A stretch of DNA of 64,000 nt from an uncultured bacterium (GTDB taxonomy: Bacteria; Cyanobacteriota; Vampirovibrionia; Gastranaerophilales; Gastranaerophilaceae): NCBI GenBank assembly GCA_902765215.1, contig CACWZA010000003.1:124001-188000 (forward strand). Reading direction: 5' to 3'. Position numbers and translations under genes: made by a program. Within the stretch, counting starts at the first letter, position 1. The number at the start of each line of letters is the position of its first letter. Positions 1-64,000 of this stretch are shown in pieces. The notes beneath the pieces were generated by a model, which was given only the letters and a program-made list of their open reading frames with translations, did not search any database and was not told where the DNA came from.

Positions 1-306
1 AGTTTTCATATCAACGGAAAGTCGCTGAATGATGTTGAGCCGAGAGTAATTATACATAACTCCGAAGGCCATATTGTTCCACCGGAAGGCGGAGTCTCAC
101 AACGCACGAAAAAGATAGTAAAAGAGTTTAAGCAAACTCTGGCATACTGGGGTGCAGGCATCACTGCCATAACAACGGGACTGGGAGCAATTGCAGATAC
201 AAGTATCACATCAGTCAGAGCAAAAGAAGCGGATCTTCCGCAAAGAAAAATATTTGGAAAAACTATAGGTGCTTCTCAGCGAAATCAAAATCCTCAGGGA
301 ATGTAA
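1..306 (+). CDS. C-terminal fragment of an unknown protein
   Basis: An open frame enters the window at base 1 and ends with TAA at 304-306, giving the last 101 residues of a protein whose start lies outside. The middle of the fragment (around residues 52-67, WGAGITAITTGLGAI) is hydrophobic and glycine-rich and could be one membrane segment, followed by a short basic tail. Its 3' end overlaps the 3' end of the convergent ispD-like gene by 44 nt. I do not recognise the family. The frame has no internal stop and codon use like its neighbours, so it is probably a real gene end. Confidence 0.55.
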   Translation, partial: SFHINGKSLNDVEPRVIIHNSEGHIVPPEGGVSQRTKKIVKEFKQTLAYWGAGITAITTGLGAIADTSITSVRAKEADLPQRKIFGKTIGASQRNQNPQGM

Positions 307-943
307 TTTTTATATTAGATTCATCACCTTTAGTTGTGTACACTTTTGCTAAACCATATTGCATAATCAACCCGCAATCATCGGTAACGATACAATTTTT
401 ATCGTTATTAGCGAGTTCATGAGCCTTTTTAATCAGAGAAAGTTTAAAACATTGAGGGGTTTGAGCTCGTTTCAATAACGCTCGTTTCGGAACATCAACT
501 ATTTCACCATCCTCAGCGGTAACATAAATTGTATCGGTTGAATCAATAGCCACACATACAGCCGACTTTGTTTCCAGCTCTTTTATGCAGTTATTTATAA
601 TCTCGTCCGTAATCAACGGACGAACACCATCGTGAATAAGAACATTACACTCATCATAACCAATTGAATTTATACCATTATAAGAACTGTCCTTACGGGT
701 TTCACCGCCTGCTAAGACATTGACAACCTTTGAAGCGGGATAAGTCAATAACAATTCTTTCACTTTATCAACATATTCAGAATTAGTGACAACAACAATG
801 TCATCAATATTTGTATTATTCTGAAATTTTGAAATTGTATGCATCAAAAGCGGTTTGCCTTTTATTTCCGCAAACTGTTTTGGGTAACCGAGCCCGCAAC
901 GGGAACCCGTACCTGATGCCAATATTAATGCCACATTCTTCAT
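263..943 (-). CDS. ispD: 2-C-methyl-D-erythritol 4-phosphate cytidylyltransferase (IspD/TarI family)
   Basis: CTP-dependent sugar-alcohol-phosphate cytidylyltransferase of 226 residues, the usual length. IspD makes CDP-methylerythritol in the MEP isoprenoid pathway; the close relative TarI makes CDP-ribitol. Visible are the N-terminal nucleotide loop (LASGTGSR followed by PKQF, residues 8-24), the central HDGVRPLIT substrate segment, the QTPQ turn and a C-terminal GDESNIKIT segment. HDGVRP rather than HDAARP leaves a TarI-like substrate possible, but no teichoic-acid gene lies nearby. The start has no Shine-Dalgarno; a TAAAGT box lies 6 nt upstream, so the mRNA may be leaderless. It follows the rubrerythrin terminator and is probably transcribed alone. 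Confidence 0.8.
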   Translation of the reverse strand: MKNVALILASGTGSRCGLGYPKQFAEIKGKPLLMHTISKFQNNTNIDDIVVVTNSEYVDKVKELLLTYPASKVVNVLAGGETRKDSSYNGINSIGYDECNVLIHDGVRPLITDEIINNCIKELETKSAVCVAIDSTDTIYVTAEDGEIVDVPKRALLKRAQTPQCFKLSLIKKAHELANNDKNCIVTDDCGLIMQYGLAKVYTTKGDESNIKITFPEDFDFAEKHL

Positions 944-949
944 AGCTAT

Positions 950-955
950 ACTTTA
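950..955 (-). promoter_or_regulatory. possible leaderless promoter of ispD
   Basis: TAAAGT on the - strand ends exactly 6 nt before the ATG at 943, and no Shine-Dalgarno is visible. The -35 region is poor, so this is a weaker member of the leaderless set. Confidence 0.35.
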
Positions 956-965
956 CAACAAAAAA

Positions 966-986
966 GTCCTCTCATAAAGAGAGGAC
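966..986. terminator. intrinsic terminator between rubrerythrin and ispD
   Basis: Perfect 8-bp stem GTCCTCTC/GAGAGGAC with a 5-nt loop, flanked by A5 and T8, so it can act in both directions. It should end the ferritin-rubrerythrin transcript on the - strand. Confidence 0.85.
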
Positions 987-1007
987 TTTTTTTAAGAATT
1001 ATATTTC

Positions 1008-1550
1008 TTAACCGAAATATCTCTTTAACAAACCGTCAAAGCCTTTGCCGTGACGAGCTTCGTCTTTTGCCATTTCATGAACAGTATCATGAATAGCATC
1101 ATAGCCTAATTGTTTTGCACGAGTTGCGATTGCCAACTTACCTTCACAAGCACCATGTTCAGCTTCTGCACGAAGTTCGAGGTTCTTCTTAGTTGAAGGT
1201 GTAACAACTTCGCCAAGCAATTCAGCGAACTTAGCTGCGTGTTCTGCTTCTTCAAAAGCATATCTCTTATATGCTTCAGCGATTTCAGGATAACCTTCTC
1301 TTTCCGCAACTCTTGACATTGCAAGATACATACCTACTTCAGAACATTCACCGGTAAAGTGTGCTCTTAAACCTTCCATAATTTCAGCATCTTCAACAAC
1401 ACCGTCACCTACTTTGTGTTCGCAGGCATAAACTTTTTCAGCACCTGCTACAATTTTATTAAAGGTTTTAGCCTTACAAACCGGACATTCATCAGGCTGA
1501 ACATCTGCTTCTGTTGACCAACCACATACTGTACATACAAATTTTGCCAT
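1008..1550 (-). CDS. reverse rubrerythrin (N-terminal rubredoxin domain)
   Basis: Non-haem diiron peroxidase of 180 residues that reduces hydrogen peroxide, an oxygen-defence enzyme of anaerobes. A rubredoxin-type Fe(Cys)4 domain comes first (C6, C9, C22, C25 in FVCTVCGW and ECPVCK), followed by a ferritin-like four-helix domain with [19 protein letters not shown] and EEAEHAAKF helices. This domain order is the reversed rubrerythrin type. I chose the ATG at 1550 because AAAGGGA lies about 8 nt upstream; an upstream in-frame start at 1574 has no such site. It lies 62 nt downstream of ferritin and probably shares its transcript. Confidence 0.9.
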
Positions 1551-1612
1551 TTTTAAATTCCCTTTCCTATACAAATATTGCCACTATTTCTATAATTTAT
1601 TTATACCTTCCG

Positions 1613-2122
1613 TTAGCCGATAACAGGAGGATTAAACACTCTTGTACTCAAATCTTTATCTAACAACAATAATGCTTTTTTATCGTCACCGATAAGTTTA
1701 AGAGTTTGCAAAAGTCCGCCGACATTTGCTTCTTCTTCAACCTGTTCTTTCAAATACCAGTTGAGGAATGAAATTGCAGCTCTGTCTTTTACTTCTTCCG
1801 CAACATCCATCAAAGCATTAATTCTTGATGTAACAAATTCTTCGTGCTTTAAAACATGTTCAAACACTTCGAGCGGAGTAGAACCTTCCACAACAGGTTT
1901 ATCAATTGCTCCGAGTTCAACCTGTCCGCCGCGTTCGTGCAGGTAATCATACATACCCATACCATGTGCTCTTTCTTCCTGAACCTGTACATCAAACCAG
2001 TTTACAAAACCTTGTAAATTAAGTTCTTCAAAATAAGTTTTCATTGCCAAATATAAATAAGCAGAATAAAATTCTTTGTTAATCTGGTCATTGAACGCAT
2101 TTTCCAATTTCTTATCAATCAT
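1613..2122 (-). CDS. ftn: non-haem ferritin
   Basis: Iron-storage ferritin of 169 residues, full length for bacterial Ftn. The helices carry the ferroxidase-site pattern: E17 in INKEFYSAYLY, and EERAHG around residue 50, with a further Glu in the KEQVEEE segment near residue 130. It oxidises Fe(II) and stores iron inside a 24-mer, which limits peroxide damage; the co-oriented rubrerythrin downstream removes peroxide, so the pair forms an iron and oxidative-stress unit. AAGGAG sits 7 nt before the ATG. Confidence 0.92.
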   Translation of the reverse strand: MIDKKLENAFNDQINKEFYSAYLYLAMKTYFEELNLQGFVNWFDVQVQEERAHGMGMYDYLHERGGQVELGAIDKPVVEGSTPLEVFEHVLKHEEFVTSRINALMDVAEEVKDRAAISFLNWYLKEQVEEEANVGGLLQTLKLIGDDKKALLLLDKDLSTRVFNPPVIG

Positions 2123-2243
2123 TATAAAACTCCTTTTCTATTAAACACATATCCGAATTTTAATTATATAATGAGAAACTTATAATTTCAAGCAAATAAA
2201 ATGTTAGACAAGACTTACAGGGACAAATACAGACTACTTATGA

Positions 2244-2249
2244 TAAAAT
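2244..2249 (+). promoter_or_regulatory. leaderless promoter of the SGNH hydrolase
   Basis: Extended -10 (TGa before TAAAAT) ending 6 nt before the ATG at 2256, with no Shine-Dalgarno. Transcription would start at the A of the start codon. The -35 (around 2220-2225, GGGACA) is only partly like consensus. Confidence 0.5.
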
Positions 2250-2255
2250 AAAATT

Positions 2256-2855
2256 ATGAAAAAGATACTATGCTTTGGGGACAGTAACACATACGGATTT
2301 ATTGCAGGCGATGGGGGCAGATATGACAAAAATACCCGCTGGACAGGGCTGTTGCAACAAAAACTTGCACCTGATTACAAAATTATTGAAGCAGGATGCA
2401 ACAACAGAAACGGTTTTATAGAACACCCTGACGGAGATGATCACACAGGATATAAAGCATTGCCGAAATACCTGAAACAAAACCCCGATATAGTAATAAT
2501 TGCAATCGGAATCAATGATATCCAAAAGTTTTACAAACCGACATTAAATACAATATCAGACGGACTGATATCAATGATAAAAACAATAAAAACAGCACAG
2601 ATTATACTTATAGCACCACCTGTTTTGCACGACAATATACTTGATGGCATGTTTGCATTCCAGTTTGACAAAGAATCTATAGAAACTTCAAAGTATCTGC
2701 CGGAACTGTACAAAACAATTGCAAAGGATACGGGCTGCCATTTTTTCGATTTCAACAACGAAATAAAACTTTCAGACAAAGACGGACTGCATTACCCGCC
2801 TGAAAGCCATAAATACATCGCAGACAAGCTTGCGGATTTTATTATGACCCTCTGA
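2256..2855 (+). CDS. SGNH/GDSL-family hydrolase
   Basis: Serine esterase or lipase-like hydrolase of 199 residues. Block I is GDSNTYG at residues 8-14 with the catalytic Ser, block III is GINDI (GxND), and block V is DGLHYPPESH with the catalytic Asp and His. There is no signal peptide, so it is probably cytoplasmic. The substrate cannot be told; relatives deacylate thioesters, arylesters or acetylated sugars. Its 3' end overlaps the convergent membrane-protein gene by 14 nt. Confidence 0.85.
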   Translation: MKKILCFGDSNTYGFIAGDGGRYDKNTRWTGLLQQKLAPDYKIIEAGCNNRNGFIEHPDGDDHTGYKALPKYLKQNPDIVIIAIGINDIQKFYKPTLNTISDGLISMIKTIKTAQIILIAPPVLHDNILDGMFAFQFDKESIETSKYLPELYKTIAKDTGCHFFDFNNEIKLSDKDGLHYPPESHKYIADKLADFIMTL

Positions 2856-4479
2856 AATTATGTTTAAATTTATTTAATGATGTAAATTTATCGTCAGATT
2901 TTTTATTAAAAATGTCATACATCTTATAATCTTTCAATGATGAAGGCATATCTTGCTGATGATTGTTTCGTTGTTTTCTGTTAGTAATAAAAATGTTCAG
3001 TTTAGGGAGTAATACCCCTAATGCGACGGTAGAATAAGCCAATCCCGTAATATGTGCCGCATTTAACTTCCACATATTCTTCTTTGCAAAATCAGCACCC
3101 TTTGATGCGATTTCGTTGTGAGATTTTAAAGACAAATCATTAAGCCAGTGGCGAAGACCTTTCCCTTCCTTATGTTCATTAAAAAGATTTTCTCGTTTTC
3201 TGTCTAAGATATTTGCCATACCTTTTGCGGCAAACCCTCCAAAAACAAGCCAATTTAGGAACCCAAGATAATCACGGGTTGCGGTTTCTCTCAATTCATC
3301 CTGACTGTCTGATGCCATAAAACGACCGATTAAAGTTGATGCGTAAACTGTTTTTATTGCATTACCGCTTGTTACAGGCCCCGTAAATTCGAGCTTTTTA
3401 ATAAAATCTTTTGGCGATTTAACCTTCATAACCCCTAAGGCCATCAAAGCCATGCCTGCACTCATCATAAGCTTTTCAGCAAACAGCCATTTGCTGTTAT
3501 CCTTATTTGAGGCTTTGTTTTTAACATTATCACTATAATTTGTGTCCCCGACAAACCCTTTTGTTCCCGTGCGTTTTTCGGTAATTTTTCTGTTTATATA
3601 CTGGTTTGTGAGTCCGAGTCCTGAAGCAAGCGACAGCGCCCCGATTGATTTAACTTTATTAATCGTATTTATTTTCTCAATTGCTTCAGATACATTCTGA
3701 TTATCCGCCCGGAAGACATCTTTACCCATATCCACAGTATCCCTTAAAAGGTTCGGAATATTTGAGGATAACCTTTTACCGTTAACGCTGACTTCAACGT
3801 TGCCTGCGCCAAGCGCATTAACAATGCGTGAAGATACGATATTGAGAAGATTTTTTCTGTCTTTGCTTGTAACAGATTTATCCTCAATAAGCTCTGAAAC
3901 AACATTTGAAATGCTTTCGGCAGATTTTAGTCTTTTATGTATTCCGTTATATTTCCTGTTATCCCATGAAATTTTATTCCAACGGTTTTCATCAACCCAT
4001 TTAACAGTACCCCAGTTAATATTTCCGTAACTGTTAACAGTCTTTCCGTCACGACCGGAAACCCCGTCAAGGACATTCGAAACGAATTTTTTTGAATTAT
4101 TTTCTGAGTTTTCCCACGCACTCTTTAAAAGTTCAACCCCGTCTTTTGTAAACCACGAATTTGGGTTGAGTTTTATATGCGGTTTATAAATTTTATTAGC
4201 AATTTTTGAAATTCCTTTTGCAAAAAGACTTGCCGAAAGGCAGACAATAAGCGTTCCCGTAAATTCTCTGAAAAATGTCTCCGCCCCTGCATATTTATTT
4301 CGCTCCTTAGTATCAACATAAGTTCTCGGCCCAACCATTGCAAACAAATCAATCCCGACTGCGTTAGCCATAGGGTTTGTATCCAAAGTTCTCAAAGTTG
4401 TCGTAACCAGTCCGTCTAAGGCCCCTTTAAATTTTACATTATTCCTGTTGTTATCATTATTTATTTTCTGAATTCTCAT
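2842..4479 (-). CDS. FKG-motif multi-pass membrane protein of unknown function
   Basis: Unrecognised protein of 545 residues. It begins with an Asn-rich polar segment ending in VKFKG (about residues 14-18) rather than a signal peptide. Hydrophobic segments appear near residues 75-95 (TGTLIVCLSASLFAKG), 290-305, 340-355, 415-435 and 475-500 (ITGLAYSTVALGVLLPKL), separated by long polar stretches, and the tail is basic. I start at the ATG at 4479 because TGGAG lies about 6 nt upstream; a TTG 12 nt further up overlaps that site. An intrinsic terminator and a Cys-rich small ORF sit directly upstream, so expression may be attenuated. It shares the short N-terminal motif with the genes at 43091 and 43819. 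Confidence 0.75.
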   Translation of the reverse strand: MRIQKINNDNNRNNVKFKGALDGLVTTTLRTLDTNPMANAVGIDLFAMVGPRTYVDTKERNKYAGAETFFREFTGTLIVCLSASLFAKGISKIANKIYKPHIKLNPNSWFTKDGVELLKSAWENSENNSKKFVSNVLDGVSGRDGKTVNSYGNINWGTVKWVDENRWNKISWDNRKYNGIHKRLKSAESISNVVSELIEDKSVTSKDRKNLLNIVSSRIVNALGAGNVEVSVNGKRLSSNIPNLLRDTVDMGKDVFRADNQNVSEAIEKINTINKVKSIGALSLASGLGLTNQYINRKITEKRTGTKGFVGDTNYSDNVKNKASNKDNSKWLFAEKLMMSAGMALMALGVMKVKSPKDFIKKLEFTGPVTSGNAIKTVYASTLIGRFMASDSQDELRETATRDYLGFLNWLVFGGFAAKGMANILDRKRENLFNEHKEGKGLRHWLNDLSLKSHNEIASKGADFAKKNMWKLNAAHITGLAYSTVALGVLLPKLNIFITNRKQRNNHQQDMPSSLKDYKMYDIFNKKSDDKFTSLNKFKHNFRGS

Positions 4480-4496
4480 AATTTTCTCCAATACAA

Positions 4497-4528
4497 AAAG
4501 TTCCTCACAAAAATATGTAAGGAACTTT
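4497..4528 (-). terminator. attenuator-type terminator upstream of the FKG membrane protein
   Basis: On the - strand, AAAGTTCCT (from 4528-4520) pairs with AGGAACTTT (4505-4497) and is followed by five T residues. It stands between the small Cys-rich ORF and the ATG at 4479, where a terminator would block the downstream gene. Its 5' arm can instead pair with AGGAACTT inside the small ORF (4576-4569), giving an antiterminator. Confidence 0.65.
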
Positions 4529-4540
4529 AATAAATCTCAT

Positions 4541-4565
4541 ACTACAAAATCCGCACTACAAAATC
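4541..4565. repeat. 11-bp direct repeat in the attenuator leader
   Basis: ACTACAAAATC occurs at 4541-4551 and again at 4555-4565, separated by 3 bp. It lies between the two hairpins and could be an operator or RNA-binding site; the second copy overlaps the stop codon of the small ORF. Confidence 0.4.
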
Positions 4566-4632
4566 AGTAAGTTCCTCCTTTGAACTTACAGCAACAGCAA
4601 GATGTTAAATTAGCGTTGATTTTGTTAGTCAT
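4564..4632 (-). CDS. 22-residue Cys-rich small ORF with FKG motif (possible leader peptide)
   Basis: ATG at 4632, TGA at 4566-4564. The peptide has four consecutive cysteines followed by KFKGG and ends three residues later. A weak AAGAGA site lies about 6 nt upstream. The codons for the residues after the cysteines form the first arm of a perfect 8-bp hairpin (GTAAGTTC/GAACTTAC, 4589-4567), so a ribosome held at the cysteine codons would cover that arm. This is the geometry of an amino-acid attenuator. Alternatively it is a small Cys-rich protein in its own right, since it shares the FKG motif with the downstream protein. Too short for coding statistics. Confidence 0.45.
   Translation of the reverse strand: MTNKINANLTSCCCCKFKGGTY
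4567..4589 (-). promoter_or_regulatory. 1:2 hairpin overlapping the Cys-rich ORF
   Basis: Perfect 8-bp stem GTAAGTTC/GAACTTAC with a 7-nt loop, inside the 3' half of the small ORF. The second arm overlaps the sequence able to pair with the terminator arm at 4520-4527, so the two folds exclude each other. Confidence 0.5.
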
Positions 4633-4753
4633 TTTAAATCTCTTATTTAGTGTCCTTATTTATAAAACATCTAAAAAAATTTTTTGTCAATAAACCGAAT
4701 GTTTAGTATGAAGAAATGTTTATGTTATTCTATATATGAAACGAGGGATAAAT

Positions 4754-5845
4754 ATGAAAATATTGGTAGGTTTATCAGGCGGTGTTGACTCATCGGTTAC
4801 CGCACTATTATTAAAAGAACAAGGTCATGAAGTTATTGGTGCGACAATGTCTATATGGAGAGAACGCACAGACCTGAACTTAAGTGTTATGAAAGAAAAA
4901 AGCACCTGTACTCACGGGGCTTGTTACGGGCCTGATGAAAAAGAGGATATAGAAGCAGCCCGCAAAATTGCAGAACAGATAGGGATACCTTATCATGTTT
5001 TCAAATGTGCTGACGAATACGAACAAATAGTCTTGGATAACTTCAAAGACGAGTATTTGTCGGGCAGAACTCCAAACCCTTGTATCAGATGTAACGCACT
5101 GGTTAAATTCGGAGTGCTTCCGTTTCTGGCAAAACAAGAAGGAATCGAGTTCGACAAATTTGCAACAGGCCACTATGCAAGAATAGAGGAACGCGACGGC
5201 AGATATATATTAAAAAGAGCAAAGAATTCAAAGAAAGACCAGTCTTATTTCTTATATAAACTAAAACAGGAGCAACTCAAAAACATTTATTTACCGCTCG
5301 GTGAATACACAAAAGAAGAAATCAGAGAAATTGCTCGTAAGGGCGGACTTGATGTATCGGATAAACCTGACAGTCAGGACTTTTACGAAGGCGATTATAA
5401 CGAACTGCTGGGCATAGAAGCAAAAAAAGGGAATATTGTAAATACGGAAGGCAAAATTCTCGGAACTCACGACGGCATCTGGAACTATACAATAGGTCAG
5501 AGAAAAGGGATAGGAATCTCTGCACCGGAGCCTTTGTATGTACTTGAATTGAGAAAAGATACAAACGAAGTTGTTGTCGGATATAAAGACAAAACCTTTA
5601 AAAAATCGTTATACGCAATAGATTTAAACTGGATATCAGTAGATAAACTGACAGAACCTATGAAAATAACGGCAAAAATTCGCTCGACTCAGCAGCCAAC
5701 AGAAGCAACCCTTACCCCAATAGATGAGGATAGGGTAAAAGTGGAATTTGATGAGTACCAAAAATCAATCGCTATCGGTCAGTCAGTAGTGTTCTACAAT
5801 GGAGATGATGTCGTTGGAGGCGGAATTATTGATAAAGTAGAATAA
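4754..5845 (+). CDS. mnmA: tRNA-specific 2-thiouridylase MnmA (divergent clade)
   Basis: Adds sulfur to U34 of Lys, Glu and Gln tRNAs using ATP. 363 residues. The PP-loop SGGVDSS lies at residues 8-14, ATGHYARIE and KKDQSYFLY in the middle, and the TIGQRKGIGI and GGGII elements in the C-terminal barrels. The first cysteine site is NPCIRCN, here a CxxC. The second catalytic cysteine, normally in a DSxxICF context, is absent: the segment reads KPDSQDFYEGDY. Extra cysteines occur in CTHGACYGP. This suggests a clade with a different, possibly iron-sulfur, chemistry. I start at 4754, with AGGGAT just upstream, not at 4736. MnmG, which modifies the same base, is at 26099. Confidence 0.85.
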   Translation: MKILVGLSGGVDSSVTALLLKEQGHEVIGATMSIWRERTDLNLSVMKEKSTCTHGACYGPDEKEDIEAARKIAEQIGIPYHVFKCADEYEQIVLDNFKDEYLSGRTPNPCIRCNALVKFGVLPFLAKQEGIEFDKFATGHYARIEERDGRYILKRAKNSKKDQSYFLYKLKQEQLKNIYLPLGEYTKEEIREIARKGGLDVSDKPDSQDFYEGDYNELLGIEAKKGNIVNTEGKILGTHDGIWNYTIGQRKGIGISAPEPLYVLELRKDTNEVVVGYKDKTFKKSLYAIDLNWISVDKLTEPMKITAKIRSTQQPTEATLTPIDEDRVKVEFDEYQKSIAIGQSVVFYNGDDVVGGGIIDKVE

Positions 5846-5871
5846 TACGCTGATACAGAATTATAAACAAA

Positions 5872-5895
5872 AAGCAGGTCTTTGATGACCTGCTT
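5872..5895. terminator. bidirectional terminator between mnmA and the small gene at 5918
   Basis: 9-bp stem AAGCAGGTC/GACCTGCTT with a 6-nt loop, T-rich on both sides, placed between two convergent genes. Confidence 0.85.
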
Positions 5896-5917
5896 TTTTG
5901 CTTTTAAAATTTATTTA

Positions 5918-6199
5918 CTATTGCGGATCAGTAATATCACGCAAAGACTGACCAATGTCAAAATATGTTTTGTTTTCACCGACTTTATCAAACAAAGCCT
6001 GCTGAATCTGCTGCATTTCTGCCCCGTTGAAGAAAACACTTTCGCCAACATCATTTTTAACATCAACATTAGCCGCATCAAAAATAACATCCAAATCGAT
6101 ACCGCTTGCTTTCAACTTGTCAGCATCAAAACCTCTTTTTGCCAATTCATCATACAAATAATCTTTTCTGAATCTGGTTTCATAATTATAGTGGCCCAT
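5918..6199 (-). CDS. conserved-looking hypothetical protein, 93 aa
   Basis: Small acidic soluble protein with aromatic N-terminus (MGHYNYETRFRKDYLYDEL), no signal peptide and no membrane segment. The start at 6199 is supported by GGAGAG about 7 nt upstream; the open frame extends 11 codons further without a site. It stands alone between mnmA and the repeat region, with a good terminator behind it. I do not recognise it. Confidence 0.6.
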   Translation of the reverse strand: MGHYNYETRFRKDYLYDELAKRGFDADKLKASGIDLDVIFDAANVDVKNDVGESVFFNGAEMQQIQQALFDKVGENKTYFDIGQSLRDITDPQ

Positions 6200-6362
6200 T
6201 TGCAACTCTCCTTTTTTTCTTTTGTAAAACACTACATGTATATAAAAACAAATAACTTATTTCAATTTCAGAGAAGGGAAACACTAAAAATCGTCAAAAC
6301 ACGCAACTAAATTGAGTTTTAACCACTTTTACCATTTACAAAAGTTTACAATAAAAACAAAA

Positions 6363-6591
6363 ACTTCGTTCGTGCCTCTGCTCTCGCTACGCCCCTCGCA
6401 TTAAACGGCAACGCTCGCACTCCCATCGAAAACTCAATGTTTCCGCTGAGTCGTGCTGCGACTCTCACTTCGTTCGTGCCTCTGCTCTCGCTACGCCCCT
6501 CGCATTAAACGGCAACGCTCGCACTCCCATCGAAAACTCAATGTTTCCGCTGAGTCGTGCTACGACTCTCACTTCGTTCGTGCCTCTGCTC
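6363..6591. repeat. 104-bp tandem repeat, two full copies plus 21 bp
   Basis: Copies at 6363-6466 and 6467-6570 and a partial one at 6571-6591. The two full copies differ at one base (G6458 versus A6562). They are clearly richer in GC than their surroundings, with many TCGC/GCTC words. Each contains a GAGTCGT-GCT-ACGACTC-type hairpin; the single difference lies in this stem and keeps it paired (T-G versus T-A). Confidence 0.9.
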
Positions 6592-6603
6592 GGGGCTAAA
6601 AAA

Positions 6604-6623
6604 AAGAGTCATTACTGACTCTT
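6604..6623 (-). terminator. orphan intrinsic terminator on the - strand
   Basis: 8-bp stem AAGAGTCA/TGACTCTT with a 4-nt loop. Read on the - strand it is followed by an unbroken run of T, as in a strong terminator. No - strand gene ends here: the next annotated gene to the right, pxpA, is on the + strand. Confidence 0.6.
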
Positions 6624-6815
6624 GGAATTAAGAATAGCTGGAAGTATGAAAAAGATTTAATACTCACATTAAAGACAAAAAATGTTTTTCTGTTAATTAG
6701 CCAAGTAGATAAATTATTGGGTTGGGGGTAAATGGGGAAAATGACATTCCCGCAGGTGAGGGATAATTATACATTTACCCTAAACAATTATTTTCCCATG
6801 AAATTATGTTGGTTG

Positions 6816-6821
6816 TATAAT
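6816..6821 (+). promoter_or_regulatory. -10 box of the pxpA operon
   Basis: TATAAT about 30 nt before the ATG, with AAGGGAGA between as ribosome site. The -35 region (TTCCCA around 6793) is weak. Confidence 0.5.
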
Positions 6822-6850
6822 ATTATTGTAGATTAAGGGAGATGTTATAT

Positions 6851-7645
6851 ATGCAAAAAACACCTGTTAAAAAAAGTATTAAAAGCCTTGATTTTAACTG
6901 CGATTTGGCACAAGGCTACGGAGTATATAAAAACACATCGGAATACGACTTTTTAGACTATGTCAGTTCCGTTAATATTTCATGCGGATTTCATGCCGGT
7001 GATCCGCAAACAATAAAGAAAGCATTACTGGCAGCAAAAGCAAAAAACATTGTAATCGGGGCTCATATCGGATACGCAGATATTCAGGGCTTCGGTTACA
7101 GAGCAATAGACCTCTCTGATGATGAACTTGAATCTCTCGTTATCTATCAGGTAGGAGCAATAATGTCTTTTGCTAAAGCATTTAACCTCGAAATAGAACA
7201 TGTAAGACCGCATGGTGCTATGTACAAAAAAGCAGCGGAAGATTTCCACTTCGCAACCGTACTTGCGCGCTCTATTCAAAAATGCTCACAATGGCTCACT
7301 TATTGCGGGGCATCAGGTGAAATTATTGAAAAAATCGGCGATTATGTAAAAATACCTGTTTCGGAAGAAATCGTTCTTGAAAAACAATATACTCAGGAAC
7401 TCGGTATTGACTACTCATTGCCGGATATTACAGATACAGAAAGCTGCATGAAACGTTTGCAGACGATCTTACACACCTCTCAGGTAAACAACACCTCTGA
7501 CGGGTTAACTATTGCAAACATTGACTCTATCCACTTTAGCAACAAGTATGCAAACTCTCTGGAAATAATCCAAAGAGCAAACAGTCTTATTAAGCCGGAA
7601 CCTGTAAGATATGGCAGAGTTAAAGCATCAGGCTGGGTAGAATAA
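6851..7645 (+). CDS. pxpA: 5-oxoprolinase subunit A (LamB/YcsF family)
   Basis: LamB/YcsF-family protein of 264 residues; PxpA with PxpB and PxpC opens 5-oxoproline to glutamate with ATP. The family signatures are visible: LDFNCDLAQGYG near the start, VNISCGFHAGDP, GAHIGYADIQGFGYR and HVRPHGAMY. The start at 6851 is favoured over 6842, because AAGGGAGA ends 9 nt before it. No pxpB or pxpC is present in the window. It is first of a same-strand run with yvcK 46 nt behind. Confidence 0.85.
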   Translation: MQKTPVKKSIKSLDFNCDLAQGYGVYKNTSEYDFLDYVSSVNISCGFHAGDPQTIKKALLAAKAKNIVIGAHIGYADIQGFGYRAIDLSDDELESLVIYQVGAIMSFAKAFNLEIEHVRPHGAMYKKAAEDFHFATVLARSIQKCSQWLTYCGASGEIIEKIGDYVKIPVSEEIVLEKQYTQELGIDYSLPDITDTESCMKRLQTILHTSQVNNTSDGLTIANIDSIHFSNKYANSLEIIQRANSLIKPEPVRYGRVKASGWVE

Positions 7646-7691
7646 GGGCATTTCATTACCCACACGGAAGAATATATAGCAAGGAACGATT

Positions 7692-8993
7692 ATGAAAAAC
7701 TTATTTAAAAATAAAATACCTAAAACAGCAGGCTGGCTCATTCCGGGGCTGGAAATCAAGCGTTGGTTTATATTGATATTTTTAGGCTCAGTACTTATTG
7801 TTGCAGGCATACTTACATTGTCTGATCCTAAACAGGTTGCAGACTTTCTGAGAGAAGTCAGAAATACTGTCAATGCAGACATAGTTGCAGCAATATCAAT
7901 ACTTCTGGGGGCAATATTCTTCTTTAAAGGATGGCAGAAAACGAATCTGTCTATGCTTGATATTCACGACGACAAAGAAAAAGAAAATGTACTTGAAACC
8001 CTTTACAGAAGAAAAAAATTAAACAAAGGGCCAAAAGTCGTTGCAATCGGCGGCGGAACAGGGTTATCAATGCTCTTAAGAGGTATCAAGAAAATTACTA
8101 ACAACATCACTGCGGTTGTAACCGTAGGTGACGACGGCGGAAGCTCAGGCAGACTTCGTGAAGAAATGGGTGTACTACCTCCGGGAGATATTAGAAACTG
8201 TATTGCGGCTCTGGCTGATGACGAAGATTTGATAACAAAATTGTTCCAATATCGTTTCGATATGGGTGAAGGCTTAAAAGGTCACAGCTTCGGGAACCTT
8301 TTCCTCACAGCACTCTGTTCTATCACAGGAAATATGGTTCGTGCCGTAAAAGAGTCCTCTAATGTACTCTCAATAAGAGGACGAGTTCTCCCTGCAACCT
8401 TAGACGATATGAAACTCGCAGCAGAAATGGAAGACGGAAGAGTTATACATGGTGAATCTTCTATTCCTGAAGCAAACGGAAAAATAAAACGACTATTTAC
8501 GGAACCTGCTGAATGTAAAGCACTCCCTGAAGTGCTTAACGCAATCAAAGGAGCAGACTTAATCATTATGGGGCCGGGCAGCTTGTACACAAGTGTTATC
8601 CCTAACCTTTTGGTAAAAGAAATTGCTCAGGCAGTTGCAAAAGCAAAGGCTAAAAAAATCTATGTTTGTAACATCATGACTCAACCGGGTGAAACAGATA
8701 ACTATTCCGTATCAAGTCATGTTAACGCTATTTTGACTCACGCAGGCTACAACGAAATCTTAGATGCAGTACTTGTAAACAACAGCATCCCTAAAAACAT
8801 TTCACCTGCATACGCGTCACATAAATCGTTCCCTGTCGTTCTTGATAACGAGAACCTGAACAGAACAGGGGTAAAACTTGTCTCAACAAAACTTATTGAG
8901 GAAGAAGAAAGCAAAAACGGACTTGTAAGACACAGTTCATCCCGTGTTGCAAGAGCAATCTATATTTGGTACAGAAAAAGTGTAAAGAGGTAA
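7692..8993 (+). CDS. yvcK: YvcK/CofD-like gluconeogenesis and morphogenesis factor with N-terminal membrane anchor
   Basis: 433 residues. Two N-terminal hydrophobic segments (about residues 20-42 and 60-78) are followed by the YvcK/CofD-like domain from residue 115: AIGGGTGLSMLLRGIK, VTVGDDGGSSGRLREE, PPGDIRNCI, GHSFGNLFLTAL and IIMGPGSLYTSV. In Bacillus, YvcK binds UDP-GlcNAc and supports cell-wall synthesis on gluconeogenic carbon; the longer membrane-anchored form is common in Cyanobacteria. Its place in a run with pgsA fits an envelope role. Confidence 0.85.
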   Translation: MKNLFKNKIPKTAGWLIPGLEIKRWFILIFLGSVLIVAGILTLSDPKQVADFLREVRNTVNADIVAAISILLGAIFFFKGWQKTNLSMLDIHDDKEKENVLETLYRRKKLNKGPKVVAIGGGTGLSMLLRGIKKITNNITAVVTVGDDGGSSGRLREEMGVLPPGDIRNCIAALADDEDLITKLFQYRFDMGEGLKGHSFGNLFLTALCSITGNMVRAVKESSNVLSIRGRVLPATLDDMKLAAEMEDGRVIHGESSIPEANGKIKRLFTEPAECKALPEVLNAIKGADLIIMGPGSLYTSVIPNLLVKEIAQAVAKAKAKKIYVCNIMTQPGETDNYSVSSHVNAILTHAGYNEILDAVLVNNSIPKNISPAYASHKSFPVVLDNENLNRTGVKLVSTKLIEEEESKNGLVRHSSSRVARAIYIWYRKSVKR

Positions 8994-8998
8994 TCATT

Positions 8999-9334
8999 AT
9001 GCGTATAGAACCTGTCTCAAATCAATCTTTTCTCGCAGGAAATGTGTATTTAAAACAAGTAGCAGAAAATAATGTTTTAAACACAGATGTATTAAAGAAA
9101 ATTGCAGAAAAAAATGATATAGATTTATGGATATCAAAAGCAAAACAAACTAAATACCTGCCAAAGAACGATATGTACACAATTACTGCACATCAGGATT
9201 TAAATATCCCTCCATACACAAAACGCGGAGTTGCAGTAGTTTTACCACAAAAAACAGATAATGAAAAAACTGTTACAGAGAAATTGTTTGGAGCAATATT
9301 TGAAGCAATAGAAAATTTAAGAAATAAAATATAA
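8999..9334 (+). CDS. hypothetical protein, 111 aa
   Basis: Small soluble protein with no signal peptide or membrane segment. Its first 15 residues (MRIEPVSNQSFLAG) faintly resemble the N-termini of the FKG-motif proteins of this window but lack the K-G pair. GAGG lies 8 nt before the ATG at 8999. It sits 5 nt behind yvcK and 17 nt ahead of panB, so it is co-transcribed. I do not recognise it. Confidence 0.6.
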   Translation: MRIEPVSNQSFLAGNVYLKQVAENNVLNTDVLKKIAEKNDIDLWISKAKQTKYLPKNDMYTITAHQDLNIPPYTKRGVAVVLPQKTDNEKTVTEKLFGAIFEAIENLRNKI

Positions 9335-9351
9335 AGGCAAATAAGACAACT

Positions 9352-10206
9352 ATGTTAAAGAAAACAACAGTAAAAACTATACAAAACCTTAAAAATAACG
9401 GCGAAAAAATTGCCGTTTTAACAGCTTATGACTACTCAACAGCAAAATATCTGGACGAAGCAGGGGTTGATATAGTTCTTGTCGGCGATTCACTCGCTAA
9501 TGTAGCACTTGGTTACAATTCAACCCAATCTGTCGGAATGACGGAAATGTTAATTTTCATAGGTGCTGTAGCAAGAGGGGTCAACAGAGCGCTCGTAATC
9601 GGCGATATGCCGTTTATGAGCTACAACATATCAATAGAAGATGCCCTTAAAAATGCGGGAGATATGCTGAGAGCAGGTGCTAATGCAGTCAAAATCGAAG
9701 GCTGTAACGACTACCTAATAAATGTTATAAAAAGATGTACTGAATCGGGCATTCCTGTTTTAGGGCATTTGGGATTTACTCCGCAGTCAATAAACACACT
9801 CGGAGGACATTCAATTCAAGGTAAAGACACGGAAGCCGTAGGAAAAATATTAGAACAAGCAAAAGAACTTGAAAAAGCAGGCGCTTTTGCAATAGTGCTT
9901 GAAATGGTACCGGAAGAAGCGGCTAAATACATAACAGAGAATATAAACATTCCGACAATAGGTATAGGGGCAGGAAAGTACTGTTCAGGCCATGTTCTTG
10001 TTTCTGACGATATGTTGGGCAAGTTCTCTGACTACCAGCCAAAATTTGTCAGAAAGTATGCAGACCTAAAAAACATTATTCTTGATGCAGCAAAAAATTA
10101 CTGCAAAGACATAAAAGACGGCAGTTATCCTGCTGAAAACGAAGTTTTTAAATTATCGGAAGAAGAAGCAAATAAGTTAGGAATTATTGAAAATGTTAAC
10201 TCATAA
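9352..10206 (+). CDS. panB: 3-methyl-2-oxobutanoate hydroxymethyltransferase
   Basis: Makes ketopantoate from 2-oxoisovalerate and methylene-tetrahydrofolate, the first committed pantothenate step. 284 residues, a TIM barrel. Visible are LTAYDYSTAKYLDEAGVDIVLVGDSLANV, the GDMPFMSY segment with metal-binding Asp, VKIEGC, GHLGFTPQS and GIGAGKYCSGHVLV. Its end overlaps the panC start, as expected for a coupled pair. Confidence 0.95.
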   Translation: MLKKTTVKTIQNLKNNGEKIAVLTAYDYSTAKYLDEAGVDIVLVGDSLANVALGYNSTQSVGMTEMLIFIGAVARGVNRALVIGDMPFMSYNISIEDALKNAGDMLRAGANAVKIEGCNDYLINVIKRCTESGIPVLGHLGFTPQSINTLGGHSIQGKDTEAVGKILEQAKELEKAGAFAIVLEMVPEEAAKYITENINIPTIGIGAGKYCSGHVLVSDDMLGKFSDYQPKFVRKYADLKNIILDAAKNYCKDIKDGSYPAENEVFKLSEEEANKLGIIENVNS

Positions 10207-11047
10207 AATAGAAGAAGTCAGAGCAAATGTAAAAAAATGGAAATCAGAAGGGCTTGTTATAGGGGTTGTCCCAACAATGGGTGCACTTCACGCAGGTCAC
10301 GCATCTTTAATAAAGAAAGCGGTTGAAACCTGTGACAAAGTCATTGTTTCAGTCTTTGTTAACCCAATCCAGTTTGGGCCATCTGAAGATTTTGACAAAT
10401 ACCCGAGAACACTTGAAGCAGATGTAGAACTCGCAGAAGGTATCGGAGCTGACCTAATTTTTGCACCGTCAGCAGACGAAATGTACGGGGAAGGACAAAG
10501 ACTCTCTAACGACACCCTAACCTATGTTGCACCACCATTCTTCTATGTTAACAAACTCTGCGGGAAATCAAGAGTCGGACACTTTGACGGAGTTTGCACA
10601 GTTGTTATGAAACTGTTTAATATTACTCAGGCTGACTACGGCTTCTTCGGACAAAAAGATGCCCAACAACTCATAATATTAAGAAAAATGGTTAATGACC
10701 TGAATGTTCCGATTGAACTTATCGGCTGTCCTATTGTCCGCGAAGAATCAGGGCTGGCACTTTCATCAAGAAATAAATACCTCAACGAAAAGGGGAAAGA
10801 AGATGCCCTCGCGCTTAACAAAATACTGAATAATATAAAAATGTGCTACAATAAAGGGGTAACTGATATCTCTGCATTGAAAGAAACTGCATTTCAGTTT
10901 TTAAACGAAGCGCACGAATTAGAATATCTTGAGTTCGTTGATAAAGAGAATTTAGAGGATAAAGAAAAAGCAGATGACAATACATTAGTATTGATAGCCT
11001 GCAGAGTAGACGGAGTCAGACTTATTGACAACATACTCTTAAAATAA
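10193..11047 (+). CDS. panC: pantothenate synthetase
   Basis: ATP-dependent condensation of pantoate with beta-alanine. 284 residues. The class-I adenylylation motif appears as PTMGALHAGH near residues 25-34, with FVNPIQFGP, FGQKDAQQL and the LSSRN (KMSKS-like) motif behind. I start at ATG 10193, with AGGAA about 9 nt upstream; a TTG two codons earlier is less likely. It overlaps panB by 14 nt. panD was not seen in the window. Confidence 0.95.
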   Translation: MLTHKIEEVRANVKKWKSEGLVIGVVPTMGALHAGHASLIKKAVETCDKVIVSVFVNPIQFGPSEDFDKYPRTLEADVELAEGIGADLIFAPSADEMYGEGQRLSNDTLTYVAPPFFYVNKLCGKSRVGHFDGVCTVVMKLFNITQADYGFFGQKDAQQLIILRKMVNDLNVPIELIGCPIVREESGLALSSRNKYLNEKGKEDALALNKILNNIKMCYNKGVTDISALKETAFQFLNEAHELEYLEFVDKENLEDKEKADDNTLVLIACRVDGVRLIDNILLK

Positions 11048-11076
11048 CTGAATACATAAAAAATAGGGAAATAATA

Positions 11077-12096
11077 ATGACAGAAAAGAAACAAAGAATA
11101 GCTGTTATAGGATACGGAATGTGGGGTAAAAACATTGTCCGTAATTTCTATAACCTGAATGTGTTAGATACGGTTTGTGACCTGGATCCCGAAACAAGAG
11201 AAAAAATAAAATCCTTGTATCCGGGGATAAATGTTATCAGTGATTTACAGGAAATAATAAACAACCCTGAAATCACATCTGTTGCAGTTGTAACTCCAAG
11301 CCACACACATTATAAAATAGTTAAAACAATGCTTGAAGCAGGCAAAAATGTTTATGTTGAAAAACCAATTTCAACAGTTGCAAAGGAAGCAAAAGACCTT
11401 ATGGAACTTGCAAATCAAAAAGGGTTGGTTCTTATGGTCGGACACCTTCTCTTATATCACCCTGCAGTTAACAGATTAAAAATGCTCGTTGAATCAGGTG
11501 AACTTGGGGAAGTTGTCTATGCACAGAGCGACAGACTTAATGTAAACTACTTCAAGAACGACAGAAGCGTTATGTGGGATTTGGCACCGCACGATGTATC
11601 AATGATTTCATACGTCATAGGGAAAAACCCTGTTAAGGTATTATCAGCAGTCGGTTGTTCAACAGACAAAAATGTTGTCATGGATATAACCCACATCTGT
11701 ATAGAATTTGAAGACGGTGTTATCGGCTACATTTCAGACAGTTGGATTACTCCTCAAAAACACGTTACTTTACTTGTCAGAGGGACAAAAGCAACGGCTA
11801 TTTTAGACGATACCGTTCAGGAAAACAAACTTAAACTGTATGACAACTTTGCTGAAGGAAAAACACAGGATATTCCGCTCGATTATCTTGAAATAGAACC
11901 GTTAAAGTTAGAATGTCAGCACTTCATCCGTTGCTGCGAACAAGGTATGCACGCTCGTTCAGACGGGGAAAACGGTTACAATGTTACATGTATTCTTGAA
12001 GAAGCGGAAAAAGTTATGCTTGGGGCAGATTTGGCAAAATTAAACGAAAAAGATTTTGCACTCTCAAGAACAAAACAGACAATAGCGAAAGTTTAA
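11077..12096 (+). CDS. Gfo/Idh/MocA-family NAD(P)-dependent oxidoreductase
   Basis: 339 residues. An N-terminal Rossmann domain (IGYGMWGKN, about residues 8-16; VVTPSHTHY; VYVEKPIS with the conserved EKP lysine) precedes the alpha/beta substrate domain with WDLAPHDVSM, holding the usual Asp and His. It resembles dehydrogenases acting on nucleotide-sugar-derived uronates or inositol-like sugars, but the substrate cannot be read from sequence. It lies between panC and pgsA in the same run, with AGGGAAA before the ATG. Confidence 0.8.
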   Translation: MTEKKQRIAVIGYGMWGKNIVRNFYNLNVLDTVCDLDPETREKIKSLYPGINVISDLQEIINNPEITSVAVVTPSHTHYKIVKTMLEAGKNVYVEKPISTVAKEAKDLMELANQKGLVLMVGHLLLYHPAVNRLKMLVESGELGEVVYAQSDRLNVNYFKNDRSVMWDLAPHDVSMISYVIGKNPVKVLSAVGCSTDKNVVMDITHICIEFEDGVIGYISDSWITPQKHVTLLVRGTKATAILDDTVQENKLKLYDNFAEGKTQDIPLDYLEIEPLKLECQHFIRCCEQGMHARSDGENGYNVTCILEEAEKVMLGADLAKLNEKDFALSRTKQTIAKV

Positions 12097-12113
12097 ATCA
12101 GGGAGAAAATAAT

Positions 12114-12710
12114 ATGGCAAATTTTATAACAATCTTCAGAGTATTTTTAATGTTTATCGGGGTATACCTTATTGTTGCCCAACAGTATAACTCAACTGCC
12201 TACCTTTGGGCGCTTTTATTAACAATATTAGCCTTTGCTCTTGACGGACTTGATGGCTATGTTGCAAGAAAGTTCCACGAAGAATCAAAGTTCGGGGCAT
12301 TACTCGACATTATGAGTGACAGAATTGTTGAAAACACATATTGGGTTGTTTTTGCAGTTATGTCTTGGCTCCCTGTCTGGTTCCCGCTTGTTGCGCTCAC
12401 AAGAGGGTTTGTTACGGATACAATCAGAAGTGCAGCAATGGAAAAAGGGTTAACACCTTTTGGTATGCAAAAGAACCCAATCTGCAAATGGATTACAGGT
12501 TCTAAGTTTATGAGAATAACCTACGCTGTTGCAAAAGTATTGGCATTCATCGTTATTATTGCATCAAAGGTTCCATACTTAGAAGCATATTCAGGCCCAA
12601 TGTATCGTTTCGGATACTGGCTTGCGCTCATAGCAATCGTATTTTGCGTAATCAGAGGTTTGCCTGTTATCATAGAAGCAAAATCTGTTGTGAGTGATGA
12701 TAATGCCTAA
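12114..12710 (+). CDS. pgsA: CDP-alcohol phosphatidyltransferase (phosphatidylglycerophosphate synthase type)
   Basis: Membrane enzyme that joins CDP-diacylglycerol to glycerol-3-phosphate for phosphatidylglycerol. 198 residues and about five or six hydrophobic segments. The CDP-OH-P signature DGLDGYVAR followed by GALLDIMSD (roughly residues 45-70) has all conserved aspartates. PgsA is the commonest member of this length; the substrate alcohol is inferred. It ends inside the start of trmL. Confidence 0.85.
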   Translation: MANFITIFRVFLMFIGVYLIVAQQYNSTAYLWALLLTILAFALDGLDGYVARKFHEESKFGALLDIMSDRIVENTYWVVFAVMSWLPVWFPLVALTRGFVTDTIRSAAMEKGLTPFGMQKNPICKWITGSKFMRITYAVAKVLAFIVIIASKVPYLEAYSGPMYRFGYWLALIAIVFCVIRGLPVIIEAKSVVSDDNA

Positions 12711-13152
12711 AATTAATGTTGCACTCTACGAGCCGGAAATTCCGCAGAACACAGGCAATATTGCAAGATTGTGTGCGTGCTGCGGGGCAGATTTATATCT
12801 GGTCGGCAAACTCGGATTTGCACTCACAGACAAATACACAAAACGCGCAGGGCTTGATTATTGGGATAGTGTTAACATAAAGAAAATTAACACTCTTGAA
12901 GAACTTCAGGAGCAAAACCCAAACTCAACATTTTACTATTTGACAACAAAAAGCAAAAAATTATATACTGATGTTGAATACAAAGAGGGAGATTTTGTGG
13001 TATTCGGCCCTGAATCAAGGGGACTTCCGCAGAAATATGTAACAAAAGACACAGCGGTCACAATACCGATGAAAGAAGGACAAAGAAGTCTAAACCTCTC
13101 TAATTCGGTAGCAATTACAGTTTACGAGGCAATAAGACAAAATGGCATCTAA
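12703..13152 (+). CDS. trmL: tRNA (cytidine/uridine-2'-O-)-methyltransferase TrmL-like
   Basis: SPOUT methyltransferase of 149 residues for the wobble ribose of Leu tRNAs. Motifs: LYEPEIPQNTGNIARLC at the N-terminus, FGPESRGLP and the knot segment IPMKEGQRSLNLSNSVAI. The ATG at 12703 overlaps the pgsA stop by 8 nt, so translation is coupled; GTG and ATG codons just upstream are in frame but less likely. Confidence 0.9.
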   Translation: MPKINVALYEPEIPQNTGNIARLCACCGADLYLVGKLGFALTDKYTKRAGLDYWDSVNIKKINTLEELQEQNPNSTFYYLTTKSKKLYTDVEYKEGDFVVFGPESRGLPQKYVTKDTAVTIPMKEGQRSLNLSNSVAITVYEAIRQNGI

Positions 13153-14005
13153 AAAGACAACTACTAAAACAGGTGAAATGAAATTACCACGAAGAGAGCA
13201 ATTTTCAAACAAAGCGACTTTCGGGAAAGTCCTGAATATTGCAGGGTCTGAATACTATACGGGAGCAGCGTATTTGTCATCCGTTTCCGCTCTGAAAACA
13301 GGTTGCGGTTATGTTGCCCTTTCAAGTTCACCAAAGGTGCTTAACACTATTGCTTTGCGCTCATCAGATATCGTTTTTCTTCCGCCTGAGGACATAAAAA
13401 AACGAATAAATGATTTCAATGTAGTTTCAATTGGCTGCGGACTATCAACAGAACTCAGTGTTTCAATACTTTTCAAATCAATCATGGAAACTTTATCAAA
13501 AATTGAAGTTCCTGTTATCATTGATGCTGACGGGTTAAACCTATTAGCAAAAATGAAAGAAAACACACCGCTGCCAAAAAACCTTATTATAACCCCACAC
13601 CCGAAAGAGGCATCGCGCTTGTTAAAAGCAGAGGTTGACGATATTCTCAACAAACCTATGCAATACGCAAAGGAACTGACTGAAAAATACAACTGCACAA
13701 CCGTTTTAAAAATGCACAGCACAGTTGTTTGTTCAACGGATATGGACATTTATGTAAATAACACCGGTAACAGCGCTCTTGCAAAAGCGGGAACGGGTGA
13801 TGTTTTGACAGGGATGATTGCAGGACTTTGTGCTCAGAAAATGGATAACTTTGAAGCAGCTAAACTCGCCGTTTATCTGCACGGAAAAGCAGGGGAAATC
13901 GCATCAGGTATGCTGAGTGAATACTCAGTTCTCGCATCTGATTTACTTAAATACATTCCGCTTGCAATTACCGATTTAGACAGGCACGATTATATAGAAG
14001 AATAA
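13142..14005 (+). CDS. nnrD: ADP-dependent NAD(P)H-hydrate dehydratase
   Basis: Repairs hydrated NAD(P)H. 287 residues of the YjeF C-terminal (ribokinase-like) type: GKVLNIAGSEYYTGAAYLS, GCGLSTE, VIDADGLNLL, ITPHPKEASRLL and NSALAKAGTGDVLTGMIAGL with the catalytic Asp. The YjeF N-terminal epimerase domain is missing. It overlaps trmL by 11 nt and is last in the run. Confidence 0.9.
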   Translation: MASKKTTTKTGEMKLPRREQFSNKATFGKVLNIAGSEYYTGAAYLSSVSALKTGCGYVALSSSPKVLNTIALRSSDIVFLPPEDIKKRINDFNVVSIGCGLSTELSVSILFKSIMETLSKIEVPVIIDADGLNLLAKMKENTPLPKNLIITPHPKEASRLLKAEVDDILNKPMQYAKELTEKYNCTTVLKMHSTVVCSTDMDIYVNNTGNSALAKAGTGDVLTGMIAGLCAQKMDNFEAAKLAVYLHGKAGEIASGMLSEYSVLASDLLKYIPLAITDLDRHDYIEE

Positions 14006-14006
14006 A

Positions 14007-14035
14007 AATAAGACTGACATCATGCCAGCCCTATT
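14007..14035 (-). terminator. terminator of the GH13 operon (- strand specific)
   Basis: On the - strand the two arms pair over about 12 bp using three G-U pairs, and are followed by a T-rich run; on the + strand the same positions become A-C mismatches, so it should work only for the - strand genes. Confidence 0.65.
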
Positions 14036-14075
14036 TTAGTTTATTTAATGTTCATCATTTTAATCGTTTCACAAA

Positions 14076-15866
14076 TTATGAATTAGTAAAGTTTTGTCTG
14101 TGGATTTGTTTTTCGTCAATATATTTTTCGATATCAGGTGTATCGATTTCAAATACATGAGCTCTTGAAGGACCGAGTTCAAGTCTTACTTCACCAGGTT
14201 TTACCTGGAACTTACTTGGCTGACCGTAATTATCAACGAGGTTATTGAGTTCCTGAGTACCCTTCAGAGTAGGAATCTTGATTATTGCAGACGAATTTCT
14301 GTTCTTGTTCATGTTTGCAACAACCAATACAGTCTTGCCGTTCAGGTGTCTTGCATAAGCCCAGACCTGATCATCTTTATCTTTTGATTTATTTAATTCG
14401 ATATAATCACCCTTTGTCATCAATTCTGAATACTTTTTATCAGCTCTGATTTTGAAAGCAGATGTCATAACCTTACCGATTTCAGGGTGATCCCCGCCCG
14501 GTTTTCTCGAAAGGTTAAAGATATCCATCTTGTATGGGTGAGTTTCTAATTCAGTATTGTCAGTAACTGTTTCAGACGGGTCAACATGAGTTCCTGAGTA
14601 TTTATAGTTGTAATAATCACCTGATTGGAAACCGTCCAATACATAAGGGTTACACATTGGAATAGTTGACTGAACTATTGAAACCAAGTTACAGAAATCA
14701 GCACCGCCGTGGTTCATAAGAGATTCATCATCGTGAGTCATAAATGAACCAATCAGAGTTTTACCTGCAGGAAGTCTGTTTGACATATCAAGCATTTCCT
14801 TGATGTAATTTGATGCTTCCTTCGCATTCTTTAATTCGTGGAAAATGTGGTGTTGACCGTAAATTGCATCAAAACCTGCTCTTAAAGAATCTTCAGGTCT
14901 GTCATAAGGCATATTTGCCTGAGGTGATGCTGTTTCATAAGTATAAGATTCACCTAACATAGCAAATTCAGGATCTTTTTGTCTTGCGTGATTAATCAAA
15001 ATATCCCAAAATTCGGTAGGTTTCGCTCTTGCTACGTCTGATCTGATACCATCAATACCTAAATCTATGCAGGAATCAACATATTTAATATGCATATCCA
15101 GTAAATCTTTATTCAATTCGCGTTTTGACTTATCTTTCCAAGGGTTAAACATTCTGATATCTAACCAGCCTTCAGGAGTTTCAGGTTTACCGTCTTTATC
15201 GATAGCCATCAACTCAGGGTGAGCTTCATACATATCAACAGAAGCACAACTTGGTAAGTCTAACATAACTTTAATATCGCGTTTGTGACATTCATCAATA
15301 AATGCCTTCATTTGTTCCTGAGGAGAACGAGGGTCATTTTCATCAACAAGTACAGGGTCAATTGCGATTTGTCCGTCGTCTTCAATATATTTCAACGGAG
15401 CATACAAGGAACCTGCAGTACCCATTGCCTTAGTTTTTCCAGGCGGGTGAATAGGCAAAATATGGAAGGTATTGAACCCTTCTGCTTTTATTTCATCCAG
15501 TCTGTTTATTGCACTAAGGAATGTACCCGGTTTTTCACCTCTGTTTAATTCAATTCTTTCGTCACCGTCTTTATCCTGAGCGGTAAAGATACGAGGAACT
15601 ATAGCCAAAATGACAGCTTTGTTATCACGGAACATAGTTCTCAAATTATTTTTATAATTAGGAACAGCAGAACCTTTATCACCAACACCGTTTGGTTTGT
15701 TGACAGAAGGCTTGTTTATTTGTGCCTGATTTTCCAAATATCTGTTGATTAAATCTGAAGATGTTTTTTCGATTTCGACAGGTTTAGGTTCCTCAACAGG
15801 TTTGTTCATTGTGTTGAGTTTCAAATCAATCAAATTTGGTTTTCTTACATTATTTATTTCTGTCAT
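14076..15866 (-). CDS. GH13-family alpha-amylase-like enzyme
   Basis: 596 residues. About 80 disordered residues come first, without a signal peptide, then the catalytic barrel from residue 85 and an all-beta C-terminal domain from about 500. Catalytic residues: nucleophile D277 in GIRSDVAR, acid-base E306 in LGESYTYE, transition-state Asp in THDDES near residue 378. Substrate may be glycogen, maltodextrin or a transferred glucan. It is the last gene of a three-gene - operon with two large membrane proteins; AGGGAAC lies upstream. A GH77 enzyme is at 36173, so alpha-glucan handling is a theme. Confidence 0.85.
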   Translation of the reverse strand: MTEINNVRKPNLIDLKLNTMNKPVEEPKPVEIEKTSSDLINRYLENQAQINKPSVNKPNGVGDKGSAVPNYKNNLRTMFRDNKAVILAIVPRIFTAQDKDGDERIELNRGEKPGTFLSAINRLDEIKAEGFNTFHILPIHPPGKTKAMGTAGSLYAPLKYIEDDGQIAIDPVLVDENDPRSPQEQMKAFIDECHKRDIKVMLDLPSCASVDMYEAHPELMAIDKDGKPETPEGWLDIRMFNPWKDKSKRELNKDLLDMHIKYVDSCIDLGIDGIRSDVARAKPTEFWDILINHARQKDPEFAMLGESYTYETASPQANMPYDRPEDSLRAGFDAIYGQHHIFHELKNAKEASNYIKEMLDMSNRLPAGKTLIGSFMTHDDESLMNHGGADFCNLVSIVQSTIPMCNPYVLDGFQSGDYYNYKYSGTHVDPSETVTDNTELETHPYKMDIFNLSRKPGGDHPEIGKVMTSAFKIRADKKYSELMTKGDYIELNKSKDKDDQVWAYARHLNGKTVLVVANMNKNRNSSAIIKIPTLKGTQELNNLVDNYGQPSKFQVKPGEVRLELGPSRAHVFEIDTPDIEKYIDEKQIHRQNFTNS

Positions 15867-15887
15867 TTATATATTAGTTCCCTATTA

Positions 15888-18824
15888 CTATGCTTTTATA
15901 TCAGAATCTTTCTTACCGAAGAAGAACTGAGCCAAAACAGTTACTCCGTATGTTGCAGCCAGAATTGGTGCAAATATCTTCATCCATTTCTTAGAATTAG
16001 CCTTTTGTTTTATTGTATCATGGAAAAAGTCTGTTACAGTCTTGCCAAGCAAATCAAATCTTTCACATGCACGAGCATCTGCAGGAGATACACCGCCAAC
16101 CTTAAGATTTTCTCTTCCGGTTTCAAGAACACCGCGCTCAATTGAACCAAGACTGTTATATAACTGATTCATATGTTCTTTTAATTTTTGACCTAAAGGT
16201 TTGCGTTCAACCCCTTCAAACACTCTGCGAGGAGAGAGAGTTGAATCTGAACCTGATTTTACACTGTCTAAAATTTTAATTGTATCTTCTGTAGACTTAT
16301 TCCAGTTAGCATTCCATACATTGCCTTCGTTTGGTCTGTATGTTGACCACATAACAGTCTCGAAGAATTGTGGGTTAGCAACGCCCATCTTTGTATAGAA
16401 TTCATTTGTATGAGCATCTAATAAAAGTTCTTTAGCTTTACTTATGACTTTACCGTTCATTTCGGCATTATCAGAGAAACCGTATTTGCGAGCGATTTCT
16501 GCAGTAACATTACCGCCGTTTGCAGCAACTTCTGATTCATAACCGTGTGCTCTGTGGAAAAATTCCGCAGCTTCCAATAATCTCATATAAGAACTGTGTA
16601 CACCGTTAACTCTTGAATGCAATCTGCCGATTTTTGAACTCATAAGTGAGCCCATATTTGTTCCGTACTTGCTGTTTCTTGTTGACAGGATTCTGTCTTT
16701 CATTGAAGTCATACCCAAGCCTTCGAGAGCATTACCAGCATCCTGACAGTTCTTTGAAATACCTGATTCTAACTTAGACATCATTCTTCCGTTGCTGCCT
16801 GAGTTTGGAGCATCCATTTTTTCATCAAGATCAACCATTTTTTCTGCAAGATTCTTGATGAATGTTTTGTAACTTTCCTCATCAGAGCAAACTTGTTGAA
16901 GTTTTTGTGCCAAAAGTTTATTTGAATAAGCTTTGTCTTTACTTGCAACTTCTAATTCTTTATCGGATATATTTAATTCTTTAATAAAGGTTTCTGCAAC
17001 ATCAGACCAGTTATTTGCAACAACTGTTTCTGCTGCTTTTTCTACTTTGAAATGAGCAGCGTCAGAGAGAACTCTGTCTAATGCACCGAACTTCATAATT
17101 TGTCTTGAAGCATTAACAATTGCATCTGCTGCTTTTTCAGTTAAAACATAACCGCGGCTGTTCTTTGTATCTGCTTCAACAATTCCTGAAATTGTTTTAG
17201 CAAGTGCCTTTGATGAGCTTGATGCAGGAACAGATTCTTTATAGAATGCACCGATTGATGTTTTTAATTCGCGTTTGCTTTCTTCACTGATTGCAAGCCC
17301 GCCTTCATAGAAGTTTCTTGCTATTGCATCAGCACCTGAAGATAACTTAGCATCAATTTGTGCCTTTAATTCTCTGTTGCCCCCTTCCAAACTGCTCATT
17401 CCAGGGATGAAATCTTCAGCCGGATTAGAGTTGTTAACCTTCATTATTATAGATTTAATATTATGAGCTAATCTGTCAGCAGGTGACATATTCTTAGTTT
17501 CTTCGGTAACTTTGAAGAAATCGAGTTCAGAAACTTCCTGACATTTGAAGTTTTTAGAAACATTTTCGTATGTACCTGAAGGATCAATTACATCTGCACC
17601 TACAGAGATAAGTAAATCTCTTACAGCCCCTCTGACCATACCCTGAGATGCTGCGGCACTAATTTGTTCCTTAGTTAATCTTTGAGCAATTGATGCATCT
17701 TTTGATGATATTGCGCTGTGAATTTGTTCTGCTAATTTATCAGCCGATGATGAACCTGCGATATATTTCTTACCGCCGATAAGATTTTCAATATCTTCTC
17801 TTGCTGCATCTTTCATTTCTGCATCAAAGCCATCAGCCAAAGTGTCTGATAATTTTACAATATGTTCTGTTTGAATTACTTTACCTTTCAATGATGAAAC
17901 AAGACCTTCAGTCGGTGTTTTTTGAACTTTACCGTCTGCTGAATGAATCTTAAGAACTTTTGATTCGTATTCTTTTTGCTGCTGAACATTCATATTACCG
18001 TTCATATAAGCATCTGCTTTATCAATTTGAGCATTTGCTTTTTTGTTTGAATATTTTTCAGCAAACTTACCAACATAAGGTTCTGCTTTATTACAAGCGA
18101 GTGCTGTCATCAATGGAGTAGCAATACCTGCTGTTAACATCCATAATGTATTATTTTGAACTGAGATTTTTCTCATTTGTTCTTTTACAGCTTCATGTCT
18201 GTTTGGAATGTCGCGTTTGATACCTAATCTGTCACCGATAACATCTAAATCTTCACTCTTTTTATCACCTTTGTAAAGATCGAACGGAATGTAGTTAGGG
18301 TCTTGTGAAACATATTTTTTACGACCTTGTTCGTCAATATATTGTTTTCTGAAATTAAAACCATGAATAATTCTTGCAGGTAATTCTAATGCAAGTTTTG
18401 GCCATAAAGACATTGATGCGAGGAATGCGCCAAATCCGATAAATTCCATAGCCTTAGTCTTAGGAGTAGCTTTCTTTGTCATCAGATATGCAGCAATTGC
18501 AACACCGCTCAGTTTTAAACCTAAATCATTTAATTTACCGAGCTGGTGGTCATTAGCCTTACCTCTTGCACCGTCTACGAGAGCTTTTGTTGTGTAAACA
18601 GTGTCTCTAAGGAACTCTTTTGGCATATGAACCAAATCACCGTTAACCAAATGACCTTTACCGTCTAACGGTTTGATTAACTTGTCAGATTCAATATCAA
18701 AAGATTCAATCGTAGAGCTTACAGAAGGTACGCCAAAGTATGAGCGTTCGTTCTTCTTAGCCATCGACTGAGACTGAACATCATTCATATTATTCAAATA
18801 ATTGTGAATCAGATTGTTTCCCAT
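15888..18824 (-). CDS. large membrane-associated protein of unknown function, 978 aa
   Basis: Unrecognised. No signal peptide. Hydrophobic segments lie near residues 105-150 (two) and 225-245 (LWMLTAGIATPLMTAL), then more than 600 mostly helical, polar residues, and one C-terminal hydrophobic segment (IFAPILAATYGVTVLAQFFF). The start abuts the stop of the 366-residue gene (2 nt gap), so translation is probably coupled. The segment from the first hydrophobic pair to about residue 245 has the same order of features as that neighbour (membrane segment, Pro, helix, Tyr-rich linker, QNN/SNT, Trp-containing membrane segment), suggesting remote homology. Confidence 0.8.
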   Translation of the reverse strand: MGNNLIHNYLNNMNDVQSQSMAKKNERSYFGVPSVSSTIESFDIESDKLIKPLDGKGHLVNGDLVHMPKEFLRDTVYTTKALVDGARGKANDHQLGKLNDLGLKLSGVAIAAYLMTKKATPKTKAMEFIGFGAFLASMSLWPKLALELPARIIHGFNFRKQYIDEQGRKKYVSQDPNYIPFDLYKGDKKSEDLDVIGDRLGIKRDIPNRHEAVKEQMRKISVQNNTLWMLTAGIATPLMTALACNKAEPYVGKFAEKYSNKKANAQIDKADAYMNGNMNVQQQKEYESKVLKIHSADGKVQKTPTEGLVSSLKGKVIQTEHIVKLSDTLADGFDAEMKDAAREDIENLIGGKKYIAGSSSADKLAEQIHSAISSKDASIAQRLTKEQISAAASQGMVRGAVRDLLISVGADVIDPSGTYENVSKNFKCQEVSELDFFKVTEETKNMSPADRLAHNIKSIIMKVNNSNPAEDFIPGMSSLEGGNRELKAQIDAKLSSGADAIARNFYEGGLAISEESKRELKTSIGAFYKESVPASSSSKALAKTISGIVEADTKNSRGYVLTEKAADAIVNASRQIMKFGALDRVLSDAAHFKVEKAAETVVANNWSDVAETFIKELNISDKELEVASKDKAYSNKLLAQKLQQVCSDEESYKTFIKNLAEKMVDLDEKMDAPNSGSNGRMMSKLESGISKNCQDAGNALEGLGMTSMKDRILSTRNSKYGTNMGSLMSSKIGRLHSRVNGVHSSYMRLLEAAEFFHRAHGYESEVAANGGNVTAEIARKYGFSDNAEMNGKVISKAKELLLDAHTNEFYTKMGVANPQFFETVMWSTYRPNEGNVWNANWNKSTEDTIKILDSVKSGSDSTLSPRRVFEGVERKPLGQKLKEHMNQLYNSLGSIERGVLETGRENLKVGGVSPADARACERFDLLGKTVTDFFHDTIKQKANSKKWMKIFAPILAATYGVTVLAQFFFGKKDSDIKA

Positions 18825-18826
18825 AC

Positions 18827-19927
18827 CTATTGTACCGTTATCTTATCCTTTTTATCAAATACATTCTTGTGTTGACCTACGGCAGTTTTAGCACCGTAGA
18901 TTGTATTTACGGCACCTAAGATTGAAGATAATGCCGCAATTCCAAGGAAGACTTTTCCTGCACGATCGTTGTAGAGAGATTTTGAAGCTTTTCCAAAATT
19001 CCTTACGAAGCTTTCAGAAATTCTGTAGAGGTTTTTAGCAGTATTAACTGTTTTACCTGCAATTTTGCCTGCAAAGCCGACATCAGCAGCAGGTCTGTAT
19101 TGCTTCCAGCTTGATTTTGAAAGTGCATTAAAGAAATTATCCCAAGGTTTTTGAACAGCAAACATAACGCCGACTGCTGCCCATAAATATGATGAAATAC
19201 TTTTCGCTGTGTTAGATCTTGATATAACATCTTTTATAATCGGTTTAACTTCCGTATCGGAAGCAGGTAAATCTTCACCTAAGCCGTTTTTCTTTGCTAT
19301 TTTGTCAAACAGATAATTGTGAGGTAACTTTTCACCTTTCTTATTAAGAGCCGACAATTTTTCACCATACATCATATCGTAACGAGGGAAGTCATGACTT
19401 TCCATAACTTTGTGTTGTTCGTATTCATGTATAGGGTGTTTTAAATTAAGTTTCGGATCTGAATAAATATGTCTTTCGTAAGACATTTCCGTATCAATAC
19501 CTGTAGCTAATTTTACAGGGGTTGAAATAAGAGGCTTAGACAATGCTTTGGCGATTCCCCAGAAGAGAACACCCAATGCTGCCTTATTACCTGCTCCATA
19601 TCTTTTAGCCGCTTTTACAGCGAAATTATCTGCGAAATGTTTACTTGCTCCGTTAAACACAGCCATCAAAGTAGCACTACCCACTAAATATGGGACAATC
19701 CCCATAGAAAGAAATTCGTAGAAGTTAGACTTTTTACTGCCCGTTAAACCCTTTACAGGATACTCAATAAAGGCACTTGTAGTTTTTTGATAAGCGGACA
19801 TTAATTTGTTCTTCAACGTATTTGGCTTTAAATTACACTCTTCTTTCATGTCAGCATTAGTAAGGCTTGCAGGGTTTACTACCGGTTGCTTAACCATACT
19901 TTGGTGTTGTGAAACACTAGATACCAT
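18827..19927 (-). CDS. multi-pass membrane protein of unknown function, 366 aa
   Basis: Unrecognised. A polar N-terminus of about 60 residues without signal peptide, then hydrophobic segments near residues 70-90, 115-135, 240-258 (SYLWAAVGVMFAV) and 325-345 (VFLGIAALSSILGAVNTIYG), with a soluble Tyr- and His-rich loop between the second and third. First gene of a three-gene operon with the 978-residue protein and the GH13 enzyme. GGAG is rather far from the ATG (about 11 nt). A TATATTTATATAAA motif at 19969-19982 marks the probable promoter. Confidence 0.78.
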   Translation of the reverse strand: MVSSVSQHQSMVKQPVVNPASLTNADMKEECNLKPNTLKNKLMSAYQKTTSAFIEYPVKGLTGSKKSNFYEFLSMGIVPYLVGSATLMAVFNGASKHFADNFAVKAAKRYGAGNKAALGVLFWGIAKALSKPLISTPVKLATGIDTEMSYERHIYSDPKLNLKHPIHEYEQHKVMESHDFPRYDMMYGEKLSALNKKGEKLPHNYLFDKIAKKNGLGEDLPASDTEVKPIIKDVISRSNTAKSISSYLWAAVGVMFAVQKPWDNFFNALSKSSWKQYRPAADVGFAGKIAGKTVNTAKNLYRISESFVRNFGKASKSLYNDRAGKVFLGIAALSSILGAVNTIYGAKTAVGQHKNVFDKKDKITVQ

Positions 19928-19968
19928 ACTTTGCTTAACTCCAAATTGCCATTACGTCTAACTTAACT

Positions 19969-19982
19969 TATATTTATATAAA
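19969..19982 (-). promoter_or_regulatory. TTTATATAAATATA promoter-like motif
   Basis: On the - strand TTTATATAAATATA, 42-55 nt before the ATG at 19927. The same or nearly the same motif precedes the - genes at 50802 and 56688. It may contain the -10 box. Confidence 0.4.
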
Positions 19983-20209
19983 GATTGTGAAGGTCGGTTT
20001 TTTGCTAATAAATTAACCAAAAATTTACATTTGTTTACACAGCGTAAAACCCAGTCAATACACATACTCCAAGACTATTTAATCATAAAATTTGCGACAA
20101 ATTCACATGATTTTATCAGGATAAATTTAACACAAAAAAAGTCCAATGTAAAAAGAATCGTTACAATGTAAAAATTGTTGATTATTTGGCTTTATTCTGT
20201 CTGTTGTGC

Positions 20210-20215
20210 TAAAAT
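20210..20215 (+). promoter_or_regulatory. leaderless promoter of ftsI
   Basis: Extended -10 TGc-TAAAAT ending 6 nt before the GTG at 20222; TTGGCT at 20186-20191 can be the -35 with an 18-nt spacer. No Shine-Dalgarno. Confidence 0.55.
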
Positions 20216-20221
20216 TTAAGA

Positions 20222-21970
20222 GTGAAAGAATATAACATTTATACAAAAAAAGAAAAACAGTTTAAAACGTTCATAAAGAAGATGGGGAAGACAAACGGGC
20301 TTATGGCCTTGTTTGGCATTGCACTTATTTGCTATCTTTTTTGTATTCAGGTAGTAGATTTCAAACACTACAGAGCAAAGGCAAAGCGTCAATACAAACA
20401 CAGTAACATCGTAATGCGCGGAGATATTTTTGACCGCAATGGTATAAAACTTGCAACAGATACTGTGTATTATGACGTGTATGCCAGGCCTAAAGACTTT
20501 AATGACAAAGTTCATACAAAAGAAGAACTAGCGGCAATGCTTGCTCCTATACTGCACATGCAATCTTCTGAGTTGTTGAAAAAACTTCAACAGCAAAGTT
20601 CTAATGTAATTTTGCTGAAAAAGGGTATAAACAGAGAACAACATGATGCCATTGCAAAACTCAACCTTATGGAAATCCCTATGGATAAAAAGACAACGAG
20701 AGTTTATCCGCAGGAGAGTTTGGCTTCTCATGTACTCGGATATTACAATCACGATGCAGGAGCAAACGGAGAAGGTATTTCTGCAGGGGTAGAATACACA
20801 GCGAAAGATATTTTAGAAAGAACACCTCCTGTAAAATCGGTTGAAAAAACTCCTACAGGAAATGTTATCTATAACTTCTCAACAGACCCGCTTGCAATAG
20901 TTGAACCGCCTAAAGGGGAAAGTATCACACTCACTATCGATACGGCTATACAGCATATATGTGAAAGAGAGTTATATAAAGCGATTGACAAATTCAAAGC
21001 ATCAAGAGGGGCTGTTATTGTAATGAATCCAAGAAACGGTGAAATTTTGGCTTACGCCGTCTATCCGTTCTACAACCCTAACCACTTTACCGATGCTGAA
21101 ATGACACAGTTAACAAACTGGACACTGACGGATGTTTTCCCTCCGGGGTCAACCTTCAAGATTATCACCATTTCATCAGCATTAGCACTCGGAAAAATCA
21201 ACAGAAACACTGTAATATATGACCCGGGCAGAATAAAAGTTGACCGCTGGGAAATCAAAAACCACGACTACAACAAAAAAGGTGCTCCGGGCAATATCTC
21301 AATCGTAAAACTTTTTGAGCACTCAAGTAACTGTGCATCATTCAAGGTTGCTATGATGATGACTGCAGGAGAGTTTTATCATATACTCAGAAAATTCGGA
21401 TTCGGTTCAAAAACAGGAATCGACTTACCGGGAGAATCAATAGGGCTTTTAAACAAACCAAATTACTGGAATAAAGCAGATATGGCAACAATGAGCTACG
21501 GATACGGAACTTCCGTTACTGCAATTCAGATGGTATCTGCAGTTGCGGCAGTTGCAAATGAAGGAGTAAGAGTTACTCCACATGTTATAAAATACAATCA
21601 GGAAGATTATGACAAGAGAATACACCACATCAGAGTTATGGATGCAGAACAGGCAAAAACCATAACAGATTTACTCAGACAGAGTGTTGAACAAGGTCAT
21701 TATCCGATAAAAATGAATGATTATTATATTGCGGCAAAAACAGGAACATCGCACAAACCGAGAGCAGACGGAAAAGGTTACACAAACAATTATTACACTT
21801 CTACTATCGGTTTCTTACCTGCTACAAACCCGCAAGTGCTTATATATGTCGTTATTGACTCTGCAAAAGGCGGCGAAGTTTGGGGTAGTACAGTTGCGGC
21901 GCCTATTTTCAAAGAAGTCGCAACACAGGTTGCAAGTATCCTGAACCTTATACCGGATAAGCACACATAA
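20222..21970 (+). CDS. ftsI: peptidoglycan D,D-transpeptidase FtsI (class B PBP)
   Basis: Cross-links septal peptidoglycan in the periplasm. 582 residues: N-terminal membrane anchor around 25-45, PBP dimerisation domain beginning RGDIFDRNG near 65, and transpeptidase domain with STFK at about 310, SSN at about 368 and KTGTS at about 506. There are no PASTA repeats. The GTG start is 6 nt behind a -10 box and fits a leaderless mRNA; ATG 20282 would still keep the anchor. murE follows 35 nt later, the usual division and cell-wall order. Confidence 0.88.
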   Translation: MKEYNIYTKKEKQFKTFIKKMGKTNGLMALFGIALICYLFCIQVVDFKHYRAKAKRQYKHSNIVMRGDIFDRNGIKLATDTVYYDVYARPKDFNDKVHTKEELAAMLAPILHMQSSELLKKLQQQSSNVILLKKGINREQHDAIAKLNLMEIPMDKKTTRVYPQESLASHVLGYYNHDAGANGEGISAGVEYTAKDILERTPPVKSVEKTPTGNVIYNFSTDPLAIVEPPKGESITLTIDTAIQHICERELYKAIDKFKASRGAVIVMNPRNGEILAYAVYPFYNPNHFTDAEMTQLTNWTLTDVFPPGSTFKIITISSALALGKINRNTVIYDPGRIKVDRWEIKNHDYNKKGAPGNISIVKLFEHSSNCASFKVAMMMTAGEFYHILRKFGFGSKTGIDLPGESIGLLNKPNYWNKADMATMSYGYGTSVTAIQMVSAVAAVANEGVRVTPHVIKYNQEDYDKRIHHIRVMDAEQAKTITDLLRQSVEQGHYPIKMNDYYIAAKTGTSHKPRADGKGYTNNYYTSTIGFLPATNPQVLIYVVIDSAKGGEVWGSTVAAPIFKEVATQVASILNLIPDKHT

Positions 21971-22005
21971 AAATTTAAAAAGACTACAAAAATGAGGATG
22001 GAGTT

Positions 22006-23472
22006 ATGAAATTAAGTGAATTAATTACAGATGTAAATGTAAAAGAAAAATATAACTATAGCGATACCGAAATCACAGGGATATCCTATAATTCAAAAAC
22101 CACAAAAAAAGGTGACATTTTTGTCTGCCTGAGAGGTGAGCATGTAGACGGTCACAACTTTGCAGAAGATGCAGTTAAACTCGGTGCATCAGCAATAATG
22201 TGCGAAACAAGACTTGAACTTGATGTACCACAAGTTATTGTTGCATCAACAGAACAATCGATAGCACCCCTTGCAAATGTGTTCTATCACAAACCGTCAA
22301 AAGGGGTTAACCTGATAGGGGTTACGGGAACAAACGGAAAGACAACGGTTACCCACCTTATCCAGAGAATCATTGAATCAAATAATCAAAAATGTGCTTT
22401 AATCGGAACTTTAGGGTATAAATTATCCTCTGACGGCGAATACAAAGAGGCAAAACACACAACACCTCAGGCGCCTGAATTACAAAAAACACTCACTCTT
22501 ATTAAAGATGAGGCAAAAATAAACTATGTATCAATGGAAGTCAGCTCACACTCTTTGGTTCAAAACAGAGTAGGCGGATGTGAATATAACTGCGGAGTTT
22601 TCACAAACTTAACTCAGGACCATTTAGATTACCACGTAACTATGGAAAGATATTTTGATGCAAAAGCATTACTCTTTAAACGCCTTAAAGCAGGCAATAT
22701 CGCAGTTATAAATAAAGACGACTCTTGGGCTGAAAGATTTATTTCTGTGTTGGCAGACGGGGTAAAATTATACACCTACGGTATAAAAACAGATGCAGAT
22801 ATAAAAGCGGAAAACATCAGTTTTTCACCAAAAGGCGCATCATTTGACTGCATAACCCCTGACAAAAAATACAGTATAAATTTATCAATGAACGGTATGT
22901 TCAGTGTGTATAATGTTCTTGCGGCACTGACTGTAGCATACTCTTACGGGCTCGATTTAGACATGGCAATAAAAGTTTTAGAACCGCTTAAAGGGGTTGC
23001 AGGAAGATTTGAAATTGTAGTACACCATCCGCTCGTTATTGTGGACTATGCACATACTCCTGACGGACTCGAAAATGTATTAAAAGCAGCAAGAGAAATA
23101 ACACCAAAAGACAGCAAATTGATTTGTGTCTTTGGTTGTGGCGGAGACAGAGATGCAACAAAACGCCCTAAGATGGGTGCTATCGCAGAAGAACTCTCAG
23201 ACAAGGTTATTGTAACAAGTGATAACCCGAGAAGCGAAGATCCACAGCAAATAATTACAGATATCCTTGCAGGGTTCAAATCTGTTAATGATGTCATTGT
23301 TGAAGCTGACAGAGGAAAGGCTATTCAATACATAAAAGAAATTGCATCAGAAAACGATGTTGTTGTTATCGCAGGGAAAGGTCACGAAGATTATCAAATC
23401 TTAAACGACAGAACAATCCACTTTGATGACAGAGAAGAAGCCAGAAAAGTTTTTAACATTGTAACGGTATAG
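22006..23472 (+). CDS. murE: UDP-MurNAc-L-Ala-D-Glu:meso-diaminopimelate ligase
   Basis: Adds the third residue of the peptidoglycan stem peptide. 488 residues: N-terminal UDP-binding domain, ATP loop GVTGTNGKTT near residue 107, central ligase domain and C-terminal domain with DNPRSEDP, the motif read as meso-diaminopimelate specificity. This points to a Gram-negative-type wall. GGATGGAG precedes the ATG; nagA follows after 2 nt. Confidence 0.95.
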   Translation: MKLSELITDVNVKEKYNYSDTEITGISYNSKTTKKGDIFVCLRGEHVDGHNFAEDAVKLGASAIMCETRLELDVPQVIVASTEQSIAPLANVFYHKPSKGVNLIGVTGTNGKTTVTHLIQRIIESNNQKCALIGTLGYKLSSDGEYKEAKHTTPQAPELQKTLTLIKDEAKINYVSMEVSSHSLVQNRVGGCEYNCGVFTNLTQDHLDYHVTMERYFDAKALLFKRLKAGNIAVINKDDSWAERFISVLADGVKLYTYGIKTDADIKAENISFSPKGASFDCITPDKKYSINLSMNGMFSVYNVLAALTVAYSYGLDLDMAIKVLEPLKGVAGRFEIVVHHPLVIVDYAHTPDGLENVLKAAREITPKDSKLICVFGCGGDRDATKRPKMGAIAEELSDKVIVTSDNPRSEDPQQIITDILAGFKSVNDVIVEADRGKAIQYIKEIASENDVVVIAGKGHEDYQILNDRTIHFDDREEARKVFNIVTV

Positions 23473-23474
23473 GA

Positions 23475-24395
23475 ATGAAAACAAATCTAATCATAGAACA
23501 ACATATACACGGAGCATACGGAAAAGACTTCAACAAATGCGGAGTTGATGACATTTTATATGTTGCAAGAGAACTTCTGCAAATAGGTGTTGGGGGTTTT
23601 TTCCCGACACTTGTGACTGATTCTGCGCCAAATCTTAAAAAGCAAATAGATGTTATCAAACAGGCAAAAGAAAAAGAAACCTATGATTGTGCAAAGATTT
23701 TGGGTATCCATTTAGAAGGTAATTTTATTAACAAGGAGAAAAAAGGGATACACAACGAAAAGTTTTTTGATAAATTAACCGTACACAATTATCAAAAAAT
23801 AGAGGATGATTTTATAAAAATTGTCACATTAGCTCCTGAACTTGATGTTGATTTAATAGATTACCTGAAAGAAAAGGGCGTAAAAGTTCAGGCAGGTCAC
23901 TGTACAGGTTCAGACCTTTCAAAATGCGATGGGGCTACACACCTTTTTAACGCAATGAAAGGAATAAGCCACAGAGAAGGCTCTACCGCTTTATCGGCGC
24001 TGCTCGACGATAATATCTACACGGAAGTTATTGCAGATGGAGTTCACCTGTCAGATGATATCCTAAAGCTGACCTTTAAGATGAAACCTGCAGATAAAGT
24101 TATTTTAATCAGTGATGCACTTCCGATAACCTATAGTGATATAACGGAAACTGTCTTTGCTGACGAAAAAATATATTATGACGGCAAAAAAGCAACATCT
24201 AAGGAAGGTACGATTGCAGGAAGTACAACACTCGTTCCTGAAATAATCAAAATCTTAGATTCAAAAGGAATGTTCAACCCGCAATTTATTGACAATGTAT
24301 ACAACTACCACAATCTCGGATATATCGGAGAAGTTGAGTGGGATGATGAATTTAATGTAGTATCTATAACAACGACTTTCAGAGGGGAACAATAA
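23475..24395 (+). CDS. nagA: N-acetylglucosamine-6-phosphate deacetylase (short form)
   Basis: Amidohydrolase that turns GlcNAc-6-P into GlcN-6-P for amino-sugar recycling. 306 residues, against about 380 in typical NagA. The metal-binding QHIHGAYG is already at residue 9, so the N-terminal beta-sandwich strands are missing. LEGNFINKEKKG, QAGHCTGSD, THLFNAMKG, DGVHLSDD and the catalytic Asp in LISDALP are present. It starts 2 nt after murE and is probably coupled to it, which suggests wall-sugar recycling. Confidence 0.82.
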   Translation: MKTNLIIEQHIHGAYGKDFNKCGVDDILYVARELLQIGVGGFFPTLVTDSAPNLKKQIDVIKQAKEKETYDCAKILGIHLEGNFINKEKKGIHNEKFFDKLTVHNYQKIEDDFIKIVTLAPELDVDLIDYLKEKGVKVQAGHCTGSDLSKCDGATHLFNAMKGISHREGSTALSALLDDNIYTEVIADGVHLSDDILKLTFKMKPADKVILISDALPITYSDITETVFADEKIYYDGKKATSKEGTIAGSTTLVPEIIKILDSKGMFNPQFIDNVYNYHNLGYIGEVEWDDEFNVVSITTTFRGEQ

Positions 24396-24405
24396 TTTCT
24401 TCCGA

Positions 24406-24434
24406 TTTACAATTTATCCATTTTTGGTTAAAAT
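24406..24434 (+). promoter_or_regulatory. leaderless promoter of ilvD
   Basis: TTTACA (24406-24411), 17-nt spacer, TAAAAT (24429-24434), then 6 nt to the ATG at 24441. Transcription should begin at the start codon. One of the clearest cases in the window. Confidence 0.7.
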
Positions 24435-24440
24435 TGACCT

Positions 24441-26096
24441 ATGAGAAGTGATTCAATAAAAAAAGGAATATCGAGAGCGCCACACAGGAGCTTATTATAT
24501 GCAACGGGAGTAAGCCCAAAGGTCATAGACAGACCTTTTATCGGTATTGCGAGTTCTTTTACGGATATTGTGCCCGGACATATAGGAATGCGAGATCTGG
24601 AACGCCAGATAGAAAAAGGTATCCACTCAGCAGGCGGACAGGCCTTCATTTTTGGTGTACCAGTTGTTTGTGACGGTATTGCAATGGGACACAACGGAAT
24701 GAGATACTCTCTTCCGTCAAGAGAACTGATTGCAGACTGTGTTGAAACTATGGCTAACGCTCACCAGCTTGACGGACTTGTACTTCTAACAAATTGCGAC
24801 AAAGTAACCCCTGCAATGCTTATTGCAGCAGCGCGCTTAAATATTCCGTCTATTATAGTTACCGCAGGGCCAATGCTTGACGGGGAATGCAAATGCAATA
24901 AATTAACAATGATAAAAGGAACTTTTGAAGGAATAGGCCGATACAGAGCAGGCGAAATAACAGAAGAAGAATTATCAGAGCTGGAATTAAGCTCCTGTCC
25001 GACAGCAGGTTCTTGTCAGGGAATGTACACAGCAAACACTATGGCTTGCCTGACCGAAGTTATCGGAATGAGTTTACCTCAATGTGCAACAGCATCAGCG
25101 GTATCATCACAAAAAAGAAGAATAGCTTTTGAAAGTGGGATGAGAGCAGTAGAACTCGTCAAAGAAAATATAAAACCGCTTGATATTATAACGAAAGATA
25201 GCCTCAGAAATGCAATAATAGCAGATTATGCACTTGGCGGTTCAACAAACTCTGTGTTACACCTTCTCGCAATAGCAAACACGGCGGGGATAGATTTATC
25301 CCTTAATGATTTTGAGGAGTTGAGTCCTAAAATCAAACAAACTATTAAACTTGATCCGTCAGCAGCACCGACTATGACAGATTTTCACAATGCAGGGGGG
25401 ATACAGGCTTTGATTAAATCCCTTTACGGAAGTATTACAGAATTTAAAGATTGCAGAAATATAAGCGGTGCTAAAATTTCAGAAACAGTAAAAGATATCT
25501 GGAGTGACGAAAGGTTAATCCGCCCGACAGATAAACCTGTAACAAACCAACCGGGACTCGGAGTTTTACACGGAAATATTGCACCTGACGGAGCAGTTAT
25601 TAAAATTTCGGGAGTTGACGAAAGCTGCTATTATTTCAAAGGAACAGCAAAAGTCTTTGACTGTGAAGAAGATTCAATGGCAGCACTCGAAAACGACGAG
25701 ATAAAAGAAGGGGATGTTATTGTCATAAGATACGAAGGGCCTAAGGGTTCTCCGGGGATGAGAGAAATGCTTGCTCCGACTTCACTTCTTGTCGGAAAAG
25801 GACTTGGGACAAAAGCAGCGCTGATTACAGACGGTCGTTTTTCAGGCGGAACAAGAGGTATCTGCGTTGGTCATATTTGTCCTGAAGCATCAAACGGCGG
25901 AAATATCGCACTCATAAAAGATGGCGACACTATAGAAATAGATATTCCAAACAGAAAACTAAATCTGCTCGTTTCTGATGAAGAACTTGAAACCCGCAGA
26001 AAAGAGCTTAAGCCGTTCACCCCAAAAACTGATTCAGGTTATCTTGCAAAGTACTCTAAACTCGTACAAGATGCCTCTCACGGAGCAATAGTATAA
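24441..26096 (+). CDS. ilvD: dihydroxy-acid dehydratase
   Basis: Iron-sulfur enzyme that makes the 2-oxo acids of valine, isoleucine and pantothenate synthesis. 551 residues, usual length. Cluster cysteines are in TNCDKVTP and [27 protein letters not shown], the APDGAVIK segment and the C-terminal [11 protein letters not shown] are also present. Its product 2-oxoisovalerate is the PanB substrate. It ends 2 nt from the convergent mnmG, leaving no room for a separate terminator. No Shine-Dalgarno. Confidence 0.95.
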
Positions 26097-26098
26097 TT

Positions 26099-27964
26099 TT
26101 ATTTACCCAGCATAACCATAAGAACGGAAATGTCAGCAGGTTTAACCCCGCCGATTCTTGATGCCTGAGCAAGCGTTTTTGGTCTGATTTTAGCCAGTTT
26201 TTCTTTAGTTTCAGTTGATATATGTTGTATTGCGGAATAATCAATATCGTCAGGGATTCTGTATTTTTCAAGCTTACTTGCCTGCTCTATCTGAATTTCC
26301 TGTCTTTTCAGATAACCGTCATATTTTATCTGAACTTCTACTTCATCGGTAACATCTTCCGTTAACTGTCTTATATCAGTTTCATAATCAAGTTTCTTTA
26401 TCACATCATAGGTTATATTAGGTCTTTTCAGCAATTCGGCAAGTCTTATACCCCTGTCAATATGTTCCCCATACTGTGCCAAAACAGAATTAACTTCAGA
26501 AGTTGCAGACACTTTTGTTGCAGACAATATTTCTATTTCTCGTTTAATTTCAGACATCTTAGCTCTGTAACGGTTATACTGAATATCATCAACCAAACCA
26601 ACCTTATAGCCTATTTCGGTAAGTCTTGCATCAGCATTATCCTGTCTTAAATGCAGGCGGTATTCTGATCTTGAAGTGAGCATTCTGTATGGTTCTTCAA
26701 TATCTTTTGTAACCAAATCATCTACTAAAGTTCCTAGATATGAAGAACTTCTTGAAAGCTCTACCATTTCAGAACCGTTTATGTAATTAAACGCATTTAT
26801 ACCTGCAAGCAGACCTTGTGCTGCCGCTTCTTCATAACCGCTTGTACCGTTAATCTGCCCTGCACAGAACAAACCTTTAACCTTTTTAGTCATCAAAGAG
26901 TGACTTGTCTGAACCGCAGGGATATAATCATACTCAACCGCATAAGCAGGTTTAATAATGTGAGCATTTTCAAGCCCCGGTAAAGAACGCACCATCTTAA
27001 CCTGAACATCGGCAGGCAAACTCGTTGAAAAACCCTGTATATAAAGTTCATAAGTACCAAGCCCCTCAGGTTCAATAAATATATGGTGAGAAGGGTTAGA
27101 AGCAAATCTCACAATCTTGTCCTCAATAGAAGGACAATAGCGAGGCCCTACCCCGTGGATAAGTCCCTGATACATCGGAGATTTATCAAGATTTTCTTTT
27201 ATAATTTTATGTGTTTCTTCCGTTGTGCGAGTAAGATAACAAGGAACCTGTTCTCTTATCGGTCTGTTAGGTTTGAACGAATAAAAATGCAGTTTTTCAT
27301 CGCCCGGTTGTATTGTCATTTTTGAATAATCAACCGTGCGTTTGTCAACACGGCAAGGGGTACCGGTTTTCAGCTTCTTAACAGTAAACCCTAAATTCCT
27401 CAAAGAATCTGATAATCCGATTGCGGGCATTTCACCCAATCTTCCTGCCCTATAGGATTTAAGACCGATAAAAATTCTTCCGTCTAAGGATGTGCCCGTT
27501 GTCAAAATCACGGCTCTTGCAGAATATTCATTCCCATATTCATCAATTGCACCCGTAATCTCGCCGTCTTTTACAACCAACTCGGTTATACAACATTGTT
27601 TTAAGTAAATATTATCCGTACTTTCGATAATATTTCTCATATATCTCATATATTCTTTTTTATCTGATTGTGCACGCAATGCACGAACAGCAGGGCCTTT
27701 TGATGAATTTAATATCTTCATCTGAACATAAGTAGCATCGGCAGCTTCGCCCATAACACCACCGAGCGCATCGATTTCTCTGACGAGAGTCGATTTTGCA
27801 GGCCCGCCTATTGCAGGGTTACACGGCATAAGTGCGATATTATCTAAATTTAATGAGCAAAAAAGAACTTTTGCACCTAATCTTGCAGCCGAAATTGCCG
27901 CTTCACATCCGGCATGTCCGCCGCCAACTACTATAACATCAAATTTATTTTCTAAATATCCCAT
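26099..27964 (-). CDS. mnmG: tRNA uridine-5-carboxymethylaminomethyl modification enzyme MnmG (GidA)
   Basis: FAD enzyme that with MnmE builds cmnm5U34. 621 residues. FAD-binding VVGGGHAGCEAA at about residues 12-23, MPCNPAIGGPAKSTLVREIDALGG, GTSLDGRIFIG, the conserved cysteine in KTGTPCRVDKRT, and CAGQINGTSGYEEAAAQG. I take the ATG at 27964, not the open-frame start at 27982, because a perfect TATAAT ends 6 nt before it. It acts on the same tRNA base as MnmA. Confidence 0.95.
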   Translation of the reverse strand: MGYLENKFDVIVVGGGHAGCEAAISAARLGAKVLFCSLNLDNIALMPCNPAIGGPAKSTLVREIDALGGVMGEAADATYVQMKILNSSKGPAVRALRAQSDKKEYMRYMRNIIESTDNIYLKQCCITELVVKDGEITGAIDEYGNEYSARAVILTTGTSLDGRIFIGLKSYRAGRLGEMPAIGLSDSLRNLGFTVKKLKTGTPCRVDKRTVDYSKMTIQPGDEKLHFYSFKPNRPIREQVPCYLTRTTEETHKIIKENLDKSPMYQGLIHGVGPRYCPSIEDKIVRFASNPSHHIFIEPEGLGTYELYIQGFSTSLPADVQVKMVRSLPGLENAHIIKPAYAVEYDYIPAVQTSHSLMTKKVKGLFCAGQINGTSGYEEAAAQGLLAGINAFNYINGSEMVELSRSSSYLGTLVDDLVTKDIEEPYRMLTSRSEYRLHLRQDNADARLTEIGYKVGLVDDIQYNRYRAKMSEIKREIEILSATKVSATSEVNSVLAQYGEHIDRGIRLAELLKRPNITYDVIKKLDYETDIRQLTEDVTDEVEVQIKYDGYLKRQEIQIEQASKLEKYRIPDDIDYSAIQHISTETKEKLAKIRPKTLAQASRIGGVKPADISVLMVMLGK

Positions 27965-27970
27965 ATATAG

Positions 27971-27976
27971 ATTATA
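27971..27976 (-). promoter_or_regulatory. leaderless promoter of mnmG
   Basis: TATAAT on the - strand ends 6 nt before the ATG at 27964; no Shine-Dalgarno. The -35 is poor. It faces the divergent promoter of the gene at 28010. Confidence 0.55.
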
Positions 27977-27996
27977 CAACAAATGAAAATGTATGC

Positions 27997-28002
27997 TATA
28001 AT
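27997..28002 (+). promoter_or_regulatory. leaderless promoter of the secreted protein gene at 28010
   Basis: Extended -10 TGc-TATAAT ending 7 nt before the ATG at 28010, with no Shine-Dalgarno. Confidence 0.55.
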
Positions 28003-28009
28003 ATGAAAT

Positions 28010-28606
28010 ATGAAGAAGAAAATTTTTAGTTGGATTTTATTTTTAGGTTTGTTGGTTTTACCGACAGTGCCTGCTATTGCAGAATCATTTGACTATGTAG
28101 GCGGTAGTTTTGACTGGCTTTATATGTCTAATGAAGAACGAACAGAGAGAGTTTCTCATATCTTTAACATTATGTTTCCGAAAGGGTATGTTGCAAACTT
28201 TCCTAGAGGGTTCTTAAAGGACAGATTAAAAAACCACCTCAAAGACAGAGCGCACGAAGCACACTACGAAGCAGTCTGCGCAGGTTATACACATTACAAA
28301 GATGTTGACCTGCAACCGTTCTTCGCAGGAAAATCAAAGTTTGTTTATATGTATGCACTGCAATACCAAAAAGCACCTCAAAAAACATTCTACTATGATG
28401 CGATGGGCAAACTTAAATTTATCGACTTCAGATATGGCGACTATCCACAATGCCCATACTACACAAAGAAATATGCAATCAACGGGAAATTAGTCAGAGC
28501 AATGTATCTGCAAAACCCTGACACAATGTATATTTTCTCTGATAAAGGTTCTTTTATCGGGGTTAAATATCAAAACAATGTGTACGGGTTTAATTATCAA
28601 AGATAA
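28010..28606 (+). CDS. small exported protein of unknown function
   Basis: 198 residues. A clear signal peptide (MKKKIFSWILFLGLLVLP, Ala-rich end IAES near residue 25) is followed by a Tyr-, Phe- and Lys-rich domain without recognised motif; the second half (FYYDAMGKLKFIDFRYGDYP) looks like beta-strands. It is transcribed away from mnmG and followed by a polyprenyl synthase with its own promoter. I do not recognise it. Confidence 0.7.
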   Translation: MKKKIFSWILFLGLLVLPTVPAIAESFDYVGGSFDWLYMSNEERTERVSHIFNIMFPKGYVANFPRGFLKDRLKNHLKDRAHEAHYEAVCAGYTHYKDVDLQPFFAGKSKFVYMYALQYQKAPQKTFYYDAMGKLKFIDFRYGDYPQCPYYTKKYAINGKLVRAMYLQNPDTMYIFSDKGSFIGVKYQNNVYGFNYQR

Positions 28607-28607
28607 C

Positions 28608-28636
28608 TTGATTTAACTCTGTTACCTTGATAAAGT
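28608..28636 (+). promoter_or_regulatory. leaderless promoter of the polyprenyl synthase
   Basis: TTGATT (28608-28613), 17-nt spacer, extended TGa-TAAAGT (28631-28636), then 6 nt to the ATG at 28643. No Shine-Dalgarno. Confidence 0.65.
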
Positions 28637-28642
28637 TTATTT

Positions 28643-29437
28643 ATGGATTGCATAAATAAAGAGCTTTGTATTATAAAAGAGGGTGTTTCCAAGAATTTAC
28701 CGTATCAGATAAATGAATACGGAAAACTTATTCGTTCAAAAATAGGGCTGCTAATTTTAAAGATGTACGGGGTTAATCCGGGGGAAGAACATTTAAAATT
28801 TCTCACGGCTATTGAGCTTACACACACAGCATCGCTCCACCACGACGATGTTATAGATAACGAAACGACAAGAAGAAATTCTCAGACAATAAATTCTCTA
28901 AAAGGAAACAAACTTTCTGTTTTGTACGGTAATCTTATCCTTACAAACGCACTAAAAATAATACTTTCAACAGATAATACAATCTTAACAAAACACTTTA
29001 ATGAAACTATTCAGGATATGTGTAAAGGAGAGCTTCTGCAAAACAGCCAACTCTACAGCATTCCATCATTAGAAGATTACATAGAAAAAAGCAGACTAAA
29101 AACGGCATCATTATTCAAAATGGTGGGGCTGGGGCTAAAGATACTCTCAGCAGATATCCCACAAAGTATGATTGATTTTACGGAAAATTTCGGGATAGGA
29201 TTTCAGATAAAAAACGACTTAGACAACCTGTTGACGACAAAGACAGATATTGAAAACGGAATCTACACTGCACCTCTGATATATTCAGGCGGAACAAAAA
29301 TAACGGAATATGGTATTGAAAAAACAAAAGCTTTAATAGATAATTACATACAGAAGGGTTTTACCTATCCGGAAAAAGAGAGAGATAATCAGTATAAAAA
29401 AGAGTTGATTGGGGTAATGCAATGCTTAAAGAACTAA
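28643..29437 (+). CDS. polyprenyl diphosphate synthase family protein
   Basis: Trans-isoprenyl diphosphate synthase fold, 264 residues. The first aspartate region is reduced: ASLHHDDVIDNETTRRN holds HHDDVID where DDxxD is usual, with the following RRN. The second is NDLDN near residue 191 (KNDLDNL). YGNLILTNA lies between. The enzyme would lengthen isoprenoid chains for quinone or undecaprenyl carriers. It is shorter than usual octaprenyl synthases (about 320) and the chain length cannot be told. Its end overlaps lepB by 16 nt. Confidence 0.8.
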   Translation: MDCINKELCIIKEGVSKNLPYQINEYGKLIRSKIGLLILKMYGVNPGEEHLKFLTAIELTHTASLHHDDVIDNETTRRNSQTINSLKGNKLSVLYGNLILTNALKIILSTDNTILTKHFNETIQDMCKGELLQNSQLYSIPSLEDYIEKSRLKTASLFKMVGLGLKILSADIPQSMIDFTENFGIGFQIKNDLDNLLTTKTDIENGIYTAPLIYSGGTKITEYGIEKTKALIDNYIQKGFTYPEKERDNQYKKELIGVMQCLKN

Positions 29438-30063
29438 AAGAGAAATACAACAAATTCGGCGAAGAACATCCGACAGCAAAAGAATGGATAGAAACCTTTA
29501 TTTTTGTGTTTGTAATGGTTATTCTGATAAGGTATTTCCTTTGTGAAATAAGATGGATACCGTCAGGCTCAATGAAACCAACCCTTATTGAAGGCGACAG
29601 AATTGTTGTTGAAAGAGTAACGCATTTTTATAAAAAACCTCAACGCGGTGATATACTGGTATTTTATCCGCCATTTGTAAAAATAAACAAAACCCCTCTC
29701 GGAATACTCGCAAGAAGAACCGGAATCGGATGTAACGATGTTGCTTTTATAAAACGCGTTGTAGGGCTTCCCGGGGAAAAAGTTGAAATAAAGAATTTTA
29801 AAGACGGCAGACATGTTGTATACATCAACGATAAACCGTTAGAAGAAAAATATATTTTGAGCGAATATGATTATGTGCCTTGTTCAGACACAATGTACTG
29901 CGGTCCGATGATTGTACCGGAAGGTAAGTATTTTATGATGGGTGATAACCGCGGGAACTCTGAGGACAGCCGTTTTTGGGGGTTCTTACCTGAGTACAGA
30001 ATAGTCGGTCGTGCCGTAACCATATTTTGGCCGCTCAACAGAATAAAAAATGTTACAAAATAA
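29422..30063 (+). CDS. lepB: signal peptidase I
   Basis: Membrane-bound serine protease that removes signal peptides. 213 residues: one N-terminal membrane segment (about 22-42), catalytic Ser in IPSGSMKPTL near residue 51, box C GDRIVVERV, catalytic Lys in FIKRVVGLPGE and box E GDNRGNSEDSRFWG. GGGGT precedes the ATG within the end of the polyprenyl synthase gene. Several exported proteins nearby are likely clients. Confidence 0.93.
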   Translation: MLKELKEKYNKFGEEHPTAKEWIETFIFVFVMVILIRYFLCEIRWIPSGSMKPTLIEGDRIVVERVTHFYKKPQRGDILVFYPPFVKINKTPLGILARRTGIGCNDVAFIKRVVGLPGEKVEIKNFKDGRHVVYINDKPLEEKYILSEYDYVPCSDTMYCGPMIVPEGKYFMMGDNRGNSEDSRFWGFLPEYRIVGRAVTIFWPLNRIKNVTK

Positions 30064-30206
30064 AAAATCCGATGGTGCATTTACCCGCATTACTGTTGAT
30101 TAGACACTAAATGTAACAAATGTAACAAAATTAAAAAGTGCTGAAATCACACCTCTATAACATGTGTTTATATTTATATAATGTAAAAAAACGTGAGGTA
30201 AGAAGC

Positions 30207-33200
30207 ATGGGCTTTGAAGTTGGAAAACAAATTACAAGTGTAGAAATTCAAAAGGCAGATTTTAAACAAGCCGACGGAATTAAGAAGTTAAAAGACAACG
30301 AGTTTGAAGCAATTTGGAACCGTTTTGATACTAACAATGACGGTAAATTAGACCAAAATGAACAAGTCGGTTTAATGGCATTTATCCAAAATATGGCTGG
30401 AGAAGACGGCAAAATAACAAGAAAAGAAGTAAAAAATGCCCGAAATACAGCAGAAAATAAAGATGCAGACCAAACAAATGAATCAAGTGTTCTGCAGCAA
30501 TTCGGTGACGGTGTCGAAATATCTTACAAGGATATGAAGCGTCTTGCTAAAGGATTTCAGGAATTTGTCCAAAACCAACCAAAAGGCATGAGTGATGTTA
30601 CAAAAACTGGCGACAACACATTTGAAATTGTAAAAGCAAACGACAAAACAGTCTACACAATGGACGGTCAAGGTCGTATTGCAAAGAGAGCAAACGAAAA
30701 AGCAGGAACAACAACATATACATACAACGACAATAATGATGTCCATACAGCAGAAACCACAAAAAATGCGGGAAAAGCTGAACAGGTTGTAACAACAAAT
30801 ACCTATATCTATCCAAAAGATAAAAAGGATACACCGCCTACAGAACTACAACAAAAAATTGTAGAAGGAAATGATCCTGCAAAACAAAAAATCACTGAAC
30901 AAAATTTCAATATTCTTGAAAAAGATGGTCAGCTTAAATACGACAAAACAAAAGCAAGAGTAACAACAGGAACAGGAGAATCACAAAAAGTTGTTGAAAT
31001 TACATTCAAAGACGGACAAAAAACCCAACAAACTACAACTGACAAAAACGGAACCGAAATTATAAACTATCAACAAGTAACACGAAACGGTAATAACGTA
31101 GATATTCCGTTAACTAGAACTTATACAAGTAAAGAAACCCCGCCTACAGTAACAGACGAAAAGTATCAACGAGGTCAGGCAGCAGGAAATATTGCAAGCA
31201 GAACTATAACAAAGGGCGGCAAGAAAGTTCGCACGACTACATACAACCCGGGAGGAGCAACTGTTACCGAGTTTGATGAAGCAGAAAATCCAAAAGAGAA
31301 AAAAGTAACAAAATATGCTAAATTTGACAACAAAACCGGTAAAATTGAACCGCAAGACGACTCTAACAAGGTTGAAGAAGTAATTACACAAGGTGATAAA
31401 AGAATTACCAATAAATATAAAAACGGAAAAATATCTAACATCACCACTCAATTTACAGATTCAAAGAGTCCGATAAAATCAGCAGAACAAGATATTGCAG
31501 GAAAAACAATCCGATACACAACTAAAGACGGAAAAACCATAACCGTTAAGACAAATGACAACGGAGATCCGACAACATTCCCTAGATTCAAAGGTACAAG
31601 AATGGAAACTGCAGAAGAAATTGCTGACAGATTAGGTCTGCAAGGGGAAGCAAAAAAAGCATTTATTACTGCAAATCGAGGCAAGATTAAGCCGGGTGTA
31701 GCAGTATCTGTTCCAAAAAACCACGCAATAAATGCAAACTTTAAAGCTGAAAACGTAGAAACAGACGGCGCTGCAGAAGCTAAAAAACTGAAAGAATACA
31801 AAGCAGAGCAGTACAGAAAGTTTGTAAACAATAATATTGCCCACGCAAAAGAATATGGTGCAAATCTTGCAAAAAATCAAGGTTTACGTCAAACTTGGGC
31901 TAGTGGTCCATATCAAGTATATTGTAAACCTACTTATGCAAAAAAAGTCGGAGACAAAACTGTAAGTAGCGGAGCTGATGCATCAAAAGTAACGGGTAAC
32001 TATCAACAACACTATATCTATAACCCTCAAACAGGCAAAATGTCAGCGATTGAAAACCAAATCAAAGGATTAAAACAGGGTGAACATGTAAAACTTATAA
32101 CAAGCAACGGATATGCGAAAGTTGTTAACGATGCCGGTCAGGAAAGGCTAATTAAATTAAACTTTAACTCATCTTTGACCGCTACTGTTGACAATAAAGC
32201 TGTCAAAACCTCAGACTATAACAAAAACTTCAAAGAGAACTATATAGCAAGCAAAGGTGAACTCAAAGATGCTGATGGAAATGCAATCAAAAATGCTGAA
32301 GGAAAAGCCATTAAAACAAACCTTTATGAAGGCAGAATAGTAGACGGGAAAGTACAATCTGTAATGACACATAAAGAAGGTATCGACCTTGAAGCCGCAA
32401 ATAGAAAGGCACTGGAAAATGCAGATAAAATGGCAAAGGCAAAAGGATATGCAAAAACAGATACCCCATACCTGTATAGCTATAACAAAAACTACTTAGA
32501 CGAAAATGATGAAAAGCATACATTAGTATATTACGCATATTTCAACAAGAATACTAATAATTTCGTTGATCTCGGATACAAATCAATAGAACGGGCAAGA
32601 GAACTATTTGCAGAAGCAACTAAGGAACCCGACACAAAGCACACAACAACTCAAAAACAAACTAATCCTGATGCAGAACCGGGAACTGTTGTAGACGAAA
32701 AAATAGCAGACGGACAAACACCCCCTGCCGAAGAAACAAAAACGCTAACACAAGCACAAGTAAACAATCTCGCTAAGAAAAACGGTCTCACAGCAGACAC
32801 AAAACACGCAGGCGTATACTACAAAGCACAAGGCCACGGGGTTAAAACATATTATGTATACAATACAAAATCAGAAAAATTCGAAAAAACAACAGTAAAG
32901 ACCGACGAAACTGCAGTAGCAGACAATACACGAGTCGCATCCAAAACTGACGAAGAATTACCACTCCCATCTTATGCAGCGATTACATCGGAAGCGCTGA
33001 GAAAATACAATCTTATAGATACGGAAAAACAAGAAATTGAAGAAACTATGAAAAAATATAATCTAAAATTAATAGCATCAAGTAATTTGGACTCACCTAG
33101 TGTAATAGATTCTAAGGGATATAAATATAACTACAACAATATGACACATGAATTTGTGCCTGAGGGGTGGCTAAATGATGGGAATAAAGCTAATATTATC

Positions 33201-33287
33201 CCTGTGGGCGATTCGCAGATTGATGTAGATAAACCAACAGATTGGGATAGCATGGTAGGTCTATACAAGAGCCCGTACGAAACTTAA
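30207..33287 (+). CDS. large EF-hand protein with repetitive polar body, 1026 aa
   Basis: No signal peptide or membrane segment. A canonical EF-hand loop, DTNNDGKLDQNE, lies at residues 41-52, and a second possible one (EDGKITRKEV) follows at about 65. Residues 130-450 are Thr-, Lys- and Asn-rich with YD-like strands (TYTYNDNND, TTYNPGGATVTEFDE). Around 458-510 a LysM-like segment carries EEIADRLGLQGEAKKAF and KPGVAVSVPK. The rest repeats motifs around KAYYVYN/YYAYFNK. Start chosen at 30207 because GAGGTAAGAAG precedes it. Perhaps a secreted or surface calcium-binding protein exported without a Sec signal; function unknown. Confidence 0.8.
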   Translation: MGFEVGKQITSVEIQKADFKQADGIKKLKDNEFEAIWNRFDTNNDGKLDQNEQVGLMAFIQNMAGEDGKITRKEVKNARNTAENKDADQTNESSVLQQFGDGVEISYKDMKRLAKGFQEFVQNQPKGMSDVTKTGDNTFEIVKANDKTVYTMDGQGRIAKRANEKAGTTTYTYNDNNDVHTAETTKNAGKAEQVVTTNTYIYPKDKKDTPPTELQQKIVEGNDPAKQKITEQNFNILEKDGQLKYDKTKARVTTGTGESQKVVEITFKDGQKTQQTTTDKNGTEIINYQQVTRNGNNVDIPLTRTYTSKETPPTVTDEKYQRGQAAGNIASRTITKGGKKVRTTTYNPGGATVTEFDEAENPKEKKVTKYAKFDNKTGKIEPQDDSNKVEEVITQGDKRITNKYKNGKISNITTQFTDSKSPIKSAEQDIAGKTIRYTTKDGKTITVKTNDNGDPTTFPRFKGTRMETAEEIADRLGLQGEAKKAFITANRGKIKPGVAVSVPKNHAINANFKAENVETDGAAEAKKLKEYKAEQYRKFVNNNIAHAKEYGANLAKNQGLRQTWASGPYQVYCKPTYAKKVGDKTVSSGADASKVTGNYQQHYIYNPQTGKMSAIENQIKGLKQGEHVKLITSNGYAKVVNDAGQERLIKLNFNSSLTATVDNKAVKTSDYNKNFKENYIASKGELKDADGNAIKNAEGKAIKTNLYEGRIVDGKVQSVMTHKEGIDLEAANRKALENADKMAKAKGYAKTDTPYLYSYNKNYLDENDEKHTLVYYAYFNKNTNNFVDLGYKSIERARELFAEATKEPDTKHTTTQKQTNPDAEPGTVVDEKIADGQTPPAEETKTLTQAQVNNLAKKNGLTADTKHAGVYYKAQGHGVKTYYVYNTKSEKFEKTTVKTDETAVADNTRVASKTDEELPLPSYAAITSEALRKYNLIDTEKQEIEETMKKYNLKLIASSNLDSPSVIDSKGYKYNYNNMTHEFVPEGWLNDGNKANIIPVGDSQIDVDKPTDWDSMVGLYKSPYET

Positions 33288-33309
33288 TACTAATAATTAA
33301 ATAACAATA

Positions 33310-33333
33310 AAAAGGGTGCCTCCGGTACCTTTT
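33310..33333 (+). terminator. terminator of the EF-hand gene
   Basis: Stem of about 10 bp with one bulge (AAAAGGGTGCC/GGTACCTTTT), 3-nt loop, ending in TTTT, 23 nt after the stop. Confidence 0.6.
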
Positions 33334-33344
33334 AAACAAATAAA

Positions 33345-33374
33345 ACCCTGCACGCAAATTAATCGTAACAGGGT
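33345..33374 (-). terminator. possible terminator of the AASQAR coiled-coil gene
   Basis: ACCCTG/CAGGGT hairpin with an 18-nt loop; on the - strand the 3' arm is followed by TTTTA. Weak because of the large loop. Confidence 0.4.
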
Positions 33375-33483
33375 AAAAGGTGTGTACGTGTATCAATAAA
33401 TGGATTTCTTTTCTTTAAAAATTTTGTTAATCTGACAAACTTCAAATCAGACAGGATAAACCTGATTAGATATTTACCCCGCT

Positions 33484-35076
33484 CTAACTGCCTGCAAATG
33501 TCTTGAAGGTCATTTCTATGTTCTTTGAGATAACTTTCTTAACTGCTTCCATTTCGGTTGTCAGAGCATTTTGTTCAGTATCTAACTGTTTCAGTCTTAA
33601 TTCCAAAGTTCTGTCTTCTTTTTGGATAATTTCTGTTTTTGCGTTAATATCAGCAATTTTCTTTTCATACTTACGAACATCACTGTAGTATTTGTTCATA
33701 GCATCCTGATAAGCCGCTTCATCGGTTACAGATTCAACGTTCAAATCGTAAACAACATTTGAATCTTCAAGCTTCATTGTTGCAAATCTGCCTGAACCGT
33801 CAGTTTCCAGTAACGCATAACTTGTATCTTCTACTTTCTTGTTAATGTAAGTTGCATCGTAGAATTTCAGTTTGTTTTGGTTTTCAATTGGTTTACCATA
33901 TTCGTCATAAGTTGTTAAACTTTGTACCAAATCTTTATATGTTGTATAACGGGTATGCCCTTGATATTCAAATGAGTAAATACCTGAACCATAGTATTCG
34001 TATGAGCCGTCAGGCATTCTCTGAATATAATCTGCAATAGGTTCTTTTCTGCAGTCAGCAACAATTTGAAGCAATGCTGTTTCATCGGTAAGCGACAGAT
34101 TTTCATACAATTCTGTTAACTTACAGTTACCTACATAAGCAGGAGTATAAACTGTAGAGTAGTCAATAAGCCCGCCTTCACCTTTTTCGTATGCTTCTTC
34201 TTTTGTTGCAGATTGAAATACATAACTTGTTTCATCATCAACGGTAGTTGTAGTATATGAAGCATATCCCGTTGCAAATGCACCGACTTCAACTGCCTGC
34301 GCAATATCATCTTTAGATACCCCTGGCAAACCTTCATTATCAAGTGCCGCAGCAACTTTTTGGAAGTCTTCATCTGTCCATTTTGAAGTAGATGTCAAAT
34401 CTAAACCGAGGTCGTTGCTCAACTTCTTCAAATCGACATAACCTTCCTTCAAACCATGGGTTGAAAGTGCATTTTCTAAATCTGTTTTTGTTGAAATATG
34501 CCATACATTATCTTTGTCTTTATAACCGAACAAATCATCATAATTGATTTTTCCGTTAGGGAATTCTATCAGACCTTCAGATTCCATATCTTTTAAGGCA
34601 TTTTCCAAATCTTTTGTTTTCTTATAACTTGATAACGGCTTATAAGTAACTTCGTCATTCAAAGTATAAGAACCATCTTTATTCTTTCTTAGAGTATCAA
34701 CATCATTATCAAACTTAGTAGCCTGATTCTTAAATGTAACTTCCGGATTCTGCATTTTACGCATTGAACCGGTATAAATGTCGTCAAAGTAGTATGTATT
34801 AACAACATAGTTATAATCTTTGTTCGCAGTAGACAACTGATGCCAATCTTCAAGTACTGTATCATTGTAACCGTCACTATATGAGTACTGAGTCTTAGTA
34901 TAATTTGTACTATCAGGACAGGTTGGAACTTTTGTATTCAAAAGCTGGTTAAAGTAGTTCGCTGATTGGTTTGCTAATGCAACACGAGCCTGGTTAATCT
35001 GTTGACCCTCGTATTCGCAGTTAGTCTTACGTGCTGTTAGTGCTAAGTATCTTGCCTGTGATGCTGCCATTCCCAT
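33484..35076 (-). CDS. coiled-coil protein with N-terminal AASQAR segment, 530 aa
   Basis: Unrecognised. The first 45 residues form an amphipathic helix (GMAASQARYLALTARKTN, then NQARVALANQSANYF) without signal peptide. A long acidic Tyr/Thr/Asp-rich middle part follows, with repeated KDxxxAL-like segments around residues 170-260. The last 70 residues are a heptad coiled coil ending MTFKTFAGS. This plan, conserved helix - variable middle - coiled coil, recalls axial flagellar or secretion-apparatus proteins, but no direct match is claimed. The 169-residue protein at 56179 has a similar C-terminal end. AGGAGAAAG precedes the ATG. Confidence 0.78.
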   Translation of the reverse strand: MGMAASQARYLALTARKTNCEYEGQQINQARVALANQSANYFNQLLNTKVPTCPDSTNYTKTQYSYSDGYNDTVLEDWHQLSTANKDYNYVVNTYYFDDIYTGSMRKMQNPEVTFKNQATKFDNDVDTLRKNKDGSYTLNDEVTYKPLSSYKKTKDLENALKDMESEGLIEFPNGKINYDDLFGYKDKDNVWHISTKTDLENALSTHGLKEGYVDLKKLSNDLGLDLTSTSKWTDEDFQKVAAALDNEGLPGVSKDDIAQAVEVGAFATGYASYTTTTVDDETSYVFQSATKEEAYEKGEGGLIDYSTVYTPAYVGNCKLTELYENLSLTDETALLQIVADCRKEPIADYIQRMPDGSYEYYGSGIYSFEYQGHTRYTTYKDLVQSLTTYDEYGKPIENQNKLKFYDATYINKKVEDTSYALLETDGSGRFATMKLEDSNVVYDLNVESVTDEAAYQDAMNKYYSDVRKYEKKIADINAKTEIIQKEDRTLELRLKQLDTEQNALTTEMEAVKKVISKNIEMTFKTFAGS

Positions 35077-35252
35077 GACAAACTTTCTCCTATTATTGAT
35101 TACTCGTTTCTTCTACACTCTCTTATTTAATAATTATTTTTTAGAAGTCAAATAATCTATCGGCAAGCTAAGATAAATGTTTAGTAAAGGTCGTCCGATT
35201 TCGTACGAATGGTGGATAGGAGTATATGTATAAAAACCCGTGCTAAAACATA

Positions 35253-35274
35253 CTGTTTTAAATACATAAAACAG
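35253..35274. other. hairpin between the NHL gene and the coiled-coil gene
   Basis: Perfect 8-bp stem CTGTTTTA/TAAAACAG with 6-nt loop, 27 nt after the stop of the TPR/NHL gene. It lacks an immediate T-run, so terminator function is uncertain. Confidence 0.4.
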
Positions 35275-35300
35275 CGGTTAACACTTGTAATATCTATACT

Positions 35301-36149
35301 CTACTTGATTTTAAGTCTTAAAACAGAATTAGTCCCCTGACATGCAACAAAAAGCATGTTCCCATCTACATGAAGTCCGTACGGCTGAACAACATCCTTT
35401 GTCAAAACAGAACATGCCCCCGAATGTGACAATCTGAGAACATTATTTGCATGATAGTTAGCAACATAAATATTACCCGCTTCGTCACAGGCAAGCGATA
35501 TAGGGCCTTTTAAGTTATTGCTTTTATAGAATAATACTCGCTTACCGTCAGGCTGAATTTTAAAAATCGCATTATCCGTAAAACTTGAAACATAAAGATT
35601 TCCGTATTTATCGGTCGCCACACCGGTCGGGCTTGTAATATTAGGATAACAGCCGTTAGTCTGATTAACATTTGGCTTTGCATTTGCCGCAGCAGTTGCG
35701 GGTTTAACATTACATTTACCCAAAGCATCCTGAGCTTTAGTATAATACCCGCTTGATTTTGGTATCATATCAAGATATTTTGCTGCATTTATTTTATCGC
35801 CCAACTGAGCACTCAATTTAGCAGCATTATAGATTGCCTCATACTCGTCAGGTTTCCTGGATATAATCTGTTCAAAAACCGATAATGCCTCGTCTGCCTG
35901 TTTCAGGTAGTCAAGAAGCGAGCCCAGATTATAATATGCATCAATATAATCAGGATAAAGTCTTATCGCTGTTCTGAAAGATGCTATAGCTTCTTCGTAC
36001 TGACCTAACTTATAACAATCAATCCCGTGATTGTACTCCAACTTAGCATCAGTCGGAATAACAGGCGCCTGTTCCTCAGCAAATGATTTCACCTGCGGAA
36101 AAACAAGCAACGCACAAACGAGTATTATTTTAAATAACTTTTTAATCAC
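35301..36149 (-). CDS. exported TPR and NHL-repeat protein
   Basis: 282 residues with GTG start supported by AAGGGT about 9 nt upstream. Signal peptide at 1-24 (LFKIILVCALLVFPQVKSFAEE), then TPR units from about 35 to 140 (YNHGIDCYKLGQYEEAIASF, AYYNLGSLLDYLKQADEAL, YNAAKLSAQLGDKINAAKY), a low-complexity linker, and NHL-type beta-propeller repeats from 165 (GVATDKYGNLYVSSFTDNAI, SLACDEAGNIYVANYHANNV). Only about three propeller repeats are present, too few for a closed propeller in one chain. Probably a periplasmic protein-binding scaffold. It lies 23 nt behind malQ. Confidence 0.82.
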   Translation of the reverse strand: MIKKLFKIILVCALLVFPQVKSFAEEQAPVIPTDAKLEYNHGIDCYKLGQYEEAIASFRTAIRLYPDYIDAYYNLGSLLDYLKQADEALSVFEQIISRKPDEYEAIYNAAKLSAQLGDKINAAKYLDMIPKSSGYYTKAQDALGKCNVKPATAAANAKPNVNQTNGCYPNITSPTGVATDKYGNLYVSSFTDNAIFKIQPDGKRVLFYKSNNLKGPISLACDEAGNIYVANYHANNVLRLSHSGACSVLTKDVVQPYGLHVDGNMLFVACQGTNSVLRLKIK

Positions 36150-36172
36150 AGGCTATTACCCTTATTAAAATT

Positions 36173-38020
36173 TTATTCTTCAAGAAGTTTAAGTGTTTTC
36201 TGATTTTTCTTGGCAAACTCAGAACCTCTTGCTCTTATTGCCATTGCCAAAATTTCTCTCATATTAAGTTTTTCCATATCCTGATAGTTATTTGGCAATC
36301 TCAAAGACCAGTTTGCATCACCTGATGTACCCGGTTTGTTGTAAACATCATCAATCTTAAACATATCAGTAAAGAAAATTTGGATATTCTTTGCTTTTGA
36401 TGCAAACATTTCCGCAAGTTTTACCTTCTTCAGATATTCTGCATCATGCGTAAGATTCCAAATGATTTCATCCTTGTTATCAGCTTCTGCAAACATATCC
36501 TCAACGAGGTTTTTAACATGCAGATAACCTTCTTCTGTTTCAACCATATCTTTTGCCCAGAAAGCAATTGGTTCATTATCGTGAGTACCAACCATTGCCC
36601 AGACATTTTCTTCAATGTTTCTGCAACGATAAGGGTGATCTTCTTTTTCAGGTTTAACAAATTGAGTCAATCTCATACCCTGAAGCTTGTATTCTTTCAT
36701 AACAGCATCAACAGGGTTTGTTAAAGTACCCAAATCTTCACATACGATAGAATCCTTATTAAGTCCGCATTCTTTTGCAGCGGCAATAACAATTTTTTCA
36801 ATAAGCCTGCCGTATTGCTTAATTTGTTCTTTGTTCAAAGTTTTAATATATTTTTCCTTATCAGGTTCAAGTGTATTATCTATATCATCAGGGCCTGCAA
36901 TTGAATATCTTGACAATTCAGGGTGAAGCGGTGATGAATAAAGTCGGCCTGCACCTTGTTCAGGTAACGGTTTCTTACCTGATTTGTATACCCACGGATC
37001 TATAAGCCCTACAATGTGGTCAATTCTCACACCACCCGGGTTATCTTTGAACATCTTTTTATAAAGGTTCTTCATTAAGATACCGCCCTCGCCGAGAGAA
37101 CCGTCATAGTTATACATTTTTTCAGGATCCATAACAGGGAATCCCCATGCCTGCCCGTCTTTAGAGAAGTAGTCAGGCGGACAACCGAGACACCACCCGG
37201 GAAGGAATAATGACTGATAAGCCCACGCATCTCTGTCAGAGAATGCAACCTGACGGTCTGCAATCATTTTAATTTTATGTTTTTTAGCAAACTTCTTGGT
37301 TTCTTCAAGTTGTCTGTCGAGCACAAACTGGCAGAACTTATAGAAATCGATATCGTCAGCATATTTTTCTTTAATTTCTGCTATTCTCTTTTCTGCGTTA
37401 GCCTTTTCTTCATCATTCTTAGGATTTAGCAGATTCTTATCTAAATCTGATTTCCAGATAGGCCAGTAGTCATTTCCGTTATCAATTGACAATGCTTCAT
37501 AAAGTGAGTCGTTATCGAGCCAAAAAGCATTTTCTTTTTTGAACTTATCGAACTCTTTTTGAAGTTTCTTTTGATTTTTAAAATTATTCCAAGCCTCTTT
37601 AAGAGCCTCTGTTTGAGCTTTGAAAATGTATGAGTAAGCAGTTTTACCCTTATTTTGCTGAGGGTTATTGTCTACAATTTTTTTAAAGGTTTCTTCAGAC
37701 AAAATATTAAACCAGTCTTTTGTCGTAAGTTGTTTTAAGTCGATGAAAAGAGGGTTCCCTGAGAAAATAGTACCTGTGTAAGGTGATGAATCAGAAGATT
37801 TTGTCTTACCTGCAGGTCCCAACTGAATAGCATCAAACAACCCTTCAAAAAATTCTATAACTTCGTGACCTGCTGATGAATTCATTGAGCCAAAGCCGGT
37901 ATCTTCACCGTCTTTAGAAGGAAAACTTCCGCCGTGCATAATGAAAACAAAATTTTCTTTACCTAAAACTTTTAAAGCCTCTCTTACCGCTTTTTTACAT
38001 TTCTTACGATCGCAACTCAT
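36173..38020 (-). CDS. malQ: 4-alpha-glucanotransferase (GH77)
   Basis: Amylomaltase that moves alpha-1,4-glucan segments. 615 residues. Catalytic sites: nucleophile Asp in VRIDHIVGLIDPWVY, acid-base Glu in VCEDLGTL, and Asp in GTHDNEPIAFW. An inserted charged helical region of about 100 residues lies around 120-230. The short Cys- and Lys-rich start (MSCDRKKCKKAV) follows AAGGAG 6 nt upstream of 38020; the open frame extends 22 codons further without a site. Together with the GH13 enzyme it suggests glycogen or maltodextrin use. Confidence 0.9.
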   Translation of the reverse strand: MSCDRKKCKKAVREALKVLGKENFVFIMHGGSFPSKDGEDTGFGSMNSSAGHEVIEFFEGLFDAIQLGPAGKTKSSDSSPYTGTIFSGNPLFIDLKQLTTKDWFNILSEETFKKIVDNNPQQNKGKTAYSYIFKAQTEALKEAWNNFKNQKKLQKEFDKFKKENAFWLDNDSLYEALSIDNGNDYWPIWKSDLDKNLLNPKNDEEKANAEKRIAEIKEKYADDIDFYKFCQFVLDRQLEETKKFAKKHKIKMIADRQVAFSDRDAWAYQSLFLPGWCLGCPPDYFSKDGQAWGFPVMDPEKMYNYDGSLGEGGILMKNLYKKMFKDNPGGVRIDHIVGLIDPWVYKSGKKPLPEQGAGRLYSSPLHPELSRYSIAGPDDIDNTLEPDKEKYIKTLNKEQIKQYGRLIEKIVIAAAKECGLNKDSIVCEDLGTLTNPVDAVMKEYKLQGMRLTQFVKPEKEDHPYRCRNIEENVWAMVGTHDNEPIAFWAKDMVETEEGYLHVKNLVEDMFAEADNKDEIIWNLTHDAEYLKKVKLAEMFASKAKNIQIFFTDMFKIDDVYNKPGTSGDANWSLRLPNNYQDMEKLNMREILAMAIRARGSEFAKKNQKTLKLLEE

Positions 38021-38161
38021 ACATAACTCCTTATAATAAACTAACATCGCTAAACTAAATTTAGCATTGACATGCCAAATTATCAAGAGAAATAAATCCC
38101 ATGTAAATCTTTGTTAATGATGACTATCCCGACTATCTTGTTTCAAAAGGGCGGTTTTTGA

Positions 38162-38167
38162 TATAAT
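38162..38167 (+). promoter_or_regulatory. -10 box of glmU
   Basis: Extended TGa-TATAAT about 25 nt before the ATG, followed by AGAGGGAGA as ribosome site. This is a conventional leadered promoter, in contrast to the leaderless set. Confidence 0.5.
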
Positions 38168-38192
38168 ATATTATCAGAGGGAGATAATTATT

Positions 38193-39476
38193 ATGGTTAA
38201 ATCGGTAATATTAGCGGCAGGTAAAGGTACAAGAATGAAGTCTGAAACACCGAAGGTGCTTCATGAGATTTATTCAAAAACCCTTTTAGGTTATGTAATT
38301 GATGCAGTGAACGACACGGGGCTCGCAGACGAAAACTATGTTATTGTCGGGCATCAGGCTGAACGCGTTGAGGAATTTGTAAAAGAAAACTACAACAACG
38401 CAAAGACCGTATTGCAATCACCTCAACTCGGAACAGGTCATGCAGTCAGTATGGTTTGTCCTTATCTTGAAAACTTTGACGGAGAAGTAATTATCCTCTG
38501 TGGTGATACCCCGCTTATTACATCTGATACCCTCAAAACCTTTATAGAAGCTCACAGAGAAATGAAATCTGATATTACCGTTATGAGTGCTGTTTTTGAT
38601 AACCCGACAAACTACGGAAGAATAATAAGAAATTCTGACGGCTCACTCAACTCTATTGTTGAAGAAAAAGATGCAACACAGGAACAGAAAGCGGTAAAAG
38701 AAATCAATGCGGGAATCTATTGTCTTAACTGGCAAAAAATCAAAAATGCGTTCTCTCAATTGAAAACAAACAACGCACAAGGAGAATATTACCTCACAGA
38801 CATTATCGAATGGGGAAACAAAAACGGGTTAAGCGTAAATGCCCATATTCTTGAACGAAACGAGGAAATCTATGGTATAAACTCAAAACTCAACCTTGCA
38901 GAAGCAACAAAAATGCTCACCAAAAGAACATTAGACAAATTCATGACAGACGGTATCACAATAATTGATCCTGATTCAACATGGATAGACCCGCAAACAG
39001 AAATCGGAAAAGATACGATTATTTACCCGTCCACATACATTGAAGGTGTAAATAAAATCGGCGCTAACTGCAAAATAGGGCCTTTCGCCCATTTAAGAGG
39101 CGGAGTAACGCTTGAAGACGATGTAAAAATCGGGAACTATGTTGAGGTTAAAAAAGCCCACATAAAAAGCCACACAAACGCCTGTCATCTGACTTATATC
39201 GGAGACAGCGAAATCGGCTCTAATGTAAACATAGGAGCAGGTACAATCACAGCAAATTATGATCCGTTATCAAAAGTTAAGAGTAAAACAATTATTGAAG
39301 ATAATGCAAAGATAGGCTCAAACTCAGTTCTTGTGGCTCCCGTAACAATAGAAGAAGGAGCAAATGTAGGAGCACTTAGCGTTATTACAAAAAATATTTC
39401 AAAATGGTCACTTGCAATAACAAGAGCACCTTTGAAAATTTTTGAAGGCTGGGTTTCTAAGAAACTTGGCAAATAG
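38193..39476 (+). CDS. glmU: bifunctional GlcNAc-1-phosphate uridyltransferase and GlcN-1-phosphate acetyltransferase
   Basis: Makes UDP-GlcNAc. 427 residues, about 30 shorter than E. coli GlmU. N-terminal pyrophosphorylase domain: LAAGKGTRMKSETPKVLH at 7-24, QLGTGHAV, GDTPLI, NAGIYC. C-terminal left-handed beta-helix from about 260 with the acetyltransferase residues in NYVEVKKAHIKS, HLTYIGDSEIG and NIGAGTITANYD. The tail after the helix is short. An Fe-S protein gene follows 10 nt later. Confidence 0.93.
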   Translation: MVKSVILAAGKGTRMKSETPKVLHEIYSKTLLGYVIDAVNDTGLADENYVIVGHQAERVEEFVKENYNNAKTVLQSPQLGTGHAVSMVCPYLENFDGEVIILCGDTPLITSDTLKTFIEAHREMKSDITVMSAVFDNPTNYGRIIRNSDGSLNSIVEEKDATQEQKAVKEINAGIYCLNWQKIKNAFSQLKTNNAQGEYYLTDIIEWGNKNGLSVNAHILERNEEIYGINSKLNLAEATKMLTKRTLDKFMTDGITIIDPDSTWIDPQTEIGKDTIIYPSTYIEGVNKIGANCKIGPFAHLRGGVTLEDDVKIGNYVEVKKAHIKSHTNACHLTYIGDSEIGSNVNIGAGTITANYDPLSKVKSKTIIEDNAKIGSNSVLVAPVTIEEGANVGALSVITKNISKWSLAITRAPLKIFEGWVSKKLGK

Positions 39477-39485
39477 GGGTATTTT

Positions 39486-40598
39486 GTGAACGAGAAAAAT
39501 ATTAAATCTCTATCTGACTACAAAGAAGAAATACACCGTTGTTCCAAGTGCGGTTTGTGTCAGGCTGAATGTCCGCTGTTTCAGGCAACCGGAAACGAAT
39601 GTACCGTTTCCAGAGGCCAGTTTGTAATGCTCGACGGCATTGTAAGGGGCAAACTTAAAATGAACAAAACCGTGAACAGATACCTCGATTTGTGCCTAAA
39701 ATGCGGTAAATGTTCAGATTTCTGTCCGAGTGACATTGACATTGTTGATATTCTGCTGACAGCAAAACACGAATATTTTAAAAACTCACTCGAAGGCAAA
39801 ATTTACGCATTCTTAGAGTCAAAACCAATTTTTGACACTGCTTTAAATATCATCAAGTTTTTCACCAATATTTTTAGCAGGAAAATAAAATCAAAACCGT
39901 TTGACACAAAAGCAGTCTATTTCGGAGGATGTATTTCTGCCCTGAAACCAAATATCAAAAACTATGTAACAACCCTTCTGAACAAAATGCACATAGAAGT
40001 AATCCCGACAGATTTCAACTGTTGCGGAATGCCGTTTTTAACGACAGGAAATCTTGAACGGTTTGAACAGGTTATAAAAGAAAATATTTCAAAACTGCCT
40101 GATAACTGCGAATATTTAATAACCGACTGTGCGAGCTGCGAGTGGGCATGGAAACAGTATTCAAAATACTTAAATGACGACGAATTGAAAGAACAACTAA
40201 AAAACATAAAAATTAAAAGCATTTACGAACTGATTGCATCAAACGGGATAAAATTTGAATCAAAAAAAGAATACAATCTGACCTACCACAAACCTTGTCA
40301 CACAAAGGATAATGAATATAATGCCATTACAGACATACTGACAAAAATCGAAAACAGTTCTTATTCCGAACTCTACGATTTTGACAAGTGCTGCGGTTTC
40401 AGCAGCTACGAACACCCGCTGACTCTCTCGGAAACAAACCCGATAAGAAAAAATAAAGAAAAAAATATCAACAACTCAAATGCAGATTTTGTCATAACAA
40501 ACTGCGTCGGCTGTCTTACCGCCTTAAAAATGATGAAAACAAAAGCAAAACCAATCCGTCTGATATCGTTCCTGAAAGACTTCTGCAAAATCAAATGA
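39486..40598 (+). CDS. (Fe-S)-binding oxidoreductase subunit, GlcF/LutA-like
   Basis: 370 residues, GTG start with AGGGGT about 8 nt upstream. Two 4Fe-4S ferredoxin sites lie at the N-terminus (CSKCGLCQAECP at about 18-29 and CLKCGKCSDFCP at about 70-81), followed by two CCG domains (NCCGMPF, KCCGFSSYEHP) of the heterodisulfide-reductase type. This matches the Fe-S subunit of glycolate or lactate oxidases, yet no flavin subunit (GlcD) is adjacent. Its partner and substrate are unknown. Confidence 0.82.
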   Translation: MNEKNIKSLSDYKEEIHRCSKCGLCQAECPLFQATGNECTVSRGQFVMLDGIVRGKLKMNKTVNRYLDLCLKCGKCSDFCPSDIDIVDILLTAKHEYFKNSLEGKIYAFLESKPIFDTALNIIKFFTNIFSRKIKSKPFDTKAVYFGGCISALKPNIKNYVTTLLNKMHIEVIPTDFNCCGMPFLTTGNLERFEQVIKENISKLPDNCEYLITDCASCEWAWKQYSKYLNDDELKEQLKNIKIKSIYELIASNGIKFESKKEYNLTYHKPCHTKDNEYNAITDILTKIENSSYSELYDFDKCCGFSSYEHPLTLSETNPIRKNKEKNINNSNADFVITNCVGCLTALKMMKTKAKPIRLISFLKDFCKIK

Positions 40599-40852
40599 GC
40601 CCAAATGATAACTGAATTTCAGTATTATTAACTTTTGTTAAAGTTTGCAAATTTTAGGGTTGTAGGCATGTACAAACATGGTTTAAAATATAGTAGGAGT
40701 ATAAGAAAAGAAATACATTTACCGAGTTTAGTCTGCAATTCATTAAACAACAACTATTTACCCGTACTATTTAACTATTAATTTTATTCTAAATCGCGAA
40801 AAGGAATTGCCACGACATATAACTTGATAAATCTATGGTTTATCGGGGGATT

Positions 40853-41416
40853 ATGAACATCAGGGGATTTGTTATTGGGATATTGATGATTTTTGTCTTC
40901 AGCATGCCTGCATTTGCCGGATATGTAGACAATTTCACCAGAGACAACCACATTAAAGAGGCATTGGTACTTCTTGAAAACAACGGGGCAGCAGAAGTAT
41001 TTGAAAACCTGGAAGAAAACAGTGTAAAAATAGCATTCTATGATTTATCACAAATATCTTACGGTTATATGAACCACTTTGCCGTAAACTCAGTAGATAC
41101 CTTCGGCAACAGATATATTTTGATAAATACAAAGTACAAAAATGCAACACCGGAAGAACTGGCATGCATTATCGCACACGAAAGTTTTCACAAACTCAAA
41201 GTAGCAACCTACGAGGAAGAGTACACTGCAACACAAAAAGAAGCACACTACTGGAGTATCTTAAAAGTTAAGGGCAAAGAATACAAAAGTTCTCCGCTGC
41301 TTGCAAGACTTGATAACCTTAACAACTTAAGACTTGCATCAACAAAAGAGAAAAACCTCATTCAGGAAAAAATCAACAAAAGTCCTTTCTACAAAAAACA
41401 ATTAGCAACCAGATAA
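40853..41416 (+). CDS. exported putative zinc metalloprotease (HExxH)
   Basis: 187 residues with signal peptide (IRGFVIGILMIFVFSMPAFAG, about 1-22). The sequence CIIAHESFHKL places HESFH at 109-113, and glutamates follow about 8-20 residues later (EEEYTATQKEA), as in gluzincins. No other family mark was recognised, and the protein is small, so protease activity is inferred. GGGGGA lies before the ATG at 40853; an earlier in-frame ATG at 40835 has none. The hairpin GATAAA/TTTATC at 40826-40844 lies just before this ribosome site. Confidence 0.65.
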   Translation: MNIRGFVIGILMIFVFSMPAFAGYVDNFTRDNHIKEALVLLENNGAAEVFENLEENSVKIAFYDLSQISYGYMNHFAVNSVDTFGNRYILINTKYKNATPEELACIIAHESFHKLKVATYEEEYTATQKEAHYWSILKVKGKEYKSSPLLARLDNLNNLRLASTKEKNLIQEKINKSPFYKKQLATR

Positions 41417-41417
41417 T

Positions 41418-41468
41418 AAAAACTCTCATTATTATGGTAAAATATTCTCATAGTAATAGAGAGTTTTT
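41418..41468. terminator. long imperfect hairpin abutting the start codon at 41469
   Basis: AAAAACTCTC (41418-41427) pairs with GAGAGTTTTT (41459-41468), and the stem extends imperfectly through ATTATTATG/CATAGTAATA. The 3' arm and its T5 end directly at the ATG. It can terminate transcripts from 40853 and would hide the GAGAG ribosome site. An extended -10 box (TGg-TAAAAT, 41438-41443) lies in the loop. Confidence 0.65.
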
Positions 41469-42122
41469 ATGTCAAATTTTGATTTTTTAAAAGATGTAGA
41501 TGAGGATCTTTGCAGACTAATTAAAGATGCAGAGAAGCTTTACAGAGACGAATACTTTGAGCAGTCAATCGTTCAGACAAGACGATTTGCGGAAAATGTC
41601 TGCAGAAGTTTGCTCGGGGAAAGACTTATTCCCGACTCGACTTTTGATGAATGTCTTGCAACACTTAACGACCTTTTCACAAAAAATATCCGCCAAAGAG
41701 AACTTATCAGCGATTTATACTTTTTAAAAGCGCAGGGTAACGCATCCGCTCACGGCAAAAAAGTTAAACAAGACGGTAATATTGCACTCGACTGCATAAA
41801 AAGAGCGTTTGAACTCGGTATAAATTATGCCGTTATGACAGGTGGCGACAAGAAACTCGAGAAACTCGAATTCTCTGAAGAAGTGCTTGTCATGGGAGAA
41901 AAAAAGAAAAAAGGGAAACTGAAAGAAAAATATATCGCAAAAAAGAAACAGGCAAAAAAGAATAACCAACTCTATAAAAAGAAAAAAGATCAGGCAAAAG
42001 AATATGTTTACCCAAGTCTGGTAGAAAACCCAAAATCAGCAACAAAAATGAACTTTGTAGGCGGGCTTATTCTACTGCTTGCAATCGCATTCTATATCTA
42101 CATAACCTTTTTTGCAAAATAA
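41469..42122 (+). CDS. DUF4145-like protein with C-terminal membrane anchor
   Basis: 217 residues. Residues 10-110 resemble the DUF4145 helical domain found in or beside some restriction enzymes (AEKLYRDEYFEQSIVQTRRFAENVCRSLL, then FLKAQGNASAHGKK). A strongly basic Lys-rich linker (140-185) and a single C-terminal membrane segment (GGLILLLAIAFYIYITFF) follow, so it is tail-anchored with its domain inside the cell. No restriction or nuclease gene is nearby. Function unknown. Confidence 0.65.
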   Translation: MSNFDFLKDVDEDLCRLIKDAEKLYRDEYFEQSIVQTRRFAENVCRSLLGERLIPDSTFDECLATLNDLFTKNIRQRELISDLYFLKAQGNASAHGKKVKQDGNIALDCIKRAFELGINYAVMTGGDKKLEKLEFSEEVLVMGEKKKKGKLKEKYIAKKKQAKKNNQLYKKKKDQAKEYVYPSLVENPKSATKMNFVGGLILLLAIAFYIYITFFAK

Positions 42123-42127
42123 AAGAC

Positions 42128-42898
42128 TTAATTCCCAAGCGCTTTTTTAGCCTTTCGCCAGAGTTTGTCGTATTCCTCAAAGGTATATTCTTCAAGCGGT
42201 TTTTCAGCAAGTTCTTCCATCTTTCTAAACCGTTTCATAAACTTAGAATTTGCTCTCAGCAAAGACTGTTCAGCATCAATCTTGTACCAGCGGGAAAGGT
42301 TAACCGTTGCAAAGAAAATATCACCCATTTCGTCTTCCATTGCATCTTTGTCACCTGCCTTAACAGCTTCAAAAAACTCATCATACTCAGATTTTATACA
42401 ATCTTTCAGAGTTTCAACACAATCCCACTCAAACCCGACTTTTATTGCTCTTTTACTAATCTTCTGACACGCCATTAGGGCAGGTAAGTTCTTTGGAATA
42501 CCGTCCATTTGGGATTTTCGGTCTTTCTTTTCTTCTTTTTTAAGCTCTTCCCATTTCTCAACAACATCCTGCGGGGTTTCGACATGTGCATTGCCGAAAA
42601 CATGAGGGTGTCTGTGAATAAGTTTATCTTTTAACTCTTTAGCAACGGCCTCAATATCATAGTCACCTTCTTCACTCGCAATTTGTGAATGTAAAAGTAC
42701 CTGAAGCAAAACATCGCCGAGTTCTTCTCTCAAATGCTCAGGCTTACCCTCTCTGATTGCCTCTACTGCCTCATAAGCTTCTTCCAGCATGTTAGGAGTA
42801 AGCGATTCATGGGTTTGTGCTCTGTCCCACACACACCCGTTTTCACTTCTCAAAACTTCAATTACCCCAATCAATTCTTCCAGTTGCTTATATTTCAT
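42128..42898 (-). CDS. mazG: nucleoside triphosphate pyrophosphohydrolase MazG
   Basis: Hydrolyses NTPs to NMPs, a house-cleaning enzyme. 256 residues with two MazG domains: EEAYEAVEAIREG, EELGDVLLQVLLHSQIA with the metal-binding acidic residues, the HRHPHVFG motif, and a second EMGDIFFATVNLSRW. The ATG at 42898 has GGGGAG 7 nt upstream. It ends 5 nt from the convergent DUF4145-like gene. Confidence 0.93.
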   Translation of the reverse strand: MKYKQLEELIGVIEVLRSENGCVWDRAQTHESLTPNMLEEAYEAVEAIREGKPEHLREELGDVLLQVLLHSQIASEEGDYDIEAVAKELKDKLIHRHPHVFGNAHVETPQDVVEKWEELKKEEKKDRKSQMDGIPKNLPALMACQKISKRAIKVGFEWDCVETLKDCIKSEYDEFFEAVKAGDKDAMEDEMGDIFFATVNLSRWYKIDAEQSLLRANSKFMKRFRKMEELAEKPLEEYTFEEYDKLWRKAKKALGN

Positions 42899-43054
42899 CA
42901 ATAAACTCCCCTCATCAATATCATTTTATCATAATCAGATATTTTCTTTTAAAATTGTTTTGTAACAAATTGATACAAACTACTTTAAAATATTTGTAAA
43001 TTTTTGTAAAATTGAGAATACAATTTGGCAAAAATCACGCGTTTTTTGCGTTGA

Positions 43055-43060
43055 TATAAT
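43055..43060 (+). promoter_or_regulatory. -10 box of the FKG gene pair
   Basis: Extended TGa-TATAAT about 30 nt before the ATG at 43091, with AGGAG as ribosome site between. A small ACGC/GCGT hairpin overlaps the spacer. Confidence 0.5.
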
Positions 43061-43090
43061 TGTGAAGGTGAAATTTCAGGAGTGTGTGAA

Positions 43091-43807
43091 ATGTTAGAAA
43101 TTCAAAATCAGCCACAAATCCAAGCAACATCTGCAGTAAATTTCAAGGGAGGGCGTGATTACGAACGCTATTCTTTTGATGACGAAATGCCGGACAGTTT
43201 CGATAAAGCAGGCATTGAGGCAGAACGCGATGAAAAACTAGACAAGATTAACGAGTCAAAAAGTCAGTTTGATTCGCTGGCAGACGAACTTGAAAATTCT
43301 GACAACAAATTAGTTCAAAAATCAGGGAAACTTATCAGATTCGGTGCTACAGCACTCGGAATTGTAGGTACATTCGTTGTAGCAAAATACTCATCTAAGA
43401 TGGCTATTGAAACTCTTAAATCAGTAGCAAAACACCCTGCAATCAAAACGACACTCAATACATTAAAAGAAGCAAAAAAACCTGCAGGCGACGCAGCAAA
43501 AGCAATCAAAGACTTAGCAGGTAAGGCTCTTGAAAATCCAAAAGTTAAAGAAGGTGTAGAAAAATTCGCTAACTCAAAAGTTGTAACTGCAGCGAAAGAA
43601 ATATTAAAGAATGAAAAAGTAGCAAAGGTTCTTGATCCTTTAAAGACTACAATCGATTCTATAAAAGGAATTAAAATCAACGGAAAAAGTATACAATCAA
43701 CAGTCGAAAATATAATGGCAGGTGCTACAACAGGCTCTGTTATCGTTGATGACTTAACCGGCAGAAATAATGATAAATCAGTAGTAGATTTAGCAACCGG
43801 TGTATAA
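43091..43807 (+). CDS. FKG-motif protein, 238 aa, unknown function
   Basis: Polar N-terminus ending in AVNFKGG (residues 15-21), then an acidic stretch, a coil (DEKLDKINESKSQFDSLADEL, about 50-75), one hydrophobic segment (FGATALGIVGTFVVAKY, about 85-102) and a Lys/Ala-rich helical tail with LEAAK-like repeats. There is no signal peptide. AGGAG is 8 nt before the ATG at 43091. It is followed 11 nt later by another FKG gene, so the two form a unit. I do not recognise the family. Confidence 0.72.
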   Translation: MLEIQNQPQIQATSAVNFKGGRDYERYSFDDEMPDSFDKAGIEAERDEKLDKINESKSQFDSLADELENSDNKLVQKSGKLIRFGATALGIVGTFVVAKYSSKMAIETLKSVAKHPAIKTTLNTLKEAKKPAGDAAKAIKDLAGKALENPKVKEGVEKFANSKVVTAAKEILKNEKVAKVLDPLKTTIDSIKGIKINGKSIQSTVENIMAGATTGSVIVDDLTGRNNDKSVVDLATGV

Positions 43808-43818
43808 GGAGATTCAGA

Positions 43819-44217
43819 ATGGATATATCAATCAGACCATCAGCAACAGCTCCAATATCTTACAAAGGAGAAACCGTTCACAGATTTGGCGAAAAAGTTC
43901 GTGATAACTCTACAGAAATCACCGCAGGCGGTGGAGCAGGGTTCGCAACTTTTGCAACCATCAACCAATCTTCTAAAATCGGAAACGGACTTGTAAAAGC
44001 AGTTAAAGGTTCTAAAGCGCTCAAGGTTGAAAAACAAGCACAAATTCTTGAACTGATGAGCAAATTCAAACCATTGGCAAAATTCACAAACAACCCGATT
44101 GTTAAAAAAGTGGCAGGCGGTCTGGCGGGTTTATCAGCAGCAACAACATTAGTCGGTTCAACCGCTAAAATCGCTGATACATACAGTTTCTTAAGCAACC
44201 AAAACCCAATGGCATAA
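43819..44217 (+). CDS. FKG-motif small protein, 132 aa, unknown function
   Basis: N-terminus polar with ISYKG at about residues 13-17, then a glycine/alanine-rich weakly hydrophobic segment (TAGGGAGFATFATI, 35-48), basic helix, and a second weakly hydrophobic segment (VAGGLAGLSAATTLVGS, about 95-112). No signal peptide. Similar in plan to its neighbour at 43091 but shorter. GGAG precedes the ATG. A strong terminator follows. Confidence 0.7.
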   Translation: MDISIRPSATAPISYKGETVHRFGEKVRDNSTEITAGGGAGFATFATINQSSKIGNGLVKAVKGSKALKVEKQAQILELMSKFKPLAKFTNNPIVKKVAGGLAGLSAATTLVGSTAKIADTYSFLSNQNPMA

Positions 44218-44244
44218 GCTGAAAATATGAAAAAGATTTAATAA

Positions 44245-44272
44245 AAAAGACCTGATAAAAATCAGGTCTTTT
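44245..44272. terminator. bidirectional terminator
   Basis: 11-bp stem AAAAGACCTGA/TCAGGTCTTTT with a 6-nt loop, between the convergent genes at 43819 and 44293. Confidence 0.88.
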
Positions 44273-44292
44273 TAGTTATAAATTGTTTCCAA

Positions 44293-44898
44293 TTATGCTT
44301 TTGTTGTCTGAATAAACAAACTTATCAAATCATTTAATGCAGCATACTGCTTTTGATAGTTTTGAGTTTGTTTTTCAAGATTTTGGATTTTTCTCTTATA
44401 TTCCTGAATAGTCATCTGACATTCCTTAGCAGATTCTTTAAGATTTGCCTGAACTTCCTGTGCTTCAGTCAAAACACTCTTCATAGAAATACCCAAAGCT
44501 TCCATTGTTTGTCTTATAATCTGAGCCCCTGTGTGTCTTGTAACACCGCTAGGCAACTGAGAAATAAGTTTCTTCAATACAACAATATTTCCCGGCATTT
44601 CAGAAGCATCAGCAGGTTTTTCTTCTCTGTTCATAAAATCGTTAAAGGTTTCTTTTTCTTCTGATGCATCGTCCATTTTTTCACCGAACAAATCTGCCAT
44701 ACCTAAATCAGCAGGTTCGTCCTCAATGCTATCAGATAATAAACCATTATTAGTTATTTCGCCGAGAGCCTCAACATCAACACCTAAGTGTTCAGGTTCT
44801 TCAAAAGAAGGAGTGCTTTCAACACCTGCTTCCAATTCAGACTGTTTTTTCAAGGCTTCAACTATCTTTTTCCCTACGCCATCATTTAAATTACTCAA
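44293..44898 (-). CDS. acidic coiled-coil protein, 201 aa, unknown function
   Basis: The N-terminal 110 residues are acidic and disordered (EDEPADLGMADLFGEKMDDASEEKE). A short ordered block (LKKLISQLPSGVTRHTGAQIIRQTMEALGI) follows, then a coiled coil from about 140 to 190 (KECQMTIQEYKRKIQNLEKQTQNYQKQY). The start is a TTG supported by AGAGGGA 7 nt upstream; no ATG fits. The middle block looks like a helical interaction domain. I do not recognise it. Confidence 0.68.
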   Translation of the reverse strand: MSNLNDGVGKKIVEALKKQSELEAGVESTPSFEEPEHLGVDVEALGEITNNGLLSDSIEDEPADLGMADLFGEKMDDASEEKETFNDFMNREEKPADASEMPGNIVVLKKLISQLPSGVTRHTGAQIIRQTMEALGISMKSVLTEAQEVQANLKESAKECQMTIQEYKRKIQNLEKQTQNYQKQYAALNDLISLFIQTTKA

Positions 44899-45032
44899 TG
44901 TAATGTCCCTCTTATTTAATATATTTAGCTATGCTTATTATAATAAAAATATTTATTTTAGGCAAGAAGTTATCAAACTTTCAATAAACGAAGTAAAAAA
45001 AGACACAACTCTTAACATTGTGGTTAATATAT

Positions 45033-45061
45033 TTGTAATTAAATAGTGTTAGTAATACAAT
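45033..45061 (+). promoter_or_regulatory. promoter of the metK leader
   Basis: TTGTAA (45033-45038), 17-nt spacer, TACAAT (45056-45061). The expected start of transcription is one base before the ATG of a 23-codon ORF. Confidence 0.55.
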
Positions 45062-45068
45062 AGTACTA

Positions 45069-45140
45069 ATGGAGGTGTACCGGGTTGGAATTAAAAACCT
45101 TACCGGTCGAAAATATAAATTAAGGAGACAACAACAATGA
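45069..45140 (+). CDS. 23-codon leader ORF overlapping metK (possible)
   Basis: ATG at 45069, seven bases after the TACAAT box, so it would be leaderless. The frame stays open for 23 codons and ends with a TGA that overlaps the metK ATG as ATGA. The peptide is basic, rich in Arg, Lys and Gln at its end. The region also contains the hairpin arms ACCGG (45079-45083) and CCGGT (45103-45107) and the AAGGAG ribosome site of metK. It may couple metK translation to the leader or be a chance frame over a structured leader RNA. Confidence 0.4.
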
Positions 45141-46408
45141 AATCAAGAAGATTCTTATTTACGTCTGAATCAGTAACAGAAGGACACCCCGATAAAGTAT
45201 GTGACCAGATTTCTGATGCTATTTTGGACGAATTTTTGACAAAAGATACTCAGGCAAGAGTAGCGGCTGAAACCACAGTAACAACAGGTATGGCACTTGT
45301 ATCAGGTGAAATCACCGCTGATTGCTATGTAGATATTCCACAGGTAGTTAGAGATACTATCAAAAATATCGGATATGTCGGTGAAACAAGCGGCGGCTTC
45401 GATTGCAACACTTGTGCGGTATTAACAAGTATTGATGAACAATCAACAGATATCGCAGGCGGTGTAAACAAGGCATTGGAAACTCGTTCTGAAAACGCTG
45501 ATGTATCAGTAAAAGAAACTGAAGAATTGGGTGCAGGCGACCAAGGCATTATGTTTGGTTACGCATGTAACGAAACCCCTGAGCTTATGCCTTTACCAAT
45601 AAGCTTGGCTCACAAATTGTCTTTCAGACTTGCACAAGTAAGAAAAGACGGTATTTTAAACTACTTAAGACCGGACGGAAAATCTCAGGTAACTGTTGAA
45701 TATGTTGACGACAAACCTGCAAGAATACACACAGTATTGCTTTCAACTCAACATAACCCTGAAATTGACGGTATTAAAAACAATTCTGAAGTTCAGGCAA
45801 TCATCAGCCGCGACTTAAAGAAATATGTTATAGACTATGTATTTGAAACAGAATCAATCAAACCTGATTCAGAAACAAAAATCTTAATCAACCCATCAGG
45901 TCGTTTCGTAATCGGCGGGCCTCAGGGTGATGCAGGCTTAACAGGCCGTAAGATTATTGTTGATACCTACGGCGGATACTCTCGTCACGGCGGCGGAGCA
46001 TTCAGCGGTAAGGATCCAACGAAGGTTGACCGTTCTGCTGCTTATGCTGCAAGATATGTTGCAAAGAACATTGTTGCTGCAGGCTTGGCTGACAAGTGCG
46101 AAATAGAATTAGCATACGCTATCGGTGTTGCTGAACCTATCTCTGTATTTGTTGATACCTTCGGTACAGGTAAGATTTCTGATGACGAAATAAGCAAAAT
46201 CGTTACAGAAAACTTTGAACTTAGCCCTATGGCTATTATCAGACAATTTGATTTGAGAAACCTGCCTGCTAAAAACGGCGGCAAGTTCTATCAAAGACTT
46301 GCTTCATACGGACATATGGGAAGAACTGATTTAGTCGTTCCATGGGAAGCAACTGATAAAGCTGAATTGCTAAAAAAAAATCTCATGATGGCAACAACTT
46401 GCTGCTAA
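45137..46408 (+). CDS. metK: S-adenosylmethionine synthetase
   Basis: Makes SAM from ATP and methionine. 423 residues, slightly longer than E. coli (384). [22 protein letters not shown] at the start, [21 protein letters not shown], the P-loop-like [21 protein letters not shown] and [23 protein letters not shown] are all intact. The tail ends with two cysteines. AAGGAG precedes the ATG. The leader ORF and its hairpin suggest control at translation level. Confidence 0.96.
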
Positions 46409-46474
46409 ATATTGATAAGTAAAGATGGGTTATTTATCAAACAAAGATATACCCAGAACAGATAACATAATGAA

Positions 46475-46503
46475 AACGACCTTGGCGCAATCCCAAGGTC
46501 GTT
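46475..46503. terminator. bidirectional terminator between metK and the SIMPL gene
   Basis: 11-bp perfect stem AACGACCTTGG/CCAAGGTCGTT with 7-nt loop, between convergent genes. Confidence 0.82.
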
Positions 46504-46527
46504 CTTTATATTAGTATTTTTTTTTGA

Positions 46528-47262
46528 TTACTTGATTTTAAAGACTACATTTGCAACAGCGGTAACCTTTTTCTCTATTGAACCCGTATCATAGATACCA
46601 CCGTCAGAAACATCGGTAGAATTAGCCGCTGTAATCTGGAATACACCCATCTTAACAGACTGAATCTTACCCGTTCTGTTTCTTGTTGCCTTCAACATAG
46701 CAGATGCTCTCTGTTTAGCATCTTTTGTCGCATCTTTTAATAATTCAACCTTTAAATCAGAAATCTTTGAATAGTAATATTCTGGAGCATTAACATCAAT
46801 ATCTATACCCTTATTCATCAAATTTGTAATATCAAGTGAAAGTTCTTTTATTTTTTGAACATCATCAGATTTTACCGAAACAGGCTGATAAAGATTATAA
46901 TAATCAACTTCGTTTGAAGAATTTCCGTTTGGCAGCATCTTATAAGAATTATATCCGTGAGCAGTTTTTATTTCGATATTCTTTTCATCAATTCCCTTTG
47001 ATACCAAATATGCTTTTACTGTCGGAATTTGTTTTTGGACAACATCGTAAGCAATTTTTCTTGTTTTTTGCTTTGTCATAATATCGAAAGTTAACACACC
47101 GTTATCAGACTGAACAATTTTTGATGCAGAACCCGTAACAACAATCCCGTCACTTGGAAGCGCAGAAGATACAATCTTTGTTGCTATCACAAGTCCTAAT
47201 GCCAATACTAAAGCAAGTGCCAAGATTTGAAACTTTTCTAATTTTTCTAAAAACTCTTTCAT
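46528..47262 (-). CDS. SIMPL-domain (DUF541) protein, membrane anchored
   Basis: 244 residues. One N-terminal membrane segment (about 10-32, LALALVLALGLVIATKIV), then the SIMPL domain beginning GIVVTGSASKIVQSDNGVLTFDI, with the typical KGIDEKNIEI and ending AVANVVFKIK. The domain lies outside the membrane. SIMPL proteins (YggE and relatives) have poorly known envelope or stress roles. GAGGGGT precedes the ATG. Confidence 0.85.
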   Translation of the reverse strand: MKEFLEKLEKFQILALALVLALGLVIATKIVSSALPSDGIVVTGSASKIVQSDNGVLTFDIMTKQKTRKIAYDVVQKQIPTVKAYLVSKGIDEKNIEIKTAHGYNSYKMLPNGNSSNEVDYYNLYQPVSVKSDDVQKIKELSLDITNLMNKGIDIDVNAPEYYYSKISDLKVELLKDATKDAKQRASAMLKATRNRTGKIQSVKMGVFQITAANSTDVSDGGIYDTGSIEKKVTAVANVVFKIK

Positions 47263-47324
47263 TTTACACCCCTCATTTTATGTTCGAACAATAATCTCAC
47301 AGATATTATATTGCAAAAAAAATT

Positions 47325-47353
47325 TTTACAACATCAAATAAATTTGATATAGT
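47325..47353 (+). promoter_or_regulatory. leaderless promoter of the YkgJ-like gene
   Basis: TTTACA (47325-47330), 17-nt spacer, extended TGa-TATAGT (47348-47353), then 6 nt to the ATG at 47360. No Shine-Dalgarno. Confidence 0.7.
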
Positions 47354-47359
47354 ATAACT

Positions 47360-47962
47360 ATGCTCGATAAATATTTGGAATTTTTAGAATACTTAATGGG
47401 AAGCCTGAATAACTATTTTAACTCTCAAGCCCCATATATAAAATGCAAACTCGGATGTTCAAAATGCTGTTCAAACGGCGATTACCCGTTTTCGGAAATC
47501 GAGGTCGAACTTTTAAAGCTTGGATTTAATAAATTAGACGATGATAAAAAGAAAACTATCCTGACAAAAATCGGGAAAATCAAAAAGGATAAGGCAAAAA
47601 GCACAAAAACACCTTTTACTTACCCGTGTCCTTTTCTTATAGACGATGTCTGCTCAGTGTACGAATACAGGGGAATAATCTGCAGAACCTTCGGGCTCAT
47701 TTACCTTAAAGAAGGCGAAAAAATGAAAATACCTTTCTGTGCGTATGAAGGACTTAATTACTCAAATATTTTAGATAAAGAAAAAGATATGCTTATGGCA
47801 GACAAAATGCAGGAACTCGGAATTGAAGTCGAACCTAAAGCATACAATATACACTATGACTTTTTAACAAGCGAAAAAGTCGCTCACGCCTTCGGGTTTG
47901 AATACGGCAAAAAAGGCTCTCTTATAGATATATTATCTGAGGACGAAACCTTTAAAAGTTAA
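47360..47962 (+). CDS. YkgJ-family cysteine-cluster protein
   Basis: 200 residues. A cysteine-rich metal site of the YkgJ/UPF0153 type: CKLGCSKCC near residues 28-36, then PCPFLIDDVCSVYEYRGIICRTFGL near 93-117, and FCAYEG. Such proteins bind zinc or an iron-sulfur cluster and have no agreed function. Ends overlap the convergent M16 peptidase gene by 4 nt. Confidence 0.82.
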   Translation: MLDKYLEFLEYLMGSLNNYFNSQAPYIKCKLGCSKCCSNGDYPFSEIEVELLKLGFNKLDDDKKKTILTKIGKIKKDKAKSTKTPFTYPCPFLIDDVCSVYEYRGIICRTFGLIYLKEGEKMKIPFCAYEGLNYSNILDKEKDMLMADKMQELGIEVEPKAYNIHYDFLTSEKVAHAFGFEYGKKGSLIDILSEDETFKS

Positions 47963-50802
47963 CCTTCCAACGATGAAAGGAACTCTTTGTTAGCATCTAA
48001 AGTAGCTTTTGATGCTCTTACAGAGTATATCGGTTTTGTCGAGAAAATTTCTTTTGCAGCGTTTTGAAGATCTTCTTTAGTTAAAGAATCAATAGCCGCA
48101 TAGATTGAGTTTAATTCTTCAATTCCGTTTTCTGAAGTCAAACCTTCAGACAGTCTTAACACATGATTTGTCTGAGATTCGCCTGCTTCAAGCAACTGGC
48201 GTTTGAAGCCAAGTTTTGCGGATTCAAACTCTTTACTTGAAAAATCACCGCTCACGATTTTCCCAATCTGCCTGTGGAAACCTTCTATAGATTTTTTCAC
48301 ATTGTCATAACTCTTTAAATCAGGACTGTCTGTCGTAGTTAAGATACCACACAACAACAATCCGCTGTTATATGATGACATCATAAGGTTTGATTCAACG
48401 CTGTATGCCAGTTTTTCTTTTTCTCTGAGGTTATTAAATAAGCCTGTATCATCCCCTCTGCCGAGAACATAGTTCAGAACGGAATATGTTGCCTTATCCT
48501 TAGGAGTGTTACGCATATTGAATTTATATGCCTGAACAACATCTGCCTGAGCAGTATTTGCAACTTCCTGAATAACCTTGCTTGCTCTTACCGGAGTATA
48601 ATCTCTGAAGTTTTTAGGACTGTTTTCCTTGAACTTAGGCAACTCTGATAACTCATGAGTAATAACATTTTTAATCTCAGGGTATTTGTCCATCGGAACA
48701 CTTGCCGCAAATGTGAACGCACCATTCTCAACAAGATATTGGTGCAAGCCCATTACTTCCTCAATCGTAACCTTATCAATATTATTCAAAATATCCTGTC
48801 TTGAATAACCGCGAGGGGAATTAGGGAACAAGGTTCCTTTTGCGTTATCAAACGCACTCGGCTGCTGAGTCAGTAACTCAGTCTTTAAATCTTTCTTTGC
48901 TTTTTCAAAAGCTTCAACTGATAAATCAGGGTTCAACAAAGCATTCTTCATTATCCTCATTGAGATAGGAAGATTCTTTGCTGGCAATTCTGCCTCATAG
49001 TACATGTGTCCGTTCGTAACCCCCGAAAAGGCAGAAATATTGTTCTTGTCAACGAGGCTTACAACCTCATCAGACCCTTTAATCAGCATCTGTTCCAAAA
49101 CATCAGAAACACCCGGTTTTGTATGAGCAGGGATGTTTGATGATATATATGCTGAATATGAAGCGATACTGTTATTTGTATTAATAAGTGCAACATCACA
49201 GTTATTATCCAGCTTAAAGGACTGAACTTTTTCCGTATGTAAAGGCTTTTTCGTTACTTTATCTGAGGAATGAGTCCCTGTAAAGCTGACTGATTTTGCC
49301 TTGAAATGGTTAGTGTTTATTTCTTCTGAAGTGACTTGTTCAGGGTGAATAACCGCAATTGATACTTTGTTTAAATCATAATATTTTTTGCAGGCATTAA
49401 CCAAATCATCAGCAGTTATACCGTCAATAATTTTTAAAGCATTCTCATATTCATCATCAGAATCAGTAAGAGAATTTTGCCCGATCATATAATTCAAAGA
49501 CTCAACATCATCGTATCGTTTTTCAAATTTCATTTTTAAAGCAGTCTTTAAGGTTTCCATTTCTTCGTCGCTTGGTGCTTTAAAGTTTGAAATGATGTCG
49601 TATACAGATTTAAGTGCTAATTCAGAATTGTCCTCTGTCGTAGTATAAGTCAATGACAACAAAGAACTGTCGGTCGGTTCTGTTCTGAATTTTTCACTTC
49701 CCGCACTAACCTCAACATTATAAGGTTCAAGCGCTTCTGTCGTTTTGGAATGTTTTTTATTAAATAAGAAGTGATTTAATGCAAGAAGCTCTATATTTGC
49801 TTTTGAATCATTGTTTGCAGGGCCGGCAAAACAAAGTACACCCGTCGTTCCTACAGCTTTCTGTGAAATAATATCTTTTCTCACAGGACTCTGAATTGGT
49901 GTTAATTCTTCAAGTCTGCGGTCAGGATTTTTAGGGTTCTCACCTTTAAAATTCTTTGCTATAAGTTCAATTGCTTCATCAGGATCTACATCACCCGTAA
50001 CAACCGTAGTCATATTTGCAGGGTAATAGTTGTTTTTGTAGTAATCCATAACCTTTTTACTGTCAACATTCAGGATATTTTCAACAGTTCCCGCAACAAT
50101 ATCAGGGGAAGTTGTCTTAATATCGAACAGATTTCTTGCAGCAGTATTCATAGCAATTGTATCAGCAATATCAGAATACATATTTATCTCTGATGTAACA
50201 GGCCCGTGTTCCTTTTCGGTCATTTCATCAGACATTTCAAGATTATTCATCATTGCAGACTGCATTTTTACAATTGTTTCAAAGTCTTCCTTCTTAAACT
50301 GAGGGATTGAAATTGTATAGTTTGTTTCGGCAAAATTCGTTGATGCGTTTGTATATCCGCCCATTTCACTAACCTTGCGGAACACATCACCTTTGCCCAA
50401 TTTCATATAGCCGTTTGTACCTTTTGTACCGTTAAATGCCATGTGCTCGCAGAAATGGCTGATGCCTCTTTCATCATCCTTTTCATTCAAAGCACCGGTA
50501 TTAACGTATGTATTTAATACAGTTTGAGCACTCTCTTTCGGAGCAATATAGACTTTTTGACCGTTATTTAATTTGTAACAATGAATTTCCTGCCCGTTAG
50601 ACAAGGTTTTAACACCTGTCTTTGTATACCCGACAGGAACAGAAACATTGTAATCAGGTGTAACATTTGGCATTTTTGTTTGCTCAACCGTTTTGTCGGA
50701 CACCTTTTCATCAGAAGCCGCAGGTGGTTTGATTGGTCCTATACCGCCTGTTCTGACATTATTTCTAAAATTATCCAGATAAGAATTGTTATAGCTATAC
50801 AT
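47959..50802 (-). CDS. M16-family zinc peptidase, two-domain
   Basis: 947 residues, pitrilysin or processing-peptidase type. The inverted zinc motif HFCEH is at 116-120 (ERGISHFCEHMAFNGTKG), with the third ligand Glu about 75 residues later (TEKEHGPVTSEI). The second, inactive M16 half is about 515-940 (RGDDTGLFNNLREKEKLAYSVES). There is no signal peptide; instead about 50 disordered residues lead in. The start at 50802 has GAAGTGA upstream; a TTTATATAAATATA motif lies at 50819-50832. Secreted homologues usually have a signal peptide, so its location is open. Confidence 0.87.
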   Translation of the reverse strand: MYSYNNSYLDNFRNNVRTGGIGPIKPPAASDEKVSDKTVEQTKMPNVTPDYNVSVPVGYTKTGVKTLSNGQEIHCYKLNNGQKVYIAPKESAQTVLNTYVNTGALNEKDDERGISHFCEHMAFNGTKGTNGYMKLGKGDVFRKVSEMGGYTNASTNFAETNYTISIPQFKKEDFETIVKMQSAMMNNLEMSDEMTEKEHGPVTSEINMYSDIADTIAMNTAARNLFDIKTTSPDIVAGTVENILNVDSKKVMDYYKNNYYPANMTTVVTGDVDPDEAIELIAKNFKGENPKNPDRRLEELTPIQSPVRKDIISQKAVGTTGVLCFAGPANNDSKANIELLALNHFLFNKKHSKTTEALEPYNVEVSAGSEKFRTEPTDSSLLSLTYTTTEDNSELALKSVYDIISNFKAPSDEEMETLKTALKMKFEKRYDDVESLNYMIGQNSLTDSDDEYENALKIIDGITADDLVNACKKYYDLNKVSIAVIHPEQVTSEEINTNHFKAKSVSFTGTHSSDKVTKKPLHTEKVQSFKLDNNCDVALINTNNSIASYSAYISSNIPAHTKPGVSDVLEQMLIKGSDEVVSLVDKNNISAFSGVTNGHMYYEAELPAKNLPISMRIMKNALLNPDLSVEAFEKAKKDLKTELLTQQPSAFDNAKGTLFPNSPRGYSRQDILNNIDKVTIEEVMGLHQYLVENGAFTFAASVPMDKYPEIKNVITHELSELPKFKENSPKNFRDYTPVRASKVIQEVANTAQADVVQAYKFNMRNTPKDKATYSVLNYVLGRGDDTGLFNNLREKEKLAYSVESNLMMSSYNSGLLLCGILTTTDSPDLKSYDNVKKSIEGFHRQIGKIVSGDFSSKEFESAKLGFKRQLLEAGESQTNHVLRLSEGLTSENGIEELNSIYAAIDSLTKEDLQNAAKEIFSTKPIYSVRASKATLDANKEFLSSLEG

Positions 50803-50818
50803 AAAAATCACTTCAGTC

Positions 50819-50832
50819 TATATTTATATAAA
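50819..50832 (-). promoter_or_regulatory. TTTATATAAATATA promoter-like motif
   Basis: On the - strand, 17-30 nt before the ATG at 50802. Identical 14-mer to the one upstream of 19927. Confidence 0.4.
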
Positions 50833-50882
50833 ACCTCACAATCAGATTTTTTGCCAGTTTTAAGGCAAATATTTACAATCCA

Positions 50883-51521
50883 TTATAAGATATTTCTTAT
50901 ATGACAATCTGTTCCGCCTGTTTTTATCATATTATACTTATCGGCAATTGCCCTGACTGTCTCTGAAGTATGAAATCTAAAGAACTTTCTGTGTCGTTGA
51001 TACGGATAGTATACTTCCATGCCATCTAACCCGATTGATATAAGCTTTTGGACAAATTTTTCCAAATCAATCGCCCAGCAGCAGGCAGGGTGAGCAAGAA
51101 CAGCAATCCCTCCTGCCTGATGAATTGCTTCTATCAGTTTCTTTACATTTCGTCTTGCAAAAATTCTTACTATGTCAGTATCCGTACCTCTTTTTGATTT
51201 TGCCATAAATCTGCTTATAACAGGACTGTCAACATCAATACCATACGCCAAAAGATGCATAAACACATATCCGTACCAACAATCAAACTCAACCCCTGTC
51301 ATAAGAATAGGATCGTGGTACTTTTTGTGACCTTCAACAGTATTATGGTCGCAAATAGCAATTTTTCTGAAGCCGTAATCTCTTGCCTGTCTGATAATGT
51401 CCTCAAACTCGGCATTCCCGTCAGAATATTTTGAATGAATATGCAAATTTACAAAACCAAAATATTCATCTTCCTTAAAACTTCTTATTTGTGCTTTTAT
51501 TTCTTCAATATGTTCAGTCAT
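50883..51521 (-). CDS. PHP-domain phosphoesterase
   Basis: 212 residues. Polymerase and histidinol phosphatase domain with metal ligands NLHIHSKYSDG near 25-35, AICDHNTVEGH, VLAHPACCW and the C-terminal GGTDCH. Relatives hydrolyse 3',5'-nucleoside bisphosphates (YciV/RnaseAM) or phosphates from sugars. The C-terminus stops soon after the last motif. No clear Shine-Dalgarno before the ATG; the divergent membrane protein gene starts about 100 bp away. Confidence 0.85.
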   Translation of the reverse strand: MTEHIEEIKAQIRSFKEDEYFGFVNLHIHSKYSDGNAEFEDIIRQARDYGFRKIAICDHNTVEGHKKYHDPILMTGVEFDCWYGYVFMHLLAYGIDVDSPVISRFMAKSKRGTDTDIVRIFARRNVKKLIEAIHQAGGIAVLAHPACCWAIDLEKFVQKLISIGLDGMEVYYPYQRHRKFFRFHTSETVRAIADKYNMIKTGGTDCHIRNIL

Positions 51522-51623
51522 AATTATGATTCTTTATTTACAATTAGATTTTATGGTAATAAAATTATACAATAAAGGGGTAAATAAAGAAATAAATTTT
51601 TCTGTATTTATTAAAAGTGAATT

Positions 51624-52580
51624 ATGGCGAAAAAAAACAGTACAATATTTGAAATATTTCTTCAGGGTATAGGTCTGTATTTTACAAACATAGACCGTTT
51701 CCTGTGGTATATGTTATTCCCTGTTTTCGGACAGCTTGCAGGGTTTATTATGACAATAGTAATTTTGTATCTGTTTAACGAATACAACACCGTCATACTT
51801 GCAAATTTCCCTGTTCTGAGAACGCCGTCATACATGAATATCGCACTCGGAGTAATTTTCATTCCTGTAATATTTGTCTGGGTAAAGGCTCTCTGGGACT
51901 ATATGGTAGCCTATGCTGCCGTTAACTCTATGACGGAAAATATGCTCAAATCAGAACGAGTCTACGACTTTCCGGCTCACACAATGATGGTTGAGCGAAG
52001 ATGGTTATCCTACATAGGACTTTGCATACTGTTTGCAGGATTACTTTTGTTATCTGCAACCGTAATCTTTGCAGGGTTTGTCTGGGTTCTGATGGTATAC
52101 TATGCATTTATATTCCAAATCTTTTTATTTGAGCCTGAACTTTCCCCTGCGGACTGTTTTAAAAGAAGTTCTTCTTATGTTCGCGGAAACTTCAAACAAA
52201 CATTAACAATGATAGTACTCGTCGGAGGACTGACCTATGTTATTCTTCCTCAGATAATACTGACCTTCCTTACATCAGTGAAAGCCATAAGCTCACTTAA
52301 AGATATTATTCAGCCGTACATAACAGAGGCATCACTGGATTGGATAAATATGGTTCTTTCCGCTGCGGGAATACCGCAATTATCACCGACACAAGTTGCA
52401 TTATTTTTAATTCAGACAGTTATAATCATTATAGTAATTCAGCTATTATTACCGCTAAGAGTTATTTGTATGTGCCTTTGGTATAAAAATTTCCATAACG
52501 ATGCGGGAGCAATGAAAAAGATTGATGACAGAATATTAGAACGCGCCGGAACGCACAAAAATCCGAAGAAGAAAAAATAG
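51624..52580 (+). CDS. multi-pass membrane protein, 318 aa
   Basis: Six or so membrane segments: about 28-52, 68-90, 130-150, 152-175, 195-218 and 260-282, with a conserved-looking ERRWLSYIG loop and a Lys-rich C-terminal tail inside. It has the look of YciC-like or glycerophosphodiester-phosphodiesterase-associated membrane domains, but no diagnostic motif. Followed directly, with no gap, by a small zinc-ribbon-like gene and then rph. Function unknown. Confidence 0.75.
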   Translation: MAKKNSTIFEIFLQGIGLYFTNIDRFLWYMLFPVFGQLAGFIMTIVILYLFNEYNTVILANFPVLRTPSYMNIALGVIFIPVIFVWVKALWDYMVAYAAVNSMTENMLKSERVYDFPAHTMMVERRWLSYIGLCILFAGLLLLSATVIFAGFVWVLMVYYAFIFQIFLFEPELSPADCFKRSSSYVRGNFKQTLTMIVLVGGLTYVILPQIILTFLTSVKAISSLKDIIQPYITEASLDWINMVLSAAGIPQLSPTQVALFLIQTVIIIIVIQLLLPLRVICMCLWYKNFHNDAGAMKKIDDRILERAGTHKNPKKKK

Positions 52581-52814
52581 ATGTTTGTATGTAAGAATTG
52601 TAAATCAGTGGATAAATTTGAGTTGATGTTTTCTCCCGATTACAAGGGGAGCAAATCATTCAAAAACGCCTACAACGACAAAAACGAAATCGAAATAACC
52701 GTTGACGGTTATACATTTGTCCCTGATTTAATCTTCATGAACCAGTTCGCGGTGTGTAAATACTGCGGACAAATATATATGTGGGACTACGAAGACGGTT
52801 ATCAACAGAAATAG
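52581..52814 (+). CDS. small protein with two CxxC pairs
   Basis: 77 residues. CKNC at 4-7 and CKYC near 60-63 frame a beta-rich middle, as in a zinc ribbon. The ATG follows directly after the stop of the membrane protein gene, and the weak GAAGAAG upstream lies inside that gene. rph begins 10 nt later. Perhaps a small metal-binding or nucleic-acid-binding protein; not recognised. Confidence 0.6.
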   Translation: MFVCKNCKSVDKFELMFSPDYKGSKSFKNAYNDKNEIEITVDGYTFVPDLIFMNQFAVCKYCGQIYMWDYEDGYQQK

Positions 52815-52823
52815 AGGCATAAT

Positions 52824-53519
52824 ATGAGAAAAAACAACAGAGGAAATAATGAATTAAGACCTATAAAATTCACAAAAGATTTTACTAAACACGCACTAGG
52901 CTCAGTCCTTGTGGAATTTGGCGACACAAAGGTTATAACAACCGCTTCGGTTGACCACAAAAAACCAAAATGGATGGATGAAGACGACAACAGAGGCTGG
53001 GTAACAGCTGAATATTCCCTGCTCCCTTCTGCAACAAATACAAGATGCCAGAGAGAAAGAACAAAAGTTTCGGGCAGAACCCACGAAATACAAAGACTTA
53101 TCGGAAGAAGTCTGAGAGCCTGCGTTGATTTATCAAAAATGCCTAACCTGACTATAACAATCGATGCCGATGTAATACAGGCAGACGGCGGAACAAGAAC
53201 AGCAAGCATCTGCGGCGGCTTCCTGGCGCTGAAAGATGCCGTTGAAAAACTTATCAAAACAGGCGATTTAAAAGAAAACCCTATAATAGAACCAATCGGA
53301 GCAATCTCAATCGGCTTACATGATGACACTATCCTTCTTGATTTAGACTACGAAGAAGATTCTCATGCCAGAGTAGACTCTAATGTTGTCCTGACTAAAA
53401 GCGGTAAAATTGTAGATTTTCAGACCACTTCAGAAGGGGAACCTTTTGAAAAATCACAAATGGACGAACTTTTCAAAATCGCAAAATCAGGGATAGATAA
53501 AATTATATCTATGTATTAA
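52824..53519 (+). CDS. rph: ribonuclease PH
   Basis: Phosphate-dependent 3' exoribonuclease that trims tRNA ends. 231 residues, usual length. RKNNRGNNELRPIKFT at the start, ERTKVSGRTHEIQRLIGRSLRACVDL with phosphate-site residues, and DADVIQADGGTRTASICGGFLAL. AGAGG precedes the ATG. Confidence 0.95.
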   Translation: MRKNNRGNNELRPIKFTKDFTKHALGSVLVEFGDTKVITTASVDHKKPKWMDEDDNRGWVTAEYSLLPSATNTRCQRERTKVSGRTHEIQRLIGRSLRACVDLSKMPNLTITIDADVIQADGGTRTASICGGFLALKDAVEKLIKTGDLKENPIIEPIGAISIGLHDDTILLDLDYEEDSHARVDSNVVLTKSGKIVDFQTTSEGEPFEKSQMDELFKIAKSGIDKIISMY

Positions 53520-53635
53520 CCCAATTTTATACCCGTAAATTAATATTTCTTAATATTTATTGCTTGAAAAAGCAATAATCTTAATTATATATACTTTATA
53601 TATACAAGAGATAGATTATAGGACGGATATATTTT

Positions 53636-53842
53636 ATGGGTATCGCAGAACGAATAGCAAGATTGCTTGATTTAACACTTGGGGACAACGGCTTTCCACC
53701 TTACAGATTAAATGAAGACGGAACACCTGTTACACCTGTTCAAAGAAAAGCAGCAACCGAAATTACATCTAAAAATTACGGTTTGCCAATTAACACAGCA
53801 GATTTCTTAGTCCAAAGAGATCCGACTGTTGCTTACGCATAA
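53636..53842 (+). CDS. hypothetical protein, 68 aa
   Basis: Starts MGIAERIARLLDLTLGDNG as an amphipathic helix and continues as a soluble, Thr/Pro-containing protein. AGGACGG about 10 nt upstream and an AT-rich promoter stretch support it as real. The hairpin TTATTGCTT/AAGCAATAA (53557-53578) separates it from rph. It ends 1 nt from the convergent repeat-protein gene. Not recognised. Confidence 0.6.
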   Translation: MGIAERIARLLDLTLGDNGFPPYRLNEDGTPVTPVQRKAATEITSKNYGLPINTADFLVQRDPTVAYA

Positions 53843-53843
53843 T

Positions 53844-54737
53844 TTAGAGAATACAAGCAAGCACCATAAGAATCATAGCACCAATCTGAAGGGCGGTATT
53901 TAAGCCCTGCTGAAATTTGTTGCTGTCATATCTGTCCGCACTCTTTTGCCCTTTTGCGGCGCCCTCTAATCTGTCAAGACGCTCTATCTCACTATCTCCA
54001 TAAAATTCGGTATCAAAAACACTATCTTCAAGACGAGCCAATCTGTCACTATTATCTTCATCTTCAAATGTATCATGGAATAATCTTCTCTCTAATTTTG
54101 ACAATCTTGAATTTATACCGAAACCACCTGATGAACGGGTTGAATTGCGCTTAAGTCTGTCGATACCCCAATCACTCCACGCATCGTCATCAGCACGATA
54201 TTCGGGAATCTCATATTCATCGTCATCACATTCTGCAATAGTATCGGGAACATAGTTTTTATAAACTTTGCCTTTTATTCGTTCTACTCTTGTGTAAAAA
54301 TCATCTGTGTCATAAACACTATTAAACAGGCGTTTTTCTATAGCTACCAAACGGGAATGAAGTGATTGATTCGGAACGGGCTTAATGCTTAAATGTTTCT
54401 CAACCTCCTCAACCGCGGGATAATCAACACTGCTGTCCTCTTTGTATTCTTCAGCCTGAGCGAGTGTATCCACGCAAGGCGGAATTTCCTGCCCGATAAC
54501 ATCAGCATTCAAATCTTTTGCCAAGTGTTTTAATCTGTCAGTATTGTTACCTGACTTTTTTGAACCATAAACATATTCTTCTAACCTTGACAGTCTGGTT
54601 TCCGTTTTCTGATCCTGATAAGTAATCCCCAAAACAGAGTTTTCCATCTTTGACAAAGTATCCGTTACTTTTTCAGCGGCAGAAACTCTGCATATAATAA
54701 ATAAACAAAGAAACATAATTATCACAAATTTTCTCAT
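53844..54737 (-). CDS. exported protein with RLxxLE repeats and C-terminal membrane segment
   Basis: 297 residues. Signal peptide at 1-22 (KFVIIMFLCLFIICRVSAAE). At least five copies of a repeat close to RLxxLExxxFx(3-4)Y follow: RLSRLEEYVYGSKK, RLVAIEKRLFNSVY, RVERIKGKVYKNY, RLSKLERRLFHDTF and RLARLEDSVFDTEF, joined by variable acidic spacers. A C-terminal membrane segment (TALQIGAMILMVLACIL) would anchor it. AAGAGG before 54737 fixes the start. Probably an envelope protein; function unknown. Confidence 0.75.
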   Translation of the reverse strand: MRKFVIIMFLCLFIICRVSAAEKVTDTLSKMENSVLGITYQDQKTETRLSRLEEYVYGSKKSGNNTDRLKHLAKDLNADVIGQEIPPCVDTLAQAEEYKEDSSVDYPAVEEVEKHLSIKPVPNQSLHSRLVAIEKRLFNSVYDTDDFYTRVERIKGKVYKNYVPDTIAECDDDEYEIPEYRADDDAWSDWGIDRLKRNSTRSSGGFGINSRLSKLERRLFHDTFEDEDNSDRLARLEDSVFDTEFYGDSEIERLDRLEGAAKGQKSADRYDSNKFQQGLNTALQIGAMILMVLACIL

Positions 54738-54825
54738 TTTAAAACCTCTTATTATTACGGGCTTTACGACAAAACACACCCATTTTTATGATAATTATTT
54801 CTTTCAAAAAACACTATTAAACAGG

Positions 54826-54847
54826 TTTTGGATATTGAAATCCAAAA
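54826..54847. other. hairpin between cobO and the repeat-protein gene
   Basis: 8-bp stem TTTTGGAT/ATCCAAAA with 6-nt loop. It lacks a clear T-run, so it is only a possible terminator for cobO. Confidence 0.4.
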
Positions 54848-54876
54848 ACTAATCACAAAATAGTAGGAGTAAAGTA

Positions 54877-55440
54877 TTAATATTCAATCCCTCGTCTGGC
54901 TGATACACCTATATCCCAATAGTGTTTTACCGGCTCAATTTTTGAAACAAGGTGCGCCATCTCAATAATTTTAGGGTTAGCATCACGACCGGTCAAAACT
55001 ATTTCCATATCATCAGGCTTATTCTTCAGAACCTCGACTACTTCATCAACATCAACAAGTCCTAGTGCTATTGCTATATTGATTTCATCAAGAATAATCA
55101 ATTTGTATTCATCATTTTCTATTGCGCGTTTTGCAACATCCCAGCCCTCATTTATAGCCTTTTTATCCTCGTTTGTAATATTTGAAGAATAAACAATTCT
55201 GTCTAATCCTGCCTGCATAATAGTGAGGTTTTCCTGAATCTGTCCTGACAAGTTTCTGAAAGATTTCAACTCGCCATAGTTATCCCCGCCTTTGGTGAAC
55301 ATTATCAAAAGCACTTTCCAGTTTCGGCCCAAAGCACGCATAGCAAGCCCGAGAGAAGCGGTGGTTTTTCCCTTACCGTTCCCCGTATAAACCTGAATAT
55401 ATCCGTGTTCATCCCATTTCGGGTTTATAAGCTCTGCCAT
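54877..55440 (-). CDS. cobO: corrinoid adenosyltransferase (CobO/BtuR type)
   Basis: Adds the adenosyl group to cobalamin. 187 residues. The inverted P-loop GNGKGKTTASLGLAMRALG is at about 20-38, KLIILDEINIAIALG and the C-terminal VKHYWDIGVSARRGIEY are typical. AGGAAGAT precedes the ATG. No other cobalamin gene lies nearby, so it may serve salvage. Confidence 0.93.
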   Translation of the reverse strand: MAELINPKWDEHGYIQVYTGNGKGKTTASLGLAMRALGRNWKVLLIMFTKGGDNYGELKSFRNLSGQIQENLTIMQAGLDRIVYSSNITNEDKKAINEGWDVAKRAIENDEYKLIILDEINIAIALGLVDVDEVVEVLKNKPDDMEIVLTGRDANPKIIEMAHLVSKIEPVKHYWDIGVSARRGIEY

Positions 55441-55487
55441 AGTTGAATATCTTCCTGATTCATATAACGATTTTTAGTGTATATCCC

Positions 55488-55516
55488 TTTACCAAAATAC
55501 CCCTTTATTATATATT
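55488..55516 (+). promoter_or_regulatory. leaderless promoter of the 5-FTHF cyclo-ligase gene
   Basis: TTTACC (55488-55493), 17-nt spacer, TATATT (55511-55516), then 7 nt to the ATG at 55524. No Shine-Dalgarno. Confidence 0.6.
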
Positions 55517-55523
55517 AAACACT

Positions 55524-56051
55524 ATGAATAATAAATTAGAAATAAGACAATGGGCTAAAAAAGTCAGAAACTCGCTTGATATAAAGAAAATCAGCGAAGA
55601 AATCGTGTCTCAAATAAGAGAAACAGAACTTTATAGACATGCAAAAAATGTTATGATTTTTTATCCGCTCAAAAACGAAATCAATCTATTACCGCTCATT
55701 GAGGACGATAAGAACTTTTTCCTGCCAAGAGTGAACGGTTCAGAACTTGATATCTGCCCGTATAAAAAAGGCGACCTTCTCCATGCCTCTGATTTAAAAA
55801 TAGAAGAGCCGATAACGGCTCCTGTTTCACTAGCGGAAATAGATTTAGTATTTACCCCCGCACTTGCAGCCGATAATAACAAAAACAGGATAGGTTACGG
55901 CAAAGGGTTTTATGACAGACTTATTTCAAAAAAAACAAAAACCGTTTTTATTATAACAATCCCCGACGAGTTAGTATTGGAGTCAATTCCGACAGACAGT
56001 TTTGACAAAACCTGCGACGGAATTATAACGCAAAAAAAAAGCCTCTTTTAA
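55524..56051 (+). CDS. 5-formyltetrahydrofolate cyclo-ligase
   Basis: Converts 5-formyl-THF to 5,10-methenyl-THF with ATP. 175 residues. The signature RIGYGKGFYDRLI is near 138-150, PLKNEINLLPLI and VFTPALAAD precede it. The open frame extends 27 codons upstream, but only the ATG at 55524 gives the family N-terminus (NNKLEIRQWAKKVRNSL), and a -10 box sits 7 nt before it. Its stop lies inside the terminator of the convergent gene. Confidence 0.9.
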   Translation: MNNKLEIRQWAKKVRNSLDIKKISEEIVSQIRETELYRHAKNVMIFYPLKNEINLLPLIEDDKNFFLPRVNGSELDICPYKKGDLLHASDLKIEEPITAPVSLAEIDLVFTPALAADNNKNRIGYGKGFYDRLISKKTKTVFIITIPDELVLESIPTDSFDKTCDGIITQKKSLF

Positions 56052-56057
56052 GAGGCT
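56040..56057 (-). terminator. terminator of the coiled-coil gene at 56179
   Basis: AGCCTCTT/AAGAGGCT hairpin followed on the - strand by nine T. It overlaps the stop of the 5-FTHF gene. Confidence 0.8.
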
Positions 56058-56178
56058 AAGGAATTTAGTTTATTATTGGTTATTAAGTAGATTGATTTGC
56101 TTAGTTTTTAGTTTGGTTTGGTTATATACACTTAGTTTAATTACAGATAAAGAATGGTTGGTTTATTAAGCGATTTTG

Positions 56179-56688
56179 TTATGCTTGGATACCGAAAGTT
56201 GAGATTTGGTTTTTAATACCTTGAGCAATCTGACGATCCATTGCTTCTAATTCTTTGTTAACTACTTCGCTTTGAACTTCTAATCTTGTCTTTCTTGACT
56301 GAAGTTGTTTTTCTTCTTCATTCAATCTTGCCTGTAATTGTTTTTGAAGTTGATGTCTTGCGTTTTCATACAGTTTTTGTTGTGTCAGTTGAATTACGAA
56401 CTGGTTATTTGCCTGACCGAACAGACCTGTTGACATTGCCTGACCGAACTGAGTGTTGGCGATTTGCATTGCCTGACCGTGCATCATACCTAACTCGTTT
56501 AACCCTGCTCCGAAGAGTGATGATGGAATTGATGCGACATCTGATAAACTGATTGAATCTTGTGATAAAACTGATGCAAAACTTGTGTAATCATCAAGTT
56601 TTCTTGTAATTTCATTCAATTGAACCTGAATGTTACTTTGTTTGTGTTCGAGCTGAATTTTTCTCGCTAAAAACATTACGAAACCCAT
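56179..56688 (-). CDS. coiled-coil protein with C-terminal heptads, 169 aa
   Basis: N-terminal amphipathic helix (ARKIQLEHKQSNIQVQLNEITRKL, about 8-32), a Ser/Gly/Met-rich middle with a repeated GQAM/FGQA pattern (QAMQIANTQFGQAMSTGLFGQANNQF, 75-105) and a C-terminal coiled coil ending IKNQISTFGIQA. No signal peptide. Its end resembles that of the 530-residue protein at 33484. Transcribed from a 5' leader of about 200 nt with heptamer repeats, and followed by a strong terminator. Function unknown. Confidence 0.72.
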   Translation of the reverse strand: MGFVMFLARKIQLEHKQSNIQVQLNEITRKLDDYTSFASVLSQDSISLSDVASIPSSLFGAGLNELGMMHGQAMQIANTQFGQAMSTGLFGQANNQFVIQLTQQKLYENARHQLQKQLQARLNEEEKQLQSRKTRLEVQSEVVNKELEAMDRQIAQGIKNQISTFGIQA

Positions 56689-56992
56689 AATAAACCTACC
56701 TTTTCTTTAACCTTGTATATTAAAACTAAACTAACCTTTCGTATGAATATTTTTCAAAAGATCTTTTAAACCCAGTTATCCTTGATCTTTTACCTGAACA
56801 CGCTGTTTAACTAATCTTGTTAACCTTGTTCTTTAATCAACCTAACTAAATGTTTAAAACTAACCTTTTAATTATCTAACCTTTTAACCTTACATTTATA
56901 TAAAGTTTTTTGCTTTTTCAGAATTGACTTTTTTATTTTATTTAGTTTACAAAAGTTAACAATTGGGGTAAAACCCAATAATATCAAGAAAG
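56689..56992 (-). promoter_or_regulatory. 304-bp gene-free leader with AAGGTTA heptamer repeats
   Basis: No ORF. On the - strand AAGGTTA occurs six times (+ strand TAACCTT at 56708, 56732, 56821, 56861, 56877 and 56885), mostly in the promoter-distal direction from a TTTATATAAATGTA motif (56891-56904). It looks like a long transcribed leader of the gene at 56688. Confidence 0.5.
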
Positions 56993-58600
56993 TTATACAA
57001 TAACTTCCTGCTCGTTTTTGTAGGTTACATAACCCAAATTCGACTTCGGGGGTTTCTTTAAATATTTTCGCTTGGTATAAATCACACCGATTTTTGTACT
57101 TTCAGAGGCCGATGAATGTTTTTTAGCAAGTTTGCAGCACTCTAATATTGTTCCGTCATCAGGGGTTTTATTATCAGTCACTTTTAAGAGTATATGAGAA
57201 CCCGGGCAGTTGTGAGTGTGGAACCACAAATCATCAGATGATGATAATTTTGACACTATCAAATCATTTTGCTTATTATTCTTTCCGATATAAACCTTAA
57301 ACCCGTTAATATCCGTTTCTTCAATATTTACATCTTTGGTTTTAGGGCGATTTTCCTGTTTCTTCACTATACCTGCATCTTCGCACTCATATAAAATTTC
57401 ATACAGAGATAAAAGCGAGGACGCACTCTCGATTGCATAAAGTATTCCGTCATAATAATCACACAACTCATGCGCTTCCGCTCTCAACGACACAAGTTTT
57501 TCAACTGCACTCTTCGATTTTGAATAAAGCATATAATATCTCTGAGAATTTTCTTTTAAAGTTGAATCTTTATCCAGCGGAATAACAATATCCTCACCTG
57601 ATTCCCAGTCATGCACCGTTACGGAAGATACATAATCCTCGTTATTATAGAGGTTTGCAACAATCAAATCTGCATATTTTTTATATTTTGAAGCATTATC
57701 CTTTTTATCCAGCTGAGCGGACAGTTTTGATATCAGCGTTTTCTGTTTTTTATAAAGCGGATAAACTATATTTTTAAGTTTTAACCTTAATGCTCGCATA
57801 ATTATTTTTTCCTGCCACGAAGAAAAATAATTATCTATCATATCATTTACAGAATCTGAAACTGTCGGGCTATCCAAAAGCTCAGAATAGACAGAGAATT
57901 CTTTATCGTTAAGCGCAGGGGATATTTTTGAATTTAACGAAATATAGTCTTTTATCTTTTCAAGAGAAACCGTATTGCGTTTCAACTGCTGCTGAAATGC
58001 TTTAGAAAACCCCATAAAATCATCATTCAGAGAATCATAATTCAGCACCCCGAAATATCTTAATATATCAGCCTTACTTTGCTGAGGCGGGTATACATAA
58101 GGGAGGGTTCCCGAAAGTTCTCTGTCCCTGCTCTTTTCTGCACCGACATTATGAGCACAACCTATAATCAAATTTGTATCACAATTATACAAAATAACAT
58201 TAGAATACTTACCCATAAGCTCGACAGCCAGACAGAGTTTAATTTTTTCATTAAGTTCGTTATAAGACTCAAAATATATCTCAAAAATTCTCTCATAAGG
58301 CGGAACTTTAACTTCAACTATACGAAAGCCCTCTAAATGTTTACGCAAAAGCATGCAAAACATCGGAGGCTTTTGGGGGATAGTTATATTCCGCTTTGAA
58401 TAAGTTTCATCAGAAACAAAGCAGACATGATAAACCTGAGGGTCAATATTTATGTAAAGTTTTCTTGTCTCATACCCTCTTATTGTCAGCAAAAAATCAC
58501 GCCTTGTAGGCTGTTGAATTTTCTGTAATCGGGCACCCTTAAAAAAGTCTTTGTTTTCTTCAAAAAAAGCGTTCAGTGTAAGGTAGTCAAAAGAAATCAC
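56993..58600 (-). CDS. rqcH: NFACT-family ribosome quality control factor RqcH
   Basis: Binds stalled 50S subunits and directs C-terminal alanine tailing. 535 residues: NFACT-N domain (FDYLTLNAFFEENKDFFKGARLQKIQQP), middle coiled-coil hairpin (about 260-400) and NFACT-R domain (SSDDLWFHTHNCPGSHILLK, about 465-485). Start is GTG immediately after the TAA of thyX, so translation is coupled. A short basic C-terminus follows (TKRKYLKKPPKSNLGYV). Confidence 0.9.
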   Translation of the reverse strand: MISFDYLTLNAFFEENKDFFKGARLQKIQQPTRRDFLLTIRGYETRKLYINIDPQVYHVCFVSDETYSKRNITIPQKPPMFCMLLRKHLEGFRIVEVKVPPYERIFEIYFESYNELNEKIKLCLAVELMGKYSNVILYNCDTNLIIGCAHNVGAEKSRDRELSGTLPYVYPPQQSKADILRYFGVLNYDSLNDDFMGFSKAFQQQLKRNTVSLEKIKDYISLNSKISPALNDKEFSVYSELLDSPTVSDSVNDMIDNYFSSWQEKIIMRALRLKLKNIVYPLYKKQKTLISKLSAQLDKKDNASKYKKYADLIVANLYNNEDYVSSVTVHDWESGEDIVIPLDKDSTLKENSQRYYMLYSKSKSAVEKLVSLRAEAHELCDYYDGILYAIESASSLLSLYEILYECEDAGIVKKQENRPKTKDVNIEETDINGFKVYIGKNNKQNDLIVSKLSSSDDLWFHTHNCPGSHILLKVTDNKTPDDGTILECCKLAKKHSSASESTKIGVIYTKRKYLKKPPKSNLGYVTYKNEQEVIV

Positions 58601-59323
58601 TTAAACCCCAACTCCTGATTCAATTCCGAGAAAAACCTCTTTCTTCGGCATTCTTCCGCAGGATTTATCTTCATCACAATATCCGAGTCTTACACATTTC
58701 GGAACAAGATAATCTTTAAGCCAAGGCTCTTCAGCAATAATCGCATCACACATAGCCTTAGTCATCATCCTGATTTCATACTGCGCTCTTGTACAAAGTC
58801 TGAGGTTTGCAAGGTGAATTAACTCACGCAAATTCAAACTTGCAACAATAGAACTTGCCGCTGCGTTAGGAAGAACAAATCTTGCATCTTCTGCAGGAAC
58901 ACCTGCTTCCGTAAATTCTAAATATTTCGCTGAAATTTCAGACATAAAGTCCTCAAACTTCGCTTTAAGCTCAGGATCGCGCTCAATTGTCGGAGGGATA
59001 ATATAATCAAATTGTCCCTTTTCCTTAACATATCTCTGAGATTTTTGAGAGAAGGACATGTGTCTGTGTCTTACGAGCTGGTGAGTACAAGCTCTTGATA
59101 CATTTGAGATTGCAAAACTAACCTGAATATGCTCAATAGTTGAATAGTGCCCTGACGAAATAACTCTGTTGATGAGTTTTAACATTTTTTCTTCGTCGTC
59201 TGTACTGTCATATATATTAATAGGACTGTCAGCACTGTAACATGTTCTGCACGCCGTATATATAGTTTTCAGTAAGTTTTCAGGCTTTGCAATCAATTTG
59301 ACTTGTGGTTTATTTTCTAACAT
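58601..59323 (-). CDS. thyX: flavin-dependent thymidylate synthase
   Basis: Makes dTMP from dUMP with FAD. 240 residues. The ThyX signature RHRHMSFSQKSQR lies at 85-97, with SGHYSTIEHIQVSFAI before it and LRLCTRAQYEIR after. AGGGAGAG precedes the ATG. No thyA was seen in the window. Confidence 0.96.
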   Translation of the reverse strand: MLENKPQVKLIAKPENLLKTIYTACRTCYSADSPINIYDSTDDEEKMLKLINRVISSGHYSTIEHIQVSFAISNVSRACTHQLVRHRHMSFSQKSQRYVKEKGQFDYIIPPTIERDPELKAKFEDFMSEISAKYLEFTEAGVPAEDARFVLPNAAASSIVASLNLRELIHLANLRLCTRAQYEIRMMTKAMCDAIIAEEPWLKDYLVPKCVRLGYCDEDKSCGRMPKKEVFLGIESGVGV

Positions 59324-59390
59324 ATCTCTCTCCCTAACATTTAAATTTGTTTTTAATATTCTATACTATACTCAAAGATAATACAAGAAT

Positions 59391-60095
59391 TTAATAATTT
59401 TTACCCATAACGATATCACGCACAATATAATAAAATGCTTTAATATCTTTCTTTAAATTCCAATTCTTTATATAATCTTTCTCAGCATCAATCCTTGATT
59501 GAGGATCAGTGAATATTTTATTCCCGTACACAAGTTTTGCCCCCGGCTTAACTGCGTACCTTCCGACAAACTCAGGACAACCGTTCGCATTAATATGCTC
59601 ATACATAGGCACAGGACGAGGTCCGATCAAAGACATATCACCTTTTAATATATTATAGAATTGTGGAAACTCATCTATGCTGAATTTTCTCAACACTTTT
59701 CCAACTTTTGTAACACGCGCATCACTCTTACCTGTGACATTATAACCCTCGTTTGCTTTATCGTCATACATTGTTCTGAACTTATAAATATCAAACGGTT
59801 TGCCGTCTTTTCCGATTCTTTTTTGCTTAAAAATAACAGGGCCTTTAGATTCAGCTTTAATAGCAAGTGCGGCAAAAAGCATAACAGGAGCGGTCAAAAT
59901 GGAGCCCAAAACGCCCGCAGCAACATCAATCGCCTTCTTTACCCCCCAGCTGATTGGTTTTGTTTCGGAATAGTTTGTATAAGACTTATATTCACGAAGA
60001 AACCCTTTTTGTTCCTCTGTGAACTTAACTTTGCGATAGCCTTTTTTGATACTTCCTATTGATTTGCTAAAATGTGCTATTGATTGGATACTCAT
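59391..60095 (-). CDS. undecaprenyl-phosphate sugar-1-phosphate transferase
   Basis: Starts glycan assembly by moving a sugar phosphate to a lipid carrier. 234 residues, the catalytic half of the WcaJ/PssY type: one membrane-embedded helix (about 58-80, VLGSILTAPVMLFAALAI), FKQKRIGKDGKPFDIYKFRTMY, then LRKFSIDEFPQFYNILKGDMSLIGPRP. No glycosyltransferase cluster lies beside it. The ATG at 60095 has no clear ribosome site; an upstream extension to 60131 is possible. Confidence 0.87.
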   Translation of the reverse strand: MSIQSIAHFSKSIGSIKKGYRKVKFTEEQKGFLREYKSYTNYSETKPISWGVKKAIDVAAGVLGSILTAPVMLFAALAIKAESKGPVIFKQKRIGKDGKPFDIYKFRTMYDDKANEGYNVTGKSDARVTKVGKVLRKFSIDEFPQFYNILKGDMSLIGPRPVPMYEHINANGCPEFVGRYAVKPGAKLVYGNKIFTDPQSRIDAEKDYIKNWNLKKDIKAFYYIVRDIVMGKNY

Positions 60096-60129
60096 AATTA
60101 AACCACAATACCTATTACTATTAGGAAAC

Positions 60130-60162
60130 AAAAAGACCTCAAAATATATATGAAGTCTTTTT
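60130..60162. terminator. terminator between rpmE and the sugar transferase
   Basis: AAAAAGAC/GTCTTTTT stem extended by a TCA/TGA pair across one mismatch, loop of 9 nt; T-rich on both sides. Confidence 0.75.
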
Positions 60163-60191
60163 GCTTGTAAAATCTTAACGTTTGAAAACTA

Positions 60192-60395
60192 TTAGTTCTT
60201 TTTGCCGTAACGTTTGTTGAATCTTTCAACTCTACCTTCAGAGTCGAGGATTTTTTGTTGTCCTGTGTAGAATGGGTGACAGTTGTTGCAAATTTCAACT
60301 GTAATGTTTTCTGCTACAGAACCTGTTTCGATTTCGTTACCGCATACACATTTGATAACAGTTTTTTTATATTCTGGATGAATTCCGTCTTTCAT
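60192..60395 (-). CDS. rpmE: 50S ribosomal protein L31
   Basis: 67 residues. [21 protein letters not shown] and [29 protein letters not shown] match L31 of the zinc-containing type, with CxC and CxxC pairs. AAGGTAAC precedes the ATG at 60395; the open frame extends 7 codons further. Followed by a terminator. Confidence 0.95.
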
Positions 60396-60533
60396 TGTTA
60401 CCTTCTTTCTTTTCAAGATTCCAAACTTGAATTATATTTTCGACTTTTACTATTCTACTTGCTAAAAATTTATTTTCAAGAGGGTTAAAAATGTTTATTA
60501 AGTTTGGTAAATTATTGCTTATTTAATATTTTC

Positions 60534-60632
60534 CCCTCTCCTAAAGAATAGGAGAGGGTGCCTAAAAGGCGGGTGAGGTATGAATTAATTGAAACACTCA
60601 CCCTAACCCTTTCCCTTACTCAAGGGCGAGGG
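60534..60632. repeat. multi-hairpin intergenic repeat-like element
   Basis: CCCTCTCCTA/TAGGAGAGGG (60534-60558, 5-nt loop), GCCT-AAAA-GGC, GGGTGAG (60571-60577) with CTCACCC (60597-60603), and CCCTT/AAGGG (60613-60626) nested in ACCCT/AGGGT. Nearly every G-rich tract has a complementary partner. The GGGTGAGG and CCTAACCC words are typical of dispersed intergenic repeats in other bacteria. Confidence 0.65.
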
Positions 60633-60759
60633 TATATCAAAAAATTAACAATGTTAACCCTTCTACATCTGGGAGAAGTTGCCGACAAGCAGATAATTTT
60701 TTTTATATTTACCCCCCCCTAAACAATAATTTACAATTTGCCCAATCCAAAATTCTTGA

Positions 60760-60765
60760 TACGAT
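60760..60765 (+). promoter_or_regulatory. possible leaderless promoter of the histidine kinase
   Basis: Extended TGa-TACGAT ending 6 nt before the ATG at 60772; TTTGCC at 60737-60742 gives a 17-nt spacer. No Shine-Dalgarno. Confidence 0.45.
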
Positions 60766-60771
60766 AATAAT

Positions 60772-62433
60772 ATGGCTAAGGTTTTATTAATAACTGACAA
60801 TATTGATGTCAGCACAGTTGTGCAAACGACATTACTAAATCACGAATTTGTTGTGTCAACTGATACTACAACCATACTGGATATTATGAAGGTAGAATCA
60901 CCTGATGTTGTCATTACAGACACAAATTCTAATGCCGACATCAAACCTGCCTACAGAATAATCAAAGATTTTCAGACAATAAAGATGCTGCTTATCGGGG
61001 AAAAAGAAGTACCTCAGGACATAATTGCAGATGCACACCAGTTTGTCCAGTTCCCGATTAACCCTGTTGTACTCAAATCAACCTTAGATGCGGGGTTAAA
61101 AGCACGAAAATCATTAATAAAACTTGCCAAATCAAATCAGGAGCTTGCAAACAGTCTTTATCAACTGAATGTTCTTTATAACACAAGCTCACAACTTGCG
61201 GGAAGCCTTAGCCGTAACAAGCTTGTTGATATTATGAACGAAGGGATAGACAAATCACTGAACTCAAACATATCCTGCACACTTTCGTTCAAAGACGACA
61301 AGACACCTGTTTTGCTTATAAATTCAAACTACAAGCTTTCCCCAAGACTTGTAGAAGCACTGAAACTCAGAGCGGTGCTGAACTACAAAAACTCAGGCAT
61401 TGACATAACAGAAATGTTTACGATTGACGACATTGAAGTGGAACAAACTATTAAATACTCAATAAACGAATATGATTTTGAAATACTTAATTACCACAAA
61501 CTTTTGTCTTACATAACGATTGACGACAAATGTTACGGTTACTCTGAAATCTTTAGAGAAAAAGATTTTTCATCAGACGATTCAAAGTGTTTCCAGACAC
61601 TTGTAAATCAGGTAACACTGCCGTTAAAGAGTGCTATTCTCTATCAGGAAATAGCCCAAAAGAACAAAGAACTTGCAAGACTGGAAAGACTCAAATCAGA
61701 GTTTATCTCGATAGTATCACACGAATTGAAAACCCCGTTAACATCAATAAAAAATTCACTTGATATTGTATCGAGCGGTAAAACCGGCGAAACAACAGAA
61801 TCAATGACAAAATTCCTTAATATGGCAAAAAGGAATGTAAGAAAACTGTCAAGAATTATCAATGACCTGCTTGATATGTCAAAGATTGAGGCAGGGAAAA
61901 TGGACTACAATTTTGAAGTCGGCTCGGTTACCCCTGTTATAGAAGATGTAACCCAAAGTCTTTCGCAGATTGCACTGCAAAAAGATTTAAAACTTAATGT
62001 CAGAACGGCAGGCGACCTCAAGAATGTTTATGCGGATATGGACAGAATAGAACAGGTACTTACAAACCTTGTATCTAATGCGATTAAGTTCACAGCAGAC
62101 AAAGGAACAATAAGCATAACCGCAAAAATGGTTAATGCGGAAGATATTACAACAGAAGACTGTTTTGCACCGCAGATAGAAAAACTGGACGGCGAGTATG
62201 TTCAGATATGCGTTTCCGATCAGGGCATCGGGATAGAGAAAGAAGATTTGATACATGTATTTGACAAATTTGAGCAAATAGAGAACTCTCTTTCTAGAGA
62301 AGTCGGGGGTTCGGGGCTCGGACTTGCAATTGCAAAACAGTTAATCACTGCACACAACGGTGCTATATGGTGTGACAGTGTTATAAATAAGGGGTCATCC
62401 TTCTACTTTGTGCTTCCTGTTTCGGAAACATAA
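60772..62433 (+). CDS. hybrid-type sensor histidine kinase with N-terminal receiver-like domain
   Basis: 553 residues, no membrane segment. Residues 1-115 look like a receiver fold (VLLITDNIDVST, PDVVITDTNSN with the acceptor-position Asp), but the conserved switch Lys is replaced (FVQFPINPVV), so it may be a pseudo-receiver. A coiled stretch and a GAF-like sensor (about 140-295) follow, then HisKA with H317 in SIVSHELKTPLTS, and HATPase with NLVSNAIKF, SDQGIGI, VFDKFEQI and GGSGLGLAIAKQL. It is followed by a single-domain response regulator and a GspE/PilB-like ATPase, suggesting a soluble signalling pair linked to pili or secretion. Confidence 0.9.
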   Translation: MAKVLLITDNIDVSTVVQTTLLNHEFVVSTDTTTILDIMKVESPDVVITDTNSNADIKPAYRIIKDFQTIKMLLIGEKEVPQDIIADAHQFVQFPINPVVLKSTLDAGLKARKSLIKLAKSNQELANSLYQLNVLYNTSSQLAGSLSRNKLVDIMNEGIDKSLNSNISCTLSFKDDKTPVLLINSNYKLSPRLVEALKLRAVLNYKNSGIDITEMFTIDDIEVEQTIKYSINEYDFEILNYHKLLSYITIDDKCYGYSEIFREKDFSSDDSKCFQTLVNQVTLPLKSAILYQEIAQKNKELARLERLKSEFISIVSHELKTPLTSIKNSLDIVSSGKTGETTESMTKFLNMAKRNVRKLSRIINDLLDMSKIEAGKMDYNFEVGSVTPVIEDVTQSLSQIALQKDLKLNVRTAGDLKNVYADMDRIEQVLTNLVSNAIKFTADKGTISITAKMVNAEDITTEDCFAPQIEKLDGEYVQICVSDQGIGIEKEDLIHVFDKFEQIENSLSREVGGSGLGLAIAKQLITAHNGAIWCDSVINKGSSFYFVLPVSET

Positions 62434-62450
62434 TTATTGGTCTTAACATT

Positions 62451-62479
62451 TTTGTATAACTTGAAAAACATGATATAAT
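62451..62479 (+). promoter_or_regulatory. promoter of the response regulator gene
   Basis: TTTGTA (62451-62456), 17-nt spacer, extended TGa-TATAAT (62474-62479), about 30 nt before the ATG with AAAGGGG between. Confidence 0.55.
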
Positions 62480-62508
62480 AATGTCGTGTGAGGCTAAAGG
62501 GGTATTTA

Positions 62509-62871
62509 ATGAAAAAAGTTCTTATTGTTGATGATGAACAGGATATAGTTGACAGTCTGAAGTTTGTACTTGAGGCTGAGGGTTATGAGTGTTACACCGC
62601 ATTGAACGGAGAAGACGGGCTGAAATCCGCAAAGGAGCTCATGCCTGATCTTATAATACTGGACATAATGATGCCAAAAATGAACGGTTACAAAATCAGC
62701 CGTTTGCTGAAATTTGACAGCAAATACAAAGATATCCCGATTATTATGCTTACTGCCCGCTCACAGGAAGAAGACAAACTAATCGGTGAAGAAACGGGCG
62801 CAAACGAATATATCACAAAACCGTTTGACTTGGATTTTGTCATTGGAAAAGTGAACGAGTATTTAAAATAG
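62509..62871 (+). CDS. single-domain response regulator (CheY-like)
   Basis: 120 residues, receiver domain only. Acidic pocket D8, D9; phosphoacceptor D52 in LIILDIMMP; switch Thr in IIMLTARS; conserved Lys in YITKPFD. No output domain, so it acts by protein binding. AAAGGGG precedes the ATG at 62509; the open frame extends to 62488 without site. It has its own promoter but follows the kinase gene and precedes the GspE-like gene by 21 nt. Confidence 0.93.
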   Translation: MKKVLIVDDEQDIVDSLKFVLEAEGYECYTALNGEDGLKSAKELMPDLIILDIMMPKMNGYKISRLLKFDSKYKDIPIIMLTARSQEEDKLIGEETGANEYITKPFDLDFVIGKVNEYLK

Positions 62872-62892
62872 TTTTATTTTAAGGTCACAGAG

Positions 62893-64000
62893 ATGGAAAC
62901 AATAACAAACAAAACCTTAGAAAAATTAAAATATGAATTAGTGCGTGATGGTCTTGTTGAGTATGATGTACTCGATAAAGCACAGAAGCTCGCAGCAGCT
63001 GAGGGCGTGAATATCGGGCAGGCACTAATTACTTCTAATGTTTTGGACGAAGCAACTCTGCTTAAATTTTTGGAAAAGAAACTGCACATCCCGTATGTTA
63101 ACCTTGACGACTATTCACTTGATACAAAATGTCTGAAATACATTAACTTTGCAGATGCAAGAAAATATAATGTTATTCCGCTGTTTAAGATAGAAGATGT
63201 GCTTACTGTCGCGATGGCTGATCCGCTTGATTTATTCGTTATTGATAAGATTATTGAATCTGCAGAATGCTCAATAGAACCTGTTATATCATCAGAAGCA
63301 AGTATTATTGCAAAGATTGATGAATACTATAACACACCTGCAACTGTTGATAAGATTTATACCTCTGTCAAAGATTCCGAGTTCAACTGGACTGACGAAC
63401 TCCACAGCGAAGATTTGAGCGAAGAACATATACAAAAAATCATTCGTGCAATACTTAAACAGGCAATTATAGAAGATGTTCACGAACTCTATTTTGAACA
63501 ATCAAACGAAGGGTTGAACCTTGTATTTAAAGATCAGAACAATTTTGAAAACAAAGGGGTTATCCCTCACATATTAGTTTCATCATTTGTTTCTAAACTA
63601 AAAATGCTTTCAAACCTTGACCCTGCGGTAAGCGAAGTTCCGCAGTTAGGGAAATTATGTTTCAAAGTTGATGAGATTACGCTGATTGCGAGTATATCAG
63701 CCTTCCCTACAATTATCGGGGAAAGAATTGCATTAAAAATATACAAACCGCCAATGGAACTCTCACAAATAATCCATGACGAACGACAGAAACAACTGCT
63801 TGTGAAAGAACTGGAACAGCCGGGGATAATACTCGTCTGCGGAGCACAACTGAGCGGTAAAACTCATGTTATTTATTCTTTGTTGCTTGAATCTGCAAAA
63901 TATTCACGCAATATAATGACAATAGAATCAATTTCAAAATACGATTTAAAAAATATCCATCAGTGCGAACTAAACGAGAATGTCGGATTCAACCTCGATA
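62893..64000 (+). CDS. GspE/PilB-family secretion ATPase, divergent, partial
   Basis: 369 residues before the window ends. The N-terminal GspE/PilB (MshEN-like) domain is clear: LEKLKYELVRDGLVEYDVLDKAQKLA, GQALITSNVLDEATLLKFLEK, PYVNLDDYSLD and VLTVAMADPLD. The core begins near 200, where the usual SDIHIEP-type motif is altered (IEDVHELYFEQ). The Walker A is GAQLSGKT near residue 320 rather than GPTGSGKT. The Walker B part lies outside. It may power type IV pilus or type II secretion, or be a regulatory relative; the altered motifs leave ATPase activity unsure. Confidence 0.8.
   Translation, partial: METITNKTLEKLKYELVRDGLVEYDVLDKAQKLAAAEGVNIGQALITSNVLDEATLLKFLEKKLHIPYVNLDDYSLDTKCLKYINFADARKYNVIPLFKIEDVLTVAMADPLDLFVIDKIIESAECSIEPVISSEASIIAKIDEYYNTPATVDKIYTSVKDSEFNWTDELHSEDLSEEHIQKIIRAILKQAIIEDVHELYFEQSNEGLNLVFKDQNNFENKGVIPHILVSSFVSKLKMLSNLDPAVSEVPQLGKLCFKVDEITLIASISAFPTIIGERIALKIYKPPMELSQIIHDERQKQLLVKELEQPGIILVCGAQLSGKTHVIYSLLLESAKYSRNIMTIESISKYDLKNIHQCELNENVGFNLD

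Follow-up and report, generated by a model that had tools for sequence, protein, structure and literature searches.

The window (the whole stretch of DNA that was analyzed, 64,000 nucleotides) carries on its minus strand a gene for a 545-aa protein with an N-terminal FKG motif and a single Cys (2842..4479, ATG at 4479), and a Shine-Dalgarno sequence read as GGAG lies at 4486..4489. Upstream on the same strand is a leader ORF of 22 codons, MTNKINANLTSCCCCKFKGGTY (4564..4632; ATG 4632-4630, TGA 4566-4564), with four regulatory Cys codons, TGC TGT TGC TGT (4588..4599). Arm 1, GTAAGTTC (4582..4589), is a partner of arm 2, AGGAACTTAC (4567..4576), which contains GAACTTAC (4574-4567) and AGGAACTT (4576-4569) and can also pair with arm 3. 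A spacer, TTTTGTAGTGC (4553..4563), separates arm 2 from arm 3, AAAGTTCCTTACA (4516..4528), which was identified by the terminator scan as the 5' terminator arm and covaries with arms 2 and 4. Arm 4, TGTGAGGAACTTT (4497..4509), forms the other side of a 13-bp stem, and the U-tract is T5 (4495..4499); U-tracts are also found 3' of arm 4 in relatives with a detected terminator. An earlier note on this DNA had described these leader elements, and all are present on the minus strand at the positions it gave. Arm 1, which it had placed directly after the Cys codons, begins within the fourth of them.

The leader promoter has a -35 element, TTGACA (4685..4690, minus strand), that is invariant in seven genus orthologs, and a putative -10-like element, TTTATA (4661..4666), read from the sequence after an 18-nt spacer; the genus orthologs have a similar AT-rich hexamer at the same spacing. 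Across the order, 72 of 75 relatives have TTGACA no more than 90 nt 5' of the leader start, against 1.9 expected from shuffling. A strict sigma-70 consensus scan of the window called no promoter at the leader because the second hexamer is poor. The earlier note's proposal depended on transcripts beginning upstream of 4632, and the conserved TTGACA places the start there, as far as sequence can tell. The leader is flanked by a divergent mnmA on the upstream side, and the next gene downstream of the controlled gene is convergent; thus, the 545-aa gene is probably monocistronic, with the leader serving one gene. None of the Rfam 15 covariance models (riboswitch, T-box and leader families) reached its gathering score anywhere in the window.

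The 545-aa protein matched no Pfam or NCBIfam family past the cut-off, and PDB sequence and fold searches returned no relative. Its AlphaFold model is of low confidence (pLDDT 56), and no weight can be given to fold matches. The earlier note had called it an FKG-motif membrane protein; the N-terminal motif is there, but hydropathy is borderline for membrane helices (maxima 1.5-1.6) and lends the membrane part little support. Proteins with an N-terminal FKG-like motif are numerous in these genomes. Paralogs of the controlled protein that have the motif and stand in tandem (L012, G000:C10:58730-61790, and relatives) form a leaderless group, and no leader was found at those examined.

Conservation of the leader and the exchange of Cys for Ser codons

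An ortholog of the 545-aa gene was found in seven of the eight genomes of the genus, the eighth (G002) giving only distant matches. The Cys run has not been lost in these close relatives: all seven orthologs have a short ORF with CCCC 79-96 nt 5' of the gene, with start codon and frame kept in 7/7. The tails after CCCC vary (KFKGGTY, KFIGGTC, NCLK, KNQ, KYFDGNLQS), and relatives' leaders end in CCCCNCLK, CCCCKNQ or CCCCKYFDGNLQS before the stop codon. The earlier note had remarked that the leader peptide shares the FKG motif of the controlled protein. As the KFKGG tail is not conserved, this echo is incidental; the likeness is best read as chance, with KFKGG merely the coding of arms 1 and 2.

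An order-wide search with the protein covered 286 genomes, of which 89 contained homologs; the upstream DNA of 80 homologous genes was taken. These genes were chosen by protein alone. A short leader ORF carrying a Cys run (28 genes, typically C3-C4) or a Ser run (48 genes, S3 to S10) precedes 76 of the 80; in this tally, L171 was reassigned by hand from Ser to Cys, and the assignment of L126 (SSNCS) is weak. Most of these ORFs end 70-110 nt before the gene. Four of the 80 homologs have no intact leader. One of the four, L163 (G277:C33), is a natural leader mutant, with an in-frame stop codon just before the Cys codons, so this copy should be unable to respond. Before other ORFs in the same loci, a leader with C3+ or S4+ was found in only 3 of 227 cases, all at cysteine-synthesis genes. 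The searches made returned members of the 545-aa family from Gastranaerophilales alone.

A phylogeny of 93 proteins of the family groups the Ser-led genes in a single clade (support 97) nested within Cys-led genes, with leaderless outgroups outside, which implies one Cys-to-Ser change. Because some loci in this tree were picked up with the RNA models, its leader frequencies carry a bias from which the 80-gene tally is free. The sister of the Ser clade is the Cys-led gene of G183, whose leader mixes the two residues (CCCCNSSGGCC). One Cys-led and one Ser-led copy occur together in five genomes (G122, G281, G199, G225, G169).

The Ser runs comprise 213 codons: 132 UCC, 71 UCA, 5 UCU, 2 UCG and 3 AGC, so that 98.6% are UCN. 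Ser codons of the downstream genes are 62% UCN and 5% UCC. Judged by this bias, selection acts on the codon, not on the peptide. In published ribosome profiling of B. subtilis under serine starvation, ribosome density rises at UCN Ser codons and Cys codons but not at AGC/AGU (PMC3862929). As serine starvation slows both kinds of codon together, the UCN run and the Cys run may report one condition. No report of a poly-Ser attenuator or of a Cys/Ser exchange was found in the open-access literature.

The composition of the controlled protein follows the leader. Cys content is 0.11% in Cys-led proteins versus 1.15% in neighbouring ORFs, and 23 of the 26 proteins in the larger Cys clade have no Cys. 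Ser content is about 4.36% (4.3-4.4%) in Ser-led proteins versus 7.1-7.6% in the Cys-led clades and 7.24% in the leaderless paralogs. In the two-copy genomes, the Ser-led copy is Ser-poor in 5/5 and the Cys-led copy is lower in Cys in 5/5, with the two nearly tied in G122. Rank tests on composition give p ~1e-15 on related rows, so the composition change counts as one event with long maintenance; the Cys-to-Ser change and the composition shift are, on this reading of the sequences, a single evolutionary event. In amino-acid pathways, those of Ser and Cys among them, sparing use of the cognate residue has been documented (PMC4209129). The depletion of the product in the sensed residue suggests that the cell has to synthesise it when that amino acid is lacking.

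Helices of the leader RNA and their geometry

A blind terminator scan of this region of the window found exactly two hairpins, of 8 bp (1:2) and 13 bp (3:4), where shuffles give 0.1. On folding, the region has a z-score of -2.9, and 0 of 200 shuffles were equally good. The pairing of arm 2 with arm 3, which the earlier note had put at 8 bp, was computed as 8-9 bp while arm 4 is still unmade.

Compensatory changes, which the earlier note had named as a check, are present in all three helices. The comparison used 31 Cys leaders and 32 Ser leaders; in both sets, every helix contains pairs in which both partners have changed, 80.6-99.6% of cells are paired, and these values drop sharply once the partners are slid by one column. 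Helix 1:2 is paired in 94.6% of cells in the Cys leaders, with compensatory changes at 4 of 6 pairs, and in 80.6% in the Ser leaders, the weakest of all helices. The corresponding values are 95.6% (Cys) and 89.1% (Ser) for helix 2:3, and 94.6% (Cys) and 99.6% (Ser) for helix 3:4. The mean energy of the 2:3 duplex is -11.5 kcal/mol within species versus -8.2 with arms swapped between species, and 67 of 79 duplexes are better than shuffled sequence at 5%. An intrinsic terminator was detected in 79 of 83 leaders, a few of these calls being doubtful, with the gene start misplaced. L005 (G004:C79) has CCCC and a 1:2-like hairpin, no detected U-tract terminator and a weak covariance-model score; the switch in G004 may have decayed or been rearranged.

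The median gap from the last regulatory codon to the start of the 2:3 duplex is 11 nt in Cys leaders and 10 nt in Ser leaders, which would be about the edge of a ribosome stalled on that codon. When masking to 4577 was computed, as by a ribosome on the last Cys codon, 2:3 stayed intact, and masking by a ribosome at the stop codon abolished it. Thus, both Cys and Ser leaders have the spacing of a trp/his-type attenuator, in which arm 1 can be masked without arm 2. In equilibrium folding, 3:4 beats 2:3 in every masking state; therefore, a switch of this kind must act kinetically, and the decision would presumably follow the accepted trp model. Just 3' of the 1:2 hairpin, a TTTTG..TG segment (4553-4563, minus strand) is conserved at the same place in relatives, in Cys and Ser leaders alike. 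The spacing of this segment would be suitable for a possible RNA polymerase pause stabilised by the hairpin, of the kind known from trp/his leaders.

Occurrence of the leader before cysteine-synthesis genes

The order was scanned with two covariance models, one built on the Cys leaders (R1) and one on the Ser leaders (R2). Strong matches precede the 545-aa gene family, at one or two sites in a genome; the three exceptions are in G104, G192 and G231, where a CCCC leader with the same switch stands before cysteine-synthesis genes. In G104 and G192, the leader is followed by mccB (cystathionine gamma-synthase/lyase family) and a cysteine-synthase-like mccA; in G231, a methyltransferase-like gene comes between the leader and mccB, mccA. 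At E 1e-90, mccB is present in 4 of 192 genomes of the order, G104 and G192 among them (G231 is outside this sample), and the two mccB cases in other families (G022, G024) have no such leader. The presence of this order-specific Cys leader before a reverse trans-sulfuration operon is the best independent evidence that the leader reads cysteine. The earlier note had found it odd that the target was not cysteine biosynthesis. This holds for the 545-aa gene, which is no known Cys gene, but the same element heads mccBA in three relatives. A target that makes, imports or charges the sensed amino acid is represented by mccBA in three genomes, and the 545-aa family is without a recognised domain.

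In the window's genome, mccB is absent at E 1e-90. Loss of cysteine synthesis in the genus was considered as an explanation of the leader, but cysE is present in all 8 genus genomes, so a simple cysteine auxotrophy was ruled out. A search for a Cys-leader regulon across the window's genome found none, giving a single strong covariance-model match, and other TGY-run pattern matches were not leader-like where inspected. Thirteen Ser-model matches weaker than ~1e-5 were inspected, and all were ordinary terminators.

Several neighbouring genes recur. A gene for a GDSL-type hydrolase (window 2256-2855, plus strand; L268:6908-7603) adjoins the Cys-led gene in several genus members and directly follows mccBA in G104 and G192; it was not seen beside Ser-led genes. 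It seems that mccBA and the 545-aa family occupy a common position in the genome. The divergent neighbour mnmA (window 4736-5845, plus strand) recurs beside Cys-led, not Ser-led, genes in the flanks examined; MnmA acts in tRNA 2-thiolation with cysteine-derived sulfur. A gene for a DtxR-like metal regulator with a Cys-rich C-terminus is often found directly 5' of Cys-led genes and of the mccBA leader (for example L268:4084-4647, and upstream of the leader in L246, L250 and L297).

A proposed starvation switch and its alternatives

The earlier note had likened the leader to trp and his attenuators, and this likeness is borne out by the Cys run in 7/7 orthologs, the covariation of all helices, the TTGACA 5' of the leader and the cys operons in three relatives. 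We hold with high confidence that the element is a ribosome-mediated transcription attenuator responding to charged tRNA-Cys, and the Cys-codon run before the 545-aa gene is very probably a starvation switch. The observed basis is the anatomy, conservation, covariation, geometry, codon choice, co-occurrence with mccBA and depletion of the product. From these we infer that ribosomes stall, in which direction expression responds, and that the product helps the cell to cope when Cys or Ser is scarce.

In the proposed mechanism, transcription would start near 4654. With ample Cys-tRNA, the ribosome would pass the four Cys codons to the stop codon and cover arm 2, leaving arm 3 to pair with arm 4, and transcription would end at 4495. 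With Cys-tRNA short, the ribosome would halt on the Cys codons and cover arm 1; arm 2 would then have captured arm 3 by the time arm 4 is synthesised, letting RNA polymerase continue into the 545-aa gene. In the derived clade, with UCN serine codons in place of the Cys codons and the RNA logic unchanged, uncharged tRNA-Ser would stall the ribosome.

It is most unlikely that the CCCC peptide itself, through nascent-peptide arrest or metal sensing, sets the position of the ribosome in place of tRNA charging. Cys clusters do bind metals, and in G104 mccBA, like some of the Cys-led genes, has the DtxR-like gene with its Cys-rich tail 5' of it; however, Ser replaces Cys in 48 of the 80 homologs with the same RNA logic, the UCN/UCC bias of the Ser runs would be invisible to a peptide mechanism, the remainder of the leader peptide is unconserved, and the element precedes mccBA. 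An RNA role for the UCC-rich Ser run, such as an anti-Shine-Dalgarno UCCUCC pairing with the gene's Shine-Dalgarno sequence, would account for the UCCUCC-like sequence in many Ser leaders and for the use of an otherwise rare codon. Nevertheless, Cys leaders lack UCCUCC at the same place, UCA codons are freely mixed into the runs, which stay in the reading frame with varying third positions, and Ser leaders keep the 2:3/3:4 switch just as Cys leaders do, so we give this reading very little probability in place of starvation codons.

The single-amino-acid runs, exclusively Cys or Ser and kept across the order, also bear on whether the element is a constitutive or generic terminator with a translated leader that senses overall translation (coupling, antibiotics) without amino-acid specificity. 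Attenuators of that sort exist, for example the ermC type, and a uORF sensing ribosome-targeting antibiotics has been reported (PMC12121999). Considering these runs, the association with Cys biosynthesis and the depletion of the sensed amino acid in the matching product, we regard this alternative as extremely improbable.

By every feature that could be tested from sequence, the element would be classed as a trp/his-type attenuator. Such attenuators are known from Proteobacteria, Actinobacteria and some Firmicutes (PMC2965389, PMC1262725), and the leader shares with them an ORF with a regulatory-codon run, overlapping 1:2, 2:3 and 3:4 helices and an intrinsic terminator, then a Shine-Dalgarno sequence and the gene. 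It differs in sensing Cys (Ser in one clade), in its usual target, an uncharacterised protein and not an enzyme, and in its host, Gastranaerophilales. Polycysteine leader ORFs are known before mycobacterial cys operons and cys/cbs genes of other Actinobacteria (PMC1262725; Canestrari 2020, cited in PMC13236596). These too are short ORFs with a Cys-codon run before cysteine-metabolism genes, but their run sits close to the stop codon, they yielded no conserved intrinsic terminator, and the mechanism suggested for them involves Rho or translation coupling (PMC1262725). Unlike the mycobacterial leaders, the Gastranaerophilales leader has a covarying antiterminator and a covarying intrinsic terminator, and it is not of the terminator-free kind. 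The uORFC-8-2 motif before cysS in Rhodobacterales, for which Cys-tRNA attenuation was proposed (PMC8632094), likewise combines a uORF with tandem Cys codons, stems and a terminal U-run; it differs in having two Cys codons, another sequence and lineage, and cysteinyl-tRNA synthetase as target. The SinR sensor of Bacillus subtilis (PMC3862929) also uses UCN serine codons as starvation sensors, but does so within a structural gene that has neither a leader nor an RNA switch, whereas the UCN runs here sit in an attenuator. No earlier report of leader-peptide attenuation in Gastranaerophilales was found in the open-access literature, and as far as those papers show, this is the first leader-peptide attenuator described in the order.

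On a broader reading, the 545-aa family would represent a novel type of starvation protein: it would have no enzymatic role, would be produced solely once Cys (Ser in the derived clade) is exhausted, would itself lack that residue, and would stand in for cysteine-synthesis operons under control of the same switch. The Cys and UCN-Ser runs would be interchangeable sensors of serine-pool collapse, and the two-copy genomes would read both. We offer this tentatively, as an idea that is somewhat more apt to fail than to hold. The locus is a rare natural experiment, in which one attenuator would have switched the amino acid it senses while retaining its RNA logic. It also makes testable a notion derived from SinR of B. 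subtilis, namely that a lack of serine is signalled alike by UCN-Ser and Cys codons. The composition of the product, tracking the sensed amino acid, would give a handle, from sequence data, on when an uncharacterised gene of uncultured gut bacteria is expressed.
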